This document shows, in pieces, positions 1 through 64,000 of a DNA stretch of 64,000 bases. The notes beneath the pieces were generated by a model. The model had not been told where the DNA came from, searched no databases, and saw only the letters and a list, made by a program, of their open reading frames with translations. Each line of letters opens with the position of its first letter. The first letter of the stretch is position 1. The translations under genes and the position numbers were made by a program. The DNA comes from Micromonospora sp. HM5-17. Lineage in GTDB: Bacteria > Actinomycetota > Actinomycetes > Mycobacteriales > Micromonosporaceae. The stretch lies in contig NZ_RJWA01000007.1 of NCBI RefSeq assembly GCF_003762835.1, forward strand, positions 1 to 64,000. The letters run 5' to 3'.

Positions 1-1321
1 CGCTCTCGTTCCGGCAGGTCACGCAGGTGCGGGATCGGCGAGGGCAGCAACCAGAGGACCCCGGCCAGGGCGCCGACGGTGGCGATCCACAGTGTCGGGC
101 GTACGCCGAGCGCGCTGCCGAGCGTGCCGCCGAGGAGCGCACCCACCGGTCGGATGCCGTAGTTGATGGTGCGTTTGACCCCGGTCACCCGGGCCAGCAG
201 CGGCTCCGGGATCACCGCGGTCTGCACCGCCCCGCTGGTGATGTCGAGCAGCATGACTCCGAGACCGGCGAGGAACTCCGCGGCCACGAGTGCGGCCAGC
301 ACCGCCCAGGTCGGGCCACCCGCGAGCGGCACCAGGAGCAGGGGCGCCGGGAAGAGGACGAAGCCCAGCACGACTGCCCGCCCGACGCCGAGGCGTCGGG
401 CCAGTCGGCCGGTGACCGTTGCGCCGAGGAGCGCGCCGAGCGCGCCGGCTCCGATCGCGAGGCCGAGCAGGCTGGGCGACAGGTTCAGTTCGGTGCTGGC
501 GTAGAGCACGAACAGCGCGTGGAACATGTAGTTGAACAGGTTCAGCGTCGTGGTGCCGAGCAGCGTCGCGCGGAGGATCCGGGACCGTACGACGAAGCCG
601 AGTCCCGCGCGGAGGCCGCGGCTCCCGCCTCCGGGATCGGCCGGTGCTGGCTCCGTGGGCCGGATCCGGGCCAGGAACAGGGCGGAGAGCAGGTACGACA
701 GGACGTCCACCAGCAGCGCGATCGGCGCGGTCAGGACCTGGACGAGCAGGCCGCCGAGGCTGGGGCCGGCGACGAACGACAGCGCGCGGCTGCTGCCGAT
801 CAGCGAGTTGGCATCGACGTAGTGCCTCCGGGCGACGAGCGACACGAAGAGCGTGCTGTGCGCCACCTCGAAGAGCACGGCGAGGGTGCCGGTCAGGAAG
901 GCCACGACGTAGAGCTGCTCCAGGGCGAGGACGTCGCACAGGTACGCCACGGGCACCACCGCCAGCAGCACGGCCCGGCCGAGGTCGGCGAGGACCATGA
1001 TCCGGCGCTTGCGTGGGTACCGGTCCAGCCAGGCCCCGACGACCAGGGGGAAGAGCAGGTTGGGCAGCATTGTCGCGGCGGTGAGGTAGCCCATCTCGGC
1101 GGGGCCGGCCCTGGTACCGAGGACGGCGACCAGCGGCAGGGCGAGCGTCAAGACCTGGTCGCCGAAGAGCGACACGGTCTGGGCCAACCAGTACCGCCGG
1201 AACTGCGGCTGTCGCAGCAGCGCGGGGGCCAGCGGCGGGGCCGGGAGGCCGAGAGGTCTGTCGCGGCCGGGGCGGGGGTGTCCGTGGTGTCGACCTCGAC
1301 CGCCCCTGGTCCGCTGTTCAT
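1..1321 (-). CDS. MFS transporter, 3' end outside window, apparent frameshift near the N-terminus
   Basis: Reading the minus strand gives a hydrophobic major facilitator protein. It opens with a typical TM1 (FRRYWLAQTVSLFGDQV) and has the loop-2/3 signature GAWLDRYPRKRRIMV; further helices include LVDVLSYLLSALFLARI and LAIGAGALGALLGATV. It resembles macrolide/drug-efflux MFS proteins. It is incomplete because no stop occurs before position 1. The only good start is an ATG overlapping the stop of the upstream regulator (ATGA at 1318-1321), but that frame leaves the MFS frame within about 20 codons; the MFS frame is entered near 1257-1275, beside C-rich runs. Either one base is missing from this sequence, the gene is broken, or translation starts at an internal GTG/TTG and loses part of TM1. 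A role in efflux controlled by the neighbouring regulator is inferred. Confidence 0.75.
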
Positions 1322-2067
1322 CGCGTCGATCCCCGGTCCGCCGACGCGGCGGGATCCGCCGAGGCGGCCGGCGTCGCGGCGGGCGCGCCGGGATCCGCGG
1401 GCTTCGGTGATGACGTCGCGGTTGCGGGCTCGGGCGACACCGCCGTACCCGGCGACGCGGCCGGGTCTGCCGGCACGGGCGACGGCGAGCCTGACGGCGG
1501 CGCCGGGTCTGCCGGTAGCACGAGCCGGATGAGGCTGATCGGTCGCGCTCCGTCGGGCCGCGCCGAGGGGTCGATCAGCCGGTCGTCGTACGCGGCCAGC
1601 AGCGCCTCGATCCGGCGGGTCAGCTCGGCCAGCTCCTCCGCCGTCAGGTACAGGAGGGCGTCGCTGAAGCCGGTCACCGCCCGCCACTCGGCCGGCTCGG
1701 CGGTCCGTCGGGCCAGGTGCTGGCGGGCCCGCTCCAGGTAGCGGTCGAGGATCACGCCGTTGAGCTGGTCGGTCGCCGCCCGGCCGGCCGGGTCGTCGGA
1801 GCCGTCGTCCCAGGAGGTGACCAGCGCCGTCGCCCGCCAGGGCCGTTCCCGCGCGTCGCCGCCGGGGACGCGCTCCGCGAGGCCGTACTTCGCGAGCTGC
1901 CGGAGATGGTACGAGCAGCTGGGCACGCTCTCCCCGAGCCGGTCGGCGGCCTGGGTGGCGGTCATCGGGCCCTCGCGGCGGAGCAGACCGACCAGGGCCA
2001 TCCGCAGCGGGTGCGCGTACCCCCGTAGGGCGCGGGGATCGGTCAGCCGGATGCTGGGTAGCGCCAT
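1318..2067 (-). CDS. ArsR-type winged-helix transcriptional regulator
   Basis: 249 residues. The N-terminal ~85 residues form a winged helix-turn-helix of the ArsR/helix_turn_helix_5 kind: HPLRMALVGLLRREGPMTA, then AADRLGESVPSCSYHLRQL as the recognition region, then a wing ending in ERPWRAT. The middle (about 90-170) is helical, as in regulators that control drug exporters. The last ~70 residues are a low-complexity Pro/Ala/Ser/Asp tail with no recognisable fold. The ATG start at 2067 lies directly beside an AT-rich inverted repeat, and its stop overlaps the start of the MFS gene, so the two form a regulator-exporter pair. Autorepression is inferred. The ligand cannot be told from the sequence. 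Confidence 0.85.
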   Translation of the reverse strand: MALPSIRLTDPRALRGYAHPLRMALVGLLRREGPMTATQAADRLGESVPSCSYHLRQLAKYGLAERVPGGDARERPWRATALVTSWDDGSDDPAGRAATDQLNGVILDRYLERARQHLARRTAEPAEWRAVTGFSDALLYLTAEELAELTRRIEALLAAYDDRLIDPSARPDGARPISLIRLVLPADPAPPSGSPSPVPADPAASPGTAVSPEPATATSSPKPADPGAPAATPAASADPAASADRGSTR

Positions 2068-2070
2068 ACC

Positions 2071-2100
2071 CTAAAGCTATCTTTAGAAAGAAAGCTTTAG
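2071..2100. promoter_or_regulatory. AT-rich inverted-repeat operator upstream of the ArsR-type regulator
   Basis: The block has 8-bp arms CTAAAGCT (2071-2078) and AGCTTTAG (2093-2100), which are perfect reverse complements. A third element, CTTTAG (2081-2086), also pairs with the left arm. It is strikingly AT-rich for this DNA, begins four bases before the regulator's ATG and faces rapZ on the other side. It is a likely autoregulatory operator and promoter region. Confidence 0.7.
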
Positions 2101-2192
2101 CAAATGACATACCCGGCCGCCGAGGCACGTCGGCTGCCCAAAACCCGGCGGGCGGGTAGATTACGTCTCCAGCCACAGCGGGAGGGTGGAGC

Positions 2193-3230
2193 GTGCACGA
2201 AACGCGGGTGGCGGCCGACGGGCCGCCGGCGGGTGAGCCGGCGGTGCCCGAAGCGCCCCGAACCGAACCACCCCAGCGCGGACCGGTCGGCACCGGAACG
2301 GCGGACCCGGACCGGATCCCGGTCGAGTCCTCGGGACCGGCCCCCTTGTCCGAGGACGGGCCGGCACGGTCGGACACCACGCTGGTCGTGGTGACCGGGG
2401 TCTCCGGCGGTGGTCGCAGCACCGTCGCCCGGGCGCTCGAGAACGTCGGCTTCTACGTCGTGGACAACCTGCCGCAGGCGCTCATGCTCGACATGGCCGA
2501 GCTGGCGTTCCGCGCCGGCGGCGCCGCCCGGCGTACGGCGATGGTGCTGGACGTGCGCAGTCGGGCCTTCTCCACCGACCTTGCCGGGGCGATCCGCGCC
2601 CTGAAGGACCGAGGCTTCCAACCCCGGGTCGTCTTCGTGGACGCCGACGACGAGGTGCTGATCCGCCGGTTCGAGAACGTCCGCCGCTCGCATCCGCTGC
2701 AGGGCGATGGCCGGCTCGCCGACGGGATCGCGATCGAACGCGGCCTGCTCGAGGAGGCCCGCGACCAGGCCGACGTGATCATCGACACCAGTCACCTGAA
2801 CGTGAACCAGCTCCGCCGCCGGGTGGAGGAGCTCTTCGGCGCCGAGGACGCCCGGCGGCTACGGGTCACCGTGCTCTCCTTCGGCTTCAAGTACGGCCTG
2901 CCGCCGGACGCCGACTTCGTGCTCGACACCCGCTTCCTGCCCAACCCCTACTGGGTGCCGGAGCTGCGTGAGCACACCGGCCGGGAGGAGGCGGTCAGCC
3001 GGTACGTTCTCGGCCAGGAGGGCGCCACCACCTTCGTCGAGACGTACACCCGGTTGATCAACGCGACCGCGCCCGGGTTCGAGCGCGAGGGGAAGCGCTA
3101 CCTGACCGTGGCGGTCGGCTGCACCGGCGGCAAGCACCGTAGCGTGGCGATCGCCGAGGAGCTCGCCACCCGGCTGCGCCAGACCCGGCTCGCGGCCAGC
3201 GCCCAGCACCGTGATCTGGGGCGCGAGTGA
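2193..3230 (+). CDS. rapZ: RapZ/YvcJ-family nucleotide-binding protein
   Basis: 345 residues. After a ~60-residue Pro/Gly/Glu-rich N-terminal extension comes a P-loop (GVSGGGRST, residues 69-77; Arg replaces the usual Lys, as I recall for actinobacterial members). The family C-terminal domain follows, with FGFKYGLPPDADFVLDTRF and the conserved GCTGGKHRSV near residue 305. E. coli RapZ binds a small RNA and guides RNase E to it; Bacillus YvcJ binds and hydrolyses nucleotides. The actinobacterial role is less clear. The GTG start at 2193 follows GGAGG by seven bases. Its stop overlaps yvcK (GTGA), and rapZ-yvcK-whiA is the usual order. uvrC, the common upstream partner, is absent here. Confidence 0.95.
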   Translation: MHETRVAADGPPAGEPAVPEAPRTEPPQRGPVGTGTADPDRIPVESSGPAPLSEDGPARSDTTLVVVTGVSGGGRSTVARALENVGFYVVDNLPQALMLDMAELAFRAGGAARRTAMVLDVRSRAFSTDLAGAIRALKDRGFQPRVVFVDADDEVLIRRFENVRRSHPLQGDGRLADGIAIERGLLEEARDQADVIIDTSHLNVNQLRRRVEELFGAEDARRLRVTVLSFGFKYGLPPDADFVLDTRFLPNPYWVPELREHTGREEAVSRYVLGQEGATTFVETYTRLINATAPGFEREGKRYLTVAVGCTGGKHRSVAIAEELATRLRQTRLAASAQHRDLGRE

Positions 3231-4192
3231 AACTCAAGGTCGTCGCATTCGGTGGCGGACACGGGCTGGCCGCGTCGTTGCGGGCGCTGCGACACTGCGC
3301 GCCCGAGCTGGAGCTGGAGATCACCGCAGTGGTGACGGTCGGTGACGACGGCGGCTCCAGCGGCCGGCTTCGGGCCGAGCGTGGCGCGCTGCCCCCGGGT
3401 GACCTGCGACAGGCGCTCGCCGCGCTGGCCGCGGACGAGGCGGACAGCCGGACCAGCGCCGCCCTGTTCCAGCACCGGTTCGCCACCGGCGGACCGGGGC
3501 GGGACCCGCTCGCCGGGCACACCGTCGGCAATCTGGTCCTCGTCGGGCTGATGGAACTGCTCGGTGACCCGGTGGCCGCGCTCGACCACGCGGGCCGGAT
3601 GGTGGGCGCCGTCGGTCGGGTGCTGCCGATGTCCTGCGAACCGGTGGGGATCGAGGCCCGGGTCCGGGGCGCCGACCCGCGTCGACCCCACGCCGTGCAG
3701 ACCGTACGTGGACAGCACGCGGTCGCGGTGACCGACGGCCGCGTCGAGCTGGTACGGCTCACCCCGGCCGGGCCCCGGGCCTGTCCGGAGGCGTTGGCGG
3801 CGGTTCGTGACGCCGACTGGCTGCTCTTCGGCCCGGGCAGCTGGTACACCAGCGTGATCCCGCACCTGTTGGTTCCGGAGCTGGCCGCCGCGATCGTCGC
3901 CAGCCCCGCCCGCCGGCTGGTCACACTCAACCTGGCCACCGAGGCGGAGACGCTCGGGCTCTCGCTCGCCGACCATCTGGCGGCGCTCACCTGGTATCTG
4001 CCGGAGCTCACCATCGACGTGGTAATCGCGGACGGGAAGGCGGTGGGTGACCCTGAACCTGTGCACCGTGCGGCAGAATCTCTGGGTGCGCGGCTCGTCC
4101 TCGCCCCGGTCGCCGTACCGGACGGTGGCCCTCGGCACGATCCCGCGGCGTTGGGCGCCGCGCTGGTGCCTCTCCTGGGCGCCGATCGTTAA
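3227..4192 (+). CDS. YvcK/CofD-like protein, gluconeogenesis factor family
   Basis: 321 residues of the CofD/YvcK fold: N-terminal [18 protein letters not shown], then [15 protein letters not shown], the [11 protein letters not shown] stretch and the late [15 protein letters not shown] motif that bind the nucleotide/sugar ligand. In Bacillus, YvcK binds UDP-GlcNAc and supports growth on gluconeogenic carbon and cell-wall homeostasis (the mycobacterial CuvA relative acts in cell wall and carbon use). It overlaps rapZ by four bases, so the two are translationally coupled, and it sits 53 bases before whiA. The short GTG start is fixed by this overlap. The chemistry, if any, is unproven in the family. 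Confidence 0.93.
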
Positions 4193-4245
4193 GCACGTAC
4201 GAATCACCGGCATCCGCCGGAACCGGCCCACGAGGTGACGAGAAG

Positions 4246-5226
4246 ATGGCGATGACCGCTGCGGTCAAGGACGAACTGAGCCGGGTCGACGTGCCCAAGC
4301 CCTGTTGCCGCCGGGCGGAGATGGCGGCGCTGCTGCGCTTCGCCGGCGGCCTACACATCGTAGCCGGGCGGGTGGTGGTCGAGGCGGAACTCGACACCGG
4401 CGCGGTGGCCCGCCGGCTTCGTCGCGAGATTGCCGAGGTGTACGGCTACCCGAGCGAGATTCACGTTCTCGCCTCCGGCGGACTGCGCAAGGGCAGCCAC
4501 TACATCGTTCGGGTGGTCAAGGACGGCGAGGCCCTGGCCCGGCAGACCGGGCTGCTGGACGTCCGTGGGCGTCCGGTGCGCGGGCTGCCCCCGCACGTCG
4601 TGGCGTCCGGTGTCTGCTGTGCGGTCTCGGCCTGGCGCGGGGCGTTCATGGCCCACGGCTCGTTGACCGAGCCGGGCCGCTCCTGCGCGCTGGAGATCAC
4701 CTGCCCGGGGCCGGAGTCGGCGCTCGCCCTGGTCGGCGCCGCCCGGCGGATCGGCATCACCGCCAAGGCCCGTGAGGTGCGGGGCGTCGACCGCGTGGTG
4801 GTCAAGGACGGTGACGCGATCGCCGCGCTGCTCACCCGGCTCGGCGCGCACGCCAGCGTGCTCACCTGGGAGGAGCGGCGGGTACGCCGCGAGGTACGGG
4901 CGACCGCCAACCGCCTGGCGAACTTCGACGACGCGAACCTCCGTCGCTCGGCCCGGGCCGCGGTGGCCGCCGCCGCCCGGGTGACCCGGGCGTTGGAGAT
5001 CCTCGCCGACGACGCCCCCGACCACCTCACCTCCGCCGGGCGGCTGCGTCTGGAGCACCGGCAGGCGTCGCTGGAGGAACTCGGGGCGCTGGCCGACCCG
5101 CCGCTGACCAAGGACGCCATCGCCGGCCGGATCCGCCGGCTCCTGGCGCTGGCGGACAAGCGTGCCCGTGACCTCGGCATCCCGGACACCGAGGCGGCGG
5201 TCACTCCCGACATGCTCGCGGTGTGA
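4246..5226 (+). CDS. whiA: WhiA sporulation/cell-division transcription factor
   Basis: 326 residues. The N-terminal two thirds is the degenerate LAGLIDADG homing-endonuclease-like domain (start [13 protein letters not shown], then [18 protein letters not shown]), and the C-terminal ~100 residues are a helix-turn-helix with RTNxxN-like spacing ([18 protein letters not shown], then [22 protein letters not shown]). In Streptomyces WhiA acts with WhiB to start sporulation septation; in non-sporulating Gram-positives it affects division. ATG at 4246 is chosen because the family starts MAMTxxVKDELSR. It is co-oriented with rapZ-yvcK and is probably transcribed with them; a separate promoter cannot be excluded. 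Confidence 0.96.
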
Positions 5227-5334
5227 GACCAGCGGCGGTGTGATCCGACCGGTTCGGATTATCCCCCGACGCCGCGCGACGTTCCGCACTCGGATAGGGT
5301 CGCAGCGTACGGCGACGGGGCCGGAACCGGCTGA

Positions 5335-6465
<1,131 letters not shown>

Positions 6466-6502
6466 TCGCGCGGAGGAGGCTCGCGAACGGAGGACCGGTC
6501 CG

Positions 6503-7702
6503 GTGAGCATCCGAAACCTCGACGACCTGCTTGCCGAGGGAGTGTCAGGTCGGCGCGTCCTGGTGCGCGCCGACCTGAACGTGCCCCTCGACAAGGAGAC
6601 CGGCGCGATCACCGACGACGGCCGGATCCGCGCGGTGCTGCCGACGCTGACCGCGCTGCGGGACGCCGGGGCCGCGGTCATCGTCTGTTCCCACCTCGGC
6701 CGCCCCAAGGGCGCGCCCGACCCGAAGTACAGCCTGGCCCCGGTCGCCACCCGGCTCGGTGAGCTGCTCGGCACGCCGGTCGCGTTCGCCACGGACACCG
6801 TCGGGGAGTCCGCCCGGGCGACCGTCGAGGGGCTGTCCGGCGGCCAGGTCGCCCTGCTGGAGAACCTGCGGTTCAACCCGGGCGAGACCAGCAAGGACGA
6901 GGCCGAGCGGGGCGCCTTCGCCGACCAGCTCGCAGGGTTCGCCGAGTCGTACGTCGACGACGCGTTCGGCGCCGTGCACCGCAAGCACGCCAGTGTGTAC
7001 GACGTACCGGCCCGGCTGCCGCACGTGGCGGGCCGGCTGGTGCTGCGCGAGGTCGAGGTGCTGGCGAAGCTGCGCCACGAGCCCGACCGGCCGTACGTCG
7101 TGGTGCTCGGCGGCTCGAAGGTCTCGGACAAGCTGGGCGTGATCGAGGCGCTGCTGCCCACCGTCGACAAGCTGCTGATCGGTGGCGGCATGTGCTTCAC
7201 GTTCCTGCGCGCGCAGGGGCACGAGATCGGCAAGTCGCTCCTCGAGGAGGAGATGGTCGACACCTGCCGGCGGCTGCTGGAGCAGAACGCCGGCAAGATC
7301 CTGCTCCCGGTCGACGTCGTGGCGGCGACGGAGTTCAGCGCGGACGCCGAGCACGCGGCGGTGCCGGTCACCGAGATCCCGGCCGACCGGCTGGGGCTGG
7401 ACATCGGCCCGCGGACCGTCGCCGCGTTCGCCGACGCGATCGGGACCGCCCGGATGGTCTTCTGGAACGGGCCGATGGGCGTCTTCGAGCTGGCGCCGTT
7501 CGCCGCCGGCACGCGTGGGGTCGCCGAGTCGATCACCTCGGTGAAGGGCTTCACCGTCGTCGGTGGCGGGGACTCCGCCGCGGCGGTCCGGGCGCTCGGC
7601 CTCGACGAGTCGGCGTTCGGGCACATCTCCACCGGCGGGGGCGCCTCGCTGGAGTACCTGGAGGGCAAGGCCCTCCCCGGCATCGTCGCTCTGGAGAAGT
7701 AG
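6503..7702 (+). CDS. pgk: Phosphoglycerate kinase
   Basis: 399 residues. It transfers the acyl phosphate of 1,3-bisphosphoglycerate to ADP. Conserved parts visible are [13 protein letters not shown] (residues ~18-30), SHLGRPKG, the LLENLRF(N)PGE loop, [23 protein letters not shown] and the nucleotide-binding GGGDSAAAV near the C-terminus. GTG at 6503 follows GGAGGA by eight bases and gives the normal family length; the frame is open further upstream into the end of gap, but that part shows no family similarity. It lies 37 bases after gap and shares one base with tpiA (TAGTG), so the three are one transcript. Confidence 0.97.
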
Positions 7703-8502
7703 TGGCCAGCACCCCCGCGCCCGCCCGCCGGCCGCTGATGGCGGGCAACTGGAAGATGAACCTCAACCACCGGGAAGCCAACCTGCTGATCCAGAAGCTG
7801 GCGGCCAGCCTCACGGAGCAGCAGTTGACCGACGTCGAGACGGTGGTGTTGCCTCCCTTCACCGACCTGCGCACCGTGCAGAGCGTGGTCGAGGGCGACA
7901 AACTGCTGATCGGCTACGGAGCGCAGGACCTGTCGCCGCACCAGTCCGGGGCGTACACCGGAGAGGTCTCCGGCGCGATGCTGGCCGCGCTCGGCTGCCA
8001 GTACGTCGTGGTCGGGCACTCCGAGCGGCGGACGTACCACCACGAGGACGACGCGCTGGTGAACGCCAAGGTCAAGGCGGCACTCGCGAACGAGCTGACC
8101 CCGATCCTCTGCGTCGGGGAGGGCCTGGACATCCGCGAGCGGGGCGAGCACGTGGCGTACGTGCGCGACCAGCTCGACGCCGCGCTGGCCGGGCTGGACG
8201 CCGCGCAGGTCCGGAAGGTGGTCGTCGCGTACGAGCCGGTCTGGGCGATTGGCACCGGCAAGACCGCCACCCCGGAGAACGCCCAGGAGGTCTGTGGCGC
8301 GATCCGGGCCCGCCTCGCCGAGCGGTACGACCGGGAGACCGCCGACCAGGTTCGGATCCTCTACGGCGGGTCGGTGAAGGCGGCCAATATCGCCGGTATC
8401 ATGGCGCAGCCCGACGTGGACGGCGCGCTGGTCGGCGGGGCGAGCCTGGACGCCGAGGAATTCGCGCAGATCTGCCGGTTCCCGGAGCACATCGCCCGCT
8501 GA
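7702..8502 (+). CDS. tpiA: Triosephosphate isomerase
   Basis: 266 residues of TIM barrel interconverting dihydroxyacetone phosphate and glyceraldehyde-3-phosphate. Catalytic residues sit in AGNWKMN (Lys, residues ~14-20), VVGHSERR (His) and [16 protein letters not shown] (Glu and loop 6). The phosphate-binding [10 protein letters not shown] and GGASLD are near the C-terminus. The GTG start shares its G with the pgk stop (TAGTG) and follows GGAG by five bases. An ATG at 7738 (MAGNWKMN) is the alternative start and would remove only a short extension. It completes the lower-glycolysis operon. Confidence 0.97.
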
Positions 8503-8509
8503 CGGTCGC

Positions 8510-8515
8510 TATCCT
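8510..8515 (+). promoter_or_regulatory. Possible -10 box for secG
   Basis: TATCCT lies seven bases after the tpiA stop and 38 bases before the secG ATG. It fits the TAnnnT consensus of the housekeeping sigma factor. No good -35 element is visible, so this is a weak call and secG may also be read through from tpiA. Confidence 0.35.
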
Positions 8516-8553
8516 TGACGGGCCCCGCGTAGCTGAGAGGACTGACCCCTGCC

Positions 8554-8808
8554 ATGCCAACCTGGTTCGCATACACGTTGATCGTGTTGCTGGTCATCAC
8601 GAGCGTGCTGCTCACCTTGCTGATCCTGCTGCACCGGGGCAAGGGCGGCGGAATGTCGAGCATGTTCGGCGGGGGGGTCAGCTCCAGCCTGGCCGGCTCG
8701 TCGGTTGCCGAGAAGAACCTCGACCGGTACACCGTTCTGGTGGGTCTCGTCTGGTTCGCCTGCATCGTCGGGCTGGGCCTCTGGCTGCGGCTGGCCCAGA
8801 CCACCTGA
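8554..8808 (+). CDS. secG: Preprotein translocase subunit SecG
   Basis: 84 residues. TM1 is about residues 5-27 (AYTLIVLLVITSVLLTLLI), followed by the diagnostic cytoplasmic loop LLHRGKGGGMSSMFGGG, and TM2 is residues ~60-80 (TVLVGLVWFACIVGLGLWL). SecG is the small membrane partner of SecYE in the Sec channel. The ATG start and length match the family, and secG after tpiA and before rbpA is common in actinobacteria. The 51-base upstream gap holds a possible separate promoter. Confidence 0.96.
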   Translation: MPTWFAYTLIVLLVITSVLLTLLILLHRGKGGGMSSMFGGGVSSSLAGSSVAEKNLDRYTVLVGLVWFACIVGLGLWLRLAQTT

Positions 8809-8827
8809 CCCACCCAGGGCACACGAG

Positions 8828-8861
8828 CTGCGCGCGGTCCGCTACTGTGGGCCGCGCGCAG
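8828..8861 (+). terminator. Hairpin after secG overlapping a possible rbpA promoter
   Basis: CTGCGCGCGG (8828-8837) and CCGCGCGCAG (8852-8861) are perfect complements with a 14-base loop, 20 bases after the secG stop. There is no T-run, as is usual for such DNA. The loop contains TACTGT (8843-8848), a plausible -10 box for rbpA, so the element may end secG transcripts and start rbpA ones. Confidence 0.5.
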
Positions 8862-8932
8862 TCGTCTGCGCTTGCACCGCGTCATGCCGTTGCCCCACCG
8901 ACGGACCCCTCTGACGAACGGAGCGAGCAGTC

Positions 8933-9298
8933 GTGCCCAGTGGCAGCGCCATTCGTGGCAGCCGAGTCGGCGCCGGGCCAGCCCGGCCGCCAGAACGATG
9001 TGAACCCGCCCCCCGCCGATCGGTCACCTACTGGTGTGCCAACGGGCACACCGTGACGATCCGGCTGGCGCTCGAGGCGGAAACCCCGGAACTCTGGGAC
9101 TGCCCGCACTGCGGGCTGCCGGCCGGACAGGATCCGCACAACCCGCCAGGACGGCGGCGGACGGAGCCGTACAAGACGCACCTGGCGTACGTGAAGGAGC
9201 GGCGCAGCGAGGCGGACGCCGAGGCGCTGCTCGCCGAGGCACTGGCCGCGTTGCGCCAGCGCCGCGGCGAGCAGTCGTCGAACACGCCCGGCGGATAG
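8933..9298 (+). CDS. rbpA: RNA polymerase-binding protein RbpA
   Basis: 121 residues. The start SGSAIRGSRVGAGP is the basic linker/N-terminal tail; SVTYWCANGH and ELWDCPHCGLPAGQD form the zinc-binding core with the CxxC pair; the helical C-terminus (KTHLAYVKERRSEADAEALL) contacts sigma. RbpA stabilises the open complex with primary sigma factors in actinobacteria and affects rifampicin tolerance. The GTG start is preceded by GGAGCGAGCAGTC, a weak site. I found no GGAAT-type SigR promoter of the kind known upstream of Streptomyces rbpA. It ends 92 bases from the convergent pgl. Confidence 0.96.
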   Translation: MPSGSAIRGSRVGAGPARPPERCEPAPRRSVTYWCANGHTVTIRLALEAETPELWDCPHCGLPAGQDPHNPPGRRRTEPYKTHLAYVKERRSEADAEALLAEALAALRQRRGEQSSNTPGG

Positions 9299-9390
9299 GC
9301 CGGGAGGCCGGCGACTCGGCCGCCGGCCCGGGCGGTCGCACCCGGCCTGGCTGATCGCCGCCGGCCCGGGGGCGCCGTCGTCCCGGGCGG

Positions 9391-10143
9391 TCAGGAAACC
9401 GGCCGGACCTCGGCCGCCGCGGCCCGGTCCAGCAGCCACCGGGTGGCGCGGACGCCGTGCACCCCGGCGGCCGGTACCGAAGCCGCTCCGCCGGCGCCGA
9501 GCGCCGTCCGTACCGCCGCCGCCTTGTCGGCGCCGGCGGCGACCAGCCACACCTCCTGCGCGGTGTTGATCGTCGCCAGGGTCAGGGTGAGCCGGGTCGG
9601 CGGCGGTTTCGGGCTGTTCCGGACCGCCGCCACCGAACCGGCCGCCCCGCCGACCGGATGTCCCGGAAAGACCGAGGCGACGTGGCCGTCCTCGCCGACG
9701 CCCAACATCAGCACGTCGAAGCGTGGCAGCTCGGCCGCCCCGGCGGCCGCCGCCAGCTCGGCCGCGTACCGAGCAGCGGCGGCCTCCGGGTCGGCGCCGT
9801 CCGGACCGTCCGACGCCGGCATCGGGTGGACCCGCTCCGGCGCCAACGGCAGGACGTCGAGCAGCGCCGCCCGGGCCTGGGTCTCGTTGCGGTCCGGGTG
9901 ACCGGTGGGGAGGAACCGCTCGTCCCCCCACCAGACGTCGACCCGGGACCAGTCAACCGCGTCCCGGGCCGGCAGGTCACGGACGGCCCGATAGACCGCG
10001 GCGGCGATCCGCCCCCCGGTCAGCACGATGCTTGCCGTGCCCCGCTCCGCCTGCGCGTCGACCATGGCCACCAGCAGCCGGGCGGCGACCGTCTGGGCCA
10101 GGAGGTCGGGGCCGGCGTGCACCACCAGACTGGTCTCGCTCAC
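9391..10143 (-). CDS. pgl: 6-Phosphogluconolactonase
   Basis: 250 residues. It hydrolyses 6-phosphogluconolactone in the oxidative pentose-phosphate pathway. The DevB/Pgl signatures are VLTGGRIAAAVYRAV (residues ~40-54), DVWWGDERFLP, HPDRNETQARAAL and FDVLMLGVGEDGHVASVFPG. Its GTG start overlaps the opcA stop (GTGA), so it is coupled to opcA and is last of the tkt-tal-pgi-zwf-opcA-pgl run. The convergent rbpA ends 92 bases away; that gap holds GC-rich repeats but no hairpin I would name. Confidence 0.95.
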   Translation of the reverse strand: MSETSLVVHAGPDLLAQTVAARLLVAMVDAQAERGTASIVLTGGRIAAAVYRAVRDLPARDAVDWSRVDVWWGDERFLPTGHPDRNETQARAALLDVLPLAPERVHPMPASDGPDGADPEAAAARYAAELAAAAGAAELPRFDVLMLGVGEDGHVASVFPGHPVGGAAGSVAAVRNSPKPPPTRLTLTLATINTAQEVWLVAAGADKAAAVRTALGAGGAASVPAAGVHGVRATRWLLDRAAAAEVRPVS

Positions 10144-11117
10144 GCCGCTCCCTGCTGCGCCGGATCCTTCCAGACGTGCACCCGCTGGTGCGGCCGGGAG
10201 TCGAGCCCGGAGACCCCGGCGATCGCGGCCAGCGCGTCGGCGTAGATCTGGTCCGGGTCGAGCCGGCGCAGCTCCTCGGCGAGTTCGTCACCGAGCGGAC
10301 GACGGACCAGCGGCAGCCGCCGGTCGGGCTGCCCGGACCGGCGGAAGATCGCGGTGCTGTCCTCCCGGGTCAGCACCATCTCGTCGCCGTTGGCACAGCG
10401 CAACGCGACCTCCCGCATCCGGGGGAACTCCGTGGTGTGCTGCCACTCGGGCTCCAGCCCCAGCCGGGACTTCAGCCAGCCGACCATCAGGGCCGCCGTC
10501 GGGTCGCCGGACGGTGCGACGACCCGGGCCGCCGTGACCTGGTTGCCCTCGGTGGTGTCGAAGGCGCCGGCGACGAGGGTGCGCCACGGGGTGATCCGAG
10601 CCCAGGCCAGGTCGGTGTCGCCGGGGGCGTAGTCCCGGGCCCGCTGCCGCAGCGCCGCGATCGGGTCGGCCGCCTGGGCGGAGTCGGTGATCCGGCGGTC
10701 GGCGACCACACCGAGGAAGTCGGTGGCGATCTCCTCCGGCGGCTCGCCGTGCCACCACGTCACCACCGGTACGTCCGGCACCAGCAGCGGCATCACCACC
10801 GACTCGGCGTGCAGGGCGAGCCGCCCGTACATCCGGGCCACCACCGCCTCGCCCGGCCCGAGTCGGCCACCGACGACGATCTCCGCGTCGAGCCGGCTCC
10901 GGTCTCGTTCGACGTCGGAGCGGACCACCACGATCATCCGGCACGGGTGGGCGGCCGAGGCGATGGTCACCGCCGCCTCCGCCTCCCGGACCCGGGGCTC
11001 GTCGACGACCACGATCAGGGTGAGCGCCATCCCGCTGGCGACCCCGCCCGCGCTGCGTCGTTCCGCGGCCAGCGCCTTGACCACCTCGTTACCGGTGGTG
11101 TCCCACAGGCCGATCAA
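10140..11117 (-). CDS. opcA: Glucose-6-phosphate dehydrogenase assembly protein OpcA
   Basis: 325 residues. The family begins MIGLWDTTGNEVVKAL and contains the acidic/His stretch VVTWWHGEPPEEIATDFLG and a C-terminal LDPDQIYADALAAIAGVSGLDSR. OpcA binds and activates glucose-6-phosphate dehydrogenase; in cyanobacteria this is redox-controlled. The start is TTG at 11117, supported by AGGAGG five bases upstream and by the conserved MIGLWDT start. It follows zwf by 43 bases and overlaps pgl by four. Confidence 0.95.
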   Translation of the reverse strand: MIGLWDTTGNEVVKALAAERRSAGGVASGMALTLIVVVDEPRVREAEAAVTIASAAHPCRMIVVVRSDVERDRSRLDAEIVVGGRLGPGEAVVARMYGRLALHAESVVMPLLVPDVPVVTWWHGEPPEEIATDFLGVVADRRITDSAQAADPIAALRQRARDYAPGDTDLAWARITPWRTLVAGAFDTTEGNQVTAARVVAPSGDPTAALMVGWLKSRLGLEPEWQHTTEFPRMREVALRCANGDEMVLTREDSTAIFRRSGQPDRRLPLVRRPLGDELAEELRRLDPDQIYADALAAIAGVSGLDSRPHQRVHVWKDPAQQGAA

Positions 11118-11160
11118 CGCTGCCTCCTGGGTGCGTGTTGTGGTTGCGATCCTCGGCGTG

Positions 11161-12675
11161 TCACGCCCGCCGCCATGACCGACCGTCCCGGGCGAGCAGC
11201 TCGTCCGCCGCCCGGGGACCCCACTCGCCGGCCCGGTACGGCTCCGGCCGGGTCCCCGCCCAGGCGGCCTCCAGCGGGTCGATCACCTGCCAGCTCTGCT
11301 CGACCTCGGCCGCGTCCGGGAAGAGGGTACGGTCGCCGAGCAGCACGTCGAGCACGAGCCGCTCGTACGCCTCCGGGCTGGACTCGGTGAACGCCTCGCC
11401 GTACTGGAAGTCCATGGCGATGTCCCGGACCTCCATGGTGGTGCCGGGCACCTTGGAGCCGAACTTCAGCACCACGCCCTCGTCCGGCTGAACCCGGATG
11501 ACGAGCTGGTTGTTGCCGAGCATCTCCATGTCGGCGGGGTTGAACGGCAGGTGCGGCGCCTTCTTGAAGATGATGGCGACCTCGGTCACCCGGCGCGGCA
11601 GCCGCTTGCCGGCGCGGATGTAGAACGGCACCCCGGCCCAGCGCCGGTTCTGGATGCCGAGGCGGACCGCGACGTACGTCTCGGTGGTGGAGTCCGGCGG
11701 CACCCCCTCCTCCTCGAGGTAGCCGACCGCCCGCTTCCCGGCCACCCAGCCCGGCAGGTACTGGCCCCGGACCGTGCCGGTGGCGATGTCCTCCGGCAGG
11801 GTGATCGCCCGCAGCACCTTCAGCTTCTCGGTCCGGATCTCGTCGGCGTCGAAGCTGGTCGGCTCCTCCATCGCCACCAGGGCCAGGAGTTGCAGCAGGT
11901 GGTTCTGCAGCACGTCACGGGCGGTGCCGGTGGCGTCGTAGAAGGCGGCCCGGGAGCCGATCCCGACGTCCTCGGCCATGGTGATCTGCACCGAGTCGAC
12001 GTACTGGGCGTTCCACAGTGGTTCGAAGAGGCTGTTGGCGAACCGGAGGGCGAGGATGTTCTGGACGGTCTCCTTGCCCAGGTAGTGGTCGATCCGGAAG
12101 ACGTCCTCCCGGGTGAAGACGTCGTCGACCAGCTCGTTGAGCGCCCGCGCCGACGCCAGGTCGTGCCCGAACGGCTTCTCCACCACGACCCGGCGCCAGC
12201 CGCCGCACTTCTCGTTGTCGGCCATGCCGGTTCGGGCGAGCTGCTTGAGCACGGTGGGGAACGTGGCCGGGGGGATGGAGAAGTAGAACGCGGCGTTGCC
12301 ACCGATGCCGTGGCTCTCCCGTAGCTCGTTGAGGGTGACGGCGAGCTGGTCGAAGGCAGCGTCGTCGTCGAACGAGCCGCCGACGAACTTGATGTTGCCG
12401 GCGAGCCGCGCCCACACCTCGTCGCGCCACGGGGTACGGGCGTGTTCCCGGGCCGCCTCCCGGGCCAACGACTCGAAATCGCCGTCGCCCCAGTCCCGGC
12501 GGGCGAAGCCGAGCACCACGAAGTTCGGTGGCAGCAATCCTCGGTTGGCCAGGTCGTAGATTGCGGGCAGCAGCTTCTTGCGTGCCAGGTCCCCGGTCGC
12601 CCCGAAGATCACCAGCGCACACGGCTCCGGGATGCGCGGCAGCCGCCGGTCCTGCGGGTCGCGCAGCGGATTCAT
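11161..12675 (-). CDS. zwf: Glucose-6-phosphate 1-dehydrogenase
   Basis: 504 residues. It oxidises glucose-6-phosphate with NADP to the lactone. It has the nucleotide-binding [19 protein letters not shown] (residues ~23-41), the substrate and catalytic motif [13 protein letters not shown] (His in DHYLGK), and the VEKPFGHDL loop. ATG at 12675 is preferred over GTG 12678 because GGAGG lies four bases upstream; that ATG shares one base with the pgi stop (TGATG). OpcA directly downstream is its assembly partner. Confidence 0.96.
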
Positions 12676-14366
12676 CACCCCTCCTTCATGTCACGCAGGA
12701 CCCGCGCCGCCTCCAGCAGCCGGGACACTCCGGCGGCTCGGTCGGTCAGGTGCAGCCGCAGCACCGAGCGGCCCCGCTCGGCGAGCGCCTGCCGGTCGCC
12801 GGCGGCCTGCGCGGCCTGCAGCTGGCCAAAGGTGTACGGCTTGCCGGGTACCGGCAGGTCGTCGGTGACCGCGCCGGTGATCTGGAGGAACGAGCCGAGC
12901 TGCGGACCGCCCTTGTGGTACTGCCCGGTCGAGTGCAGGAACCGGGGACCCCAGCCGAAGGTGACCGGCCGACCGGAGGCGGCGGCCAGCTCGGGGCGGA
13001 CCTGCCCGGCCTTGGCGTCGGCGAACCGGTCCAGGTACGCCATCACGGCGAGGTAGCCGGTGTCGCCGAGCCCGTCGAGCAGCAGCCGCAGCGCGCCGGC
13101 CAGGTCGCCGGGCACGGGGGCGTCCCGCTGCGCCTCGCCGGGCGACCAGTAGCCCTCGATCCCACCGTCGACGAAGGTCGGCGACTCGACGGGCAGGCCG
13201 GTGTCGAGCAGCCGCTTGGTGTTCTCCTTCGACTCGGTCACGTTCGGCTGGTTGAACGGGTCGATGCCGAGCACCACCCCGGCGATCGCGGTGGCGTACT
13301 CCCAGGTGAGGAACTGTGCGCCCAGCGGGCCGTTGACGGCGAGCTGGGGCCGGATCCCGCCCCCGGGGACCGCACCGGCGGGCAGCCCGCCGCCGTAGGT
13401 GACGGTGAGGACGTCCGGGCCGGTCGCGCCGGGACTGCTCGGATCCTCGACCACCACCGGCAGGATTCCGACGCCGCTCTTGCCGGTCGATTCGGCGAGG
13501 AGCTGTTCGATCCAGTCGCCGAGGCCGTCGATACCGGTGCCGTCCGACACCAGGGCGACCTTGTCCCGCCCGGTGGTGGCCGCCGCCCCGAGCGCGGCGC
13601 CGAGCGCGAGCCCGGGGTTGTCCCGGTCACCGGCGAGCGAGGCGGCCAGCGCCTCGGCCTGGTCGAGGAGTTCGGCCACCTCGACCCCGGCCAGCGCCGA
13701 CGGGACCAGCCCGAACGCGGTCAGCGCCGAGTAGCGCCCGCCGACGTCGGGGTCGGCGACGACGAGGAAGGCGCCCATCTCCTCGGCCGTCTTCGCCAGC
13801 GGCGAGCCGGGATCGGTCACGATCACGAAGCGCCGACCGGCCTCCGCCTCGGTCAGCCCGGCGTCCAGGAACGCCTGCCAGTACGCCCGGCGGTGGCTGT
13901 CGGTCTCCACCGTCGAGCCGGACTTGCTGGCCACCACGACCACGGTCCGGTCGAGCCGGTCACGTAGCGCCGCCCGGACCTGCCCGGGATCGGTGGTGTC
14001 CAGCACCGTGAGCGGCTTGCCGAGCGTACGGGTGATCACCTCGGGGGCCAGCGACGAGCCGCCCATCCCGGCGAGGACCACGTGGTCGAGGTCGGCCAGC
14101 TCCGCCTTCAGCTCGGCGAGCTGGGGGAGGAGGTCCCGGCTGCGCCGGAAGGTGTCCACCCAGCCGAGCCGGATCGCCGCCTCGGCCTGCGCGTCCGGCC
14201 CCCACAGCGTCGGGTCCTTCCGGGCCAGCCGCGCCGGAACGTCGTTGGCCAGCAGCGCGTCCCGCGCCGACGCCGGCGCCGCCGCGACAACGCTCTCGGC
14301 GCCGTAGACGGCGAGGCCGGCCGCGCCCTCGCAGCCGCCGTCCAGCAGATCCTGCTCGGTGCTCAC
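12675..14366 (-). CDS. pgi: Glucose-6-phosphate isomerase
   Basis: 563 residues with two SIS (sugar isomerase) domains. The first holds [16 protein letters not shown] and [18 protein letters not shown]; the later part has [27 protein letters not shown] and a C-terminus with [16 protein letters not shown]. It interconverts glucose-6-phosphate and fructose-6-phosphate, linking glycolysis with zwf. The length and motif order match the actinobacterial PGI that clusters with tal and zwf rather than the E. coli type. The GTG start is preceded by GAGGGGG, a ribosome binding site that lies inside the tandem repeat described at 14368-14502. Confidence 0.93.
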
Positions 14367-14367
14367 A

Positions 14368-14502
14368 CCGCCCCCTCGCTGCGCTCGGTGCCGGCGTTCG
14401 CCGGGCTGCTGAGTCGCCTGGTTCGCTCGCTACGCTCGCTCACGCCGCCCCCTCGCTGCGCTCGGTGCCGGCGTTCGCCGGGCTGCTGGGTTGCCTGGTT
14501 CG
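14368..14502. repeat. Tandem ~77-bp repeat between tal and pgi
   Basis: A 58-base block at 14368-14425 recurs at 14445-14502 with two mismatches (offset 77). Each copy contains CGCTGCGCTCGGTGCCGG, which on the minus strand reads as the GAGCGCAGCGAGG word scattered through such genomes. The copy next to pgi supplies that gene's ribosome binding site. No ORF of interest lies in it. Confidence 0.85.
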
Positions 14503-14513
14503 GGCTCGTTCGC

Positions 14514-15695
14514 TCACGCGTTTCCTCCCGCCTGGGCGGCCGCCTCCGCGCTCTCCCGGGCGGCCTGGTTCGGCTGCCCCGAGCCCTGGGCCGCGGCCTC
14601 CAACGACTTGCGGACGCCGTCGAGCAGCTCCAGCCAGCTCGCCTCGAACTTCGCCACGCCCTCGCGCTCCAGGGTGTCGACCACGTCGTCGAAGTCGATG
14701 CCGACCGAGGCCAGCCCGTCGAAGACCTGCCGCGCGTCGGCGTACGCGTCGGTGACGGTGTCCCCGCGGACCTCGCCGTGGTCGGCGAAGGCCGTGATCA
14801 CCGGCTCCGGCATGGTGTTGACGGTGCCCGGGGCGATCAGCTCCTCGACGTACACCACGTCACGGTAGTCCGGATTCTTGGTGGAGGTGGAGGCCCAGAG
14901 CGGCCGCTGCGGGTGGGCGCCGGCGTCGGCCAGCGCCTGCCAGCGCGCCGAGGAGAAGACCTCGCAGTAGCGCTCGTACGCCAGCCGGGCGTTGGCGATC
15001 GCCGCCTTGCCCTTCAGCGCGGCGATCTCCGGTGCGGCGCCGAGCTTGTCCAGCCGCTTGTCCACCTCCGTGTCGACCCGGGAGACGAAGAACGACGCCA
15101 CCGAGGCGATCGTCGACAGGTCGTGCCCGTTCGCCTTCGCCTGCTCCAGGCCGGCGAGGAACGCCTCCATCACCTGCGAGTACCGCTCCAGCCCGAAGAT
15201 CAGCGTGACGTTGACGCTGATCCCCTCGGCCAGGGCCGCGGTGATCGCCGGCAGGCCCGCCTCGGTCGCCGGGATCTTGATGAACAGGTTCGGCCGGTCA
15301 ACCAGCCACCACAGCGCCTTCGCCTCGGCGACGGTCTGCTCCGTCTGGTACGCCAGCCGCGGATCCACCTCGATCGAGACCCGGCCGTCGATGCCGCCGC
15401 TGGCGTCGTACGCGGGGCGCATCACGTCGCAGGCCCACCGCACGTCGTACGTGGTGAGCATGCGGACCGCCTCGTCGACGGTCACCCCGCGGGTGGCGAG
15501 GTCGCGCAGCTGCCAGTTGTACTCACCGGCGTCGCTGAGTGCCTTGGCGAAGATGGTCGGGTTGGTGGTCACCCCGACCAGGTGCTTCTCCCGGCGCAGC
15601 TGGTCCAGGTTGCCCGAGGACAGCCGCACCCTCGAAAGATCGTCGAGCCAGACCGCCACACCCGCGGCGGTGAGCTCGCCCAACCGGTCCGTCAT
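14514..15695 (-). CDS. tal: Transaldolase
   Basis: 393 residues. It transfers the dihydroxyacetone unit between sedoheptulose-7-phosphate and glyceraldehyde-3-phosphate. The N-terminal [11 protein letters not shown] and [14 protein letters not shown] are the TAL signature; the Schiff-base Lys is in [15 protein letters not shown] (residues ~136-150), followed by [13 protein letters not shown] and [16 protein letters not shown]. The ATG at 15695 follows a purine-rich GAGGGAGAGGGCG. It begins 13 bases after the tkt stop, so tkt-tal form one unit. The C-terminal ~30 residues ([19 protein letters not shown]) are low complexity. Confidence 0.96.
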
Positions 15696-15708
15696 CTCGC
15701 CCTCTCCC

Positions 15709-17850
15709 TCAGTTGCCCGTGGTGGACCCGGTGATCTGCCCGACCCGGCTGAGCGAGGCGTGGGCGGCCGCCACGATCCGGTCGGGCGTGAATCCGAACT
15801 GCTCGAACAGCACCTTGTGCGGCGCGCTCGCGCCGTAGTGTTCCAGGCTGACCGCCTCGCCGTGGTCCCCGATCAGGTCGCGCCAGGACATCGCGACGCC
15901 GGCCTCGACGCTGACCCGGGCCCGGACGTCGCGGGGCAGCACCGACTCCCGGTACGCCGCGTCCTGGGCCCGGAACCACTCCTGGCACGGCATGGAGACG
16001 ACCCGGGTCGGGGTCCCCTCCGCCTCCAGCCGCTCCCGGGCGGTGAGGCAGAGCTGCACCTCGGAACCGCTGCCGATGAGGATCACCTTCGGCTGCCCGT
16101 TGGAGGCCTCGGCGAGAACGTAGCCGCCCTTGAGCACACCCTCTGCGCTGGCCAGATTGGTGCGGTCGAGGATCGGCAGCGGCTGCCGGCTCAGCGCCAG
16201 CGCGGCGGGCCGGTCGGTGTGCTCCAGCGCCCCCCGCCAGGCCCAGGCGGTCTCGTTGGCGTCCGCCGGCCGGATCACGTCCAGGCCGGGAATGGCGCGC
16301 AGCGCGCTCAGGTGCTCGACCGGCTGGTGGGTCGGCCCGTCCTCGCCGAGCCCGATCGAGTCGTGGGTCCAGACGTAGATCACCGGCAGCTTCATCAGTG
16401 CGGCGAGCCGCACCGAGGGCCGCATGTAGTCGCTGAAGACCAGGAAGGTGCCGCCGTAGGGGCGGGTGCCGCCGTGTAGCGCGATCCCGTTGAGGATCGC
16501 GCCCATGGCGTGCTCACGGATCCCGAAGTGCAGGTTGCGGCCGTACTCGTGACCGGGGAACGCCTTGGTGGCGAACTCGGCGGGGATGAAGGACGGCTCG
16601 CCCTCCATGGTGGTGTTGTTGCTCTCGGCCAGGTCGGCGGAGCCGCCCCAGAGCTCGGGGAGGACCGGGGCGAGCGCCTGGAGCACCTTGCCGGAGGCGG
16701 CCCGGGTCGCGATTCCCTTGTCGTCCGCCGGCCACTGCGGCAGCACATCGGTCCAGCCGTTCGGCAGCGTACGGCTGGCGAGCCGGTCGTGCAGCGCCTT
16801 GCGCTCCGGGTTGGCCTGCGCCCAGGCCTGGTACGCGGTCTCCCACTCGGTGCGCGCCGCCCGGCCCCGCTCCATCACCTGGCGGGCGTGGGCCAGGACC
16901 TCGTCGTCGACCGCGAAGTGCTGCGCCGGGTCGAAGCCGAGCAGCTTCTTGGTCGCGGCGACCTCGTCGGCACCGAGCGCCGAGCCGTGGATCTTGCCGG
17001 TGTTCTGCTTGGTGGGGGCGGGCCAGCCGATGATGGTGCGCAGCGCGATGAAGGAGGGCCGGCCGGTCTCGGCCTTGGCGGCCAGCAGCGCGGCGTAGAG
17101 CGCCTCGATGTCCTCGTGGTACTCGTGGCCGGCGTCCGGGTCGCCGGTCCGCCAGTCGACGGTCTGGGTGTGCCAGCCGTACGCCGCGTACCGCGCGACG
17201 ACGTCCTCACTCTTGGCGATCCGGGTGTCGTCCTCGATCGAGATCTCGTTGTCGTCGTAGATCACGATCAGGTTGCCGAGCTTCTGGTGCCCGGCGAGGG
17301 CGCTCGCCTCGTGGCTGATCCCCTCCTCGATGTCGCCGTCCGAGACGAGGCACCAGATGTGGTGGTCGAACGGGGAGGTGCCGGGCGCGGCGTCCGGGTC
17401 GAGCAGGCCCCGCTCCCGGCGGGCCGCCATCGCCATCCCGACGGCGTTGCCCAGGCCCTGGCCGAGCGGGCCGGTGGTGGTCTCGACGCCCCGGGTGTGG
17501 CCGTGCTCGGGGTGCCCGGGGGTCAGCGAGCCCCACTGACGCAGCGCCTTCAGGTCGCTCAGCCCCAGCCCGTAGCCGCTGAGGTAGAGCTGGATGTAGA
17601 GCGTGAGGCTGGTGTGGCCGGCGGACAGGACGAAACGGTCGCGTCCGGTCCAGTCCGGGTCGCTCGGGTCGTGCCGCAGGACGCGTTGGAACAGCAGGTA
17701 GGCAACGGGCGCGAGACTCATCGCCGTACCTGGATGGCCGTTGCCGGCCTTCTCCACCGCGTCCATGGCCAGCACGCGGGCGGTGTCGACGGCGCGCTGG
17801 TCGAGCTCGGACCAGGTGAGTGCGGACTGCGCGGGTCGGTTGTCAGCCAC
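15709..17850 (-). CDS. tkt: Transketolase
   Basis: 713 residues. The N-terminal pyrophosphate domain carries [13 protein letters not shown] and the thiamine-diphosphate motif ([13 protein letters not shown] ... [14 protein letters not shown]), the middle Pyr domain has [21 protein letters not shown] with the catalytic Glu, and [21 protein letters not shown] is the transketolase signature; a C-terminal domain follows. It is the first gene of the pentose-phosphate run. GTG at 17850 follows GAGGGAG by about ten bases. The 259 bases shared with the divergent ctaB hold both promoters; no clear operator was seen. Confidence 0.97.
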
Positions 17851-18109
17851 GATCGTGTGTGCTCCCTCGGCAGATGGGTGTAACCCTCACCTGTTGACCC
17901 TAGCGACCGGTTCCGAAACTGAAGCCCCGGATCAGGGCACGAGTGAGCGGCTTCGCCATCGATGTGATCGTCCGCACCGACCAAGGGTCGCCCGGGCAGC
18001 GGAAACGACGGCGCGTAGGCTGTCGGTCGGTGTGCCGACCCGAGCCGGTCGGCCCCTGGTTCGTGTCCGATACTGCTTTCTTCGCGCCGACGCCGGAAGG
18101 TGGCAATCC

Positions 18110-19054
18110 GTGAGCATGATCACCGAGCGCCCCGCGACCGGTGCTGTCGAGGGGGTAGCCGAGCCGAAGGCGTCGTGGCGCGGTGCCGTCGCCGCCCGGG
18201 TCCGGGCGTACGTCGCGCTGACCAAGCCGCGCATCGTGGAGCTGCTGCTCATCACCACGGTGCCGACGATGATGCTCGCGGCCGACGGGCTACCGCCGCT
18301 GTGGCTGGTCGCGGTCGTGCTGGTCGGCGGTTCGCTGGCGGCGGGGGCGGCGAACGCGCTCAACTGCTACATCGACCGCGACATCGACCAGGTGATGAAG
18401 CGGACCCGGCGGCGACCGCTGCCGACGCACACGGTGACGCCGCGTAGCGCGCTGATCTTCGGTCTCGTCCTGGCCGTGGTCTCGGTGGGTCTGATGGCCG
18501 CGTTCACCAACTGGCTCGCCACCGGGCTCACCCTCGGCGCCATCGCCTACTACGACCTCGTCTACACGCTGTGGCTGAAGCGGACCACCGCGCAGAACAC
18601 GTTCTGGGGCGGCATCTGCGGGTCCGCACCGGTGCTGATCGGCTGGGCCGCGGTCACCGGGTCGCTGTCGGCGCTGGCCTGGGCGCTGTTCGCGGTGGTC
18701 TTCTTCTGGCAGCTGCCGCACTTCTACACCCTGGCGATCAAATTCAGGGACGACTACGCCCGGGCCGGCATCCCGATGCTGCCGGTGGTGGCGTCGCTGC
18801 GCCGGGTCAACCGGGAGATCGTTCTCTACACCTGGCTGACGGTCTTGGCCTCGGTGCTGGTCTGGCCGCTCTGGATGGGGCCGATCTACGGTGTGGTGGC
18901 GGTGGTCTCCGGCGCGTTCTTCCTGGTCGAGGCGCACCGGCTGTACCGGCGGACCGAGCGGGGCGAGGCGCCGAAGCCCATGCGACTGTTCCACTGGTCG
19001 GTCACGTACCTCACGATCCTCTTCGCCGCGGTCGCGGTTGACGCGCTCCTTTAG
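18110..19054 (+). CDS. ctaB: Protoheme IX farnesyltransferase (heme O synthase)
   Basis: 314 residues, about nine membrane helices. The UbiA-family Asp-rich signature is [15 protein letters not shown] (residues ~84-98), with a second loop [14 protein letters not shown] and the CtaB-typical [13 protein letters not shown]. It adds farnesyl to protoheme to make heme O for cytochrome oxidase. GTG 18110 follows GGAAGG by nine bases; an ATG two codons later is the alternative. ctaA, the next enzyme in heme A synthesis, lies 1.6 kb away on the other strand. Confidence 0.95.
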
Positions 19055-19238
19055 CTCCTTCCGCCCGATCTGTCCCTGTTTGTCCTTTTTTGCATGATTC
19101 AAACGTGAATTCACCGATTAATTTGCCTGGCTATAGTCCGAAAAATGGGTCCAACAGACCACGGCAAGGGGTGAAACCTCGCCGTAATTGGCATCACAAA
19201 AAATTGCCAGCCGCGCCGCGCGTCGGGCCGGTTCTGCT

Positions 19239-19244
19239 TAGGCT
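19239..19244 (+). promoter_or_regulatory. -10 box of a leaderless gene
   Basis: TAGGCT ends exactly seven bases before ATG 19252, placing the expected transcript start at or near the start codon. There is no ribosome binding site before that ATG. The preceding 140 bases (19055-19200) are unusually AT-rich and hold no ORF I can support. Confidence 0.55.
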
Positions 19245-19251
19245 GCGCGTT

Positions 19252-19581
19252 ATGGCAGATGGTTCCGATACGACGCGGACCGGTGATGTCGCGGGTCAGA
19301 CCCCCAGCGGTCTGGTCGCCAGCATCAAGGCGTTCGCGGCCGGTCACGGCGGCGCGAAGGCGGTCATCGAGTACGTCGGGAAGCGCGGCGCCCGGATCGT
19401 CCTGGTCGGGGAGGACGGGGCGTGGGCCGATCAGTTCGCGCCCGGTACCGACGTCGCGCGCCAGGCCTGCGCCAAAGCGGGGGTGGCCGTGGAGAACGAA
19501 TGGGAGCGGGAGCTGATGGACCAGATGCGGCCGAGCAACGATCTGTGGCGGTCCATGGCACGACGTAGTTTGGCCCGGTGA
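19252..19581 (+). CDS. Conserved hypothetical protein
   Basis: 109 residues, no domain I can name. It starts MADGSDTTRTGDV, has a Gly/Ala-rich middle with the strand-like ARIVLVGEDGAWADQF (residues ~46-62) and an acidic/basic C-terminus ending MDQMRPSNDLWRSMARRSLAR. No signal peptide or membrane helix. The ATG appears leaderless, with a TAnnnT box seven bases upstream. Its stop overlaps the following ATP-grasp gene (GTGA), so both proteins are probably made together. I recognise it as a type of small protein seen in Micromonosporaceae but do not know its function. Confidence 0.75.
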   Translation: MADGSDTTRTGDVAGQTPSGLVASIKAFAAGHGGAKAVIEYVGKRGARIVLVGEDGAWADQFAPGTDVARQACAKAGVAVENEWERELMDQMRPSNDLWRSMARRSLAR

Positions 19582-20495
19582 CAACCTCGTTTGATATCCG
19601 CGCGACCCGGGGCTTTTCCCGGGTCGCTCTCGTTACCTGCGCCGACCTGCCCAACCTCGACCCGGACGACCGGCTGCTGCGGACGGCGCTCGCCGACCGC
19701 GGCGTCCCGGTCGACGCCGTGGTCTGGGACGACCCGACGGTGGACTGGGCGGGCTACCGGCTCGCGGTGCTCCGCTCGCCGTGGGACTACCCGCTGCGGC
19801 GGGCCGAGTTCGTCGCCTGGGCGGCCACGGTGCCCGGGCTGGCCAACCCGGCGGACCTCGTCCGGTGGAACACCGACAAGCGGTACCTGCGGGAACTCGC
19901 CGCCGCCGGGGTACCGACCGTGCCGACGGAGTGGCTCGACCCCGCGACCTCCTGGGAGCCACCCGCCACCGGCCAGTACGTCATCAAGCCCGTCGTCGGC
20001 GCCGGGAGCCGCGACGCCGGCCGGTACGACCTGGCCGACCCCGAACACCGGCGCCTCGCCGTCGCGCACGTCGCGCGACTCCAGGCGGCCGGCCGGGACG
20101 TCATGGTGCAGCCGTACCTGAGCGCGGTGGAGACGGCTGGGGAGACCGGCCTGGTCTTCTTCGCCGGGCCGGACGGTCCCGCGTTCAGCCACGCGATCCG
20201 CAAGGGTGCGATGCTCGACGGCCCGGACCACGGCACCGATGCCGGGCTCTTCCGGCCCGAGCGGATTTCGCCGCGCACCCCGTCCGAGTCGGAGCTGGCC
20301 GTCGCCGAGCGGGTGCTCGCCGCGCTGCCCGCCGGCCCGGAGTGTCCGCTCTACGCCCGGGTCGACCTGATTCCCGGTCCGGACGGGTCCCCGGTGCTCG
20401 TCGAGGTGGAGCTGACCGAGCCGTCGCTCTTCCTGGCTCAGGATCCCGGCGCCGCCGAGCGTCTCGCCACCGCGATCCTCGCCCGTCTCGCCTGA
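19578..20495 (+). CDS. ATP-grasp domain protein
   Basis: 305 residues. The N-terminal ~85 residues form a pre-ATP-grasp fold (VALVTCADLPNLDPDDRLL, then LAVLRSPWDYPLRRAEFVAW). The ATP-grasp body includes RWNTDKRYLRELAAAGVPTVPT, QYVIKPVVGAGSRDAGRYD and the metal-binding end YARVDLIPGPDGSPVLVEVELTEPSLF. It resembles the glutathione-synthetase-like group that includes the cycloserine enzyme DcsG, so it probably ligates a carboxylate to an amine using ATP. The substrate is unknown. GTG start overlaps the upstream gene by four bases. Confidence 0.85.
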   Translation: MTTSFDIRATRGFSRVALVTCADLPNLDPDDRLLRTALADRGVPVDAVVWDDPTVDWAGYRLAVLRSPWDYPLRRAEFVAWAATVPGLANPADLVRWNTDKRYLRELAAAGVPTVPTEWLDPATSWEPPATGQYVIKPVVGAGSRDAGRYDLADPEHRRLAVAHVARLQAAGRDVMVQPYLSAVETAGETGLVFFAGPDGPAFSHAIRKGAMLDGPDHGTDAGLFRPERISPRTPSESELAVAERVLAALPAGPECPLYARVDLIPGPDGSPVLVEVELTEPSLFLAQDPGAAERLATAILARLA

Positions 20496-20687
20496 CCCGT
20501 GGCCCGCCCGGCGTGCCTCGGAGGCCGATCCGGTCTCCGGGCACCCGACCGGGCCGCCGGCGGGGCCGTCCGGACCGCGGAGATCCGTGTACGGCCAAGG
20601 ACTGCCGGGATCCGCGAACGGCAAACCCCGTGCGGCCGGTGGCGTCACCGTCGACCCGCGGGCCGGGGATGTGCGGGTCGCGAGGGC

Positions 20688-21677
20688 TCAGGGGGCCGCG
20701 GGGACCGGCCCGAGGGCGTCGGCCGGGTGCGGCGTGGCGGACGAGGTCGGGGCGGCGGCCGGCTGCCGCTCCCGGGTCGACCAGAACACCGCGAGGGCGG
20801 CCAGCCAGACCAGACAGGAGCCGACCATGTGGGCGCCGACCAGCGCCACCGGCAGTCCGGTGAAGTACTGGGCGAAACCGATCACGCCCTGGCCCAGCTC
20901 GGCCAGGACCAGCAGCCCGGCAGCGCGGATCGCGGGGGGCGGCGCGGCGACGGCGCGCAGCGCGAACCAGAGCGCGACGGAGAGGCCGAGCAGCAGGAAG
21001 ACGGTGTCGGCGTGGACCTGCGAGATGGACTCCGGGTCCAGGCCGTTGCGGGCCGCGCCGGAGTCGCCGGAGTGGGGTCCGCTGCCGGTCACCCAGGTGC
21101 CGACCAGCAGCACCAGCCCGGTGACGCCGACGGTGAGGCCGGCCAGCGCCCGGAGGGGTCCGGGGACGGTCGGCCGGGTCGGTCCGTCCGGTTCCCGGGC
21201 CGCCCGCCAGAACGCGTACGCCGCCGCGATCACCGCCATCGAGGCGAGGAAGTGCAGCCCGACCACCCACGGGTTGAGGTTGGTGAGGACGGTGATGCCA
21301 CCGATCACCGCCTGTGCCGGGATGCCGAACGCCGCGGCGACGGCGAGTGCCACCAGCGACCGGCGGCGGGGGCGCTGCTGCCAGGCGGCGATCACCCCGG
21401 CGATCACGATGGCGGCGAGGACGAAGGTGAGGAGCCGGTTGCCGAATTCGATCACCCCGTGGATCCCCATTTCCGGGGTGGTCGTGTACGACTCGTCGGT
21501 GCAGCGGGGCCAGGTGGGGCAGCCGAGGCCGGACTTGGTCAGCCGGACCGCCCCGCCGGTGCCGACGATAAGGACGTTCGCCACCACGGAGGCGAGCGCC
21601 AGTCGCGATAGGGCGGGTTTGCCGGGAAATTCGCCAAATCGGCTCACGTCAGACATCGTACGTGCAAATGTGATCAT
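20688..21677 (-). CDS. ctaA: Heme A synthase (COX15/CtaA family)
   Basis: 329 residues, about eight membrane helices. The signature is GGAVRLTKSGLGCPTWPRC (residues ~41-59) with the conserved Cys pair; IHGVIEFGNRLLT and GLHFLASM hold heme-ligand His residues, and the second half repeats the pattern (QVHADTVFLLLG, VGAHMVGSCLVW). It oxidises heme O to heme A for cytochrome aa3. ATG 21677 is followed in frame by MSDVSRF seven codons later, which could be the true start. The C-terminal ~25 residues are a Pro/Ala/Ser tail. It is divergent from sufR. Confidence 0.94.
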   Translation of the reverse strand: MITFARTMSDVSRFGEFPGKPALSRLALASVVANVLIVGTGGAVRLTKSGLGCPTWPRCTDESYTTTPEMGIHGVIEFGNRLLTFVLAAIVIAGVIAAWQQRPRRRSLVALAVAAAFGIPAQAVIGGITVLTNLNPWVVGLHFLASMAVIAAAYAFWRAAREPDGPTRPTVPGPLRALAGLTVGVTGLVLLVGTWVTGSGPHSGDSGAARNGLDPESISQVHADTVFLLLGLSVALWFALRAVAAPPPAIRAAGLLVLAELGQGVIGFAQYFTGLPVALVGAHMVGSCLVWLAALAVFWSTRERQPAAAPTSSATPHPADALGPVPAAP

Positions 21678-21750
21678 GGCGGACGTCGCGTCCGCCCTCC
21701 GGTGGCCGGGATCACCGGGACACCGGTTTGCGGACCATGGACGAAATACG

Positions 21751-21756
21751 TAACGT
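21751..21756 (+). promoter_or_regulatory. -10 box of sufR, leaderless start
   Basis: TAACGT sits seven bases before GTG 21764, the spacing seen at several genes here. Just around it, TACGTAACGTT is a near-palindrome that could be a SufR contact site. No ribosome binding site precedes the GTG, supporting leaderless initiation of the suf transcript. Confidence 0.5.
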
Positions 21757-21763
21757 TGGCGTA

Positions 21764-22525
21764 GTGAAAAACCTGGCGGCGTACTCCGAGCGCAGGCGGG
21801 TGACCGGACGGGTCACCCGTTCAGCCGGTGTGTCCGCCAGGTCCGCCGGCCAGGACGCCCGCCCCACCCGGGACCGGGTGACCCAACTCCTGCTGGAGCG
21901 CGGCGCCGCCACCGCCGCCCAACTCGGCGCGGAGCTGGGGCTCAGCCCGGCGGCGATCCGGCGACACCTCGACGCGATGCTCGCCGACGGCGACGTGGTC
22001 GCCCGCGACCAGGTCGTCCGCGGGCACCGCGGCCGGGGACGACCCGCCCGGGTATTCCGGCTCACCGAGTCCGGTCGGCGGCGCTGCGGCACCCACACCT
22101 ACGACGGGATGGCCACCGCCGCGCTGCGCTGGATCGCCCGGCACTGCGGCGAGGACGCGGTCGGGGCGTTCGCCGCCGAGCAGGTCGCCGCGCTCGAGGC
22201 CCGGTGCCGGGCCGCCATGGAGGGCGCCGGCGACGATCCGCTGGCCAGGGCCGAGGCACTCGCCGGGGCGCTGACCGCGGAAGGTTACGCTGCCAACGCG
22301 TCCACGATCGCCTCCGGCGGCCAGCTGTGCCAGCACCACTGTCCGGTGGCCGAGGTGGCCGCGGAGTTTCCCCAGCTGTGCGAGGCCGAGACGGCGGTCA
22401 TCTCCCGCCTGGTCGGCACCCACGTGCAACGCCTGGCCACCATCGCCCACGGCGACGGGGTGTGCACCACGCACATCCCTGCCCAGCCGAACCCTTCCGT
22501 CAGCAGTGTGAGGACTGATACATGA
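21764..22525 (+). CDS. sufR: SufR, Fe-S-sensing repressor of the suf operon
   Basis: 253 residues from GTG 21764. An N-terminal winged helix-turn-helix ([15 protein letters not shown], then [16 protein letters not shown]) is followed by a C-terminal effector domain with Cys residues that can hold an Fe-S cluster: [18 protein letters not shown] and GVCTTH. In mycobacteria and cyanobacteria SufR represses suf when clusters are plentiful. GTG 21764 is chosen on the leaderless -10 box; in-frame ATG 21737 and TTG 21728 are possible but no ribosome binding site supports them. Its stop overlaps sufB (ATGA), so regulator and assembly genes are co-transcribed. Confidence 0.92.
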
Positions 22526-23952
22526 CCGAGCAGATCGTCCAGCCCATGACGCAGGAGGAGCAGCTCGCCGCCCTGGGCCGCTACGAGTACGGCTGGGCCG
22601 ACCCGGACGCGGCCGGCGCGACCGCGCCACGCGGCCTCAGCGAGGCGGTGGTGCGGGACATCTCCGCCAAGAAGAACGAGCCCTCCTGGATGCTCGACCT
22701 GCGGCTCAAGGGGCTGCGGCTCTTCGAGCGCAAGCCGCTGCCGGCCTGGGGGGCCGACCTCAGCGGGATCGACTTCGACAACATCAAGTACTTCGTCCGC
22801 TCGACCGAGAAGCAGGCCACGAGCTGGGACGACCTGCCCCAGGACATCAGGAACACCTACGACCGGCTGGGCATCCCGGAGGCGGAGAAGCAGCGCCTGG
22901 TCGCCGGGGTCGCCGCCCAGTACGAGTCCGAGGTGGTCTACCACAAGATCCGCGAGGACCTGGAGGAGCAGGGCGTCATCTTCCTCGACACCGACACCGC
23001 GCTCAAGGAACACGAGGAGCTCTTCAAGGAGTACTTCGGCACGGTGATCCCGGTCGGCGACAACAAGTTCGCCGCGCTCAACACCTCCGTCTGGTCCGGC
23101 GGCTCGTTCATCTACGTGCCGAAGGGCGTGCACGTGGAGATCCCGCTGCAGGCGTACTTCCGGATCAACACGGAGAACATGGGCCAGTTCGAGCGGACGC
23201 TGATCATCGTCGACGAGGGCGCGTACGTGCACTACGTCGAGGGCTGCACCGCGCCGATCTACTCCTCCGACTCGCTGCACAGCGCGGTTGTCGAGATCAT
23301 CGTCAAGAAGAACGCGCGCTGCCGCTACACGACCATCCAGAACTGGTCGAACAACGTCTACAACCTGGTCACCAAGCGGGCCGTCTGCCACGAGGGCGCG
23401 ACCATGGAGTGGATCGACGGCAACATCGGCTCCAAGGTCACCATGAAGTACCCGGCGGTCTACATGACCGGCGAGCACGCCAAGGGCGAGGTGCTCTCGG
23501 TCGCGATGGCCGGCGAGGGCCAGCACCAGGACGCCGGCGCCAAGATGGTGCACGCCGCGCCGCACACCTCCTCCACGATCGTCTCCAAGTCGATCGCCCG
23601 CGGCGGTGGCCGGACGTCGTACCGGGGGCTGGTGCAGGTGCTGGAGGGCGCGCACCACAGCAAGTCCACCGTCAAGTGCGACGCGCTGCTGGTCGACACC
23701 ATCTCCCGCTCCGACACCTACCCGTACGTCGACATCCGCGAGGACGACGTGGCGATGGGGCACGAGGCGACCGTCTCCAAGGTCAGCGAGGACCAGCTCT
23801 TCTACCTGATGAGCCGGGGGCTGAGCGAGGACGAGGCGATGGCGATGATCGTGCGCGGCTTCATCGAGCCGATCGCCAAGGAACTGCCGATGGAGTACGC
23901 GCTCGAGCTCAACCGGCTGATCGAGCTGCAGATGGAGGGCGCGGTCGGCTGA
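22522..23952 (+). CDS. sufB: Fe-S cluster assembly protein SufB
   Basis: 476 residues. SufB is the scaffold half of the SufBC2D complex. Conserved blocks are [49 protein letters not shown] (Cys in VEGC), and the C-terminal [20 protein letters not shown] and [18 protein letters not shown] (Cys ligand candidate). No intein is present, unlike the mycobacterial SufB. ATG overlaps sufR by four bases. The 69 bases before sufD contain no gene. Confidence 0.97.
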
Positions 23953-24021
23953 TCCGCCCCCCGGCGAATCCGCCCGACCCCGAACCCGTCCCGGACCTCG
24001 CGAGACAAGACCAAGGAAGAG

Positions 24022-25218
24022 ATGACTACCGAAGCATTCGCGCCCGCGACGCCGGCCGCGCCGCTGACCAAGGCGCAGGCGCTCCGCTCGTACGACGTCG
24101 CCGACTTCCCGGCCCTCACCGGGCAGGAGGAGGAGTGGCGGTTCACGCCCCTCAAGCGGCTGCGTCCGCTGCTCGACGCCGCCCCGACGCCGGTCGGGCA
24201 GGTCGTCACGCAGGTCTCGGCGCCCGACGGGGTCACCGCCGAGTGGGTGAAGAGGGACGATCCCCGGCTCGGTCAGGTCCTCGTGCCGTTCGACCGGCTC
24301 AGCGCCCAGGCGTGGGGCGGGTTCGACACGGCGCTGGTGGTCACCGTGCCCCGGGGGGCGACCCTGACCGACCTGGTCACGATCGAGGTACGCGGGCAGG
24401 GCGACGGCGTCGCGTACCAGCACGTCCTGCTGGACGTCCAGCCGCTCGCCGAGGCGACGGTGGTCCTCGACCAGGCCGGCAGTGCCACGCTCGCCGACAA
24501 CGTGGAGGTTGCCGTCGCCGAGGGGGCACGGCTCACCCTGGTCACCGTCGCCGACTGGGCGCGGGACGCCATCCAGGCGCAGCACCTCAAGCTGCGGCTG
24601 GGCCGGGACGCCACGGTGACGCACGTGCAGGTCACCCTCGGCGGGGACCTGGTTCGGCAGTACACCAGCGTCGCGTACACCGACCGGGGCGGCGAGGCGG
24701 AGCTGTATGGCCTCTACTTCGCCGACGCGGGCCAGCACCTGGAGCACCGCCAGCTGGTCGACCACAGCGTGCCGGACTGCCGCAGCTACGTCGGATACCG
24801 GGGGGCGTTGCAGGGCACCGGCGCGCACACCGTCTGGGTGGGCGACGTGCTGATCCGGGCCGCGGCCACCGGCACCGACACGTACGAGATCAACCGCAAC
24901 CTGGTCCTCACCGACGGCGCCCGGGCCGACTCCGTACCGAACCTGGAGATCGAGACCGGCGAGGTGGCCGGGGCCGGGCACGCCAGCGCGACCGGCCGCT
25001 TCGACGACGAGCAGCTCTTCTACCTGATGGCCCGGGGCATCCCGGAGGACGAGGCGCGCCGGCTGGTGGTCCGCGGATTCTTCGCCGAGCTGCTGAACAA
25101 GATCCCGGTCGAGGAGCTGCGCGACCGGCTCGGCGCGCAGATCGAGACCCGGTTGGCGAACACCGCGCTGGCGACCCCCGCCGGCGAGGACGTGGCAGCC
25201 AGGGCGGGCGCGCGATGA
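24022..25218 (+). CDS. sufD: Fe-S cluster assembly protein SufD
   Basis: 398 residues, paralogue of SufB. N-terminal LRSYDVADFPALTGQEEEWRF and FTPLKRLRPLL are typical; the C-terminal beta-helix shows RQLVDHSVPDCRSYVGYRGAL, HTVWVGDVLI and ADSVPNLEIETGEVAGAGHASATGRFDDEQLFYLMARG written here in parts: PNLEIETGEV, GHASATGRFD and EQLFYLMARGI. ATG 24022 follows AAGGAAGAG. Its end overlaps the Rieske gene (ATGA). Confidence 0.96.
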   Translation: MTTEAFAPATPAAPLTKAQALRSYDVADFPALTGQEEEWRFTPLKRLRPLLDAAPTPVGQVVTQVSAPDGVTAEWVKRDDPRLGQVLVPFDRLSAQAWGGFDTALVVTVPRGATLTDLVTIEVRGQGDGVAYQHVLLDVQPLAEATVVLDQAGSATLADNVEVAVAEGARLTLVTVADWARDAIQAQHLKLRLGRDATVTHVQVTLGGDLVRQYTSVAYTDRGGEAELYGLYFADAGQHLEHRQLVDHSVPDCRSYVGYRGALQGTGAHTVWVGDVLIRAAATGTDTYEINRNLVLTDGARADSVPNLEIETGEVAGAGHASATGRFDDEQLFYLMARGIPEDEARRLVVRGFFAELLNKIPVEELRDRLGAQIETRLANTALATPAGEDVAARAGAR

Positions 25219-25544
25219 TCCGGATCTGCTCCACCGAGGACGTCCCGAAGGGCACCGCGATCTCCGCCGAGGTCGAGGGGACCGAGATCGCGGTCGTGCA
25301 CGCCGAGGACGGCAACTTCTACGCGATCCGCGACGAGTGTTCGCACGCCGCGGTCGCGCTCTCCGAGGGCGAGGTCGACGGCTGCACCCTGGAGTGCTGG
25401 CTGCACGGATCCCGCTTCGACCTGCGGACCGGCCAGCCGACCGGGCTGCCCGCCACCGAACCCGTACCCGTCTACCCCGTCGAGATCCGCGACGGCGACA
25501 TCTACCTGAGTCTCACGCCGAGTAATGGAGTTACCGCACCATGA
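25215..25544 (+). CDS. Rieske-type ferredoxin in the suf operon
   Basis: 109 residues, one Rieske [2Fe-2S] domain. Ligand pairs are CSHA (residues ~44-47) and CWLHGSRFD (~62-70), spaced as in NirD/bifunctional-oxygenase ferredoxins. It has no membrane helix. It is linked by ATGA overlaps to sufD upstream and sufC downstream, a conserved actinobacterial arrangement. It may supply electrons for cluster assembly or be an assembly client; the role is not established as far as I know. Confidence 0.93.
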   Translation: MIRICSTEDVPKGTAISAEVEGTEIAVVHAEDGNFYAIRDECSHAAVALSEGEVDGCTLECWLHGSRFDLRTGQPTGLPATEPVPVYPVEIRDGDIYLSLTPSNGVTAP

Positions 25545-26314
25545 GCGTTCTGGAGATCCGTGACCTGCAGGTGTCGGTCAGGCTGCCCGAGGGCGAGCTG
25601 AAGCCGATCCTGGCCGGGGTCGACCTCACCGTGCGGGCGGGTGAGACCCACGCGATCATGGGACCCAACGGCTCGGGGAAGTCGACCCTGGCCTACTCGA
25701 TCGCCGGCCACCCGAAGTACGAGATCACCGGCGGCTCGGTGACTCTGGACGGCGCCGACGTGCTCTCGATGTCGGTCGACGAGCGGGCCCGGGCCGGGCT
25801 CTTCCTCGCCATGCAGTACCCGGTCGAGGTCCCCGGGGTCTCGGTGGCGAACTTCCTGCGTACCGCCAAGACCGCCATCGACGGCGAGGCCCCGAAGCTG
25901 CGGACCTGGGCCGGTGAGCTGCGCGCCGCCATGGAGCGGCTGCAGATGGACCCGTCGTTCGCCCAGCGCAACGTCAACGAGGGCTTCTCGGGTGGTGAGA
26001 AGAAGCGGCACGAGATCGTCCAGCTCGAACTGCTCAGGCCGAAGGTGGCGATCCTCGACGAGACCGACTCCGGGCTCGACATCGACGCGCTGCGGGTGGT
26101 GAGCGAGGGCGTCAACCGGGTCCGGGAGACCGGGCGGACCGGCCTGCTGCTGATCACCCACTACACCCGGATCCTGCGCTACATCAAGCCCGACTTCGTG
26201 CACGTCTTCGTCGGCGGGCGGATCGTCGAGCAGGGCGGCCCGGAGCTGGCGGAGAAGCTCGAGGACGAGGGCTACGAGCGGTACGTCGCCGGCGCCGGCT
26301 CGGCCCGGGCCTGA
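25541..26314 (+). CDS. sufC: Fe-S assembly ATPase SufC
   Basis: 257 residues, ABC-type ATPase without membrane domains. Walker A is GPNGSGKST (residues ~38-46), signature is FSGGEKKRHEIVQ, Walker B is VAILDETDSGLDIDAL, and the SufC-typical LLLITHYTRIL follows. It drives conformational change of SufBC2D. ATG 25541 overlaps the Rieske gene stop. Confidence 0.97.
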   Translation: MSVLEIRDLQVSVRLPEGELKPILAGVDLTVRAGETHAIMGPNGSGKSTLAYSIAGHPKYEITGGSVTLDGADVLSMSVDERARAGLFLAMQYPVEVPGVSVANFLRTAKTAIDGEAPKLRTWAGELRAAMERLQMDPSFAQRNVNEGFSGGEKKRHEIVQLELLRPKVAILDETDSGLDIDALRVVSEGVNRVRETGRTGLLLITHYTRILRYIKPDFVHVFVGGRIVEQGGPELAEKLEDEGYERYVAGAGSARA

Positions 26315-26345
26315 CCGGAACGGCCGAGAGAAGGGCAGCGCCGAG

Positions 26346-27671
26346 ATGACCACGATCGCGATCCCGTCCGGGATGCCACAGTACGAGGATGTGCCGCGGT
26401 ACGACGTGCAGGCGGTGCGCGCGGACTTCCCGATGCTGGAACGCGAGGTCAACGGCCACCCGATGGTCTACCTCGACAGCGCGAACACGTCGCAGAAGCC
26501 GCGGCAGGTGCTCGACGTGCTGCGGGAGCACTACGAGCGGCACAACGGCAACGTCGCGCGCTCCGTGCACACCGTCGGAACCGAGGCGACCGAGGCGTAC
26601 GAGGGGGCCCGGGCGAAGGTGGCGACGTTCATCAACGCCCCGAGCCCGGACGAGGTGGTCTTCACCAAGAACTCGACCGAGGCGATCAACCTGGTCGCGT
26701 ACGCCTTCCTGAGCGCCTCGGTCGGCGGCGCGGCCTCCGCCGGCCGCGGCGCACCGGACGAGCGGTTCCGGATCGGTCCCGGCGACGAGATCGTGATCTC
26801 CGAGATGGAGCACCACTCGAACATCGTGCCGTGGCAGCTGCTCTGCGAGCGGACCGGTGCCACGCTGCGGTGGTTCGGGATCACCGACGGCGGCCGGCTC
26901 GACGAGTCGAACCTCGAGGAGCTGGTCAACGAGCGGACCAAGCTGGTCTCGCTCGTGCACATGTCCAACATCCTCGGCACGGTCAACGCCACCGCACGCA
27001 TCACCGAACGGGTCCGGCAGGTCGGCGCCCTGCTGCTGCTCGACTGCTCGCAGTCGGTGCCCCACCTGCCCGTCGACGTGGTCGACCTGGACGCGGACTT
27101 CATCGCGTTCACCGGGCACAAGATGTGCGGCCCGACCGGCATCGGAGTGCTCTGGGGCCGCAGCGAGCTGCTCGCCGCGATGCCCCCGTTCCTCGGCGGG
27201 GGCTCGATGATCGAGACGGTGGCGATGACGGGGAGCACCTTCGCGCCGCCACCGGCCCGGTTCGAGGCCGGTACCCCGCCGATCGCGGAGGCGGTGGCGC
27301 TCGGCGCGGCGGTGGACTACCTCTCCGGGATCGGCATGCGGGCGATCCAGTGGCACGAGAAGGAGCTGACCGCGTACGCCCTGGACGCCCTGGAGACCGT
27401 CCCCGGGCTGCGGATCTTCGGCCCCCGGGTGCCGGTCGGTCGGGGCGGCACGATCTCGTTCGCGATGGAGGGCGTCCACCCGCACGACGTCGGGCAGATC
27501 CTCGACGCCCAGGGCGTCGAGGTGCGGGTCGGCCACCACTGCGCGCGGCCGGTCTGCGTCCGGTTCGGCGTACCGGCGACCACGCGCGCGTCGTTCTACC
27601 TGTACACCACGACCAGCGAGGTCGACGCCCTGGTGCGCGGGCTGGAACAGGTACGGAAGGTGTTCGGGTGA
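26346..27671 (+). CDS. sufS: Cysteine desulfurase SufS
   Basis: 441 residues, group II NifS-like PLP enzyme that takes sulfur from cysteine. The PLP Lys is K259 in FTGHKMCGPTG, and the catalytic Cys is C399 in GHHCARPVC. Substrate loops include LDSANTSQKP, NSTEAINLVAY and EMEHHSNIVPWQ. ATG at 26346 follows GAGAGAAGGGCAGCGCCGAG. It lies 31 bases after sufC and its stop touches sufU. Confidence 0.97.
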   Translation: MTTIAIPSGMPQYEDVPRYDVQAVRADFPMLEREVNGHPMVYLDSANTSQKPRQVLDVLREHYERHNGNVARSVHTVGTEATEAYEGARAKVATFINAPSPDEVVFTKNSTEAINLVAYAFLSASVGGAASAGRGAPDERFRIGPGDEIVISEMEHHSNIVPWQLLCERTGATLRWFGITDGGRLDESNLEELVNERTKLVSLVHMSNILGTVNATARITERVRQVGALLLLDCSQSVPHLPVDVVDLDADFIAFTGHKMCGPTGIGVLWGRSELLAAMPPFLGGGSMIETVAMTGSTFAPPPARFEAGTPPIAEAVALGAAVDYLSGIGMRAIQWHEKELTAYALDALETVPGLRIFGPRVPVGRGGTISFAMEGVHPHDVGQILDAQGVEVRVGHHCARPVCVRFGVPATTRASFYLYTTTSEVDALVRGLEQVRKVFG

Positions 27672-28153
27672 TGCAGGTCGACCAGCTCTACCAGGAGATC
27701 ATCCTGGACCACTACAAGCACCCGCACGGGCGGGGACTGCGGGAGCCATACACGGCCGAGGCGCACCACGTCAACCCGACCTGCGGCGACGAGGTGACGA
27801 TCCGGGTCGACCTGGAGGCCGGCGTGCTGAGGGACGTCTCGTACGACGGGATGGGCTGCTCGATCAGCCAGGCGTCGGCAAGCGTCCTGCACGAGCTGCT
27901 CACCGGCCGGGACACCGACGAGATCTCGGTGGTGCACGCCGCCTTCGTCGAGCTGATGTCGGGCCGGGGCCAGGTGACCCCGGACGAGGAACTGCTGGGT
28001 GACGCGGTGGCCTTCGCCGGCGTCGCCCGCTACCCGGCCCGGGTGAAGTGCGCGCTGCTGCCCTGGATGGCGTTCAAGGACGCCGCCGCCCGCGCCGGGG
28101 TGGTGGTCGAGGCCAACAGCGGGACCGAACGGAGCGAGGTGAAGACGGCGTGA
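27671..28153 (+). CDS. sufU: SufU-type Fe-S/sulfur-transfer protein
   Basis: 160 residues, IscU-like fold. The zinc/cluster ligands are in NPTCGDEV (Cys ~41), YDGMGCSISQASASVL (Cys ~66) and PARVKCALLPW (Cys ~128), with the SufU-specific insertion between. In Firmicutes and actinobacteria, SufU accepts sulfur from SufS through a bound zinc. The start is ATG 27671, one base into the sufS stop; an upstream GTG (27668) is equally in frame. Confidence 0.95.
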   Translation: MQVDQLYQEIILDHYKHPHGRGLREPYTAEAHHVNPTCGDEVTIRVDLEAGVLRDVSYDGMGCSISQASASVLHELLTGRDTDEISVVHAAFVELMSGRGQVTPDEELLGDAVAFAGVARYPARVKCALLPWMAFKDAAARAGVVVEANSGTERSEVKTA

Positions 28154-28521
28154 CGGACCAGCAGGAGTCGGCGGCCGCGCCGACCGGGTCGACCAGCAAG
28201 GCGGCGATCGCCGACATCGAGGAGGCGATGAAGGACGTCGTCGACCCGGAGCTGGGGATCAACGTGGTGGACCTGGGGCTGGTCTACGGCATCCACGTCG
28301 ACGACAACAACGTGGCGACCCTGGACATGACGTTGACGTCGGCGGCCTGCCCGCTGACCGACGTCATCGAGGAGCAGGCACGGGCGGCGCTGACCGGCGG
28401 TCCGGGGGGCGGGATCGTCTCCGACTTCCGGATCAACTGGGTGTGGCTGCCGCCGTGGGGCCCGGACAAGATCACCGACGAGGGTCGTGAACAGCTCCGC
28501 GCCCTCGGCTTCAACGTCTGA
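28150..28521 (+). CDS. sufT: SufT / MIP18-family Fe-S assembly factor
   Basis: 123 residues, DUF59 (MIP18) domain: IEEAMKDVVDPELGINVVDLG (shown as EAMKDVVDPELGINVVDLG), VATLDMTLTSAACPLTDV with the conserved Cys, and WVWLPPWGPDKITDEGREQL. Such proteins help mature Fe-S proteins, most clearly under iron limitation. GTG start overlaps the sufU stop (GTGA). It closes the suf operon, 54 bases from the convergent P450 gene. Confidence 0.93.
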   Translation: MTDQQESAAAPTGSTSKAAIADIEEAMKDVVDPELGINVVDLGLVYGIHVDDNNVATLDMTLTSAACPLTDVIEEQARAALTGGPGGGIVSDFRINWVWLPPWGPDKITDEGREQLRALGFNV

Positions 28522-28575
28522 GTGGTGCCGCGGGTCCGGCTCGGCCCGGCGATCGGGTGGCGCCGCGGGTCCGGC

Positions 28576-29901
28576 TCAGCCGGCGACCGGGGTGATCCGG
28601 GCCCGCAGCCCGTCCGGCACCAGCAGCGCGTACGGGGTCAGCGGTGCCGCGTCAAGGTTGACGACCTCGACCGTGTAGTCGCGGACCAGTGCGGAGACCG
28701 CCAGGACGAGCTGGAGCATGCCCAGGTGGTTGCCGAGGCAGATGCGCGGCCCGGCGCCGAAGGGCAGGTAGGCGTACCGGGCGTGCGGCAACTCCTTCGT
28801 CAGCCAGCGGTCCGGCCAGATCCGCTCCGGATCGGTCCACCACCGCCGGTCCCGGTGAATCAGGTAGACCGGCACCATCACCTGGTCACCCGGGCGCAGG
28901 TGCCAGTCGCCGAGCACGGTGTCGGTACGGACCTCCCGGCCGAGTAGCCAGGTCGGCGGGTACGCCCGGAGCAGTTCCTTGACGAACGCCTCCGTGTAGG
29001 GCAGGTCCGCGACGCTTCGGGCGGTGTCCAGCCCGGCCGCCTCGGCGCGGAGCCGTTCGGCGATCTCGGGGTGCCGGGCGAGTACGGCGATCGCCCAGGT
29101 GAGGGTGGCGCCCGGTACGCCGTGCGAGGCCCGCAGCAGCACGGTGAGCGCATCCACCACCACCGTGTCGCTGATCTCCGTCCCGGTCGGGTCCAGCAGG
29201 GTGTCGAGCAGGTCCTCCGGCGGGTCGGCCGCGCCGCGCCGTCGCCGTGCGCGGGTGTGGTGTAGCAGTATCTCCCGCAGGTCGCGCTCGGTGCGGAGCG
29301 CCCGGCGGACCCGGGGCACCGGCAGCCAACGCGGCAGCGACACCGTGCTGTTCATCAGGACCGCCGTCGCGGCGGCGGCGCGTTCCACGGCCCGGGCCGC
29401 GTCCTCGGCCGCCGGCCCGAGGCAGTAGTCGGTGACCGCCCGCACCGAGAACGCCTTCATCAGGGCCAGCACGTCGACCGGCGTGCCGGCGACCGGACGG
29501 AGCGCCTCGTGGAAGCGGCTCAGCAGCCGCTCGGCGTGGGCGCTCACCGCCGTACGGTTGATGCCCCGCCAGCCCTTGCGGCGGCCCGCCATCGCCACCG
29601 GTGTCACCGCGGCGCCGGCCTCCGGCGGTACGCCCCGGAAGATCGGCACCTCGGCTCCGAAGTCGGTGTTGGTGCGGGCGAACAGTTCGTGGACGAGCTC
29701 GGGGTCGAGCAGGACCATGGTGGTGCGGTTGAAGCTGAAGACGTCGCCGTAGCGCCGCTGGCAGTCGCGGAGGAACCCGATCCGGTCCCGCTCGTAGTCC
29801 CAGGTGTTGCCGAGCAGGAAGCGTCCGGGTGGGCCGGGCGGTCGGCGGTGTTCGCGGGACGCGTCGACGTGGTGTGGCACGGTGGCCTGCTTGTCTGACA
29901 C
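28576..29901 (-). CDS. Cytochrome P450
   Basis: 441 residues, soluble. A Pro-rich start (RRPPGPPGRFLLGN, residues ~19-32) is followed by the P450 fold. ExxR is E309-R312 (KELLRAYPP), and the heme Cys is C388 in FGAGPRICLGNH. The I-helix region (257-268) reads LRASHGVPGATLTWA where most P450s have AGxxTT, so the acid-alcohol pair for oxygen activation is missing. GTG 29901 follows GAGGGGG. It is the only gene downstream of a 25-codon ORF with a strong ribosome binding site, 132 bases away, and nothing else is co-oriented. I infer that it may modify that peptide; a lone catabolic or terpene P450 is the alternative. Confidence 0.93.
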   Translation of the reverse strand: MSDKQATVPHHVDASREHRRPPGPPGRFLLGNTWDYERDRIGFLRDCQRRYGDVFSFNRTTMVLLDPELVHELFARTNTDFGAEVPIFRGVPPEAGAAVTPVAMAGRRKGWRGINRTAVSAHAERLLSRFHEALRPVAGTPVDVLALMKAFSVRAVTDYCLGPAAEDAARAVERAAAATAVLMNSTVSLPRWLPVPRVRRALRTERDLREILLHHTRARRRRGAADPPEDLLDTLLDPTGTEISDTVVVDALTVLLRASHGVPGATLTWAIAVLARHPEIAERLRAEAAGLDTARSVADLPYTEAFVKELLRAYPPTWLLGREVRTDTVLGDWHLRPGDQVMVPVYLIHRDRRWWTDPERIWPDRWLTKELPHARYAYLPFGAGPRICLGNHLGMLQLVLAVSALVRDYTVEVVNLDAAPLTPYALLVPDGLRARITPVAG

Positions 29902-30033
29902 CCGACCCCCTCACGCTCGGTTGACGCCGGTTGGTTCGGCGGGCGTACGGCTGGGCTGGCCGGCTGGTGCGCCGGTGCCGGCGGTGACGGTCGGGTGGCC
30001 CGTCCCGGTCACCGCCGGCGTACGGAGCTCGGG

Positions 30034-30111
30034 TCAGTGGCGCCACGGGTACCGGCCGGCCATGCGGTCGAGCCGGAGGAGCCGGGCGATGCCGATCTTG
30101 ACGAGGGTCAT
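30034..30111 (-). CDS. 25-residue ORF upstream of a P450, candidate RiPP precursor
   Basis: A short ORF reading MTLVKIGIARLL at its start and GRYPWRH at its end. AGGAGG lies eight bases upstream of the ATG, one of the best ribosome binding sites in the window. The first ~19 residues could be an amphipathic, basic leader (Lys/Arg with Leu/Ile). The last seven hold Tyr21, Trp23 and His25 at every second position, which is the geometry that P450 macrocyclases join in biarylitides, cittilins and atropopeptides. The next gene is a P450. There is no homology evidence; an upstream coding leader for the P450 transcript is the main alternative. Confidence 0.55.
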   Translation of the reverse strand: MTLVKIGIARLLRLDRMAGRYPWRH

Positions 30112-30471
30112 TGCCACCACCTCCTGGTCAATCGAACGTGATCCACAGTGTCGTCTGAACAGCCCACATGACCTCAAGGGCTGCTCTGGACATTCGCGTC
30201 GATCGCTACTTCGGACGTTCCGGGAATGCTTACTGGTCGCCGGAATCACCGGCCGGTGGGTGAGATGGTTCTGCCGGGCGTCATCGTCCGTCGCGGCGTC
30301 GGGAGCAGGGGCGGAACGGGCGCGGGTAATTCGATGGCCCGGCCGGTGCGTCTGCGCCAGACTGTCGCTCGTGAATGCCTCGGAGCCGTGGACCCGCCCC
30401 GCCGCCGTCGCCACCCCGGCGCGGCGACAGCGCCGGTTTACCACGTCGGGTCCGGCCGCTGTGCCATTCCG
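30112..30471. other. Divergent intergenic region between peptide ORF and LysE-type gene
   Basis: 360 bases with no gene I can support. The 115 bases next to the peptide ORF are less GC-rich than the rest and must hold its promoter; TTGAGG and TTCAGA are candidate -35 elements but no convincing -10 follows. The part next to the LysE gene is GC-rich and open in frame with it, without a better start. Confidence 0.5.
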
Positions 30472-31098
30472 GTGACCGAGGCGCTGGTCGCCGGCCTGCT
30501 CGCCGGTTACGGCGTGGCCGTGCCGGTCGGTGCCATCGCGATTCTCGTCCTCGGGCTGACCGCCCGAACCTCGATCCGGGTCGGTGCCGCCGCCGCGCTC
30601 GGGGTCGCCACCGCCGACGGGCTCTACGCGGCCGTCGCGGTCCTCGGTGGTGCCGCGCTCTCCGGCCTGATCGAGTCGGTCGCCGGACCGCTGCGCGTGA
30701 TCGCCGTGGCCGTCCTGCTGCTCATCGCCGTCACCGGCGCGGTCGGCGCCATCCGGCACCGGCACGATCCCGGTCGCGCCGCCCGCACCGATCGCGGTCT
30801 CGACACCCCGGCCCGCGCCTACGCCGGCCTGCTGGCGCTGACCCTGCTCAACCCGATGACGATCCTCTACTTCGCCGCGCTGGTGCTTGGCCGGCGCACG
30901 GGCGCCGCGTGGCCGGCGACCGCGGAGGTGCTCTTCGTCCTCGCCGTCTTCGCCGCCTCGGCGAGCTGGCAGTTGCTGGTCGCGACCGGTGGTTCGCTGC
31001 TCGGTCGGATGCTGAGCGGGCCGCGGGGCAGACTCGTCACCGCGCTCGCGTCCAGCGCGCTGATCACGGCGCTCGCCGTCGGCATGCTGTTGAGCTGA
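30472..31098 (+). CDS. LysE/RhtB-family exporter
   Basis: 208 residues, about six membrane helices: LVAGLLAGYGVAVPVGAIAI at the start (the GxxxxxxPG-like first helix of the family), VGAAAALGVATADGLYAAVA, VIAVAVLLLIAVTGAVGA, then LALTLLNPMTILYFAALVL with the family NP motif, and two C-terminal helices. LysE-type proteins export amino acids or other small cations. GTG 30472 is chosen because the hydrophobic core begins there; no ribosome binding site is visible, and the frame is open upstream. It is divergent from the peptide-P450 pair; export of its product is only a guess. Confidence 0.85.
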   Translation: MTEALVAGLLAGYGVAVPVGAIAILVLGLTARTSIRVGAAAALGVATADGLYAAVAVLGGAALSGLIESVAGPLRVIAVAVLLLIAVTGAVGAIRHRHDPGRAARTDRGLDTPARAYAGLLALTLLNPMTILYFAALVLGRRTGAAWPATAEVLFVLAVFAASASWQLLVATGGSLLGRMLSGPRGRLVTALASSALITALAVGMLLS

Positions 31099-31299
31099 GT
31101 CGGCGGTGCCGCGCCGGCACGGCGTACGCCGTGGTCCCGGGTGGGTTCGGGTGGCCGGCCACCGTGGCGACGGGAGGCACGGGGGCGGGGTGCCGCGCCC
31201 CACCGACCCGACCGTCATCGCCCGTGCCGCCGTCGCCGCTGTGCGGAAAATGTGCGGCGGCCGGGCCAAGCTGTCGTCGTCCCGCCGCCGTGGGGTGGC

Positions 31300-32751
31300 A
31301 TGCCGTCGACCGCGCAGGAGCGCTCGTTGCCCTCACCCGCCCTGCCCACCCGCCCGTGGTGGCCGGGCCTGGCCACCCTCACCGCGCTGGGCCTGGTCCT
31401 GTCCTCCGCCACCCCGGCACACGCCGATGCCACCGCGGCACCCGCACCGCCCGGCTCCGCCGCTGTCTCCGCCGAGGTGACGGTCCCGGTCGAGGCCGAC
31501 ACCTACGTCGTGCGCGAGGCACCGCAGACGGCGTACGGCTCGGCGACGAAGCTCGCCGCCTCGAACTGGTCCACCCCGTGGCACTCGGAGATCTACCTCC
31601 GCTTTCCGACGCCGACGCCCCCGCCGGGCCAGCGGATCGCGGCGGCGCGGCTGGAGCTGACGTTCCAGAAGCTGACCCAGCAGCCGGCGGCGTTGGAACT
31701 GCGCGCGGTGGCCGGGTCGGGCTGGTCCGAGGCGATGACGTACGCGACCCGGCCCGGAACCGGCGCCGTGCTGGCCACCGCCGCGGTTCCCGCGCAGGGC
31801 ACCCCCGCGGTCGCCTTCGATGTCACGTCGGCGCTCCCGGCCGGCGGCTCCGTGTCGTTCGCGGTGACCAACCCGACCGCGCAGTCCGCCGGCGTCTTCC
31901 ACTCCCGCGAGTACGGCGTTGACGCGCCGCGGCTCGTGGTGTCGTACGCCCCAACCGGCGGCACCCGCTGCGGTGCCTCCTTCGCCCGGGAGAACGGCGA
32001 GACCTGGGCCGCCGCGCTCGCCCGCGAGGACAGCCTGTTCAACGGGCTGGACGCGGTGCGGTTCTTCCACGGCGGCCTGCCGCCGGCCTGGCCCGGCCCG
32101 CTCGACGTCGGGAACCGGCCGCTGGTGGTCTCCTTCAAGGGCAACGCCCGCGATTACGCGGCCGGCACGCACGACGCGCAGCTGCGGCAGTGGTTCGCCT
32201 CCGCACCGCGCGACCGGGACATCTACTGGGTCTACTACCACGAGCCGGAGGACAACATCCGCGACGGCGAGTTCACCGCCGCGGAGTACCGCGCGGCCTG
32301 GCGGCGGCTCGCGGGGCTGGCCGACGAGGCCGGGAACCCGCGGCTGCACGCCACGATGGTGCTGATGCAGTGGACCCTGGTCCCGGCCTCCGGCCGCAAC
32401 TGGCGGGACTACTACCCGGGCGACGGTGTGCTCGACGTCCTCGCCTGGGATGTCTACAACTACGACAGCACCGCGGCCAAGGGGGAGTACCTGACCCCGG
32501 CGAGCCTGCTCGATCCGGTGGTTGCGGCCAACACGTCGGTCGGGCTGCCGTTCGGCGTGGCCGAGCTCGGCAGCCACATCGCCGCCGGCGACGACGGGAC
32601 CCGCCGGGCCGCCTGGATCCGGGCGATGAACGACTACCTGGTGACCCACGGCTCACTGTGGAACCTCTGGTTCGACCACGCCTGGTCGACCGGTGACTAC
32701 CGGCTCCGCGACCCCGCCGGGCTGGCCGCCTGGCGCGAGTTCTGCTCCTGA
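31300..32751 (+). CDS. Secreted GH26-like protein with DNRLRE domain
   Basis: 483 residues. A Sec signal peptide covers about residues 1-42 (LATLTALGLVLSSATPAHA, then cleavage). Residues ~55-225 are a DNRLRE-type beta-sandwich: VEADTYVVREAPQTAYGSA ... SEIYLRF ... FHSREYG. Residues ~230-483 resemble a GH26 barrel: DIYWVYYHEPEDNI has the likely acid/base E315 and FGVAELGSH the likely nucleophile E422. GH26 enzymes cut mannans or mixed glucans; this branch is distant, so the substrate is unknown. ATG 31300 has only GGGGTGG nearby. The 200 bases upstream hold nothing else I can name. Confidence 0.8.
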   Translation: MPSTAQERSLPSPALPTRPWWPGLATLTALGLVLSSATPAHADATAAPAPPGSAAVSAEVTVPVEADTYVVREAPQTAYGSATKLAASNWSTPWHSEIYLRFPTPTPPPGQRIAAARLELTFQKLTQQPAALELRAVAGSGWSEAMTYATRPGTGAVLATAAVPAQGTPAVAFDVTSALPAGGSVSFAVTNPTAQSAGVFHSREYGVDAPRLVVSYAPTGGTRCGASFARENGETWAAALAREDSLFNGLDAVRFFHGGLPPAWPGPLDVGNRPLVVSFKGNARDYAAGTHDAQLRQWFASAPRDRDIYWVYYHEPEDNIRDGEFTAAEYRAAWRRLAGLADEAGNPRLHATMVLMQWTLVPASGRNWRDYYPGDGVLDVLAWDVYNYDSTAAKGEYLTPASLLDPVVAANTSVGLPFGVAELGSHIAAGDDGTRRAAWIRAMNDYLVTHGSLWNLWFDHAWSTGDYRLRDPAGLAAWREFCS

Positions 32752-32874
32752 GACCTGCCCGTCGACGCCGTCCCCCCGGGCGTCGCCGCGCCCCTGACCG
32801 CCGCTGCTCGCCCCCTGTGCGCGGCGGTCAGGGGCGATCGGGCGGGCCTGTGACGGGGCTGAGCCGGCGGTGCC

Positions 32875-32880
32875 GTACCG
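32875..32880 (+). promoter_or_regulatory. -10 box of a leaderless gene (acVLRF1)
   Basis: TACCGT is followed by seven bases and then GTG 32888. This is the same TAnnnT-N7-start layout seen at 19252, 21764 and 44043, and there is no ribosome binding site. It favours 32888 over the in-frame GTG at 32870, which would lie upstream of the expected transcript start. Confidence 0.5.
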
Positions 32881-32887
32881 TCACGGC

Positions 32888-33553
32888 GTGCGTAGTCGTC
32901 CCGCCGCCGGCGGCGGCCGGTGGGTGGAGGTGCCGCCGGCCCGCCTGGCCCGGTGGCTCGACACCTTCGCGACCCGGCACGGGGCGCCGGAGGTGCGCCC
33001 CGGAGCGGACGGGCTGCGGCTGACGGCGCCGGATGGTGCCGTCGCCCTCCTGTACCCGCCGCCGGGGGCGCCGGCCGCTCGCGACCTGCCCGGCTTCCTG
33101 GCCGCGGCCGAGCAGCCGCGCCGGCTCGGCCTGCTGCTGGCCCGCCGCGGCGCCGTCGCGGTCGGGATCGCCGACGGTGAGCGGCTCGTCGCCTCCAAGG
33201 TGGAGACGCGGTACGTGCAGAGCCGAACCGCCGCTGGCGGCTGGTCCCAGCAGCGGTTCGCCCGCCGCCGGGAGAACCAGGCGAAGGCCGCCGCGGGTGA
33301 CGCGGCGGATCTGGTCGTCCGGCTGCTGCTGCCCGAGGCCGGTACGCTCGCCGCGCTGGTGACCGGTGGTGACCGGCGCACCCTGGAGGCGATCCTGGCC
33401 GATCGGCGGCTGGCACCGCTGGCGACGTTGCGGGCCGAGCGGGTGCTCGACGTCCCCGAGCCCCGGTACGCGGTCCTGGTCGACGCCGTCGCCGCCGCCC
33501 GGGCGGTCCCGGTCCTGGTCCGCGACCCGGCGCCACCCGGCCCCGAGTCCTGA
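32888..33553 (+). CDS. Actinobacterial Vms1-like release factor 1 (acVLRF1) peptidyl-tRNA hydrolase
   Basis: 221 residues. The eRF1/VLRF1 fold is recognised from WVEVPPARLARWLDTFATRHG at the start (given here in part: WVEVPPARLARWLDTF), VETRYVQSRTAAGGWSQQRF with the catalytic-loop Gly/Gln pair (GGWSQQ), then RRENQAKAAAGDAADLV and the C-terminal LDVPEPRYAVLVDAV. Family members are proposed to release nascent chains from stalled ribosomal large subunits, as eukaryotic Vms1/ANKZF1 does. It stands alone between a secreted hydrolase and an ABC-F gene. The family call is from memory of the annotated actinobacterial proteins. Confidence 0.8.
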   Translation: MRSRPAAGGGRWVEVPPARLARWLDTFATRHGAPEVRPGADGLRLTAPDGAVALLYPPPGAPAARDLPGFLAAAEQPRRLGLLLARRGAVAVGIADGERLVASKVETRYVQSRTAAGGWSQQRFARRRENQAKAAAGDAADLVVRLLLPEAGTLAALVTGGDRRTLEAILADRRLAPLATLRAERVLDVPEPRYAVLVDAVAAARAVPVLVRDPAPPGPES

Positions 33554-33800
33554 GCCCGGCGCCGCCCCGCGTACCGGGCTGCTCCCCGAGCGGGCCGAGA
33601 GCGGAGTCGGCCCCGCCTCGCCACCGGCGCGCAGCAGCAGGTCCGGGCCGCCGCCGGGCCGACCTCGTCCTGGACGACGTGACGGTGTCGCGCCGGCGTG
33701 CGCTCCCCGTACACCCACCCGGGTGCGACCGGGAACGCTCAGCGATCTTGACCCGTATTCCGCGGGCGAGGGCATCACCCGACCCGGTACACTCGGCTTC

Positions 33801-33821
33801 GTGCTGCTCTGCGAAGGCTGA
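33801..33821 (+). CDS. Possible leaderless 6-codon upstream ORF of the ABC-F gene
   Basis: GTG 33801 reads V-L-L-C-E-G and then TGA. TACACT (33788-33793) sits exactly seven bases before it, the leaderless layout used by several genes here. Its last codons form the left arm of a 10-bp stem with sequence just upstream of the ABC-F start. This looks like a leader ORF, but such a short one can arise by chance. Confidence 0.35.
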   Translation: MLLCEG

Positions 33822-33884
33822 CACGCCCCGAGCCGACGGAGCCTCCGGCCCGCCGGCTTGTTCGTGTGCCCTGAGTCAGCCTTC
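33813..33884 (+). promoter_or_regulatory. Stem-loop leader of the ABC-F gene
   Basis: GAAGGCTGAC (33813-33822) pairs perfectly with GTCAGCCTTC (33875-33884). Between them is an inner GC hairpin CCGGC (33845-33849) / GCCGG (33852-33856). The right arm ends 24 bases before ATG 33909. The left arm overlaps the end of the short upstream ORF. Together with the -10 box, the layout suits translation-dependent attenuation. The rest of 33554-33908 carries no gene I can support. Confidence 0.5.
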
Positions 33885-33908
33885 AATCCCGAGAGCGAGT
33901 TCGTCGAA

Positions 33909-35516
33909 ATGATCACTGCCACCGGTCTGGAGCTTCGTGCCGGCGCCCGGATCCTGCTCTCCGACACCACGCTGCGGGTCCAGCCCGGCGACCGGATCGG
34001 CCTGGTCGGCCGCAACGGGGCCGGCAAGACCACCACCCTGAAGGTACTGGCCGGCGAGGCTCAGCCGTACGCCGGGCAGATCGACCGGCGTGGCCCGGTC
34101 GGCTACCTGCCGCAGGATCCCCGGACCGGCGACCTCGAGGTCACGGCCCGGGACCGGGTCCTCTCCGCCCGCGGCCTCGACGTGCTGATGGCGCAGATGA
34201 AGGAGCTCGAGCAGCGGCTCGCCGACGGCGCGACGGACGAGAAGCTGGTCCGCCGGTACGGCGCTCTCGAAGACCAGTTCGCCTCGCTCGGCGGGTACGC
34301 CGCCGAGGCCGAGGCGGCCCGGATCTGCGCCAACCTCGGCCTGCCGGACCGGGTCCTCGGGCAGCCCATCGGGACCCTCTCCGGCGGGCAGCGCCGCCGG
34401 GTCGAACTGGCCCGGATCCTGTTTCGGGACGCGGCGGCGAACGGCGGCGGAATCCTGCTGCTGGACGAGCCGACCAACCACCTCGACGCCGACTCGATCA
34501 CCTGGCTGCGTGGCTTCCTCGCCGGGCACAAGGGCGGTCTGGTCGTGATCAGCCACGACGCCGGCCTGCTGGAGGCGGTGGTCAACAAGGTCTGGTTCCT
34601 GGACGCCACCCGATCGGTGGTGGACGTCTACAACGTCGGCTGGAAGACGTATCTGGAACAGCGGGAGACCGACGAGCGGCGCCGCCGCCGGGAGCGGGCC
34701 AATGCCGAGAGGAAGGCGGGGGCGCTGCTGGCCCAGGCGGACAAGATGCGGGCGAAGGCGACCAAGGCCGTCGCCGCGCAGAACATGGTCCGGCGGGCCG
34801 AGCGGCTCCTCGCCGGGCTGGAGGAGGAACGCGTCGCCGACAAGGTGGCCAAGGTCCGGTTCCCGAACCCGGCGCCGTGTGGCAAGACCCCACTGACCGC
34901 CACCGGGCTGTCGAAGTCGTACGGCTCGCTGGAGATCTTCACCGACGTCAACGTGGCGGTCGACCGCGGCTCCCGGGTGGCGATCCTCGGGCTGAACGGC
35001 GCCGGCAAGACGACGCTGCTGCGGATCCTCGCCGGCCTGCTCGAACCGGACACCGGGGAGGTCCGGCCGGGGCACGGACTGCGGCTGGGCTACTACGCCC
35101 AGGAGCACGAGACGCTGGACGTGGAGCGGAGCGTCCTCGACCACATGCGCAGCGCCGCTCCCGAGCAGTCCGACACCGACCTGCGCAAGATCCTCGGCGC
35201 GTTCCTCTTCTTCGGCGACGACGTGGACAAGCCGGCCGGGGTGCTCTCCGGCGGGGAGAAGACCCGGCTGGCGCTCGCCATGCTGGTCTGCTCCGGGGCG
35301 AACGTGCTGCTGCTGGACGAGCCGACCAACAACCTCGACCCGATGAGCCGGGAGCAGGTGCTCGACGCCATCGCTCGCTACCCCGGGGCGATCGTGCTGG
35401 TCACGCACGATCCGGGGGCGGTGACGGCGCTCAAGCCGGACCGGGCGATCCTGCTGCCCGACGGTGACGAGGACGCCTGGAGCGACGACCTGCTCGAACT
35501 CGTCGAGCTGGCCTGA
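33909..35516 (+). CDS. ABC-F family ATPase
   Basis: 535 residues with two ABC domains and no membrane segment. Domain 1: Walker A GRNGAGKTT (residues ~34-42), signature LSGGQRRRVELAR, Walker B ILLLDEPTNHLD. A ~75-residue basic/helical linker follows (RRRRERANAERKAGALLAQ). Domain 2: GLNGAGKTT, LSGGEKTRLALA, VLLLDEPTNNLD. ABC-F proteins act on the ribosome, either as translation factors (EttA-like) or in antibiotic resistance. This short-linker soluble form is widespread in actinobacteria, so housekeeping is more likely. ATG 33909 gives MITATGLELRAG; the frame is open 17 codons upstream. Confidence 0.93.
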   Translation: MITATGLELRAGARILLSDTTLRVQPGDRIGLVGRNGAGKTTTLKVLAGEAQPYAGQIDRRGPVGYLPQDPRTGDLEVTARDRVLSARGLDVLMAQMKELEQRLADGATDEKLVRRYGALEDQFASLGGYAAEAEAARICANLGLPDRVLGQPIGTLSGGQRRRVELARILFRDAAANGGGILLLDEPTNHLDADSITWLRGFLAGHKGGLVVISHDAGLLEAVVNKVWFLDATRSVVDVYNVGWKTYLEQRETDERRRRRERANAERKAGALLAQADKMRAKATKAVAAQNMVRRAERLLAGLEEERVADKVAKVRFPNPAPCGKTPLTATGLSKSYGSLEIFTDVNVAVDRGSRVAILGLNGAGKTTLLRILAGLLEPDTGEVRPGHGLRLGYYAQEHETLDVERSVLDHMRSAAPEQSDTDLRKILGAFLFFGDDVDKPAGVLSGGEKTRLALAMLVCSGANVLLLDEPTNNLDPMSREQVLDAIARYPGAIVLVTHDPGAVTALKPDRAILLPDGDEDAWSDDLLELVELA

Positions 35517-35559
35517 CCCCACCGCCATCGGGCCACCCCCGTCACGGCCGACCGGCCGG

Positions 35560-35774
35560 GCGGCCATGACGCTGGCGGCGACCGGCACGCCGATTCCGAG
35601 GCACCGACCGACGACGATCTGCCAGCCATGTGGACGCCCGACGCCGCGCGAGGAGACGAAGAGCACCGTCAGTACGTCAATGTCGTCGACGGGGGTGGCC
35701 GCGACGGTTGCCGGGGCGGCCGGCACGGTGGCGAGTTGATCCGCCACAGGCGTCGGCGTACGCGGTGCCACCAT
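35560..35774 (-). pseudogene. Possible remnant of a CadD-like cadmium-resistance transporter
   Basis: From an ATG at 35774 the minus strand reads a protein with VDDIDVLTVLFVSSRGVGRP followed by HGWQIVVGRCLGIGVPVAAS. This resembles the first two helices of the CadD/LysE-like family (NIDDLxVLTLLF ... WQIVxGQYLGF). After about 70 residues the likeness ends and the frame runs into the antisense of the ABC-F gene. Third-position GC looks lower than in neighbouring genes. It is best read as a truncated relic. The family match is from memory and the fragment is short. Confidence 0.35.
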
Positions 35775-36074
35775 TCCGTGGTATCCACAGGTCTGAATCC
35801 GAGTGGCGGTGGGAAGGTGGCCGGCTAGGGCAAAAAGTTGCCAGTCGGCGGACGGAACTCGACAGTTGGTTACGCCGGCGCTCCGAACGGCGGAAGGATT
35901 CATGGCCGAGCGCGAGCCGAAAGGCGACTGACGGGCGGAAACACCGGACCGGTGGACGGCACGAACCCGGCCCGGACCGCGTCGTGGACCCGGCCGCGGG
36001 CGCAATCACTCAATCGGGAAACTGACACTGCTGTGCGTGTCGGTTGGCGAAGAGTTGATATCTAGCGCATGATC

Positions 36075-36110
36075 GTTCGAGGCGGTCTAATAGGTGGGAC
36101 CGTATCGAAC
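36075..36110 (+). promoter_or_regulatory. Nested inverted repeat before the small HTH gene
   Basis: GTTCGA (36075-36080) and TCGAAC (36105-36110) form the outer arms; CGGTC (36083-36087) and GACCG (36098-36102) form the inner arms, separated by two mismatched bases on each side and a 10-base AT-rich loop. It ends 28 bases before ATG 36139. It could be a 5' hairpin or an operator for the encoded DNA-binding protein. Confidence 0.6.
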
Positions 36111-36138
36111 CGCACAGTCTGGGACGTGAGGAATCAAC

Positions 36139-36366
36139 ATGGCAGCCACTGGCACAGCCACCAGCACTGAGAAGGGTCGCCGGATCGTCGGGGCCGAGCG
36201 CCAGACGCTCGCCAAGGACCTGGTCAAGCGGTATACCTCCGGCGAAAGCATCCGCGCCCTGGCGGCCTCGACCGGCCGTTCCTACGGGTTCATCCACCGG
36301 GTGCTCACCGAGTCCGGTGTACAGCTCCGTCAGCGCGGCGGCGCGCGCCGTCGGAAGAAGGCGTGA
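36139..36366 (+). CDS. Small helix-turn-helix protein, conserved in actinobacteria
   Basis: 75 residues. A Thr/Ser/Lys-rich start (MAATGTATSTEKGRR) is followed by one helix-turn-helix: LAKDLVKRYTSGESIRALA, ASTGRSYGFIHRVLTESG, then a basic Arg/Gly/Lys tail (RQRGGARRRKKA). I recognise it as a highly conserved actinobacterial protein annotated only as helix-turn-helix; its targets are unknown to me. GAGGAA precedes the ATG by seven bases. A large nested hairpin lies in its upstream region, which suggests self-control or mRNA-level control. Confidence 0.88.
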   Translation: MAATGTATSTEKGRRIVGAERQTLAKDLVKRYTSGESIRALAASTGRSYGFIHRVLTESGVQLRQRGGARRRKKA

Positions 36367-36412
36367 CCCGCGCAGCAGCCTGGTCCGGACCCATCCGGCG
36401 GTGGATTCATTC

Positions 36413-37192
36413 GTGACCGCTGGCGTACGACTGAATTGCGACGGGCCGGTCGCGACACTGACGTTGTGCCGGCCCGACGTACTCAACGCGCAGACGCCCG
36501 AGATGTGGCGGGCGATGCGAGAGTTCTCCCGTCAGCTGCCGGGAGACGTGCGGGTTGTCGTGGTGCGAGGCGAGGGCCGGGCCTTTTCCGCGGGGCTCGA
36601 CCTCTCGGCGGTCACCGGCCCGGGCCGGGCGGGCGGAACCCAGCCCCCCGGCCTGCTGGCCGAGTTGGCCGCGCTCACCCCGGAGGAGTGCGCCGCACGC
36701 CTCGCGGAGTTCCAGGAAGGATTCACCTGGCTGCACCGGCCCGACCTGATCTCGATCGCGGCGGTGCAGGGTCACGCCGTCGGCGCCGGTTTCCAACTCG
36801 CGCTCGCCTGTGATCTGCGGGTGTTGGCCGACGACACGACGTTTTCCATGTCCGAGGTGACGCTCGGCCTGGTCCCCGACCTCGCTGGGACGCACCGGCT
36901 GGTGGAGCTCGTCGGGTACGCCCGCGCGCTGGAACTCTGCGTCACCGGCCGGCGGATCGACGCGGCCGAGGCAGAGCGGCTCGGCCTGGCAACCCTGGTC
37001 GTGCCCCGTACCGACCTCGACGCGGCCGTCCGGGACCTGACCGCGGCGATCCTCGCCAGCGACCGAAACGCGGTGGTGGAGATCAAGGCGCTGCTGGCCG
37101 GGGCGGCCGGACGTACCCCGGCCGCGCAGCAGCGGGCCGAGCGGGAGGCGCAGACCCGACGCATCCGTGATCTTGTCGGACTGGGTGAATAG
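36413..37192 (+). CDS. Enoyl-CoA hydratase/isomerase family protein
   Basis: 259 residues of crotonase fold. The oxyanion-hole segments are GEGRAFSAGLDLSAVTG (residues ~53-69) and IAAVQGHAVGAGFQLALACD (~120-139); MSEVTLGLVPDLAGTHRL follows. The position of the second catalytic Glu of true hydratases is Asp here (VPDLAGTHRL), as in isomerase-like members, so the reaction is not certain. GTG 36413 gives the usual length; GTG 36401 is also in frame. No fatty-acid genes are nearby. The 145 bases to the next gene hold its ribosome binding site only. Confidence 0.9.
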   Translation: MTAGVRLNCDGPVATLTLCRPDVLNAQTPEMWRAMREFSRQLPGDVRVVVVRGEGRAFSAGLDLSAVTGPGRAGGTQPPGLLAELAALTPEECAARLAEFQEGFTWLHRPDLISIAAVQGHAVGAGFQLALACDLRVLADDTTFSMSEVTLGLVPDLAGTHRLVELVGYARALELCVTGRRIDAAEAERLGLATLVVPRTDLDAAVRDLTAAILASDRNAVVEIKALLAGAAGRTPAAQQRAEREAQTRRIRDLVGLGE

Positions 37193-37337
37193 GGTGGAGG
37201 CGGACGCCAGACGGCGTCCGTGCGACTCCGGTCTCGGCGGGCGGGGGCGGCTTCCGCCACGCGGGCGAACGTACGTTCGGGGAAGATCCCGACCGCCACT
37301 CCCGTTGTCGTAGTCGTCGGAGAGTGGGAGGTCGTGC

Positions 37338-39269
37338 GTGGTCAACCCGATGGGATCCGCCGGCAGCATGGGCGGGTGGAGCATGCTGCGCGCGTTGCGC
37401 CACCGCGACGAGGTCACCGCGCACCGGGTCAGCCGGCGCAGCGTGCGACGGGTCGTCGAGTTCGCCCGCCCGTACCGGCGGGACATCGTGGTGTTCCTGG
37501 TCACCGTCGTGCTGGGCGCGGTCATCGGCGTCGCCACGCCGGTGCTGGCCGGCGACGTCGTCAACGCCATCTCCCGGGGCGGCCCGGACGCGGGCCGGCT
37601 GGTCGTCCTGCTGGCCCTGGCGATCGCCGCCCTGGCCGTGCTGGACGCCCTGCTCTCACTCGCCCAGCGCTGGTACTCGGCCCGGATCGGCGAGGGGATC
37701 ATCCTCGACCTCCGCACCCGGGTCTACGACCACGTCCAGCGGATGCCGCTGCAGTTCTTCAGCCGAACCCAGACCGGTGCCCTGGTGAGCCGGCTCAACA
37801 ACGACGTGATCGGCGCGCAGCGCGCCTTCACCAGCACCCTCTCCGGAGTGGTCAGCAACATCATCCAGCTGATCCTGACCGCCGCGGTGATGTTCACGCT
37901 CTCCTGGCAGATCACCGTCCTGTCGCTGGTCCTGCTGCCGATCTTCGTCATCCCGGCCCGTCGGGTCGGGCGCCGGCTGGCGGAGATCACCCGGGAGTCG
38001 TACGACCTCGACGCGAAGATGAACGCCACCATGACGGAGCGGTTCGGGGTCGCCGGGGCGCTGCTGGTGAAGCTGTTCGGGCGGCCCGACGCCGAGGCGC
38101 GACGCTTCGCCGAACGGGCCGAGCGGGTGCGGGACATCGGCATCCAGTCGGCGATGTACTCGCGGACGTTCTTCGTCGCGATGCTGCTGGTCGCCTCGCT
38201 GGCCCAGGCCCTCACCTACGGGCTCGGCGGCTGGCTCGCGGTACGCGGCGCCGTCAGTGCCGGCACGGTCGTCACGCTGGCCCTGCTGCTCACCCGTCTC
38301 TACGGCCCGCTGACCGCGCTCTCCAACGTCCGGGTCGACGTGATGAGCGCGCTGGTCTCGTTCGACCGGGTCTTCGAGGTGCTCGACCTCACCCCGGCCA
38401 TCGCTGAGAAGCCCGGTGCGGTGCCGGTGCCGCGCGGCGCCGGGCGGCTCGAGTTCCGGGACGTCTGGTTCCGGTACCCGACCGCCGCCGAGGTGTCGCT
38501 CGCCTCCCTGGAGGACGTCGCGGCCCTGGACCGGACGGTCTCGGAGCCGGTACTGCGGGGTGTCTCGTTCACGGTGGAACCGGGGCAGATGGTGGCCCTG
38601 GTCGGCCCCTCCGGGGCCGGCAAGTCCACGATCTCGATGCTGGTCTCCCGGATCTACGACGTGACGGCCGGTGAGGTCCGGGTCGGTGGGGTCGACGTCC
38701 GGGACGCCACGCTCGACTCGCTGCGCGACGCCATCGGGGTCGTCACCCAGGACTCGCACCTGTTCCACGAGACCATCGCGGAGAACCTCCGGTACGCCAA
38801 GCCGGACGCCACCGACGACGAGCTCTGGGCGGCGCTGCGCGGAGCCCAGATCGAGGAGCTGGTCCGCGGGCTGCCCGACGGGCTGGAGACGGTCGTCGGC
38901 GAGCGCGGGTACCGCTTCTCCGGTGGCGAGAAGCAGCGGATCGCCATCGCCCGGCTGCTGCTCAAGGCCCCGCCGATCGTCATCCTCGACGAGGCGACGG
39001 CGCACCTGGACTCCGAGTCCGAGGCGGCGGTGCAACGCGCCCTGGCGGTGGCGCTGCGGGGACGTACCGCGCTGGTCATCGCGCACCGGCTCTCCACCAT
39101 CCGGGAGGCCGACCAGATCCTGGTGCTCGACGGCGGACGGATCGTCGAGCGGGGCCGGCACGACGAGCTGGTGGCGGTCGGCGGGCTCTACGCCGAGCTG
39201 TACCGGACCCAGTTCGCGGTCGCCGACTCGCCAACCCCCTACGCCGAGGCGATCGGCGCCGAACGGTGA
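37338..39269 (+). CDS. ABC exporter, fused membrane and ATPase domains
   Basis: 643 residues, type IV exporter half-transporter. Six membrane helices occupy about residues 45-340 (DIVVFLVTVVLGAVIGVATP, ITVLSLVLLPIFVIPARRVG). The nucleotide-binding domain has Walker A GPSGAGKST (~430), the Q-loop GVVTQDSHLFH, signature FSGGEKQRIAIAR, Walker B VILDEATAHLD and H-loop IAHRLSTI. It probably works as a homodimer since no partner gene is adjacent. The substrate is unknown. GTG 37338 follows GGGAGG by six bases. Confidence 0.94.
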   Translation: MVNPMGSAGSMGGWSMLRALRHRDEVTAHRVSRRSVRRVVEFARPYRRDIVVFLVTVVLGAVIGVATPVLAGDVVNAISRGGPDAGRLVVLLALAIAALAVLDALLSLAQRWYSARIGEGIILDLRTRVYDHVQRMPLQFFSRTQTGALVSRLNNDVIGAQRAFTSTLSGVVSNIIQLILTAAVMFTLSWQITVLSLVLLPIFVIPARRVGRRLAEITRESYDLDAKMNATMTERFGVAGALLVKLFGRPDAEARRFAERAERVRDIGIQSAMYSRTFFVAMLLVASLAQALTYGLGGWLAVRGAVSAGTVVTLALLLTRLYGPLTALSNVRVDVMSALVSFDRVFEVLDLTPAIAEKPGAVPVPRGAGRLEFRDVWFRYPTAAEVSLASLEDVAALDRTVSEPVLRGVSFTVEPGQMVALVGPSGAGKSTISMLVSRIYDVTAGEVRVGGVDVRDATLDSLRDAIGVVTQDSHLFHETIAENLRYAKPDATDDELWAALRGAQIEELVRGLPDGLETVVGERGYRFSGGEKQRIAIARLLLKAPPIVILDEATAHLDSESEAAVQRALAVALRGRTALVIAHRLSTIREADQILVLDGGRIVERGRHDELVAVGGLYAELYRTQFAVADSPTPYAEAIGAER

Positions 39270-39375
39270 GCACCCTGCCCCGCCCCGACGACGCTCCGGC
39301 GTGAGCCGGCGGCGGATCCGGTCCGACCTGCCCCGACGCCCGCCGCGGGCCGCGCACCACCCGGTTCCCCGCGCG

Positions 39376-39996
39376 CTACGACCCGGACTGGGTGGGCAGC
39401 GACGGGTCGGGTGACCCGGCCCGCTCGGCCGCCACGGCCGCCCGTAGCGCCGCGAACTCGGCGGCCAGCCCGGCGACCGTGACGTGGGCGTTGAGCCCGC
39501 TCGGGTTCGGCAGCACCCACAGCCCGGCCCCACCCAGCGACTCCGTCTGCCGGCCGAGCCTGGCGGTACGCCGCTCGAAGGCGATCCGGTACGCGGTGAC
39601 GCCCAGCACCGCCACCCACCGCGGCCGGTACCGTTCCACCTTGCGGACCAGCTCCCGCCCGCCCCGCACAAGTTCGTCCCGGGTCAGCTCGTCGGCCCGG
39701 GCGCTGGCCCGGGGTGCCAGGTTGGTGACGCCCAGGCCGTACCGGAGCAGCTCCGCCTGCTCCGAGGGGTGGAGCTGGCGCGGGGTGAAGCCACTTCGGT
39801 GCAGCGCCGGCCAGAACCGGTTGCCGGGGCGGGCGAAGTGCCAGCCGGTCGCCGCCGAGTAGAGCCCGGGGTTGATGCCGCAGAACAGCACGTCCAGGCC
39901 GGGCCCGATCAGATCGGGCAGCAACCGGTCGACCGCCGCCGCCACCTGGGCCGGCGTCGGCCGGAACCCGGCCGGGCGCGGTGCCGACCCGCTCAC
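39376..39996 (-). CDS. mug: G/U mismatch-specific uracil-DNA glycosylase (Mug family)
   Basis: 206 residues. The uracil-DNA-glycosylase fold of the Mug/TDG type is shown by DVLFCGINPGLYSAATGWHF (motif 1, NPG, residues ~37-56), FARPGNRFWPALHRSGF, YGLGVTNLAPRASARADEL and the late LPNPSGLNAH motif. It removes uracil or thymine mispaired with guanine. The GTG start overlaps the stop of a 39-residue membrane protein (GTGA), so the two are coupled. The last ~20 residues (AERAGSPDPSLPTQSGS) are a low-complexity tail. Confidence 0.92.
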   Translation of the reverse strand: MSGSAPRPAGFRPTPAQVAAAVDRLLPDLIGPGLDVLFCGINPGLYSAATGWHFARPGNRFWPALHRSGFTPRQLHPSEQAELLRYGLGVTNLAPRASARADELTRDELVRGGRELVRKVERYRPRWVAVLGVTAYRIAFERRTARLGRQTESLGGAGLWVLPNPSGLNAHVTVAGLAAEFAALRAAVAAERAGSPDPSLPTQSGS

Positions 39997-40112
39997 GTCT
40001 GCCGGCTGCGCCGGACCGCCCAGACCACCAGGAGGACCACCCCGGTCACCACCGCCAGGCAGCAGACACCACCCGCGACGATGGTCGCCAGTGCGGCGAA
40101 GTTCATCGACAT
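39993..40112 (-). CDS. 39-residue single-helix membrane protein
   Basis: Starts MSMNFAALATIVAGG, continues through a hydrophobic helix with a Cys pair (VCCLAVVTGVVLLVVWAV) and ends in a basic tail (RRSRQT). GAGAGG precedes the ATG by seven bases. Its stop codon overlaps the mug start (GTGA). Positive-inside prediction puts the C-terminus in the cytoplasm. Function unknown; I see no family I can name. Its position next to a DNA glycosylase may only reflect translational coupling. Confidence 0.65.
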   Translation of the reverse strand: MSMNFAALATIVAGGVCCLAVVTGVVLLVVWAVRRSRQT

Positions 40113-40130
40113 GCGTACACCTCTCCGGGG

Positions 40131-40889
40131 TCAGAACATGCGCAGCGCACCGCCGTCGACCGGGATGGCGATCCCGGTCAGGTATCCGGCGGCGGGGGAG
40201 AGGACGAACGCCGCCACCCGGCCGAACTCGGCCGGCTCGCCGATCCGGCGCAGCGGGATCGCCGCCTCGGCGGCGGCCCGGGCCCGCTCCGGGTCGCCGG
40301 TGGCGGCGAAGAGCTCCCGGTTGCGGTCGGTGAGAATCCGCCCCGGGAGCAGGCTCACCACCCGGACGCCGCGGGGGCCGTACTCGTCGGCCAGCTCCTT
40401 CGCCACTCCCGCCAGGCCCGGCCGTAGGCCGTTGGAGACACCGAGTCCGGGGATCGGGGTTCGGACCGAGGTCGAGAGGACCAACCCGATCGCCCCGCCC
40501 TCGGTGAGCCCGGCGGCGACGGTTCGGACGACCCGGACCGTACCGAGGAACACCGTCTCGAAGGAGTCGCGCCACTGCGCGTCGGTGGCCTGGGCGGCAC
40601 TGCCCGGTGGCGGTCCGCCGACCGAGACGAGCGCCCCGTCGAGCCGGCCGAACCGCTCCCGCGCGGTCTCGACCAGCCGGGTTGCCGTCTCCGGATCGGC
40701 GAGGTCGGCGGCGATCCCGACCGCCCGGTCGGCACCGAGTCGAGCCGCGGCCGCGGCCGCCCGATCGCCGTCCCGGCTCGAGAGCACCACCCGGGCGCCC
40801 TCGGCGACGAGGCACTCGGCGGTGGCGAGGCCCAGGCCTCGCGACGCGCCCGTCAGGACGTATACCCGGTCCGCGAGTCCGAGGTCCAT
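40131..40889 (-). CDS. SDR-family oxidoreductase lacking the canonical Tyr-Lys pair
   Basis: 252 residues, Rossmann fold. The cofactor loop is LTGASRGLGLATAE (residues ~12-25), followed by ADLADPE and a VSVGGPP segment in place of NNAG. After the Ser strand (VLSTSVRTPIPGLG) the usual YxxxK is replaced by GVSNGLRPGLAGVAK, so the normal catalytic residues are absent. The C-terminus has LLPGRILTDRN and a FLSPAAGYLTG-like end (SPAAGYLTGIAIPVDGG). It belongs to a known divergent SDR group with unassigned chemistry. ATG 40889 gives MDLGLADRVYVLTG. Confidence 0.88.
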   Translation of the reverse strand: MDLGLADRVYVLTGASRGLGLATAECLVAEGARVVLSSRDGDRAAAAAARLGADRAVGIAADLADPETATRLVETARERFGRLDGALVSVGGPPPGSAAQATDAQWRDSFETVFLGTVRVVRTVAAGLTEGGAIGLVLSTSVRTPIPGLGVSNGLRPGLAGVAKELADEYGPRGVRVVSLLPGRILTDRNRELFAATGDPERARAAAEAAIPLRRIGEPAEFGRVAAFVLSPAAGYLTGIAIPVDGGALRMF

Positions 40890-40932
40890 GAACGCGATCC
40901 TATGCCCCGCCGCCGCGGAACGGATCATCGCC

Positions 40933-41376
40933 CTACCGGCGGTGCAGCGGCAGCGTCCAGACCCGACCGGCGACCTGGAGCACCCACGTGCGGCCGGCGT
41001 GCCGCAGCGCCGGCCACCTCCGGCGCCGGGGCGCGGTCGTGCCGTCGTACCGCCAGCCGGCCTCGCGGACGGCCAGTTCCTCGGCCGCCGCCGTCGGCAG
41101 GTCGCCCGCGGCGGCGAGCTGCCGGGCCAGGTCCCAGCCGTCCCGCAGCCCGCCCCGGGTGGGTCGGACGGCAGCCCAGTCGGCGAAGACCGGGAGCCAG
41201 CGGTCCTGGAGAGTGGCGGCGAGCATCGGCCAGTGCCGGGCCACCTCCCCGGCACGCTTGCGGAGCAGCGCCGAGCGGGCCACCCCGACCAGCCGGTCAT
41301 CGAAACCGGGCGGCAGTGGTGCCCCGGCCACCAGCGTCGCCACCAGCGCCGCCTGCCGGTCGGCCAGCGACCCCAT
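40933..41376 (-). CDS. SCO6045-like protein, partner of DUF692 oxygenase
   Basis: 147 residues, no signal or membrane helix. The N-terminal half (MGSLADRQAALVATLVAG, then PPGFDDRLVGVARSALLRKRAGEVARHWP) resembles the SCO6045-like C-terminal domain seen near DUF692 genes in actinobacteria. The C-terminus is basic and Trp-rich (TAPRRRRWPALRHAGRTW). It starts 64 bases after the DUF692 stop in the same direction, and I infer that it forms one set with the two genes upstream, perhaps as a partner that presents the substrate. The family name is from memory. Confidence 0.65.
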   Translation of the reverse strand: MGSLADRQAALVATLVAGAPLPPGFDDRLVGVARSALLRKRAGEVARHWPMLAATLQDRWLPVFADWAAVRPTRGGLRDGWDLARQLAAAGDLPTAAAEELAVREAGWRYDGTTAPRRRRWPALRHAGRTWVLQVAGRVWTLPLHRR

Positions 41377-41440
41377 CCGGCTCTCCTCCCTGCTCGTCGT
41401 GGACGGACCGCCCCGGGCCGCGCCCGGTCACGGTGCCGGG

Positions 41441-42271
41441 TCAGGTGATCGTCGGGTAGCCGGACGCCTCGGCGATCGCGTCGAGTTCGCCGCGCAGCGC
41501 CGCCGCCGGGGGGTAGTCCCCGTCCCGCTCCAGCAGCAGCGCGGGTGGACGGTGCCGGGCGCAGAGCTCGGTGACCAGGTCGAGGACCGCGTCCGGTACG
41601 GGATCGGTGTGGGTGTCGTGGTAGATCCCGTCGTGCGCGCGACCGCCGGCGACGTGCACGTAGCCGATCCGCTCCAGCGGCAGCCGGTCGAGCAGCGCCA
41701 CCGGATCGGTGCCGCGGTTGCGGGCGTTGGCGTACACGTTGGCGACGTCGAGCAGCAGCAGGGCCCCGGTGCGGTCGAGGATCTCGGTGATGAACCCCGC
41801 CTCGTCCAGTTCGTCGTCCGGCCAGTCGAAGATCGCCGCGATCGGCTCCAGCGCCAGCGGAACGGCCAGCTCGGCCTGGACACGGCGGACGTTGGCCACC
41901 ATCGCGTCGACCGCCTCGCGGGTCCGCGGCAACGGCAGCAGGTGCCCGGCCTCCAGACCGCCGGCCCGGACGAAGGCGATGTGCTCACTGGCCAGTGGCG
42001 CCCCCAGCAGCTCGGCGACCTCGGCGAAGTGCCGGACCCGGGCCGGATCGACCGGCTCCGCGCCGCCGAGGGAGAGCCGTACCCCGTGGGGTACCACCGC
42101 CACCCCCCGCGCGCGCAGCGCGGCCAGCGCCGGTGGCAGGGGACCGCCGCCGGGAAGGGACTCCGCGATCACCTCCGTGAAGCGCAGGCCGGGCAGGTCG
42201 GCGACGAAGCCGGCGATCTCCGGCCGCCAGCCGATGCCGACCCCGTACGTGGGTCCGGGGTTCCCGGTCAT
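41441..42271 (-). CDS. DUF692 (MNIO) multinuclear iron oxygenase-like protein
   Basis: 276 residues, TIM-barrel of the MbnB/TglH family. Candidate metal ligands are in LASEHIAFVRAGG (His), LALEPIAAIFDWPDDE (Glu/Asp), LLDVANVYANARN (Asp/Asn), GYVHVAGGRAHDGIYHDTH (His, Asp) and LLLERDGDYP (Glu). Characterised members use two or three irons to rearrange cysteines in ribosomal peptides into oxazolone/thioamide or related groups. Its ATG overlaps the stop of a membrane protein with a Gly/Cys repeat tail (ATGA), which is the likely substrate. A SCO6045-like protein follows. Confidence 0.85.
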   Translation of the reverse strand: MTGNPGPTYGVGIGWRPEIAGFVADLPGLRFTEVIAESLPGGGPLPPALAALRARGVAVVPHGVRLSLGGAEPVDPARVRHFAEVAELLGAPLASEHIAFVRAGGLEAGHLLPLPRTREAVDAMVANVRRVQAELAVPLALEPIAAIFDWPDDELDEAGFITEILDRTGALLLLDVANVYANARNRGTDPVALLDRLPLERIGYVHVAGGRAHDGIYHDTHTDPVPDAVLDLVTELCARHRPPALLLERDGDYPPAAALRGELDAIAEASGYPTIT

Positions 42272-43176
42272 CCGCCGCACCCCCCGCCGCCGCCACAACC
42301 TCCGCCGCCGCCGCAGCCGCCGCCACCACCGCCATCGATGAATCCACCACCGGAGCAGCCGTGGGTGTTCCAGGCAGGGGCGGCGGCCCGCTGTAGCCCC
42401 ATCCCCGCGGCGAACGCGGGATCGAGCGCGAAGAGCGCCGTCGTGCCGAACAGCGCGACCCCCAGTGCCGCGCCGCCGATCCCGTACGTGGCGTAGGCCG
42501 GCGAGTGGTCCGGAGCGAGGTGCTGGTGCCGGCGCCGCAGGTCGCGCAGCACCGCCCGGGCTGCCCGGGTCCGCCGGGGCACCCGGGCGAGCAGCACGAT
42601 GCTGACCAGCAGCAGCCCCACGAGGGAGAGCATCAGGAACCCGACGGGCTTGTGGTTGGCGATGCCGGCGACGACCCGGACCACGCCGACGGCGAACAGG
42701 CCCAGCATCAGCAGCGGGCCGATGCGCGCGGCGGAGCGGGCGGACGCGGGCGGGGCGAGACCCGCCTGCTCCAGCCCGGTGCGCAGCTCGGCGAGGGCGG
42801 ATCGCACCATCGGGTCGCGGGCCAGCTTCCACATTTGGAGACGTCGTCCGGCCGCCTCGTGGACGGCCCACTCGAGCCGGCCGGTCCCGGCCGGCAGGGG
42901 CCCGGTTCGGACGAGGCGGCGGCCCCGCTCCGTGGCGACCGCTCCGGCGGCCCGGAGCACCCCGAGCGCGGTGTAGACCGCCAGCTGGTCGCCACCGTTC
43001 AGCCAGGCGACCTGGAGCGGGTGCAGGTGGCCGGGGTCGGCCGGACGCCGTCCGGCGAACCGGACCGACCGGTAGATCAGGGTGCCGGCCAGGAGCAGCG
43101 CGGCGGCCGACAGGAAGAGCATCAGGAAGGTCGGTCCGGGAATTCCCCAGGTGTCGGATTGCCCGAGTACGTCCAT
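42268..43176 (-). CDS. TIGR04222-type membrane protein with Gly/Cys repeat tail
   Basis: 302 residues. One helix at residues ~13-35 (TFLMLFLSAAALLLAGTLIY), a soluble domain (HPLQVAWLNGGDQLAVYTALG ... MVRSALAELRTGLEQAGL), two more helices near 155-200, and a final hydrophobic stretch. The C-terminal ~33 residues are almost only Gly and Cys, with C274, then C288, C294 and C300 at six-residue spacing separated by runs of Gly. I recognise it as the TIGR04222 domain family, often encoded beside DUF692. The tail looks like a modification substrate. ATG 43176 follows a GGAG motif. Confidence 0.8.
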   Translation of the reverse strand: MDVLGQSDTWGIPGPTFLMLFLSAAALLLAGTLIYRSVRFAGRRPADPGHLHPLQVAWLNGGDQLAVYTALGVLRAAGAVATERGRRLVRTGPLPAGTGRLEWAVHEAAGRRLQMWKLARDPMVRSALAELRTGLEQAGLAPPASARSAARIGPLLMLGLFAVGVVRVVAGIANHKPVGFLMLSLVGLLLVSIVLLARVPRRTRAARAVLRDLRRRHQHLAPDHSPAYATYGIGGAALGVALFGTTALFALDPAFAAGMGLQRAAAPAWNTHGCSGGGFIDGGGGGGCGGGGGCGGGGGCGG

Positions 43177-43287
43177 CGCGGAGGCTCCAGTCGTGCTGCG
43201 GCTTGGCGCCCATTGTGGATCAGGCGTGCCAGGTGTCCCAACGGGGCGGGCAGCACACCGCCGCGAGAAGCCGTGCCCGGGGACGGC

Positions 43288-43354
43288 GAGCCGGGTCATG
43301 CCGCGGTGCCGCCGGGGGACGCCGACCGCCGAGCCGGGTCGTGCCGCGGTGCCG
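43288..43354. repeat. Short direct repeat between two operons
   Basis: GAGCCGGGTCATGCCGCGGT at 43288 (24 bases in all, to 43311) recurs at 43331-43354 with one mismatch. It lies in the 190-base gap between the divergent-tailed TetR gene end and the membrane-protein start. No gene or clear hairpin is present there. Confidence 0.7.
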
Positions 43355-43367
43355 TGGGCGGACCGGA

Positions 43368-43958
43368 TCAGTCGGCCTGCTTCGGCGCCGGTCGGCGTAC
43401 CGCCTCCTCGATCAGGTCGAGCACCGGGCCGAGGTCGCCGGCGGGGCGGGCCATCGCCAGGTGGAGGACCAGGCCGTCGTACGCCAGCTCCAGAAAGCGC
43501 GCGAGCGTCTCGATCGGTACGTCGTCGCGCAGCACGCCGGCCTCCCGCTGCCGGGCCAGCCGCTCCCGAGTCGCCTCGGCGAGACTCGCCGAGCGCTCGG
43601 CCCAGCGCCGGGCGAACGCCGGATCGGTGCGCAACCGGCGGGAGACCTCCAGTTGGCTGCCGAGCCAGCCGGCGGTCTCCGGCGAGGCGGCGTCCTCGAG
43701 CAGGTCGCGCATCACCTGCACCAGGCCGTTGCGGGCGACGGTCTCGACCATCGCCGCCGCGTCGTCCTCGGCGACGGCGAGGAAGAGCGAGTCCTTGTCG
43801 CGGAAGTGGTGGAAGATGGCACCCCGGGAGAGACCGGTCGCCTCCTCCAGCCGGCGCACCGTCGCGCCCTCGTAGCCGTGCCGCGCGAAGCAGGCCCGCG
43901 CCGCGGAGAGGATCTCCTGACGGCGGGCGTCGAGCTGGTCCTGACTTACCCTGGGCAC
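43368..43958 (-). CDS. acnR: TetR-family regulator, AcnR-like aconitase repressor
   Basis: 196 residues. The N-terminal TetR helix-turn-helix reads RQEILSAARACFARHGYEGA, VRRLEEATGLSRGAIFHHF, then RDKDSLFLAVAEDD; these, together with NGLVQVMRDLLED and LEVSRRLRTDP, closely match my memory of Corynebacterium AcnR, which represses aconitase and binds citrate. The aconitase gene lies 5 kb away in the same orientation. A 16-bp site upstream of this gene recurs with one mismatch upstream of acnA, supporting the call. GTG 43958 is the start. Confidence 0.82.
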   Translation of the reverse strand: MPRVSQDQLDARRQEILSAARACFARHGYEGATVRRLEEATGLSRGAIFHHFRDKDSLFLAVAEDDAAAMVETVARNGLVQVMRDLLEDAASPETAGWLGSQLEVSRRLRTDPAFARRWAERSASLAEATRERLARQREAGVLRDDVPIETLARFLELAYDGLVLHLAMARPAGDLGPVLDLIEEAVRRPAPKQAD

Positions 43959-43994
43959 CAGTAGATCGTGCCAGGTACGGGCACGCTATGCAAT

Positions 43995-44010
43995 CCGTAC
44001 GTACGTCTTG
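43995..44010. promoter_or_regulatory. Putative AcnR operator upstream of acnR
   Basis: CCGTACGTACGTCTTG, containing the palindrome ACGTACGT. It matches 15 of 16 bases at 51814-51829 before acnA. On the minus strand it lies just upstream of TAGCGT (43983-43988), a possible -10 box of acnR, so bound protein would block the promoter. Confidence 0.65.
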
Positions 44011-44029
44011 GGTTACGGCCCGGGCGGAC

Positions 44030-44035
44030 TATGAT
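44030..44035 (+). promoter_or_regulatory. -10 box of the nitrilase-family gene
   Basis: TATGAT is a near-perfect -10 element, seven bases before GTG 44043. The ATG inside it would otherwise be taken as the start codon, but it would lie upstream of the transcript. Confidence 0.6.
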
Positions 44036-44042
44036 CGCGGCC

Positions 44043-44900
44043 GTGCCGTACCCCGCTCCCGCCGCGCCACTGGGTGTCGCCGCCGTGCAGGCCGAGCCGG
44101 TGCCGGGTGACGTCGCCGGCAACGCCCGGACGGCGGGTCGGCTGGTCGGGCGGGCCGCCGAGGCCGGTGCCCGGGTCGCCGTCCTGCCGGAGCTGTTCCT
44201 CCCGGCGTACCATCCGCCGACCCTCGCCGCCGACCCCGCCGGCACCGACGTCGTCGCCGACCATGCGGGCCTGGTCGCGGATCCCCGGCTCGACCCCCTG
44301 CGCGCGGCTGCCCGGGACCACCGGGTCGTCGTGGTCATCGGCGCGGCGGTACGGCATCCGGACGGGCGCCGTACCTGCTCGGCGCTGGTGGTGGACCGGA
44401 CGGGTCGGGTGGCCGCCGGCTACGCCAAGCAGCAGCTCTGGGGGCCGGAGGAGAACGCGCTCTTCACCTCCGGCGACCGGGGAGCGACGCTGGTGGTCGA
44501 CGGCTGGCGGCTCGGCCTCGGGGTCTGCTACGACGGGTGCTTCCCGGAACACGGTCGGGCGGCGGCGGTCGACGGGGCACACGGATACCTCTGCCCGAGC
44601 GGCTACCTGGTCGGCTCCGAGCATCGTCGCGACCTCTACTACCGGGCCCGCGCCCTGGACAACACCATGTACGTCGCCTTCGCCAACTCGGTCGGCGGCG
44701 TCGCGCCGTGGCGGTTCAACGGCGGGGCGGCGCTCTACGACCCGGAGGGACGGCCGCTGGACCAGGCCGCCGACCGGGGCGAGGCGGTCGTTGTCGGCCT
44801 GTTCGATCCGGCCGAGCTGCGCCGGGTCCGCGACGCGCACCGGATGCTCGCCGACCGTCGGCCTGACCAGGGAGTTTCCCGCCTCGAGCTGGTCGCCTGA
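44043..44900 (+). CDS. Carbon-nitrogen hydrolase (nitrilase superfamily)
   Basis: 285 residues from GTG 44043. The Glu-Lys-Cys triad is visible: Glu in VAVLPELFLPAYH, Lys in GYAKQQLWGPEENALF and Cys in LGVCYDGCFPEHGR; a downstream RARALDNTMYVAFANSVGG matches the family. It cleaves or forms amide bonds in a small molecule; the alpha-beta-beta-alpha sandwich dimer is typical. GTG is preferred to ATG 44031 because that ATG is inside a TATGAT -10 box, making the gene leaderless. It diverges from acnR, with the AcnR site between them, but need not be controlled by it. Confidence 0.9.
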   Translation: MPYPAPAAPLGVAAVQAEPVPGDVAGNARTAGRLVGRAAEAGARVAVLPELFLPAYHPPTLAADPAGTDVVADHAGLVADPRLDPLRAAARDHRVVVVIGAAVRHPDGRRTCSALVVDRTGRVAAGYAKQQLWGPEENALFTSGDRGATLVVDGWRLGLGVCYDGCFPEHGRAAAVDGAHGYLCPSGYLVGSEHRRDLYYRARALDNTMYVAFANSVGGVAPWRFNGGAALYDPEGRPLDQAADRGEAVVVGLFDPAELRRVRDAHRMLADRRPDQGVSRLELVA

Positions 44901-44970
44901 TCAGGTCCTGTCTATTCGGGCAAGCAGGTTGTTTACCGATTGGGACTGTTGCCCGACGGGTGGCTTCCCG

Positions 44971-44976
44971 TAATGT
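44971..44976 (+). promoter_or_regulatory. -10 box of the HAD hydrolase gene
   Basis: TAATGT ends six bases before GTG 44983, giving a leaderless layout as at several other genes in the window. No ribosome binding site is present. It is located 71 bases after the nitrilase stop. Confidence 0.5.
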
Positions 44977-44982
44977 GCGCGC

Positions 44983-45627
44983 GTGCCGCTGTTGCTCCTC
45001 GATGTGGACAACACCCTGCTAGACCGGGCAGGCCCGTTCCGACGCTGGGCGGAGACTTTCCTGGCCGAGATCGGGGCACCGGCGAGCGACATCGACTGGC
45101 TGCTCTCGGTGGACGCGGACGGCCTGACCAACCGCTGGGACGTCGCCGACGCGATCCGGGAGCGCTATGGGCTTCGGATCCCCGCAATCGACCTGGTCGA
45201 GGCCTTGCACGACGGGGTGGTGGAGAACACCCGGCTCGACCCGCTGGTCGCCTGCGCGCTGCGGATCGTGGACGAGGCCGGCTGGGTTCCGGTGGCGATC
45301 AGCAACGGGGCGGTCCGGCAGCAGGAACGCAAGATTCGACGTACCGGCCTGGACCGCTATCTCGCGGACTGGGTGATCTCGGAGGAGGCCGGGGTCAGCA
45401 AGCCGAATCCCCGGATCTTCGCCCTCGCCGCCGAGCGGGTTCGGATGCGACTGCGGGGCGCCTGGATGGTCGGGGACAGCCCCGAGGCGGACATCGGTGG
45501 TGCCGCCGCGATGGGGCTGCCCAGCGTCTGGCTGCACCGCGGCCGGCGTTGGACGGAGCGCCGGTACGCCCCCACCCGGACCGCCGACGGGCTGATCCCG
45601 GCCGTCGCCGCCGTCCTCGCCGGCTGA
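44983..45627 (+). CDS. HAD-superfamily hydrolase
   Basis: 214 residues. Motif I is LLLDVDNTLLD (residues 3-13, nucleophile Asp and general-acid Asp), motif II VPVAISNGAVRQQ (Ser/Asn), motif III Lys in GVSKPNPRIF, motif IV MVGDSPEADIGGAAAMG. A helical cap lies between motifs I and II, as in the sugar- or nucleotide-phosphate phosphatases. The substrate is not apparent. The GTG start is supported by the TAATGT box six bases upstream. It ends 38 bases before the convergent DUF2630 gene. Confidence 0.92.
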   Translation: MPLLLLDVDNTLLDRAGPFRRWAETFLAEIGAPASDIDWLLSVDADGLTNRWDVADAIRERYGLRIPAIDLVEALHDGVVENTRLDPLVACALRIVDEAGWVPVAISNGAVRQQERKIRRTGLDRYLADWVISEEAGVSKPNPRIFALAAERVRMRLRGAWMVGDSPEADIGGAAAMGLPSVWLHRGRRWTERRYAPTRTADGLIPAVAAVLAG

Positions 45628-45664
45628 GCGCCTCGGCGTTCCGGCCGCACCGTGCCGTCCGGCG

Positions 45665-45910
45665 CTACTGGAGGTACTTCTCGACCTCGGTGACGCTGCG
45701 CACCCCGGCGCTGTCCGGATCTCCGCCGGACTGCCGGGCGGCGCGGCGGCGGCGCAGCAGGTCCCAGCACTGGTCGAGCGACTCCTCCAACTCCCGGAGC
45801 CGGGCCCGGTCCTCGTCGGTGAACCCCTCGCCCTGCTGCGCGTTCGTGCGCAGCCGGTGCTCCTCGTCGACCAGTTCGCTGATCCGGCGCAGAATCGTCC
45901 TGTCGTCCAT
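45665..45910 (-). CDS. DUF2630 family protein
   Basis: 81 residues, fully helical and highly charged. It starts MDDRTILRRISELVDEEHRL and continues with FTDEDRARLRELEESLDQCW and LLRRRRAARQSGGDP, which is the DUF2630 pattern; the end VRSVTEVEKYLQ is typical too. The function is unknown. ATG 45910 is chosen; a TTG two codons earlier is in frame. It is convergent with the HAD gene. Confidence 0.85.
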   Translation of the reverse strand: MDDRTILRRISELVDEEHRLRTNAQQGEGFTDEDRARLRELEESLDQCWDLLRRRRAARQSGGDPDSAGVRSVTEVEKYLQ

Positions 45911-46173
45911 GCCCAAGATCCTGGCACAGCGTCGGGCCCGTCGCGTCGCATCGGCCCAGCCGGACGCCCGGTTTCCGCACCGCGGGCCGGCCTCGCGAAC
46001 GCTCGTCGCCTATCGGACCGTTGCCATGTGGGCTTTTCCCGCCAATCGGGTTCTTCGTTTGGTATGAACTACCAGTCCTGGTGCCGGAAAGCCCAACAGA
46101 TCGGGCATCTTCGATACCAGGGGAGAAACCCGACCCACAGGGACCGAACCTTCAGACGAAAAGAGCCACCATC

Positions 46174-46818
46174 ATGGACGAAGCGACGCTGCCGCCAGCG
46201 CTGCGGGAGGCCGTCACGGTCACCACCGCCGGAGCCACCGGGGTGGCCCGCCTGGTGATCGAGGGTCTGCTCGAACTGGTCCACGACCCGAGGGCGGCCG
46301 GCGAGGCGACGGAGTTCCTGATCGCCCGGTTGCCGGGGTACGCGCCGATGTGGCACATCGCCAACGCCGTGCGCTCGCCCGAGCCGGCCGAGGCGCTGCG
46401 GCGGATCCGGGCGGAGCTCGACCACGCGGTGGAGAACACCGTCAAGGTGGCCGCCGATTGGGTCGCCGAACGGGGCGGGCCGGTCACCTTCGCCCCCAGC
46501 AGCTCGATCGTCGCCCAGGTCCTGGCCCAGCTCCCCCCGGAGGCCCAGACCGGCGAGCCGGTCCTGGCCCTGGCCGGCGCCGACGCGATCGGGCCGAACA
46601 CCGTCCTCAACATCCGGGGCACCCGGGAGCTGGCCGAGCGGCTGCCCACACTGGTGGTCACCACCGCGCTGAAGCTGGTTCCGGAGTCGGTCTTCGCCCG
46701 GCTGGGTGCTCCGGTCTTCGAGCACATCCCGCTGGAGGCGTTCGCCGCCGTGGTGCTCGACGGCGAGGTCCTGACCCCGGCCGAGGTGGGGAGGAGGGCG
46801 GCGGCACTGACCGAGTGA
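46174..46818 (+). CDS. eIF2B/initiation-factor-2B-like conserved protein
   Basis: 214 residues, no signal peptide. Strands and loops such as VTFAPSSSIVAQVLAQLPP, VLALAGADAIGPNTVLNIRGT and TLVVTTALKLVPESVF recall the C-terminal Rossmann-like half of eIF2B-alpha/ribose-1,5-bisphosphate isomerase proteins (S/A-G-A-D-A region). It is shorter than those enzymes, so the substrate is uncertain. ATG 46174 is preferred; the frame is open upstream, but that part is not protein-like. A 260-base less GC-rich leader (45911-46173) precedes it and contains no gene I can name. Confidence 0.55.
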   Translation: MDEATLPPALREAVTVTTAGATGVARLVIEGLLELVHDPRAAGEATEFLIARLPGYAPMWHIANAVRSPEPAEALRRIRAELDHAVENTVKVAADWVAERGGPVTFAPSSSIVAQVLAQLPPEAQTGEPVLALAGADAIGPNTVLNIRGTRELAERLPTLVVTTALKLVPESVFARLGAPVFEHIPLEAFAAVVLDGEVLTPAEVGRRAAALTE

Positions 46819-46827
46819 CGCGGGCGG

Positions 46828-47610
46828 TCAGAGCACCCGGGTCACCCGCTCCGCCTGGACGCGGGCCTCGACCCGAGTCGGGTCGAGATTGGCGCAGAGC
46901 ACCACCGAGGCCCCGGCGGCGAGCGGGGCCAGCAGCCACTTCACCGGGTGCTCGTGCTCGGCCGCGTCGACCAGGACCCGGTCGCCCGGACGGAGGTCGA
47001 GGATCTCGGCCAGCTCCCGGGCGAGCAGGCCCCACCGCGCGTAGCTGGTGCCGTCGACGCTGGCCGGGTCCGTGGCAGACAGTGGCACGACCGGCCGCAG
47101 GTCGCCGTACCGGGACACCTCGGCGACGTAGTCGCGGTAGCCCTCGGGAACGTCCGCCAGCGGCGCGGCCCCCGGGGCGAAACCGAGCACGAAGCGGTGC
47201 CGGGCCTCGGGTACGTCGACCAGCCAGTTGTCGACCCGGTCCCGGGCAACGTAGACGGCGTCGAACGGTCCCTCCGTGCCCGGCCCGATCCGGGGCAGCC
47301 CGGCGGTGGCGAAGCTCTCGAAGTTCACCGACACCCCGACCGACCAGGTGCCGAGGAGGACGGCGGCGGTCTGCCAGTGCGGCGGCAGCAGCACCGCCGC
47401 CCGGCTGCCCGGCCCCAGGCCGCACCCCTGGACGAGCAGGTTGGCGGTCCGGGCGGCCCACTGGCCGAGAGCCGTGGCGGAGAGGCTGATCCGCTCACCG
47501 GTCGCGTCGTCGTAGTAGGTGAGCAGCGGCAGGTCGGGATCGGTCGCCAGGGCGGAGGCGAGCGGGGCGGGAACGGTGACGTCGAGCCGGGCGGGGGATG
47601 CCGTCGTCAT
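46828..47610 (-). CDS. TIGR03089 family protein (truncated AMP-binding-like)
   Basis: 260 residues. It resembles the N-terminal part of acyl-CoA synthetases: LTYYDDATGERISLSATALG, AARTANLLVQGCGLGPGSRA, VLLPPHWQTAAVLLGTWSVG. It lacks the later AMP-binding motifs, and this matches the actinobacterial TIGR03089 group, whose role is unknown. ATG 47610 gives MTTASPARLDVTVP. It is convergent with the eIF2B-like gene, ten bases apart. The 222 bases to the next gene (47611-47832) are GC-rich with no gene. Confidence 0.85.
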   Translation of the reverse strand: MTTASPARLDVTVPAPLASALATDPDLPLLTYYDDATGERISLSATALGQWAARTANLLVQGCGLGPGSRAAVLLPPHWQTAAVLLGTWSVGVSVNFESFATAGLPRIGPGTEGPFDAVYVARDRVDNWLVDVPEARHRFVLGFAPGAAPLADVPEGYRDYVAEVSRYGDLRPVVPLSATDPASVDGTSYARWGLLARELAEILDLRPGDRVLVDAAEHEHPVKWLLAPLAAGASVVLCANLDPTRVEARVQAERVTRVL

Positions 47611-47832
47611 ACGCCGACCATACCCGCCGGCCCTTTCCGCCGGTCGGACTCTGGCGGCTCCCGCCGGAGTCTGACCGGTCGGCCGTCCGCCCGGGGCGCC
47701 GCGGCGGGGGGCGAGCGTGTCCGCACGGGCTCTCCGGCGCCGATCGTCGAGGTGGGCGCCGCCCGCGCGGGGGCGACCGGAGTGCTGCCCCGGGGTTCCG
47801 CCCCCCGCGTCGCCGATCACCGAGACCCGCCG

Positions 47833-48744
47833 CTAGGGCAGGAGGACGATCTTGCCTTGGCCGTGCCGGGTTTCCAGCTCGCGGTGGGCTTCGGCGGCCT
47901 GCGCCAGGGGAAGGGCCCGACGGATGTGGATCCTCAGCTCGCCCGCGGCGTAGCGGTTGGCGAGTCCGGCCAGGCGGGCGGCGGAGCGGGCCCCCGAGGT
48001 GACCCGGATCCCGAGTTCCTCGGCGCGGTCGTGCTCGACGAGGGTGAGGATCCGCTTCCGGTCCGCCACCAGTTCCAGCGAGGCCGCGAGCGCGTCGCCG
48101 CCCGCGCCGTCGAGCGCGGCGTCCACTCCCTGGGGCGCGAGCCGGCGTACCCGGTCGACCAGTCCGGGGCCGTAGGCCACCGGCGTCGCACCGAGCGCAC
48201 GGAGGTAGTCGTGGTTCTCCGGGCGGGCGGTGCCGAGCACGGTCGCACCGCGGGCCCGAGCGAGCTGCACGGCGACGGTACCGACCCCGCCGGCGGCGGC
48301 GTGGATCAGCAGGGTGTCGCCCGGTCCGATCGCGAGGTCCCCGAGCGCGATGTCGGCGGTCTGCGCCCCGGCGCTGAACGCCCCGGCGACCTCCCACGGC
48401 ATGGCAGCGGGCTTCGGGACGACCTGGTCGGCCGGGACGACCAGGTATTCGGCGTAGGCACCGAGCCGGCCGAACCCGAGGACCTCGGCGCCGACGGCGA
48501 TCGAGGTGACCCCCGGCCCGACCTGGTCCACGGTGCCGGCGAACTCGTTGCCGGGCACCGTGGGCCGCTGGTCGGGCGCGACGCCTGGTGGCGTCCAGCC
48601 GCGCCGGACGATGGCGTCGTACGGCTGCACGCCCGCCGCCCGGACCCGAATCCGGACCTCACCCGGTCCCGCCTCCGGCGTGGGCAGCTCCAGCAACCGG
48701 AGCACCTCCGGCCCACCGGGCTCGGTGAAACCCGCCGCTCGCAT
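47833..48744 (-). CDS. Zinc-free quinone oxidoreductase-like MDR protein
   Basis: 303 residues, medium-chain dehydrogenase/reductase fold without the zinc-binding Cys of alcohol dehydrogenases. N-terminal MRAAGFTEPGGPEVLRLLEL and VPGNEFAGTVDQVGPGV; the NADPH loop is LLIHAAAGGVGTVAVQLAR (residues ~145-163). Quinone or enone reduction is typical. ATG 48744 follows GGAGGGAG. Its promoter contains an 18-bp MerR-type palindrome between the -35 and -10 boxes, so it is probably induced by a MerR-family activator encoded elsewhere. Confidence 0.92.
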   Translation of the reverse strand: MRAAGFTEPGGPEVLRLLELPTPEAGPGEVRIRVRAAGVQPYDAIVRRGWTPPGVAPDQRPTVPGNEFAGTVDQVGPGVTSIAVGAEVLGFGRLGAYAEYLVVPADQVVPKPAAMPWEVAGAFSAGAQTADIALGDLAIGPGDTLLIHAAAGGVGTVAVQLARARGATVLGTARPENHDYLRALGATPVAYGPGLVDRVRRLAPQGVDAALDGAGGDALAASLELVADRKRILTLVEHDRAEELGIRVTSGARSAARLAGLANRYAAGELRIHIRRALPLAQAAEAHRELETRHGQGKIVLLP

Positions 48745-48782
48745 GTCATCTCCCTCCGTGGTGGACGGAGACGAGTCTGCGT

Positions 48783-48800
48783 CCTCAACCGCGGTTGAGG
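48783..48800 (-). promoter_or_regulatory. MerR/SoxR-type operator in a 19-bp spacer promoter
   Basis: CCTCAACCGCGGTTGAGG is a perfect 18-bp palindrome with the CCTCAA-N6-TTGAGG arms of SoxR-like sites. Read on the minus strand, TTGACC and CAGACT flank it as -35 and -10 boxes with a 19-base spacer. MerR-type activators act on such over-long spacers. It lies 39 bases upstream of the oxidoreductase ATG. Confidence 0.75.
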
Positions 48801-48808
48801 TCAACACG

Positions 48809-48844
48809 CGTCGGGCCGGCCGCGACGGCGCGGCCGGCCCGACG
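48809..48844 (-). terminator. Hairpin terminator after acnA
   Basis: TCGGGCCGGCCGCG (48811-48824) and CGCGGCCGGCCCGA (48829-48842) pair perfectly around a four-base loop, and two more pairs extend the stem to 16. It begins 18 bases after the acnA stop. There is no T-run. Confidence 0.75.
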
Positions 48845-48861
48845 TCGGGACGAACGGGGAC

Positions 48862-51648
<2,787 letters not shown>

Positions 51649-51789
51649 GTCGTACTCCTTCACGCTGTCGTCGTACCGGCGCACACCGATCCAGCCCGGG
51701 CGCCCGTCCGGCCGGCCCTGCGACAGACGGGCGAGGCGGACGTCCGGAGCAAGTCTGTCGTACCCACTCCGGGGTGTCCCGGCTCAGGT

Positions 51790-51805
51790 AACCCTTACCA
51801 GGGTT
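51790..51805. promoter_or_regulatory. Inverted repeat in the acnA upstream region
   Basis: AACCCT (51790-51795) and AGGGTT (51800-51805) are perfect complements with a four-base spacer. It lies between the acnA start and the AcnR-like site. It could bind a second regulator; which one cannot be told. Confidence 0.45.
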
Positions 51806-51813
51806 CCAATAAA

Positions 51814-51829
51814 CCGTACGTCCGTCTTG
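51814..51829. promoter_or_regulatory. Putative AcnR operator upstream of acnA
   Basis: CCGTACGTCCGTCTTG differs at one of 16 bases from the site before acnR (43995-44010). It lies about 170 bases upstream of the acnA start in an AT-richer stretch, next to TTTATT as a possible -10. The region from 51830 to 52002 is GC-rich and carries no gene. Confidence 0.65.
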
Positions 51830-52002
51830 CTAATGGCGCAAGTCCGCCGCCCGGGTGGCGCGGGGACCCCGGGTGGGTGGGGCCGCCCGGCCCGGAACGC
51901 CGGAACCGTGGGACGCGGGGGCGGGCAAGGCGACCGCGTGTCGCGCCAGCGACGGCACGGGTACGCCCGACCGTGGCGTCCCCGGTGGGACGTCGGCCTG
52001 TC

Positions 52003-52024
52003 GATGGCGCGCCGGCGCGCCATC
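52003..52024 (-). terminator. Perfect 22-bp palindrome after the small membrane protein gene
   Basis: GATGGCGCGCC (52003-52013) is followed directly by its reverse complement GGCGCGCCATC. It begins 14 bases after the stop of the minus-strand gene at 52038 and forms a strong hairpin, likely its terminator. Confidence 0.65.
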
Positions 52025-52037
52025 CGGGCCGGGGGGA

Positions 52038-52205
52038 CTAGTCCGAGGTGGAGGACGCGGTGATCTCCGCGTACCGCTGTCGCAGTCGGTCGCGGACCTG
52101 CTCCGGCGTGTACGCCCGACGGCGCCGTTCGGCGCGGGCCACCACGACCCCGGTGGCGGCGACCCCGACGAAGGCCGCGACGCCGATTACCTTCCACCAG
52201 CGCAT
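52038..52205 (-). CDS. 55-residue single-helix membrane protein
   Basis: Starts MRWWKVIGVAAFVGVAATGV with one membrane helix (residues ~6-24), followed by a basic stretch (ARAERRRRAYTPEQVRDRL) and a helical, acidic end (RQRYAEITASSTSD). The C-terminus should be cytoplasmic. TACCCT (52212-52217) lies six bases before the ATG, suggesting a leaderless transcript. It fits a common type of small actinobacterial membrane protein; the function is unknown. It faces away from the papain-like gene. Confidence 0.65.
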   Translation of the reverse strand: MRWWKVIGVAAFVGVAATGVVVARAERRRRAYTPEQVRDRLRQRYAEITASSTSD

Positions 52206-52257
52206 CCACCTAGGGTAGTCGCCGAGCCGACACGAGCGTGCAGACCGAGGTGGGACA

Positions 52258-52935
52258 GTGGGCGAGGAGAGCGGCGACCGCGGCGCGCACCGGAGCGTAC
52301 TCAGTCTCGACGAGGCGGTCGACCTGACGCGGACCGGCGACATCTGGATCTTCCGCGGCCACAGCGTGCCGGATCGGGCGATCCAGCTCACCACGAACAG
52401 CCCGGTCAACCATGTCGGAATGTCCGTGGTCATCGAGGATCTGCCGCCGCTAATGTGGCACGCCGAACTCGGCCGGTCCCTGCCCGACCTGTGGTCGGGC
52501 ACCCACCATCGCGGCGTGCAACTGCACGACCTCCGGGACGCGGTGCGGGTCTGGGGTGTCCGGTACGGCCAGCGGGCCTGGCTACGCCAACTCGAGCCAC
52601 CGGCCGATCAGGAGATGGAGAACGGGGTGCTGCGGACCATCGCCCGCCTGGACGGCACGCCCTTCCCGTCCACCGCCCAGTTGGCCTGGCGGTGGCTGCG
52701 CGGGCGTACCCCGAACCTGCGTCGCCGCCGCGTCCGCGACGCGGGTGACGTCCGACTCGAGACGGCGTACTGCGCCGAGGTGGTCGCGATCACCTACCAG
52801 GCCATGGGACTGCTGCCGGCCGAGCGGTGGCCGAGCTGGTACGACCCCGGACGCTTCTGGAGCGGCGACGCACTGGAACTGGCGGGCGGGGCGCGGCTCG
52901 GCGACGAGATCGCGGTGCAGGTTCCGGCCCGGTGA
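52258..52935 (+). CDS. Permuted papain-like (YiiX/YebB-type) hydrolase
   Basis: 225 residues, no signal peptide. The permuted NlpC/P60 order is visible: GDIWIFRGHSVPDRAIQL and NSPVNHVGMSVVIEDLPP give the His first (His in NHVGM, residues ~59-63), and LETAYCAEVVAITYQAMGL gives the Cys later (~169-187). Such enzymes act on amide, ester or thioester bonds of lipids or peptides. GTG 52258 follows GAGGTGGGAC. Its stop overlaps the next gene (GTGA), whose product is membrane-anchored and binds carbohydrate. Confidence 0.75.
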   Translation: MGEESGDRGAHRSVLSLDEAVDLTRTGDIWIFRGHSVPDRAIQLTTNSPVNHVGMSVVIEDLPPLMWHAELGRSLPDLWSGTHHRGVQLHDLRDAVRVWGVRYGQRAWLRQLEPPADQEMENGVLRTIARLDGTPFPSTAQLAWRWLRGRTPNLRRRRVRDAGDVRLETAYCAEVVAITYQAMGLLPAERWPSWYDPGRFWSGDALELAGGARLGDEIAVQVPAR

Positions 52936-53615
52936 GCGACCGTCCCCCGTCCCGTCGGCGGCTCGTCGCCGTGGCACCCTGGATCGTCGTCATGGCAGGC
53001 GTCCTGGTGATGATCGTGCTGTTCGTCACCGCCACCGGTTACCTCACCCGCGACCGTCGTCCGGCCAGCGCTCCCGACCCGGTCTGGCCGTTCGGCCCGG
53101 GTACCACGGACTCGCCCTCGGCCCGGCCCGACGCGTCGGCAGCCCCGAGCGTGGCCGCCACGCCGTCGCGCCGCCCGCCGGCCAGCTCTCGGCCGACCAG
53201 CTCCACCACCACACCGTCCCGCGCCACGCCGTCCCGTTCCGTCACACCGACGAGTCGGCCGCCCGCCTCCCGGTCGGCCCCGTCCAGCGACGGGCTGACC
53301 GGTCGGTACCGCGTGACGAACGACTGGAATGGCGGGTTCATCGCCGAGGTGCTGCTCCGCAACGACGGTACGGCGGCTCGGCAGTGGACGGTGGAGCTGC
53401 GGTTCCCGCCGGACGTGAAACGGCTGGTGTGGTACTGGACGGACGGCGCCTCCAGGCCGGTGGCGCGCCGCGCCGGCGAGAGCTACCTCTTCACCGGGGT
53501 CGACCCACTGCCGGCCGGTGCGACGCTGCGCCTCGGCATGCAGTTCGACGCCGACGACCGGGAGAATCGCCCCACCGCCTGTACGGTCAACGGCGTGGCC
53601 TGCGCCCTCGGCTGA
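52932..53615 (+). CDS. Membrane-anchored CBM2-type carbohydrate-binding protein
   Basis: 227 residues. A membrane helix at ~10-33 (LVAVAPWIVVMAGVLVMIVL) is followed by a ~75-residue Ser/Thr/Pro linker (TPSRRPPASSRPTSSTTT), then a CBM2-like domain at residues ~120-227: YRVTNDWNGGFIAEVLLRND, WTVELRFP, VWYWTDGA and a Cys pair (ACTVNGVAC). CBM2 modules bind cellulose, chitin or xylan. It has no catalytic domain. GTG start overlaps the papain-like gene, so both are made together, probably at the cell surface. Confidence 0.85.
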   Translation: MSDRPPSRRRLVAVAPWIVVMAGVLVMIVLFVTATGYLTRDRRPASAPDPVWPFGPGTTDSPSARPDASAAPSVAATPSRRPPASSRPTSSTTTPSRATPSRSVTPTSRPPASRSAPSSDGLTGRYRVTNDWNGGFIAEVLLRNDGTAARQWTVELRFPPDVKRLVWYWTDGASRPVARRAGESYLFTGVDPLPAGATLRLGMQFDADDRENRPTACTVNGVACALG

Positions 53616-53645
53616 CTCGTCCGCGCCGGTGCCGCGAGCGGCGGG

Positions 53646-54314
53646 TCAGCGGAAGGCGGCCGCGTGACGGTCGCGGGCCCGGAGCAGGTGCTCGCGCATC
53701 GCGGCCTCGGCGGCGTCGGGCTCGCCGGCCGCGATCGCCGCCGCCACCCGCCGGTGCTCTCCGACGGTCGTGTCGGCGTGCGCGTACGGGAAGTATCGGC
53801 GGTGCAGGTGCAGGTGGACGTGGAGCCGGTTCAGCCCGTCCCGGAGCAGCGCGTTGCCGGACGCCTGGGCGACCAGGTCGTGGAAGCGGGCGTCGAGCGC
53901 GGTGAACGCCGCGTGCCAGCGCTGGGGGCCGTCCGTCTCGGGCGGCACCGGCGTGGCGGCCTCGGCGGTGATGGCGGCACGTTGCGCGGCGCTGGCCCGT
54001 TCGGCCGCGAACCGACTTCCCGCGCACTCCAGCAGCAGCCGCAGCTCGAACATCTGGAAGAACTCGTCGCGGGTCAACAGCGGACTGACCGTGTAGCCCG
54101 CGAGGGGGCGTTTGCGGACCAGTCCGTCGGACTCCAACCGGGCCAGCGCCTCACGGACCGGGGTGGGTGAGACGTCCAGCTCGCGGGCGAGGGCGTCGAT
54201 GTTGACCCGTTCGCCGGGGGCGAGGGTGTGCTCCAGGACCAGACTCTTCAGCGTCTCGTAGATGTCGTCGCCGAGTGTGGAACGTCGGAGCGGGATCCGG
54301 TCACGACTGGCCAC
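53646..54314 (-). CDS. GntR-family regulator (FadR-type)
   Basis: 222 residues. The N-terminal winged helix has LGDDIYETLKSLVLEHTLAPGERV and ALARELDVSPTPVREALARL; the C-terminal FCD domain is helical with metal-binding His residues (ARFHDLVAQASGN, HLHLHRRYFPY, VGEHRRVAAAI). Such regulators respond to carboxylates or sugar acids. GTG 54314 follows AGGAGG by four bases. It is divergent from an amidohydrolase gene, with a perfect 14-bp palindrome between them, so it probably controls that gene and itself. Confidence 0.9.
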   Translation of the reverse strand: MASRDRIPLRRSTLGDDIYETLKSLVLEHTLAPGERVNIDALARELDVSPTPVREALARLESDGLVRKRPLAGYTVSPLLTRDEFFQMFELRLLLECAGSRFAAERASAAQRAAITAEAATPVPPETDGPQRWHAAFTALDARFHDLVAQASGNALLRDGLNRLHVHLHLHRRYFPYAHADTTVGEHRRVAAAIAAGEPDAAEAAMREHLLRARDRHAAAFR

Positions 54315-54391
54315 CCACCCTCCTCTCGGGCGCGTCGCGGCGTTGGGCTCCGTCTTGACGGACGGGTTTCCGGCGGGTACACATCGACCAA

Positions 54392-54405
54392 GATCATATA
54401 TGATC
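54392..54405. promoter_or_regulatory. GntR-type operator palindrome
   Basis: GATCATATATGATC is a perfect 14-bp palindrome in the 190-base gap between the GntR gene (minus) and the amidohydrolase gene (plus). It is AT-rich in GC-rich DNA, as expected of a FadR-type operator. Confidence 0.7.
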
Positions 54406-54504
54406 GACGATCTGTCGGGCGGTGTCCCGGTGCTCCCGCACGGGACTCGGCCAGGGCGGGCGGGACGCACCCGGGAGGTCTACCGCGGCGGAGGAGGGAC
54501 CCCG

Positions 54505-55338
54505 GTGATCGTCGACGCGCATCAGCACCTCTGGACCGCCGACTACGCCTGGCTCGCCGACCCGTCGCTGGCCCGGATCCGGCGCGACTACGGCGTCGCG
54601 GAGCTGCGCCGCAACCTGCGGGCCGCCGGCGTGGACCGCACCGTACTGGTGGAGGCCGGCAGGTGCGAGGCGGCCGAGACCACCGAGTTCCTCGCGACCG
54701 CGGCGGTGACCCCGGAGATCGCCGGGGTGGTCGGCTGGGCCTCGCTCACCGACCCCGGGCTGGCCGACGTGATCGCCGGCCACCGGAACGGCACCGGCGG
54801 GCACCTGCTGGTCGGCATCCGCGACCAGGTGCAGAGCCACCCGGACGACCACCTCGACCGGCCGGAGGTCCGGGCCGGCCTGGCCACCGTCGCGGCGGCC
54901 GACCTCGTCAACGAACTCGTGGTCCGGGTGGACCAGCTGCCGTCGGTGGCGCGGGCCGCCGCGGCGCTGCCCGATAGCCGGTTCGCGCTGGACCACCTCG
55001 GCAAGCCGCAGATCAGGGCGGGCGTCGACGGGCTGGTCCGCTGGCGGGAGCTCATCGCCCCGGTGGCTGCCTGCCCCAACGTCGCGGCGAAGCTCTCCGG
55101 TCTGGTCACGGAGGCCGACTGGGACGGCTGGACCGTCGAGGACCTGCGGCCGTTCGTGGAGACCGCGGTGGAACTCTTCGGTCCGGCCCGGCTGATGTTC
55201 GGCTCGGACTGGCCGGTCTGCGAGGTGGCCGCCTCCTACCGCGAGGTCCGGGCCGCGCTCGAGGCGATCCTCGGCGGTACGCCCGACGACATCTTCCACG
55301 ACACGGCGACCCGTACCTACCGGTCGGCGATCGCGTGA
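54505..55338 (+). CDS. Amidohydrolase-2 family lactonase-like enzyme
   Basis: 277 residues, TIM-barrel metal hydrolase. Metal ligands are in IVDAHQHLW (HxH, residues 2-10), FALDHLGKPQI (His), and RLMFGSDWPVC (Asp). This layout fits the fucono-lactonase/2-pyrone-4,6-dicarboxylate lactonase group. GTG 54505 follows GAGGAGGG and keeps the N-terminal HxH; the longer open frame upstream overlaps the promoter. The divergent GntR gene suggests induction by a sugar lactone or acid. It converges on the oligopeptide-binding gene with a strong hairpin in between. Confidence 0.88.
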   Translation: MIVDAHQHLWTADYAWLADPSLARIRRDYGVAELRRNLRAAGVDRTVLVEAGRCEAAETTEFLATAAVTPEIAGVVGWASLTDPGLADVIAGHRNGTGGHLLVGIRDQVQSHPDDHLDRPEVRAGLATVAAADLVNELVVRVDQLPSVARAAAALPDSRFALDHLGKPQIRAGVDGLVRWRELIAPVAACPNVAAKLSGLVTEADWDGWTVEDLRPFVETAVELFGPARLMFGSDWPVCEVAASYREVRAALEAILGGTPDDIFHDTATRTYRSAIA

Positions 55339-55411
55339 GGCGGGCGGCGGAGCCCGGCACCATTCGTTCCGCCGCCGTGAGCCGCCGCCACCGCCGGCAC
55401 CCGTCGCGCGC

Positions 55412-55451
55412 GGGCGCCCCGCGGACCCGCCGCCGGATCCGCGGGGCGCCC
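55412..55451. terminator. Bidirectional terminator between convergent genes
   Basis: A 14-bp perfect stem: GGGCGCCCCGCGGA (55412-55425) pairs with TCCGCGGGGCGCCC (55438-55451), loop 12 bases. It lies between the amidohydrolase stop and the binding-protein stop and can serve both strands. There is no T-run. Confidence 0.75.
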
Positions 55452-55462
55452 CGTGCGGGTCG

Positions 55463-57107
55463 CTAGTCCGTCGTCTCGATCGCCAACAGGTCCACCCGGC
55501 CGAACAGGTCCAGTTCGACGTCGCGAACCCGCTCCGAGTGCCCGTAGTTGTTCTGTCCGAAGCGGAGTGGGATCACCGGCATGTCCCGGGCGAGGATCTC
55601 CTCCGCCTGCTGGTACTTCTTGATCGCCTCGGTCTGGTTCGGCGCGGCCACGCCCTCGGCGACCAGCCGGTCGAACCCGGGGTTGCTGTAGCCGTAGTAG
55701 TTCGACGAACCGCCCGGTGCTGTACAGCGGACCGAGGTAGTTCTGCATCGACGGATAGTCCATCGACCACGCCAACCGGAACATCCCGACCGGGGTCTTC
55801 GACTCCAGCTTGGTCAGCAGGTCGGCGAACTTCGGCTCGGGAGTACCCCGGCACTCCACCCCGAGATTGACACGAAGCTGGTTGCAGGTCGCGTCGACCC
55901 ACTCCTTGTGGCCGCCGTCGGCGTTGTAGGAGATCTGCAACTTCGCCGGTCCGCCCGCGGCGTGGTACTCGGCCCTCGCCCGTACCGGGTCGAACCGGCA
56001 CGCGTCTCCGCAGGTGTCGGGCCGGGCACCGGCCACCACCGGCGAGACGAAGGAGCGGGCCGAGGTCTGGGTGTCCTTGAAGATGGTCCGGACGATCTCG
56101 TCCCGGTCGATCGCCATCGAGATCGCCTTGCGTACCTCGGGGCGGGAAAACTCGGGCTGGAAGGTCGGGAAGGCCAGGAACTGGAACGACGACAGCGGGC
56201 TCTTCTTGAACCGGTCGCCGAGGTCGGCGGGGGCGTTGCCGATGTTCTCGCTGGAGATACTGGGCACCACGTCCAGGTTGCCGGCCATCAGGTCGGCGTA
56301 CTCGGCGGTCGGCTGCTGGTAGATCTGGAAGACGACTCCGCTGATCGTGGGCTTGGGTCCGGGGTACGCGTCGTACCGTTCGACCTCGATCCGGGAGTCG
56401 TGCTGCCAGGTGCCCTTCATCTTGAACGGGCCGTTGCCGATCGGCGCCTCCTCGAAGCCCTCCTTCAGGACCCCGTCCGAGGCCCAGGCGGCATTCGGCA
56501 GCGGGGAGAAGACGTGGTAACCCAGCACCGACTTGAACTCGGCGAACGGGCCCGACAGGGTGACGGTGAAGGTCAGGTCGTCGATCTTGCGCAGGCCGCT
56601 CAGCTTTCGGGCCCGCGGCTCGGGTGCCCGCTGCGGGCCGTCGCCGTCCGGATCGGTCGACTGAAGCGCGTCGTACCCCTCGATCTGTTCGAAGAAGTAC
56701 GACCCACCGTTGCCGTTCGGTCCGTACGCCGCGTGGTTCCAGGCGTTGATGTAGTTGTCGGCGGTGACCGGCTCACCGTTGTGGAAGGTGAAGCCCTTCT
56801 TCAGCCGTACCGTCCAGACCCGGTTGTCCGCCGACTCGATCGACTCCGCCGCCGCCTCGACCGGCCGCTTCTCCGCGTCGAACTCCACCAGCGGCGTGAA
56901 GAGTGCGGCCAGCACCTGTGCGCCGGCGGTCTCGGTGGTGTTGGCGGGAAGCAGGTGCTGCGGCTCCACGAGTGCGATCCGGACGATGCCACTGCCGGCC
57001 GAGTCGGTCGGGGACTCGCTCGGACCGACACACGCCGTGGTGGCAACCGCAACCATGGCCGCGGTGAGCGCCACCGCGCTCGAGGTCAGGCGTCTGGGCA
57101 CCGGCAT
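55463..57107 (-). pseudogene. Oligopeptide ABC transporter substrate-binding lipoprotein, frameshifted
   Basis: Family 5 solute-binding protein. ATG 57107 follows AAGGAGAG; the lipobox is VATTAC (Cys about residue 27). The body includes VEPQHLLPANTTETAGAQVL, GFTFHNGEPVTADNYINAWN and the ENIGNAPADLGDR region. At about 55713-55715 (GGG on the coding strand) an extra base shifts the frame; reading one base fewer restores TGGSSNYYGYSNPGFDRLV and the normal end DLLAIETTD at 55463. The total length is 1645, one base more than a multiple of three. Either the gene is broken in this strain or the sequence has an error. No permease genes are adjacent. Confidence 0.85.
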
Positions 57108-57218
57108 GGGCAACTCTCCTTCACCGCACACCACCGGCCCGGACGGAGGCCGGCGGGCGACCGCCACCTGCGGCCGCTCCCTCAGTTACGAGCCGATCCG
57201 TCCGCTTCGGCAATGCTT

Positions 57219-57237
57219 TTGGTTGGGGCCAAACCAT
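57219..57237. promoter_or_regulatory. Possible operator between binding-protein gene and ArsR-type regulator
   Basis: TGGTT (57220-57224) and AACCA (57232-57236) form an inverted repeat with a seven-base spacer GGGGCCA. It lies in the 243-base divergent gap. The region otherwise shows no gene. The arms are short, so this is a weak call. Confidence 0.35.
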
Positions 57238-57350
57238 CCACCGAGCCGACAACGGGGTGCCGGGGCGACGGCGTCTCGTGATCAGACAGCGGCCGGTACC
57301 GGTTCGGGCCGGACGGCCGAGGCGCCCGGCGACGGCTGGAAGGGGTGGTG

Positions 57351-58256
57351 ATGATCCGGATATGGCTGGGGGCCGAGGACATCGCCCGTACCCGGATCGC
57401 CCCCGCACCGCTGCCGCTGCACGAGGTCGTCGTCAGCCTCGCCGCAGCGCCCACCGTGGACGAACCCGAGCTGGCCCGCTGGCTGCGCGAGGTGCGGGAC
57501 CAGCCACCGTCCGAACCGGACGCCCCGTCCCCGGCGGCACACCTGCTCGCCGCACTGCCGGAGGAACACCGCCTCGAGAGTGCGCTGGAATGGCTGGTCA
57601 CCAACCAGACCTGCCGAGCCCGCAGCCTGGCCGCCGCGATCCGGGCCCACTACGACCGCCACGTCCGGGCCGGGCTGGTCGCCTGGGAGTCCGTCGTCCG
57701 GCTCGACGTCGACGAGCGGAGTCGCGCCCTGGCCAGTGGCGGGGTCGAGGCGCTGCTGGGACTGCTCGACCCGTTGGCGACCTGGCGCAACCCGGTACTC
57801 GCCGTCGCCTCCCCGACGGAACTGGACCTGCGGCCCGGTGGCGCCGGACTGCTGCTGGTGCCGTCCGTCTTCGCCCGGCAGCTGTGGGTCGGGAACCACA
57901 CCGGTCCGGCCGTCGTGGTCTACCCGGTACGCCGTCCGGGCAACGGCCGTCGTGCGGGCGGGCGCGGGGCCACGCATCTGCGGACGGCGTGCGCCTCCGG
58001 CCCGGCCGTCGACCCGCTCACCGCGCTGCTCGGGCGTTCCCGGGCCGCCGTGCTCCGTGCCGCCCTGGTCGGGGCGAACACCACCGACCTCGCCCGCCGG
58101 GCCGGCATCAGCACCCCGTCCGCGTCACAGCACGCGAGCGTGCTCCGGGACGCGGGCCTGCTCCGGACCACCCGGCACGGCAAGGCCGCGCACCACACCC
58201 TCACCCCGCTGGCCCGGGCGCTGCTGACCGGCCACACCGGTCCGGCCCGCCGCTGA
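57351..58256 (+). CDS. ArsR-type winged-helix regulator with N-terminal DUF5937-like domain
   Basis: 301 residues. The N-terminal ~190 residues (IRIWLGAEDIARTRIAPAPL, PLHEVVVSLAAAP, then WRNPVLAVASPTELDLRPGG) match the DUF5937 type of actinobacterial regulators. The C-terminal ~90 residues are the winged helix: LLGRSRAAVLRAALVGANTT, ARRAGISTPSASQHASVLR and a wing HGKAAHHTLTPL. ATG 57351 is chosen; GTG 57348 and 57345 are in frame and GGAAGGGG lies just upstream. It diverges from the oligopeptide-binding gene and may control it. Confidence 0.88.
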   Translation: MIRIWLGAEDIARTRIAPAPLPLHEVVVSLAAAPTVDEPELARWLREVRDQPPSEPDAPSPAAHLLAALPEEHRLESALEWLVTNQTCRARSLAAAIRAHYDRHVRAGLVAWESVVRLDVDERSRALASGGVEALLGLLDPLATWRNPVLAVASPTELDLRPGGAGLLLVPSVFARQLWVGNHTGPAVVVYPVRRPGNGRRAGGRGATHLRTACASGPAVDPLTALLGRSRAAVLRAALVGANTTDLARRAGISTPSASQHASVLRDAGLLRTTRHGKAAHHTLTPLARALLTGHTGPARR

Positions 58257-58304
58257 CCGCCCGGTCGGCCGGCCGTCTCCCACCGGAGCCGTGACGCGGT
58301 GCGT

Positions 58305-58832
58305 TCAGTCGTGGCGGGGAGTCCGGGCGCCGCGTCGGGCGCCGTCCGGCCACAGTACCGTGACCGGGATGTCCCGCTCGCGGGCGGCGCGCACCACGTC
58401 CGCGGTGTCACCGACGTCCGCCGACGGGAGCCCGTCCCAGACCGCGATCAGCCGTTCGCACCGGTTCAGCAGTTCCATACTGGCGGCGAGGTACGCCCGG
58501 CGGCCCGAACGCGCGAACGGCATGATGGACACCGTGGTCGCCCGGTCGAGCAACTCGTCGAAGTCGGCCAGGTTGTCCCGGTGCACCGCCCGCTCCCGGT
58601 AGTCGGTGGCGGGGATGATCACCTCGTACGTGCCGTCCAGCGCGAGTACGGCCCGGGCGAACAACTGGTCGGCGCCGTCCGCGAGACACGTGATCCCGTG
58701 CAGCCCGGAACCGGCGTACGGCCGCAACTCCTCGGCCAGGCGGGCGTAGATGAGTTCGGCCGTCCCGTCGGCGAGCAGGACGTGGCCGGTGACCCCGATC
58801 CGCGGCATGGCGCACCGTCCGTTCCTCGTCAT
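58305..58832 (-). CDS. SLOG-domain protein coupled to a TrkA-N/RyR membrane protein
   Basis: 175 residues, Rossmann-like SLOG fold. After MTRNGRCAMPRIGVTGHVL (GxTGH-like nucleotide loop at ~13-17) come GITCLADGADQLFARAVLAL, with the DGAD motif typical of the superfamily, VIIPATDYRERAV and the late LIAVWDGLPSADVGDTADVV. SLOG domains bind nucleotide-derived ligands in conflict and signalling systems. ATG 58832 overlaps the upstream gene's stop (ATGA); an internal ATG 58808 also fits. I infer that it reads or makes a ligand for the neighbouring membrane protein. Confidence 0.75.
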   Translation of the reverse strand: MTRNGRCAMPRIGVTGHVLLADGTAELIYARLAEELRPYAGSGLHGITCLADGADQLFARAVLALDGTYEVIIPATDYRERAVHRDNLADFDELLDRATTVSIMPFARSGRRAYLAASMELLNRCERLIAVWDGLPSADVGDTADVVRAARERDIPVTVLWPDGARRGARTPRHD

Positions 58833-60553
58833 GCGCGACCGACCCGGACGATCCGGAACCCGGCGTCGGCGAGGATGACCGGCAGCTCGCGGACGGCCTC
58901 ATGGTTGCGCTCACGCATATCGTCGCGCAGGGCATCCCAGTCCTGCATCGCCGGGTGCAGCCGGCGGGCGTCGTCCCGGTTGGGGGCGTAGCGCCAGCCG
59001 GTCGCCGCCCGCTCCGCCACCCACCGCTGGTGCTCCATGATCGCCAGCCGCTCGATCTCCGGCTCCTCCAGCGCGTGCTCGTCCCCCGGGCCGACCCGGG
59101 GGGAGAGCGCGCAGCCGAGTTCCCGCAGCTTGCGGCCGATGTCCTTGGCCTGCTCCCGGTTGGCCCGGCGCAGCGACTCCGGAAGCTCCTCCCAGGGAAC
59201 CAGGGACGGGCTGCTGCCCGGGGCCTCCCCGTGCCGCCGGCGGGCGACCACGTAGCACTCGTGGATCACCCGGGCCAGCCGCTCGACCAGGTCGTCGCCG
59301 ATCAGGGCGGGGTCACAGGCGGCGTGCACCACCCCGTACAGCCGAAGCGTCCCGGAGAGGTCGTCGAGGATGCCGCTGTCGTACCCGCTGCCGAACGCCT
59401 CCCGCAGGTTGGCCAACCGGTCGAGCCGGACCACCATCGAGCCGGGACCGCCGTGCCAGAGCTGCTCGGCGGTGAGCGCCGTCTTGAGCGCCCGCTCCTC
59501 GTCGTCGTAGCAGATGAAGACCCGGTCCGGTGGCAGCGGGAAGCCGAGCCGGGGCAGCTGCCGGAGCGCCTCGGTGAGCCCGCCGTCCAGCGGTTCGATC
59601 CGGCAGACCCGGGACAGGAACGGGTACCGGTGGCTCAGCTCGGCCGCCACCTCGGTCGCCGCCTCGTCGACCAGGGCCAGCGGGATCAGCCGGGCGCCGT
59701 GCGGGTCGCGGACCCGCCACCGGCGGGCCAGCTCCACCAGCACCGCGCGGCCGAACGCGGTGCCGCCGAGGATGACGACCCGGGGCGGCCGGCCGTCCAC
59801 CACCGCCAGCGGCTCCTCGGCGAGCAGCTTCCGGGCGGCCAGGTCGTCGATGTTGAAGAAGTCGAGGCGCGCGCCGGGCTGCCGGGCCAGGCCGAGGTAG
59901 CGGGCCTGTAACGCCAGGCAGAGTTCGGGGTCGGCGACCTGGGCGTAGACGGCGAGCGGGGAGCGGCCGTGCCGGGCCGCGGCGAGCCCGATCGCCGTGT
60001 TGGTGGCGCTGTCGTCGGTGCAGGCGTAGACCGCCCGGGCGCGGGCGATGCCGGCTCCGCGCAGCACGTTGGGGTCGCGGGCCGCCCGGGCGACGCCGCC
60101 CGAGCCGGCCGGGGCCGTGACGTCGTCGGAGCGGACCGTCACCACGCGGTGACCGGCGGCCTGCAGGCGCCGGGTCAGGGTGTCGGCCACCAGCCCGTCA
60201 CCGCAGACGATGACGTGCCCGCGGGCGTTGCGGTCCCGCAGCCGACGAAGCTCGGTGGCGAAGAGGAGCCGGCACGCCTCGGCCACGGCGTACCCGGTGA
60301 CCGCCGGGGCGAGGAAGCGGGCCAGGTCCAGCATCGGCGGGAACGGCCCGCCGTCGTCGAGCGGCGGCGCGCCGAGCACGAAGAGCTGGAGGTCGTAGTA
60401 GACGAGGTCGAGCGGGCTCGCGTCCGGCCCCAGGTGCGCCGCGAGTCCGAGGTAGCCGCTGACGAACGCGACCACCCCGGACACCACGAAGAGGAGCCGG
60501 AGCAGGCTCTTGGTGGGGGCGCGCGGCGGCTCGCCGAGGCTGTTTCCGGACAC
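58829..60553 (-). CDS. Membrane TrkA-N/RCK protein with C-terminal RyR domain
   Basis: 574 residues. Two membrane helices flank a short loop near the start (LLRLLFVVSGVVAFVSGYLG and FLAPAVTGYAVAEACRLLF), with LDLVYYDLQLFVLG between as a pore-like segment. Two nucleotide-binding Rossmann units follow (HVIVCGDGLVADTLTRRL; VVILGGTAFGRAVLVELAR). The last ~65 residues are a RyR domain (MEHQRWVAERAATGWRYAP, then RNHEAVRELPVILADAGF). GTG 60553 is chosen because ATG 60592 lies inside a TACGAT -10 box (60591-60596); GGGGAGG precedes the GTG. It is coupled to the SLOG gene. A ligand-gated channel or sensor is inferred. Confidence 0.75.
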   Translation of the reverse strand: MSGNSLGEPPRAPTKSLLRLLFVVSGVVAFVSGYLGLAAHLGPDASPLDLVYYDLQLFVLGAPPLDDGGPFPPMLDLARFLAPAVTGYAVAEACRLLFATELRRLRDRNARGHVIVCGDGLVADTLTRRLQAAGHRVVTVRSDDVTAPAGSGGVARAARDPNVLRGAGIARARAVYACTDDSATNTAIGLAAARHGRSPLAVYAQVADPELCLALQARYLGLARQPGARLDFFNIDDLAARKLLAEEPLAVVDGRPPRVVILGGTAFGRAVLVELARRWRVRDPHGARLIPLALVDEAATEVAAELSHRYPFLSRVCRIEPLDGGLTEALRQLPRLGFPLPPDRVFICYDDEERALKTALTAEQLWHGGPGSMVVRLDRLANLREAFGSGYDSGILDDLSGTLRLYGVVHAACDPALIGDDLVERLARVIHECYVVARRRHGEAPGSSPSLVPWEELPESLRRANREQAKDIGRKLRELGCALSPRVGPGDEHALEEPEIERLAIMEHQRWVAERAATGWRYAPNRDDARRLHPAMQDWDALRDDMRERNHEAVRELPVILADAGFRIVRVGRA

Positions 60554-60714
60554 ACCGCCTCCCCAGGCCGCAGGCTGATTACGCAGCGCCATCGTACCGT
60601 CGCGGTTTGCTGGTAGCTAACGTCGCGACCGCGCGCCGTCCCGACCCAGTCCGGCCGCTGCACGCGGCTGCGTCGGCTCAGCCCCGCCCGGCCGCCGCGC
60701 GCCGCTGGTCCGGC

Positions 60715-62247
60715 TCAGCCCGGCAGCCGCGGCCCGGCGGCGCGCTGGGCCTCCAGCCACGCCTCCACCTCGTCGGCCCGCCGCGGCAACCCCGCGGACA
60801 GATTCACCGCGCCCTCCGCCGTGACCAGCACGTCGTCCTCGATCCGGATCCCGATACCCCGCAACTCGGCCGGGACCAGGTCGTCCTCGGGCTGGAAGTA
60901 GAGCCCGGGCTCAACCGTCAGCACGTAGCCCTCGCCCAGGGTGCCGTCGCGGTAGCGCTCCTTGCGGGCGTTCGCGCAGTCGTGTACGTCGATGCCGAGC
61001 ATGTGCCCGAAGCCGTGCAGGGTCCACCGGCGGTAGACCATCGACTGCTCGTCCATCGCCTCGTCGACGCTGACCGGCAGCAGTCCCAGGTCGGCCAGGC
61101 CCTCGGCGAGCACCCGCATGCAGGTGCGGTGGACGTCCTTGAACGCCACCCCGGGGCGGATGGCGTCGATGCCGGCCTGCTGCGAAGCGTAGACGATCTC
61201 GTAGATCTGCCGTTGCAGGGCGGTGAAGGTGCCGGAGACCGGGAGCACCCGGGTCACGTCCGCCGTGTAGAGGTTCCGCCCCTCCACACCCATGTCCATC
61301 AGCAGGAGTTCGCCCGGTCGGGTGTGGCCGTTGTTGTGGTGCCAGTGCAGGATCGTGGCGTGCGCGCCGGCGCCGACAATCGAGCTGTAGCCGACGTCGT
61401 TGCCGTCGTGCCGGGCGCGCAGTCCGAAGACGCCCTCCAGCAGCCGTTCGGAGACCGGCCGGTCGGCGGGAAGGACCCGCGCGACATCCTCGAAACCGCG
61501 GACCGTGGCGTCGATCGCCTCCTGGAGCTGGGCGATCTCCCACTCGTCCTTGACCAGCTTCTGCTCGGACAGCACTGCGGCGAGTTCGCGGTCCCGGCCG
61601 AGCGCGGGCGCCGCGTCGGCGGTGCCGCCGGAGGGCCGGGGCTCGTACGGCAGGATCGCGGCGTCGACCGACGGATCCAGGCCCCGAAGCACCCGGGTCC
61701 GCCCCGGGGCGCACCCGGCCAGGGCGTCGGCCAGCTCGGTCAGCGGAGCCGTCTCGATGCCGAGCTCCGTCGACTTCTCGGCCAGGGTGTGCCGGCGACC
61801 CACCCAGAGCTCGCCGTCCCGGCTCCGGAAGAACTCGTCACTCTCGCGGGACGACCGGGGCCGCATGTACAGCACCGCGTCGTGGCCGGAGCCGTTCGGG
61901 CGCATGACCAGGACGCTGTCGGGGTCGTGGTCGCCGGTCAGGTAGACGAAGTCGCTGCCGGGCCGGAACCGGTACGACGTGTCGTTGGCCCGTACCCGCT
62001 CCCGACCGGTCGGGATCACCAGGGTCTCGCCGGGGAACGCCGCGGAGAGCGCGGCCCGGCGCTTGGCGTGGTTGGGCACCTCGGGGCGCGGGGTGACCGG
62101 CAGTTCGGTGTCCCGCCACCCCTGTCGCATGAAGGCGAGGAACTTCTCCGGGAAGTCCGGGTCGTGTGACTCGGTCCTGGCCGTCCCGACCCGCGCCGAC
62201 CCGGTCTGCGCCGGCTCCGCCGTGATGTCGGTCCGCTCCTCTGACAC
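60715..62247 (-). CDS. Xaa-Pro aminopeptidase (aminopeptidase P family)
   Basis: 510 residues. An N-terminal creatinase-like domain (FAFMRQGWRDTELPV-like start; DFVYLTGDHDPDSVLV) is followed by the pita-bread catalytic domain with metal ligands Asp and Asp in LLMDMGVEGRNLYTADVTR, His in LHGFGHMLGIDVHD, Glu in LTVEPGLYFQ and Glu in GIGIRIEDDVLV. It removes N-terminal residues before Pro. GTG 62247 follows GGGAGGAG by five bases. The 215 bases shared with asnB carry both promoters; 60554-60714 behind it holds no gene. Confidence 0.93.
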   Translation of the reverse strand: MSEERTDITAEPAQTGSARVGTARTESHDPDFPEKFLAFMRQGWRDTELPVTPRPEVPNHAKRRAALSAAFPGETLVIPTGRERVRANDTSYRFRPGSDFVYLTGDHDPDSVLVMRPNGSGHDAVLYMRPRSSRESDEFFRSRDGELWVGRRHTLAEKSTELGIETAPLTELADALAGCAPGRTRVLRGLDPSVDAAILPYEPRPSGGTADAAPALGRDRELAAVLSEQKLVKDEWEIAQLQEAIDATVRGFEDVARVLPADRPVSERLLEGVFGLRARHDGNDVGYSSIVGAGAHATILHWHHNNGHTRPGELLLMDMGVEGRNLYTADVTRVLPVSGTFTALQRQIYEIVYASQQAGIDAIRPGVAFKDVHRTCMRVLAEGLADLGLLPVSVDEAMDEQSMVYRRWTLHGFGHMLGIDVHDCANARKERYRDGTLGEGYVLTVEPGLYFQPEDDLVPAELRGIGIRIEDDVLVTAEGAVNLSAGLPRRADEVEAWLEAQRAAGPRLPG

Positions 62248-62462
62248 TGCCGCTCCTCCCTCGCGTCGTCCCGGTGATCCCGGTCGCTTACGTTCCCGGC
62301 CTCGGTGAGCCGGTCCCGTCCGCGCCGCCGGTGTGGATCAACCCGTCGGGCCTGTAGCGACCGTACCGCGTCGACGCCGTGGCGGCAGCCCGGCGTCACC
62401 CATGTTTCCGGCTGCCGCTGGTGCCGGCACGCCGCCGGGATCGGCGTGGAAAGATGACCGCC

Positions 62463-64000
62463 ATGTGCGGACTCCTGGCCTTCTTCAGCGCGCACGGCAA
62501 CGCCGGCGCACACCGTGACGCCCTAGCCGGCGCATTGGAATGCCTGCACCACCGGGGACCGGACGAGACCGGGGTGGAGGTGATCTCGACCCCGGACGGC
62601 TACACCGACGCCGTGTTCGCGCACAAGCGCCTGTCGATCATCGACGTGGCGCTCAGCCACGAACCGCTGCCGTACGCCAACGGCCGGTATCTGCTGACCT
62701 TCAACGGCGAGATCTACAACTACCTGGAGCTGCGTGAGGAACTGGCCCGGGACTACGGCGCCCAGTTCGCCACCCAGGGCGACGGCGAGGTGATCGTCGC
62801 CGGCTTCCACTACTGGGGTGAGCAGGTCCTCACCCGGCTGCGCGGCATGTTCGCGTTCGTGATCTGGGACCGACACCTGCGCCGGGCCTTCGGCGCACGG
62901 GACTACTTCGGGATCAAGCCGCTGTACTACCTGCAGACCCGGGACGGCGTCTACCTGGCGTCGGAGAAGAAGGCCCTGCTGCCGTTCGCGCCCTCGGCGC
63001 ACCAGGGCGACGCGGGCGTGGACAGCGCCAACCTGTCGCACTACCTGACCCTCCAGTACGTCCCCGAGCCGGGGACCCTGCACCGCGGGATCAGCCGGAT
63101 CGGCTCGGGCGAGTACCTGACCTGGTCGCCCGGACAGCAGATCGAGATCCGCCGCTGGTACCGGCCGGTCTTCCGGCCCGCGCCCGTACCCGAGCCGGAG
63201 CGGCTCTACCACCAGATCCGCGAGACGCTGCGGGAGAGCGTCCGGATCCACATGCGGGCCGACGTGCCGGTCGGGGCCTTCCTCTCCAGCGGTATCGACT
63301 CCACCGCCGTGGTGGCGCTGGCCCGGGAGTTCAACCCGAACATCCTGACCTTCACCGTCGGCTACGACGTGCCGGGCTACTCGGAGATCGAGGTGGCGCA
63401 GGACTCCGCCCGGCACCTGGGGGTCACCACCATCCCGACCAAGATCGGGCCGTACGACATGATGAACGCGCTGCCGAAGATCGTCTGGCACCTGGACGAC
63501 CCGGTGGCGGACCCGGCCCTGGTGCCGCTCTACTTCGTGGCCAAGAAGGCCGCCGAGCACGTCACGGTGGTCCTCTCCGGCGAGGGGGCGGACGAGTTCT
63601 TCGGCGGGTACACCATCTACCGGGAGCCGCTGTCGCTCGGCGCGGTCACCAACCTGCCCGACCCGGTGCAGAAGGGGCTGCGGGCGGTCTCCAAGGCGAT
63701 CCCGCAGGGGGTCAAGGGCAAGAGCTTCCTGGAGCGCGGCACCACCCCGATCGAGCAGCGCTACTACGGCAACGCGCGGATGTTCACCGAGGAGGAGAAG
63801 CAGAAGCTGCTGCGCCGCTACGACCCCTCGGTGCGGTACACCGACGTCACCGCGCCGATCTACGCGGAGTGCAGGGAGCTGGACGACGTCACCAAGATGC
63901 AGTACGTCGACCTCTACACCTGGCTGCGCGGCGACATCCTGGTGAAGGCGGACCGGATCTCGATGGCGCACTCGCTGGAGGTGCGGGTGCCCTTCCTGGA
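62463..64000 (+). CDS. asnB: Asparagine synthase (glutamine-hydrolysing), 3' end outside window
   Basis: At least 512 residues, no stop before the window ends. The N-terminal glutaminase starts MCGLLAFFS; Cys2 is the nucleophile after Met removal, which fixes ATG 62463 over the in-frame ATG 62454. HHRGPDETG, FNGEIYNYLELREEL and GDGEVIVAGF complete the domain. The synthetase half has the ATP loop FLSSGIDSTAVVALARE, LSGEGADEFFGGYTIY and WLRGDILVKADRISMAHSLE. It makes Asn from Asp with Gln and ATP. In actinobacteria such genes serve both primary metabolism and peptide pathways; this looks like the housekeeping type. Confidence 0.95.
   Translation, partial: MCGLLAFFSAHGNAGAHRDALAGALECLHHRGPDETGVEVISTPDGYTDAVFAHKRLSIIDVALSHEPLPYANGRYLLTFNGEIYNYLELREELARDYGAQFATQGDGEVIVAGFHYWGEQVLTRLRGMFAFVIWDRHLRRAFGARDYFGIKPLYYLQTRDGVYLASEKKALLPFAPSAHQGDAGVDSANLSHYLTLQYVPEPGTLHRGISRIGSGEYLTWSPGQQIEIRRWYRPVFRPAPVPEPERLYHQIRETLRESVRIHMRADVPVGAFLSSGIDSTAVVALAREFNPNILTFTVGYDVPGYSEIEVAQDSARHLGVTTIPTKIGPYDMMNALPKIVWHLDDPVADPALVPLYFVAKKAAEHVTVVLSGEGADEFFGGYTIYREPLSLGAVTNLPDPVQKGLRAVSKAIPQGVKGKSFLERGTTPIEQRYYGNARMFTEEEKQKLLRRYDPSVRYTDVTAPIYAECRELDDVTKMQYVDLYTWLRGDILVKADRISMAHSLEVRVPFL

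Follow-up and report, generated by a model that had tools for sequence, protein, structure and literature searches.

Can a 25-codon open reading frame (ORF) and a single cytochrome P450 gene together make up a complete RiPP locus? The question is raised by a reading of the window (by which we mean the whole analysed stretch of 64,000 nucleotides) that was made from the sequence only and proposed a minimal pair of this kind: a very short minus-strand ORF preceded by AGGAGG, then a P450 gene, and nothing else on the transcript. All of these elements were found again in the sequence (Table 1). The encoded peptide holds Y21-P22-W23 in its core. The P450 ORF begins with GTG, carries the heme motif FGAGPRICLG and matches the Pfam p450 model at E 5e-56; it is separated from the peptide ORF by a spacer of 132 nt. 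The neighbours on either side have plus-strand orientation: genes for SUF iron-sulfur assembly (the last of which ends at 28521) are convergent with the P450, and a gene for a LysE-type transporter is divergent from the peptide ORF. Consequently, as the earlier reading had supposed, only the precursor and the P450 fit one transcript, for which co-transcription is predicted; a third gene would be hard to accommodate.

Table 1. Features of the two-gene locus, with positions in the window and the basis of each assignment.
Feature	Positions	Strand	Description and basis
Shine-Dalgarno AGGAGG	30120..30125	(-)	8 nt before the precursor ATG; from sequence
Precursor gene, MTLVKIGIARLLRLDRMAGRYPWRH	30034..30111	(-)	25 codons and TGA; leader about 1-19, core about 20-25 (putative boundary)
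GC-rich RNA hairpin in the precursor/P450 spacer	29977..30019	(-)	Folding energy compared with shuffles
Cytochrome P450 gene (441 aa), presumed maturase that cross-links Tyr and Trp	28576..29901	(-)	ORF, Pfam and clade placement

The P450 and the short ORF turn out to be kept together in other genomes. A P450 search in 300 genomes of the family (cut-off E<=1e-80) yielded the clade P450 in 22 genomes, with a candidate precursor ORF upstream in all 22. In the six other genomes of the genus that were examined, neither the precursor nor the clade P450 (E<=1e-80) was found. At E<=1e-70, a class-wide sample gave 2 of 394 genomes (that of the window and G429) and a phylum-wide sample, which overlaps with the former, 1 of 396 (that of the window). 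A scan of genome contigs, of which the best 80 of 594 relatives were retained, added loci from Dactylosporangium sucinum, Nonomuraea cavernae, Saccharopolyspora shandongensis, Streptomyces, Catellatospora, Lentzea and others; among the viral contigs searched for P450 relatives none was confirmed.

The search was also run from the side of the peptide, with a profile built from 14 precursors. Across 354 family genomes this profile matches 29 at E<=0.01, 24 of them at E<=4e-7. The latter group consists of the 14 genomes that supplied the profile (and match by construction), 7 that were known from the P450 search and 3 new ones (G039, G697 and G734). A P450 adjoins the match in all 24, although the three new genomes are no independent evidence for the pairing since they were found through their precursor. 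For the five genomes with weaker matches, the stretch inspected showed no such ORF, and no heme motif of a P450 either. The same search gave a weak second precursor match in G025.

Combining the searches results in 36 distinct loci: 22 from the family P450 search, 10 from the contig scan (L027-L032, L034-L036 and L044), 1 from the class sample and 3 from the precursor profile. Here L026 and L033 are equated, by their contig positions, with L004 and L020, and the two copies in G106 are counted once. A precursor-like ORF is present upstream of the clade P450 at 34 of the 36; no candidate ORF was seen upstream at L034 and L044, both of which are only partial P450 matches. Orthologous P450 loci devoid of the ORF are therefore not what characterizes this clade, and the proposal of a minimal precursor and P450 RiPP locus gains strength, as related P450 loci retain the ORF together with its Tyr and Trp.

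Near the end of the upstream ORF the motif [MVS][AGS][GV]xYx[WYH], which was drawn up after the clade precursors had been seen, occurs in 29 of 34 clade rows (three duplicates among them) against 0 of 65 P450 loci outside the clade. The control loci were given twice the upstream length used for the clade, and 3 of 68 control rows were dropped for having too little upstream DNA. Three of the five misses (L022, L023 and L025) differ solely by an Ile at the first place of the motif; if this residue is allowed, the count for the clade rows rises to 32 of 34, leaving only L005 and L036, and that for the controls stays at 0 of 65. Given that the ORF recurs in kind and place at related loci, and that its motif is found upstream of none of the control P450s, its presence in the window goes beyond chance.

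What is conserved within the peptide is mainly the pair of aromatic residues. Among 34 precursors (32 distinct, 25-40 aa in length) the Tyr at the start of the core is present in 33, and a Trp follows it at +2 or +3 in 32 (9 at +2 and 26 at +3, three having both). The terminal His of the window peptide corresponds to +4, where a His is found in 2 of 34. Hence, the expectation that Tyr, Trp and His would be kept rather than drift freely holds for the first two residues and fails for the third. When precursors of relatives were compared in 12 overlapping pairs, 88 codons had changed, 53 of them silently, and none of the changes affects Tyr or Trp; the dN/dS ratio ranges from 0 to about 0.5 in 10 pairs of equal length. 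Between the precursors of L004 and L128, for instance, eight codons have changed silently and a single one with replacement, from Ile to Pro within Tyr-x-Trp. Judged by these codon changes the precursor is under purifying selection among the relatives, whereas selection on the window's own peptide is not measurable because its nearest P450 relatives are just about 51-59% identical (59% for L004, 57% for L128 and 51% for L106).

In a P450 tree of 49 rows (34 from the clade and 15 controls) the clade is split from the controls with support of 100/100. One branch (98/90) unites the window with L004 (YIW), L128 (YPW), L106 (YHW) and L027 (YWW), whose precursors all have Tyr and a Trp at +2 only; another (99/97) comprises 26 rows with the precursor Trp at +3. 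As precursors with the two spacings fall on separate P450 branches, core type and P450 phylogeny go largely together. The earliest branch is that of L005 (NQW), while the branches of L035 and L036 are long and their placement is unsure. A sequence search against the PDB (E<=1e-10) gave 249 distinct sequences with the putative P450 7wzl as the best match (1e-35); among the 60 matches listed of these 249, none is named as a RiPP enzyme. Against the model of the aminopyruvatide P450 ApyO (NF050147) the window P450 scores 128.3 bits, which is below the curated cut-off of 525.

Two divergent members deserve a separate remark. At L005 the core Tyr of the precursor is replaced by Asn (GRNQW; MAGRNQWPPEHFYG) with the Trp retained, and the distance from the end of the ORF to the P450 match is about 82 nt; this relative may have a different substrate or form a different bond. 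At L036 (Lentzea jiangxiensis) the candidate precursor ends in MAGAYTGPYAVQSKCG, is without Trp and is followed by a very strong hairpin; the P450 beside it is 41% identical.

Which known system does the pair resemble most? Cyptides are described as RiPPs with aromatic residues joined by a P450 (PMC12299652, PMC11450843), and two features of such systems are recognizable here: short precursor ORF and P450 stay together in the clade, and the window P450 is intact with its heme cysteine motif. The closest likeness is with micitide 982 (mci locus, P450 MciB; also treated in PMC12299652 and PMC12352619), which has a Tyr-Trp ring made by a P450. Its bond is given as Tyr C6-Trp C5' in two reports of synthesis (PMC13250620, PMC13383641), where the ring is assembled from proline, a fragment with the Tyr and an alkyne from which the Trp is formed; we read this ring as Tyr-Pro-Trp. 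The same three residues are present in the core of the window (GRYPWRH) and in that of its relative L128 (GGRYPWIP). Nonetheless, micitide 982 itself is not the expected product, since a mass of 982 after loss of 2 H was obtained for no C-terminal fragment computed from the window peptide (4-12 residues). With one cross-link, the calculated monoisotopic masses are 968.473 for GRYPWRH, 911.451 for RYPWRH and 1170.550 for MAGRYPWRH. He et al. reportedly found micitide in 2023 by mining precursor-P450 pairs. Likewise, the cyptide synthase MpoB is said (in RSC Chem Biol, 2025) to cross-link the YPW motif of a precursor peptide, a target motif equal to that of the window. With its YPW core the window locus would thus be of the same kind as micitide 982 and the MpoB system, a likeness at the level of the core motif.

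The likeness to biarylitides that had been suggested, on account of an aromatic-x-His end, proved weak. Biarylitides share the single P450 and the very small gene, but as described in PMC13417212 their precursor has five residues with aromatics at positions 3 and 5, whereas that of the window has 25 residues including a leader, and the residues conserved as a pair are Tyr and Trp. On account of this length and of the Tyr-x-His missing in the window, we rejected a biarylitide-type precursor; the distant relative L035 does have Tyr-x-His cores, but with a leader. Atropopeptides (tryptorubin, scabrirubin) have a similar layout: PMC11450843 and PMC12352619 report a short leader-core precursor (28 residues for ScaA) and a single P450, which together with an aromatic core are also found in the window. 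They are, however, defined by Trp, while the conserved first motif residue of the window clade is Tyr. As to the Trp that they have at core position 2, the Trp of the window lies at Tyr +2, in a core whose boundary is putative. None of the 34 precursors contains a KSLK-like leader motif in any of the six variants published in PMC11450843, and atropopeptide identity was rejected for this reason. Judging from sequence comparison, then, we regard the locus as a well-supported cyptide-type pair of an already known kind, with a presumed Tyr-Trp staple. According to PMC13417212 hundreds of predicted cyptide P450s have been taken by others from Nam et al. 2023, and we claim no novelty for the window locus or for the Tyr-x-Tyr-Trp branch as such.

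We therefore consider it probable that this is a minimal cyptide-type P450 RiPP locus in which the P450 joins Tyr21 and Trp23 of a 25-residue precursor, and the locus very probably encodes a small stapled-peptide natural product. A short basic and hydrophobic leader (approximately M1 to G19) would be followed by the core R20-H25 with its Tyr-Pro-Trp. The P450 would recognise the leader and the [MV][AGS]GR step, draw the tail of the core to the heme and oxidatively connect the side chains of Tyr21 and Trp23 with loss of 2 H, most likely through a C-C bond like that of micitide 982. Trimming and release of the product would then fall to a general protease of the cell and an exporter, both encoded outside the locus.

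It could be argued that the RiPP is the same and the bond another one: Trp23-His25, Tyr21-His25, a C-N connection of Tyr and Trp like that in lapparbin, or more than one bond. His25 is indeed located at Trp +2, the precursor of Nonomuraea cavernae (L027, YWWFH) has Tyr, Trp and His in the same spacing, and both Tyr C6-Trp N1' and Trp-His bonds are listed among cyptides in PMC12299652. We nevertheless hold this to be rather unlikely, since the His is confined to the two precursors mentioned and the two nearest P450 relatives end in WIP. Still less probable is a modification without any cross-link, in which Tyr or Trp would be hydroxylated, nitrated or desaturated. A precedent exists in RufO, a P450 with a link to RiPP biosynthesis that is reported to nitrate Tyr (PMC12186263), but two closely spaced aromatics that are conserved together, with a spacing that follows the P450 branch (L005 excepted), speak against it.

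The surroundings of the pair offer few candidates for further steps of a pathway. The SUF gene at 28150-28518 and the LysE gene are present in all seven genus genomes examined and the precursor in one of them. In the six genus-mates (L150-L155) the interval between SUF and LysE contains another ORF (about 1,080-1,160 residues in five and 510 in the sixth) with a similar, secretion-like start; for the one in L151, only the last 120-140 residues match the window genome, at other places. The region is thus stable except for the place occupied by the precursor and P450, which varies. A dedicated role as exporter is disfavoured for the LysE transporter, because its presence does not track that of the precursor. 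For the three nearest relatives, nine surrounding ORFs were compared with Pfam, giving an AbfB-domain protein, a GntR regulator and an oxidoreductase for L156; a SARP-like regulator, an MFS transporter after the P450 and an NmrA-like protein for L157; and an ABC ATPase, a divergent MFS transporter and a glutamine synthetase for L158. The sole recurring neighbour is the MFS transporter adjoining the P450 in L157 and L158 (2 of 3), on different sides. Among these nine ORFs no shared set of tailoring or biosynthetic genes was seen with Pfam, and a dedicated protease or exporter was not recognised.

The spacer between the two genes has a structure of its own. In the window its hairpin has a minimum free energy of -38.4 kcal/mol (z -3.0), with 1 of 200 shuffles as low. 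Counted strictly (stem of >=11 pairs, loop up to 8), a near-perfect stem occurs in 20 of 34 clade spacers against 0.4% of shuffles and 1 of 65 control upstream regions; the window hairpin, which has internal mismatches, is not among the 20. Local folding reaches z<=-2 in 24 of 34 clade spacers (-3.8 for the window, 10 falling short) against 8 of 65 controls (Mann-Whitney p 8e-10), a comparison weakened by the relatedness of the clade rows and by the use of control regions that do not truly lie between cistrons. A consensus scan for promoter and terminator found neither. In ABC importers, internal terminators are reported to set the ratio of operon products (PMC9045158); by analogy the hairpin likely sets the ratio of precursor to enzyme, with much precursor and little P450, so that the strong hairpin after the precursor stop would keep expression of the P450 below that of the precursor. 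A short ORF and a hairpin before an enzyme gene are the layout of attenuation too, yet an attenuator leader peptide that regulates a P450 acting on some unrelated small molecule is most improbable here: G095, G106 and G120 have a second peptide-gene copy after the P450, where it cannot attenuate that gene, L035 doubles the core, the conserved part is the C-terminal Tyr and Trp, and no other biosynthetic genes are common to the three nearest relatives.

If the P450 indeed staples Tyr-Pro-Trp in a ribosomal peptide of 25 residues, the pair would be a compact tool for making strained cyclic peptides. The natural core variants at related loci (YPW, YIW, YHW, YWW, YPYW, YEWW and YIH) form a panel for mapping which residues can be joined. 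Only tentatively do we suggest that the RiPP clade of the window, an actinobacterial one, extends beyond the YPW type, with a multi-cross-link branch, a tandem Tyr-x-His member, two-precursor loci and a shared precursor-hairpin-P450 architecture that is usable for mining. Very short genes are easily missed, as stated in PMC13417212 for the biarylitide gene of 18 bp. In the suggested wider clade, one large branch has Tyr-x-Tyr/Trp-Trp cores (for example GRYPYWFYNY and GRYEWWYYHQA), which would be likely to take more than one cross-link.

Some individual loci depart from the common arrangement. In L035 (Streptomyces catenulae) the precursor core is doubled (GGRYIHFD twice) and the ORF ends about 137 nt before position 4001. 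L119, L120 and L122 (genomes G106, G120 and G095) each have a precursor copy before the P450 and a second one directly after it, with the sequence GRYIYWPYHYE or GRYMYWPYHYE in the latter. Finally, L024 (G064) contains one TGA inside the P450 frame with the upstream precursor intact, and is possibly a decaying copy.
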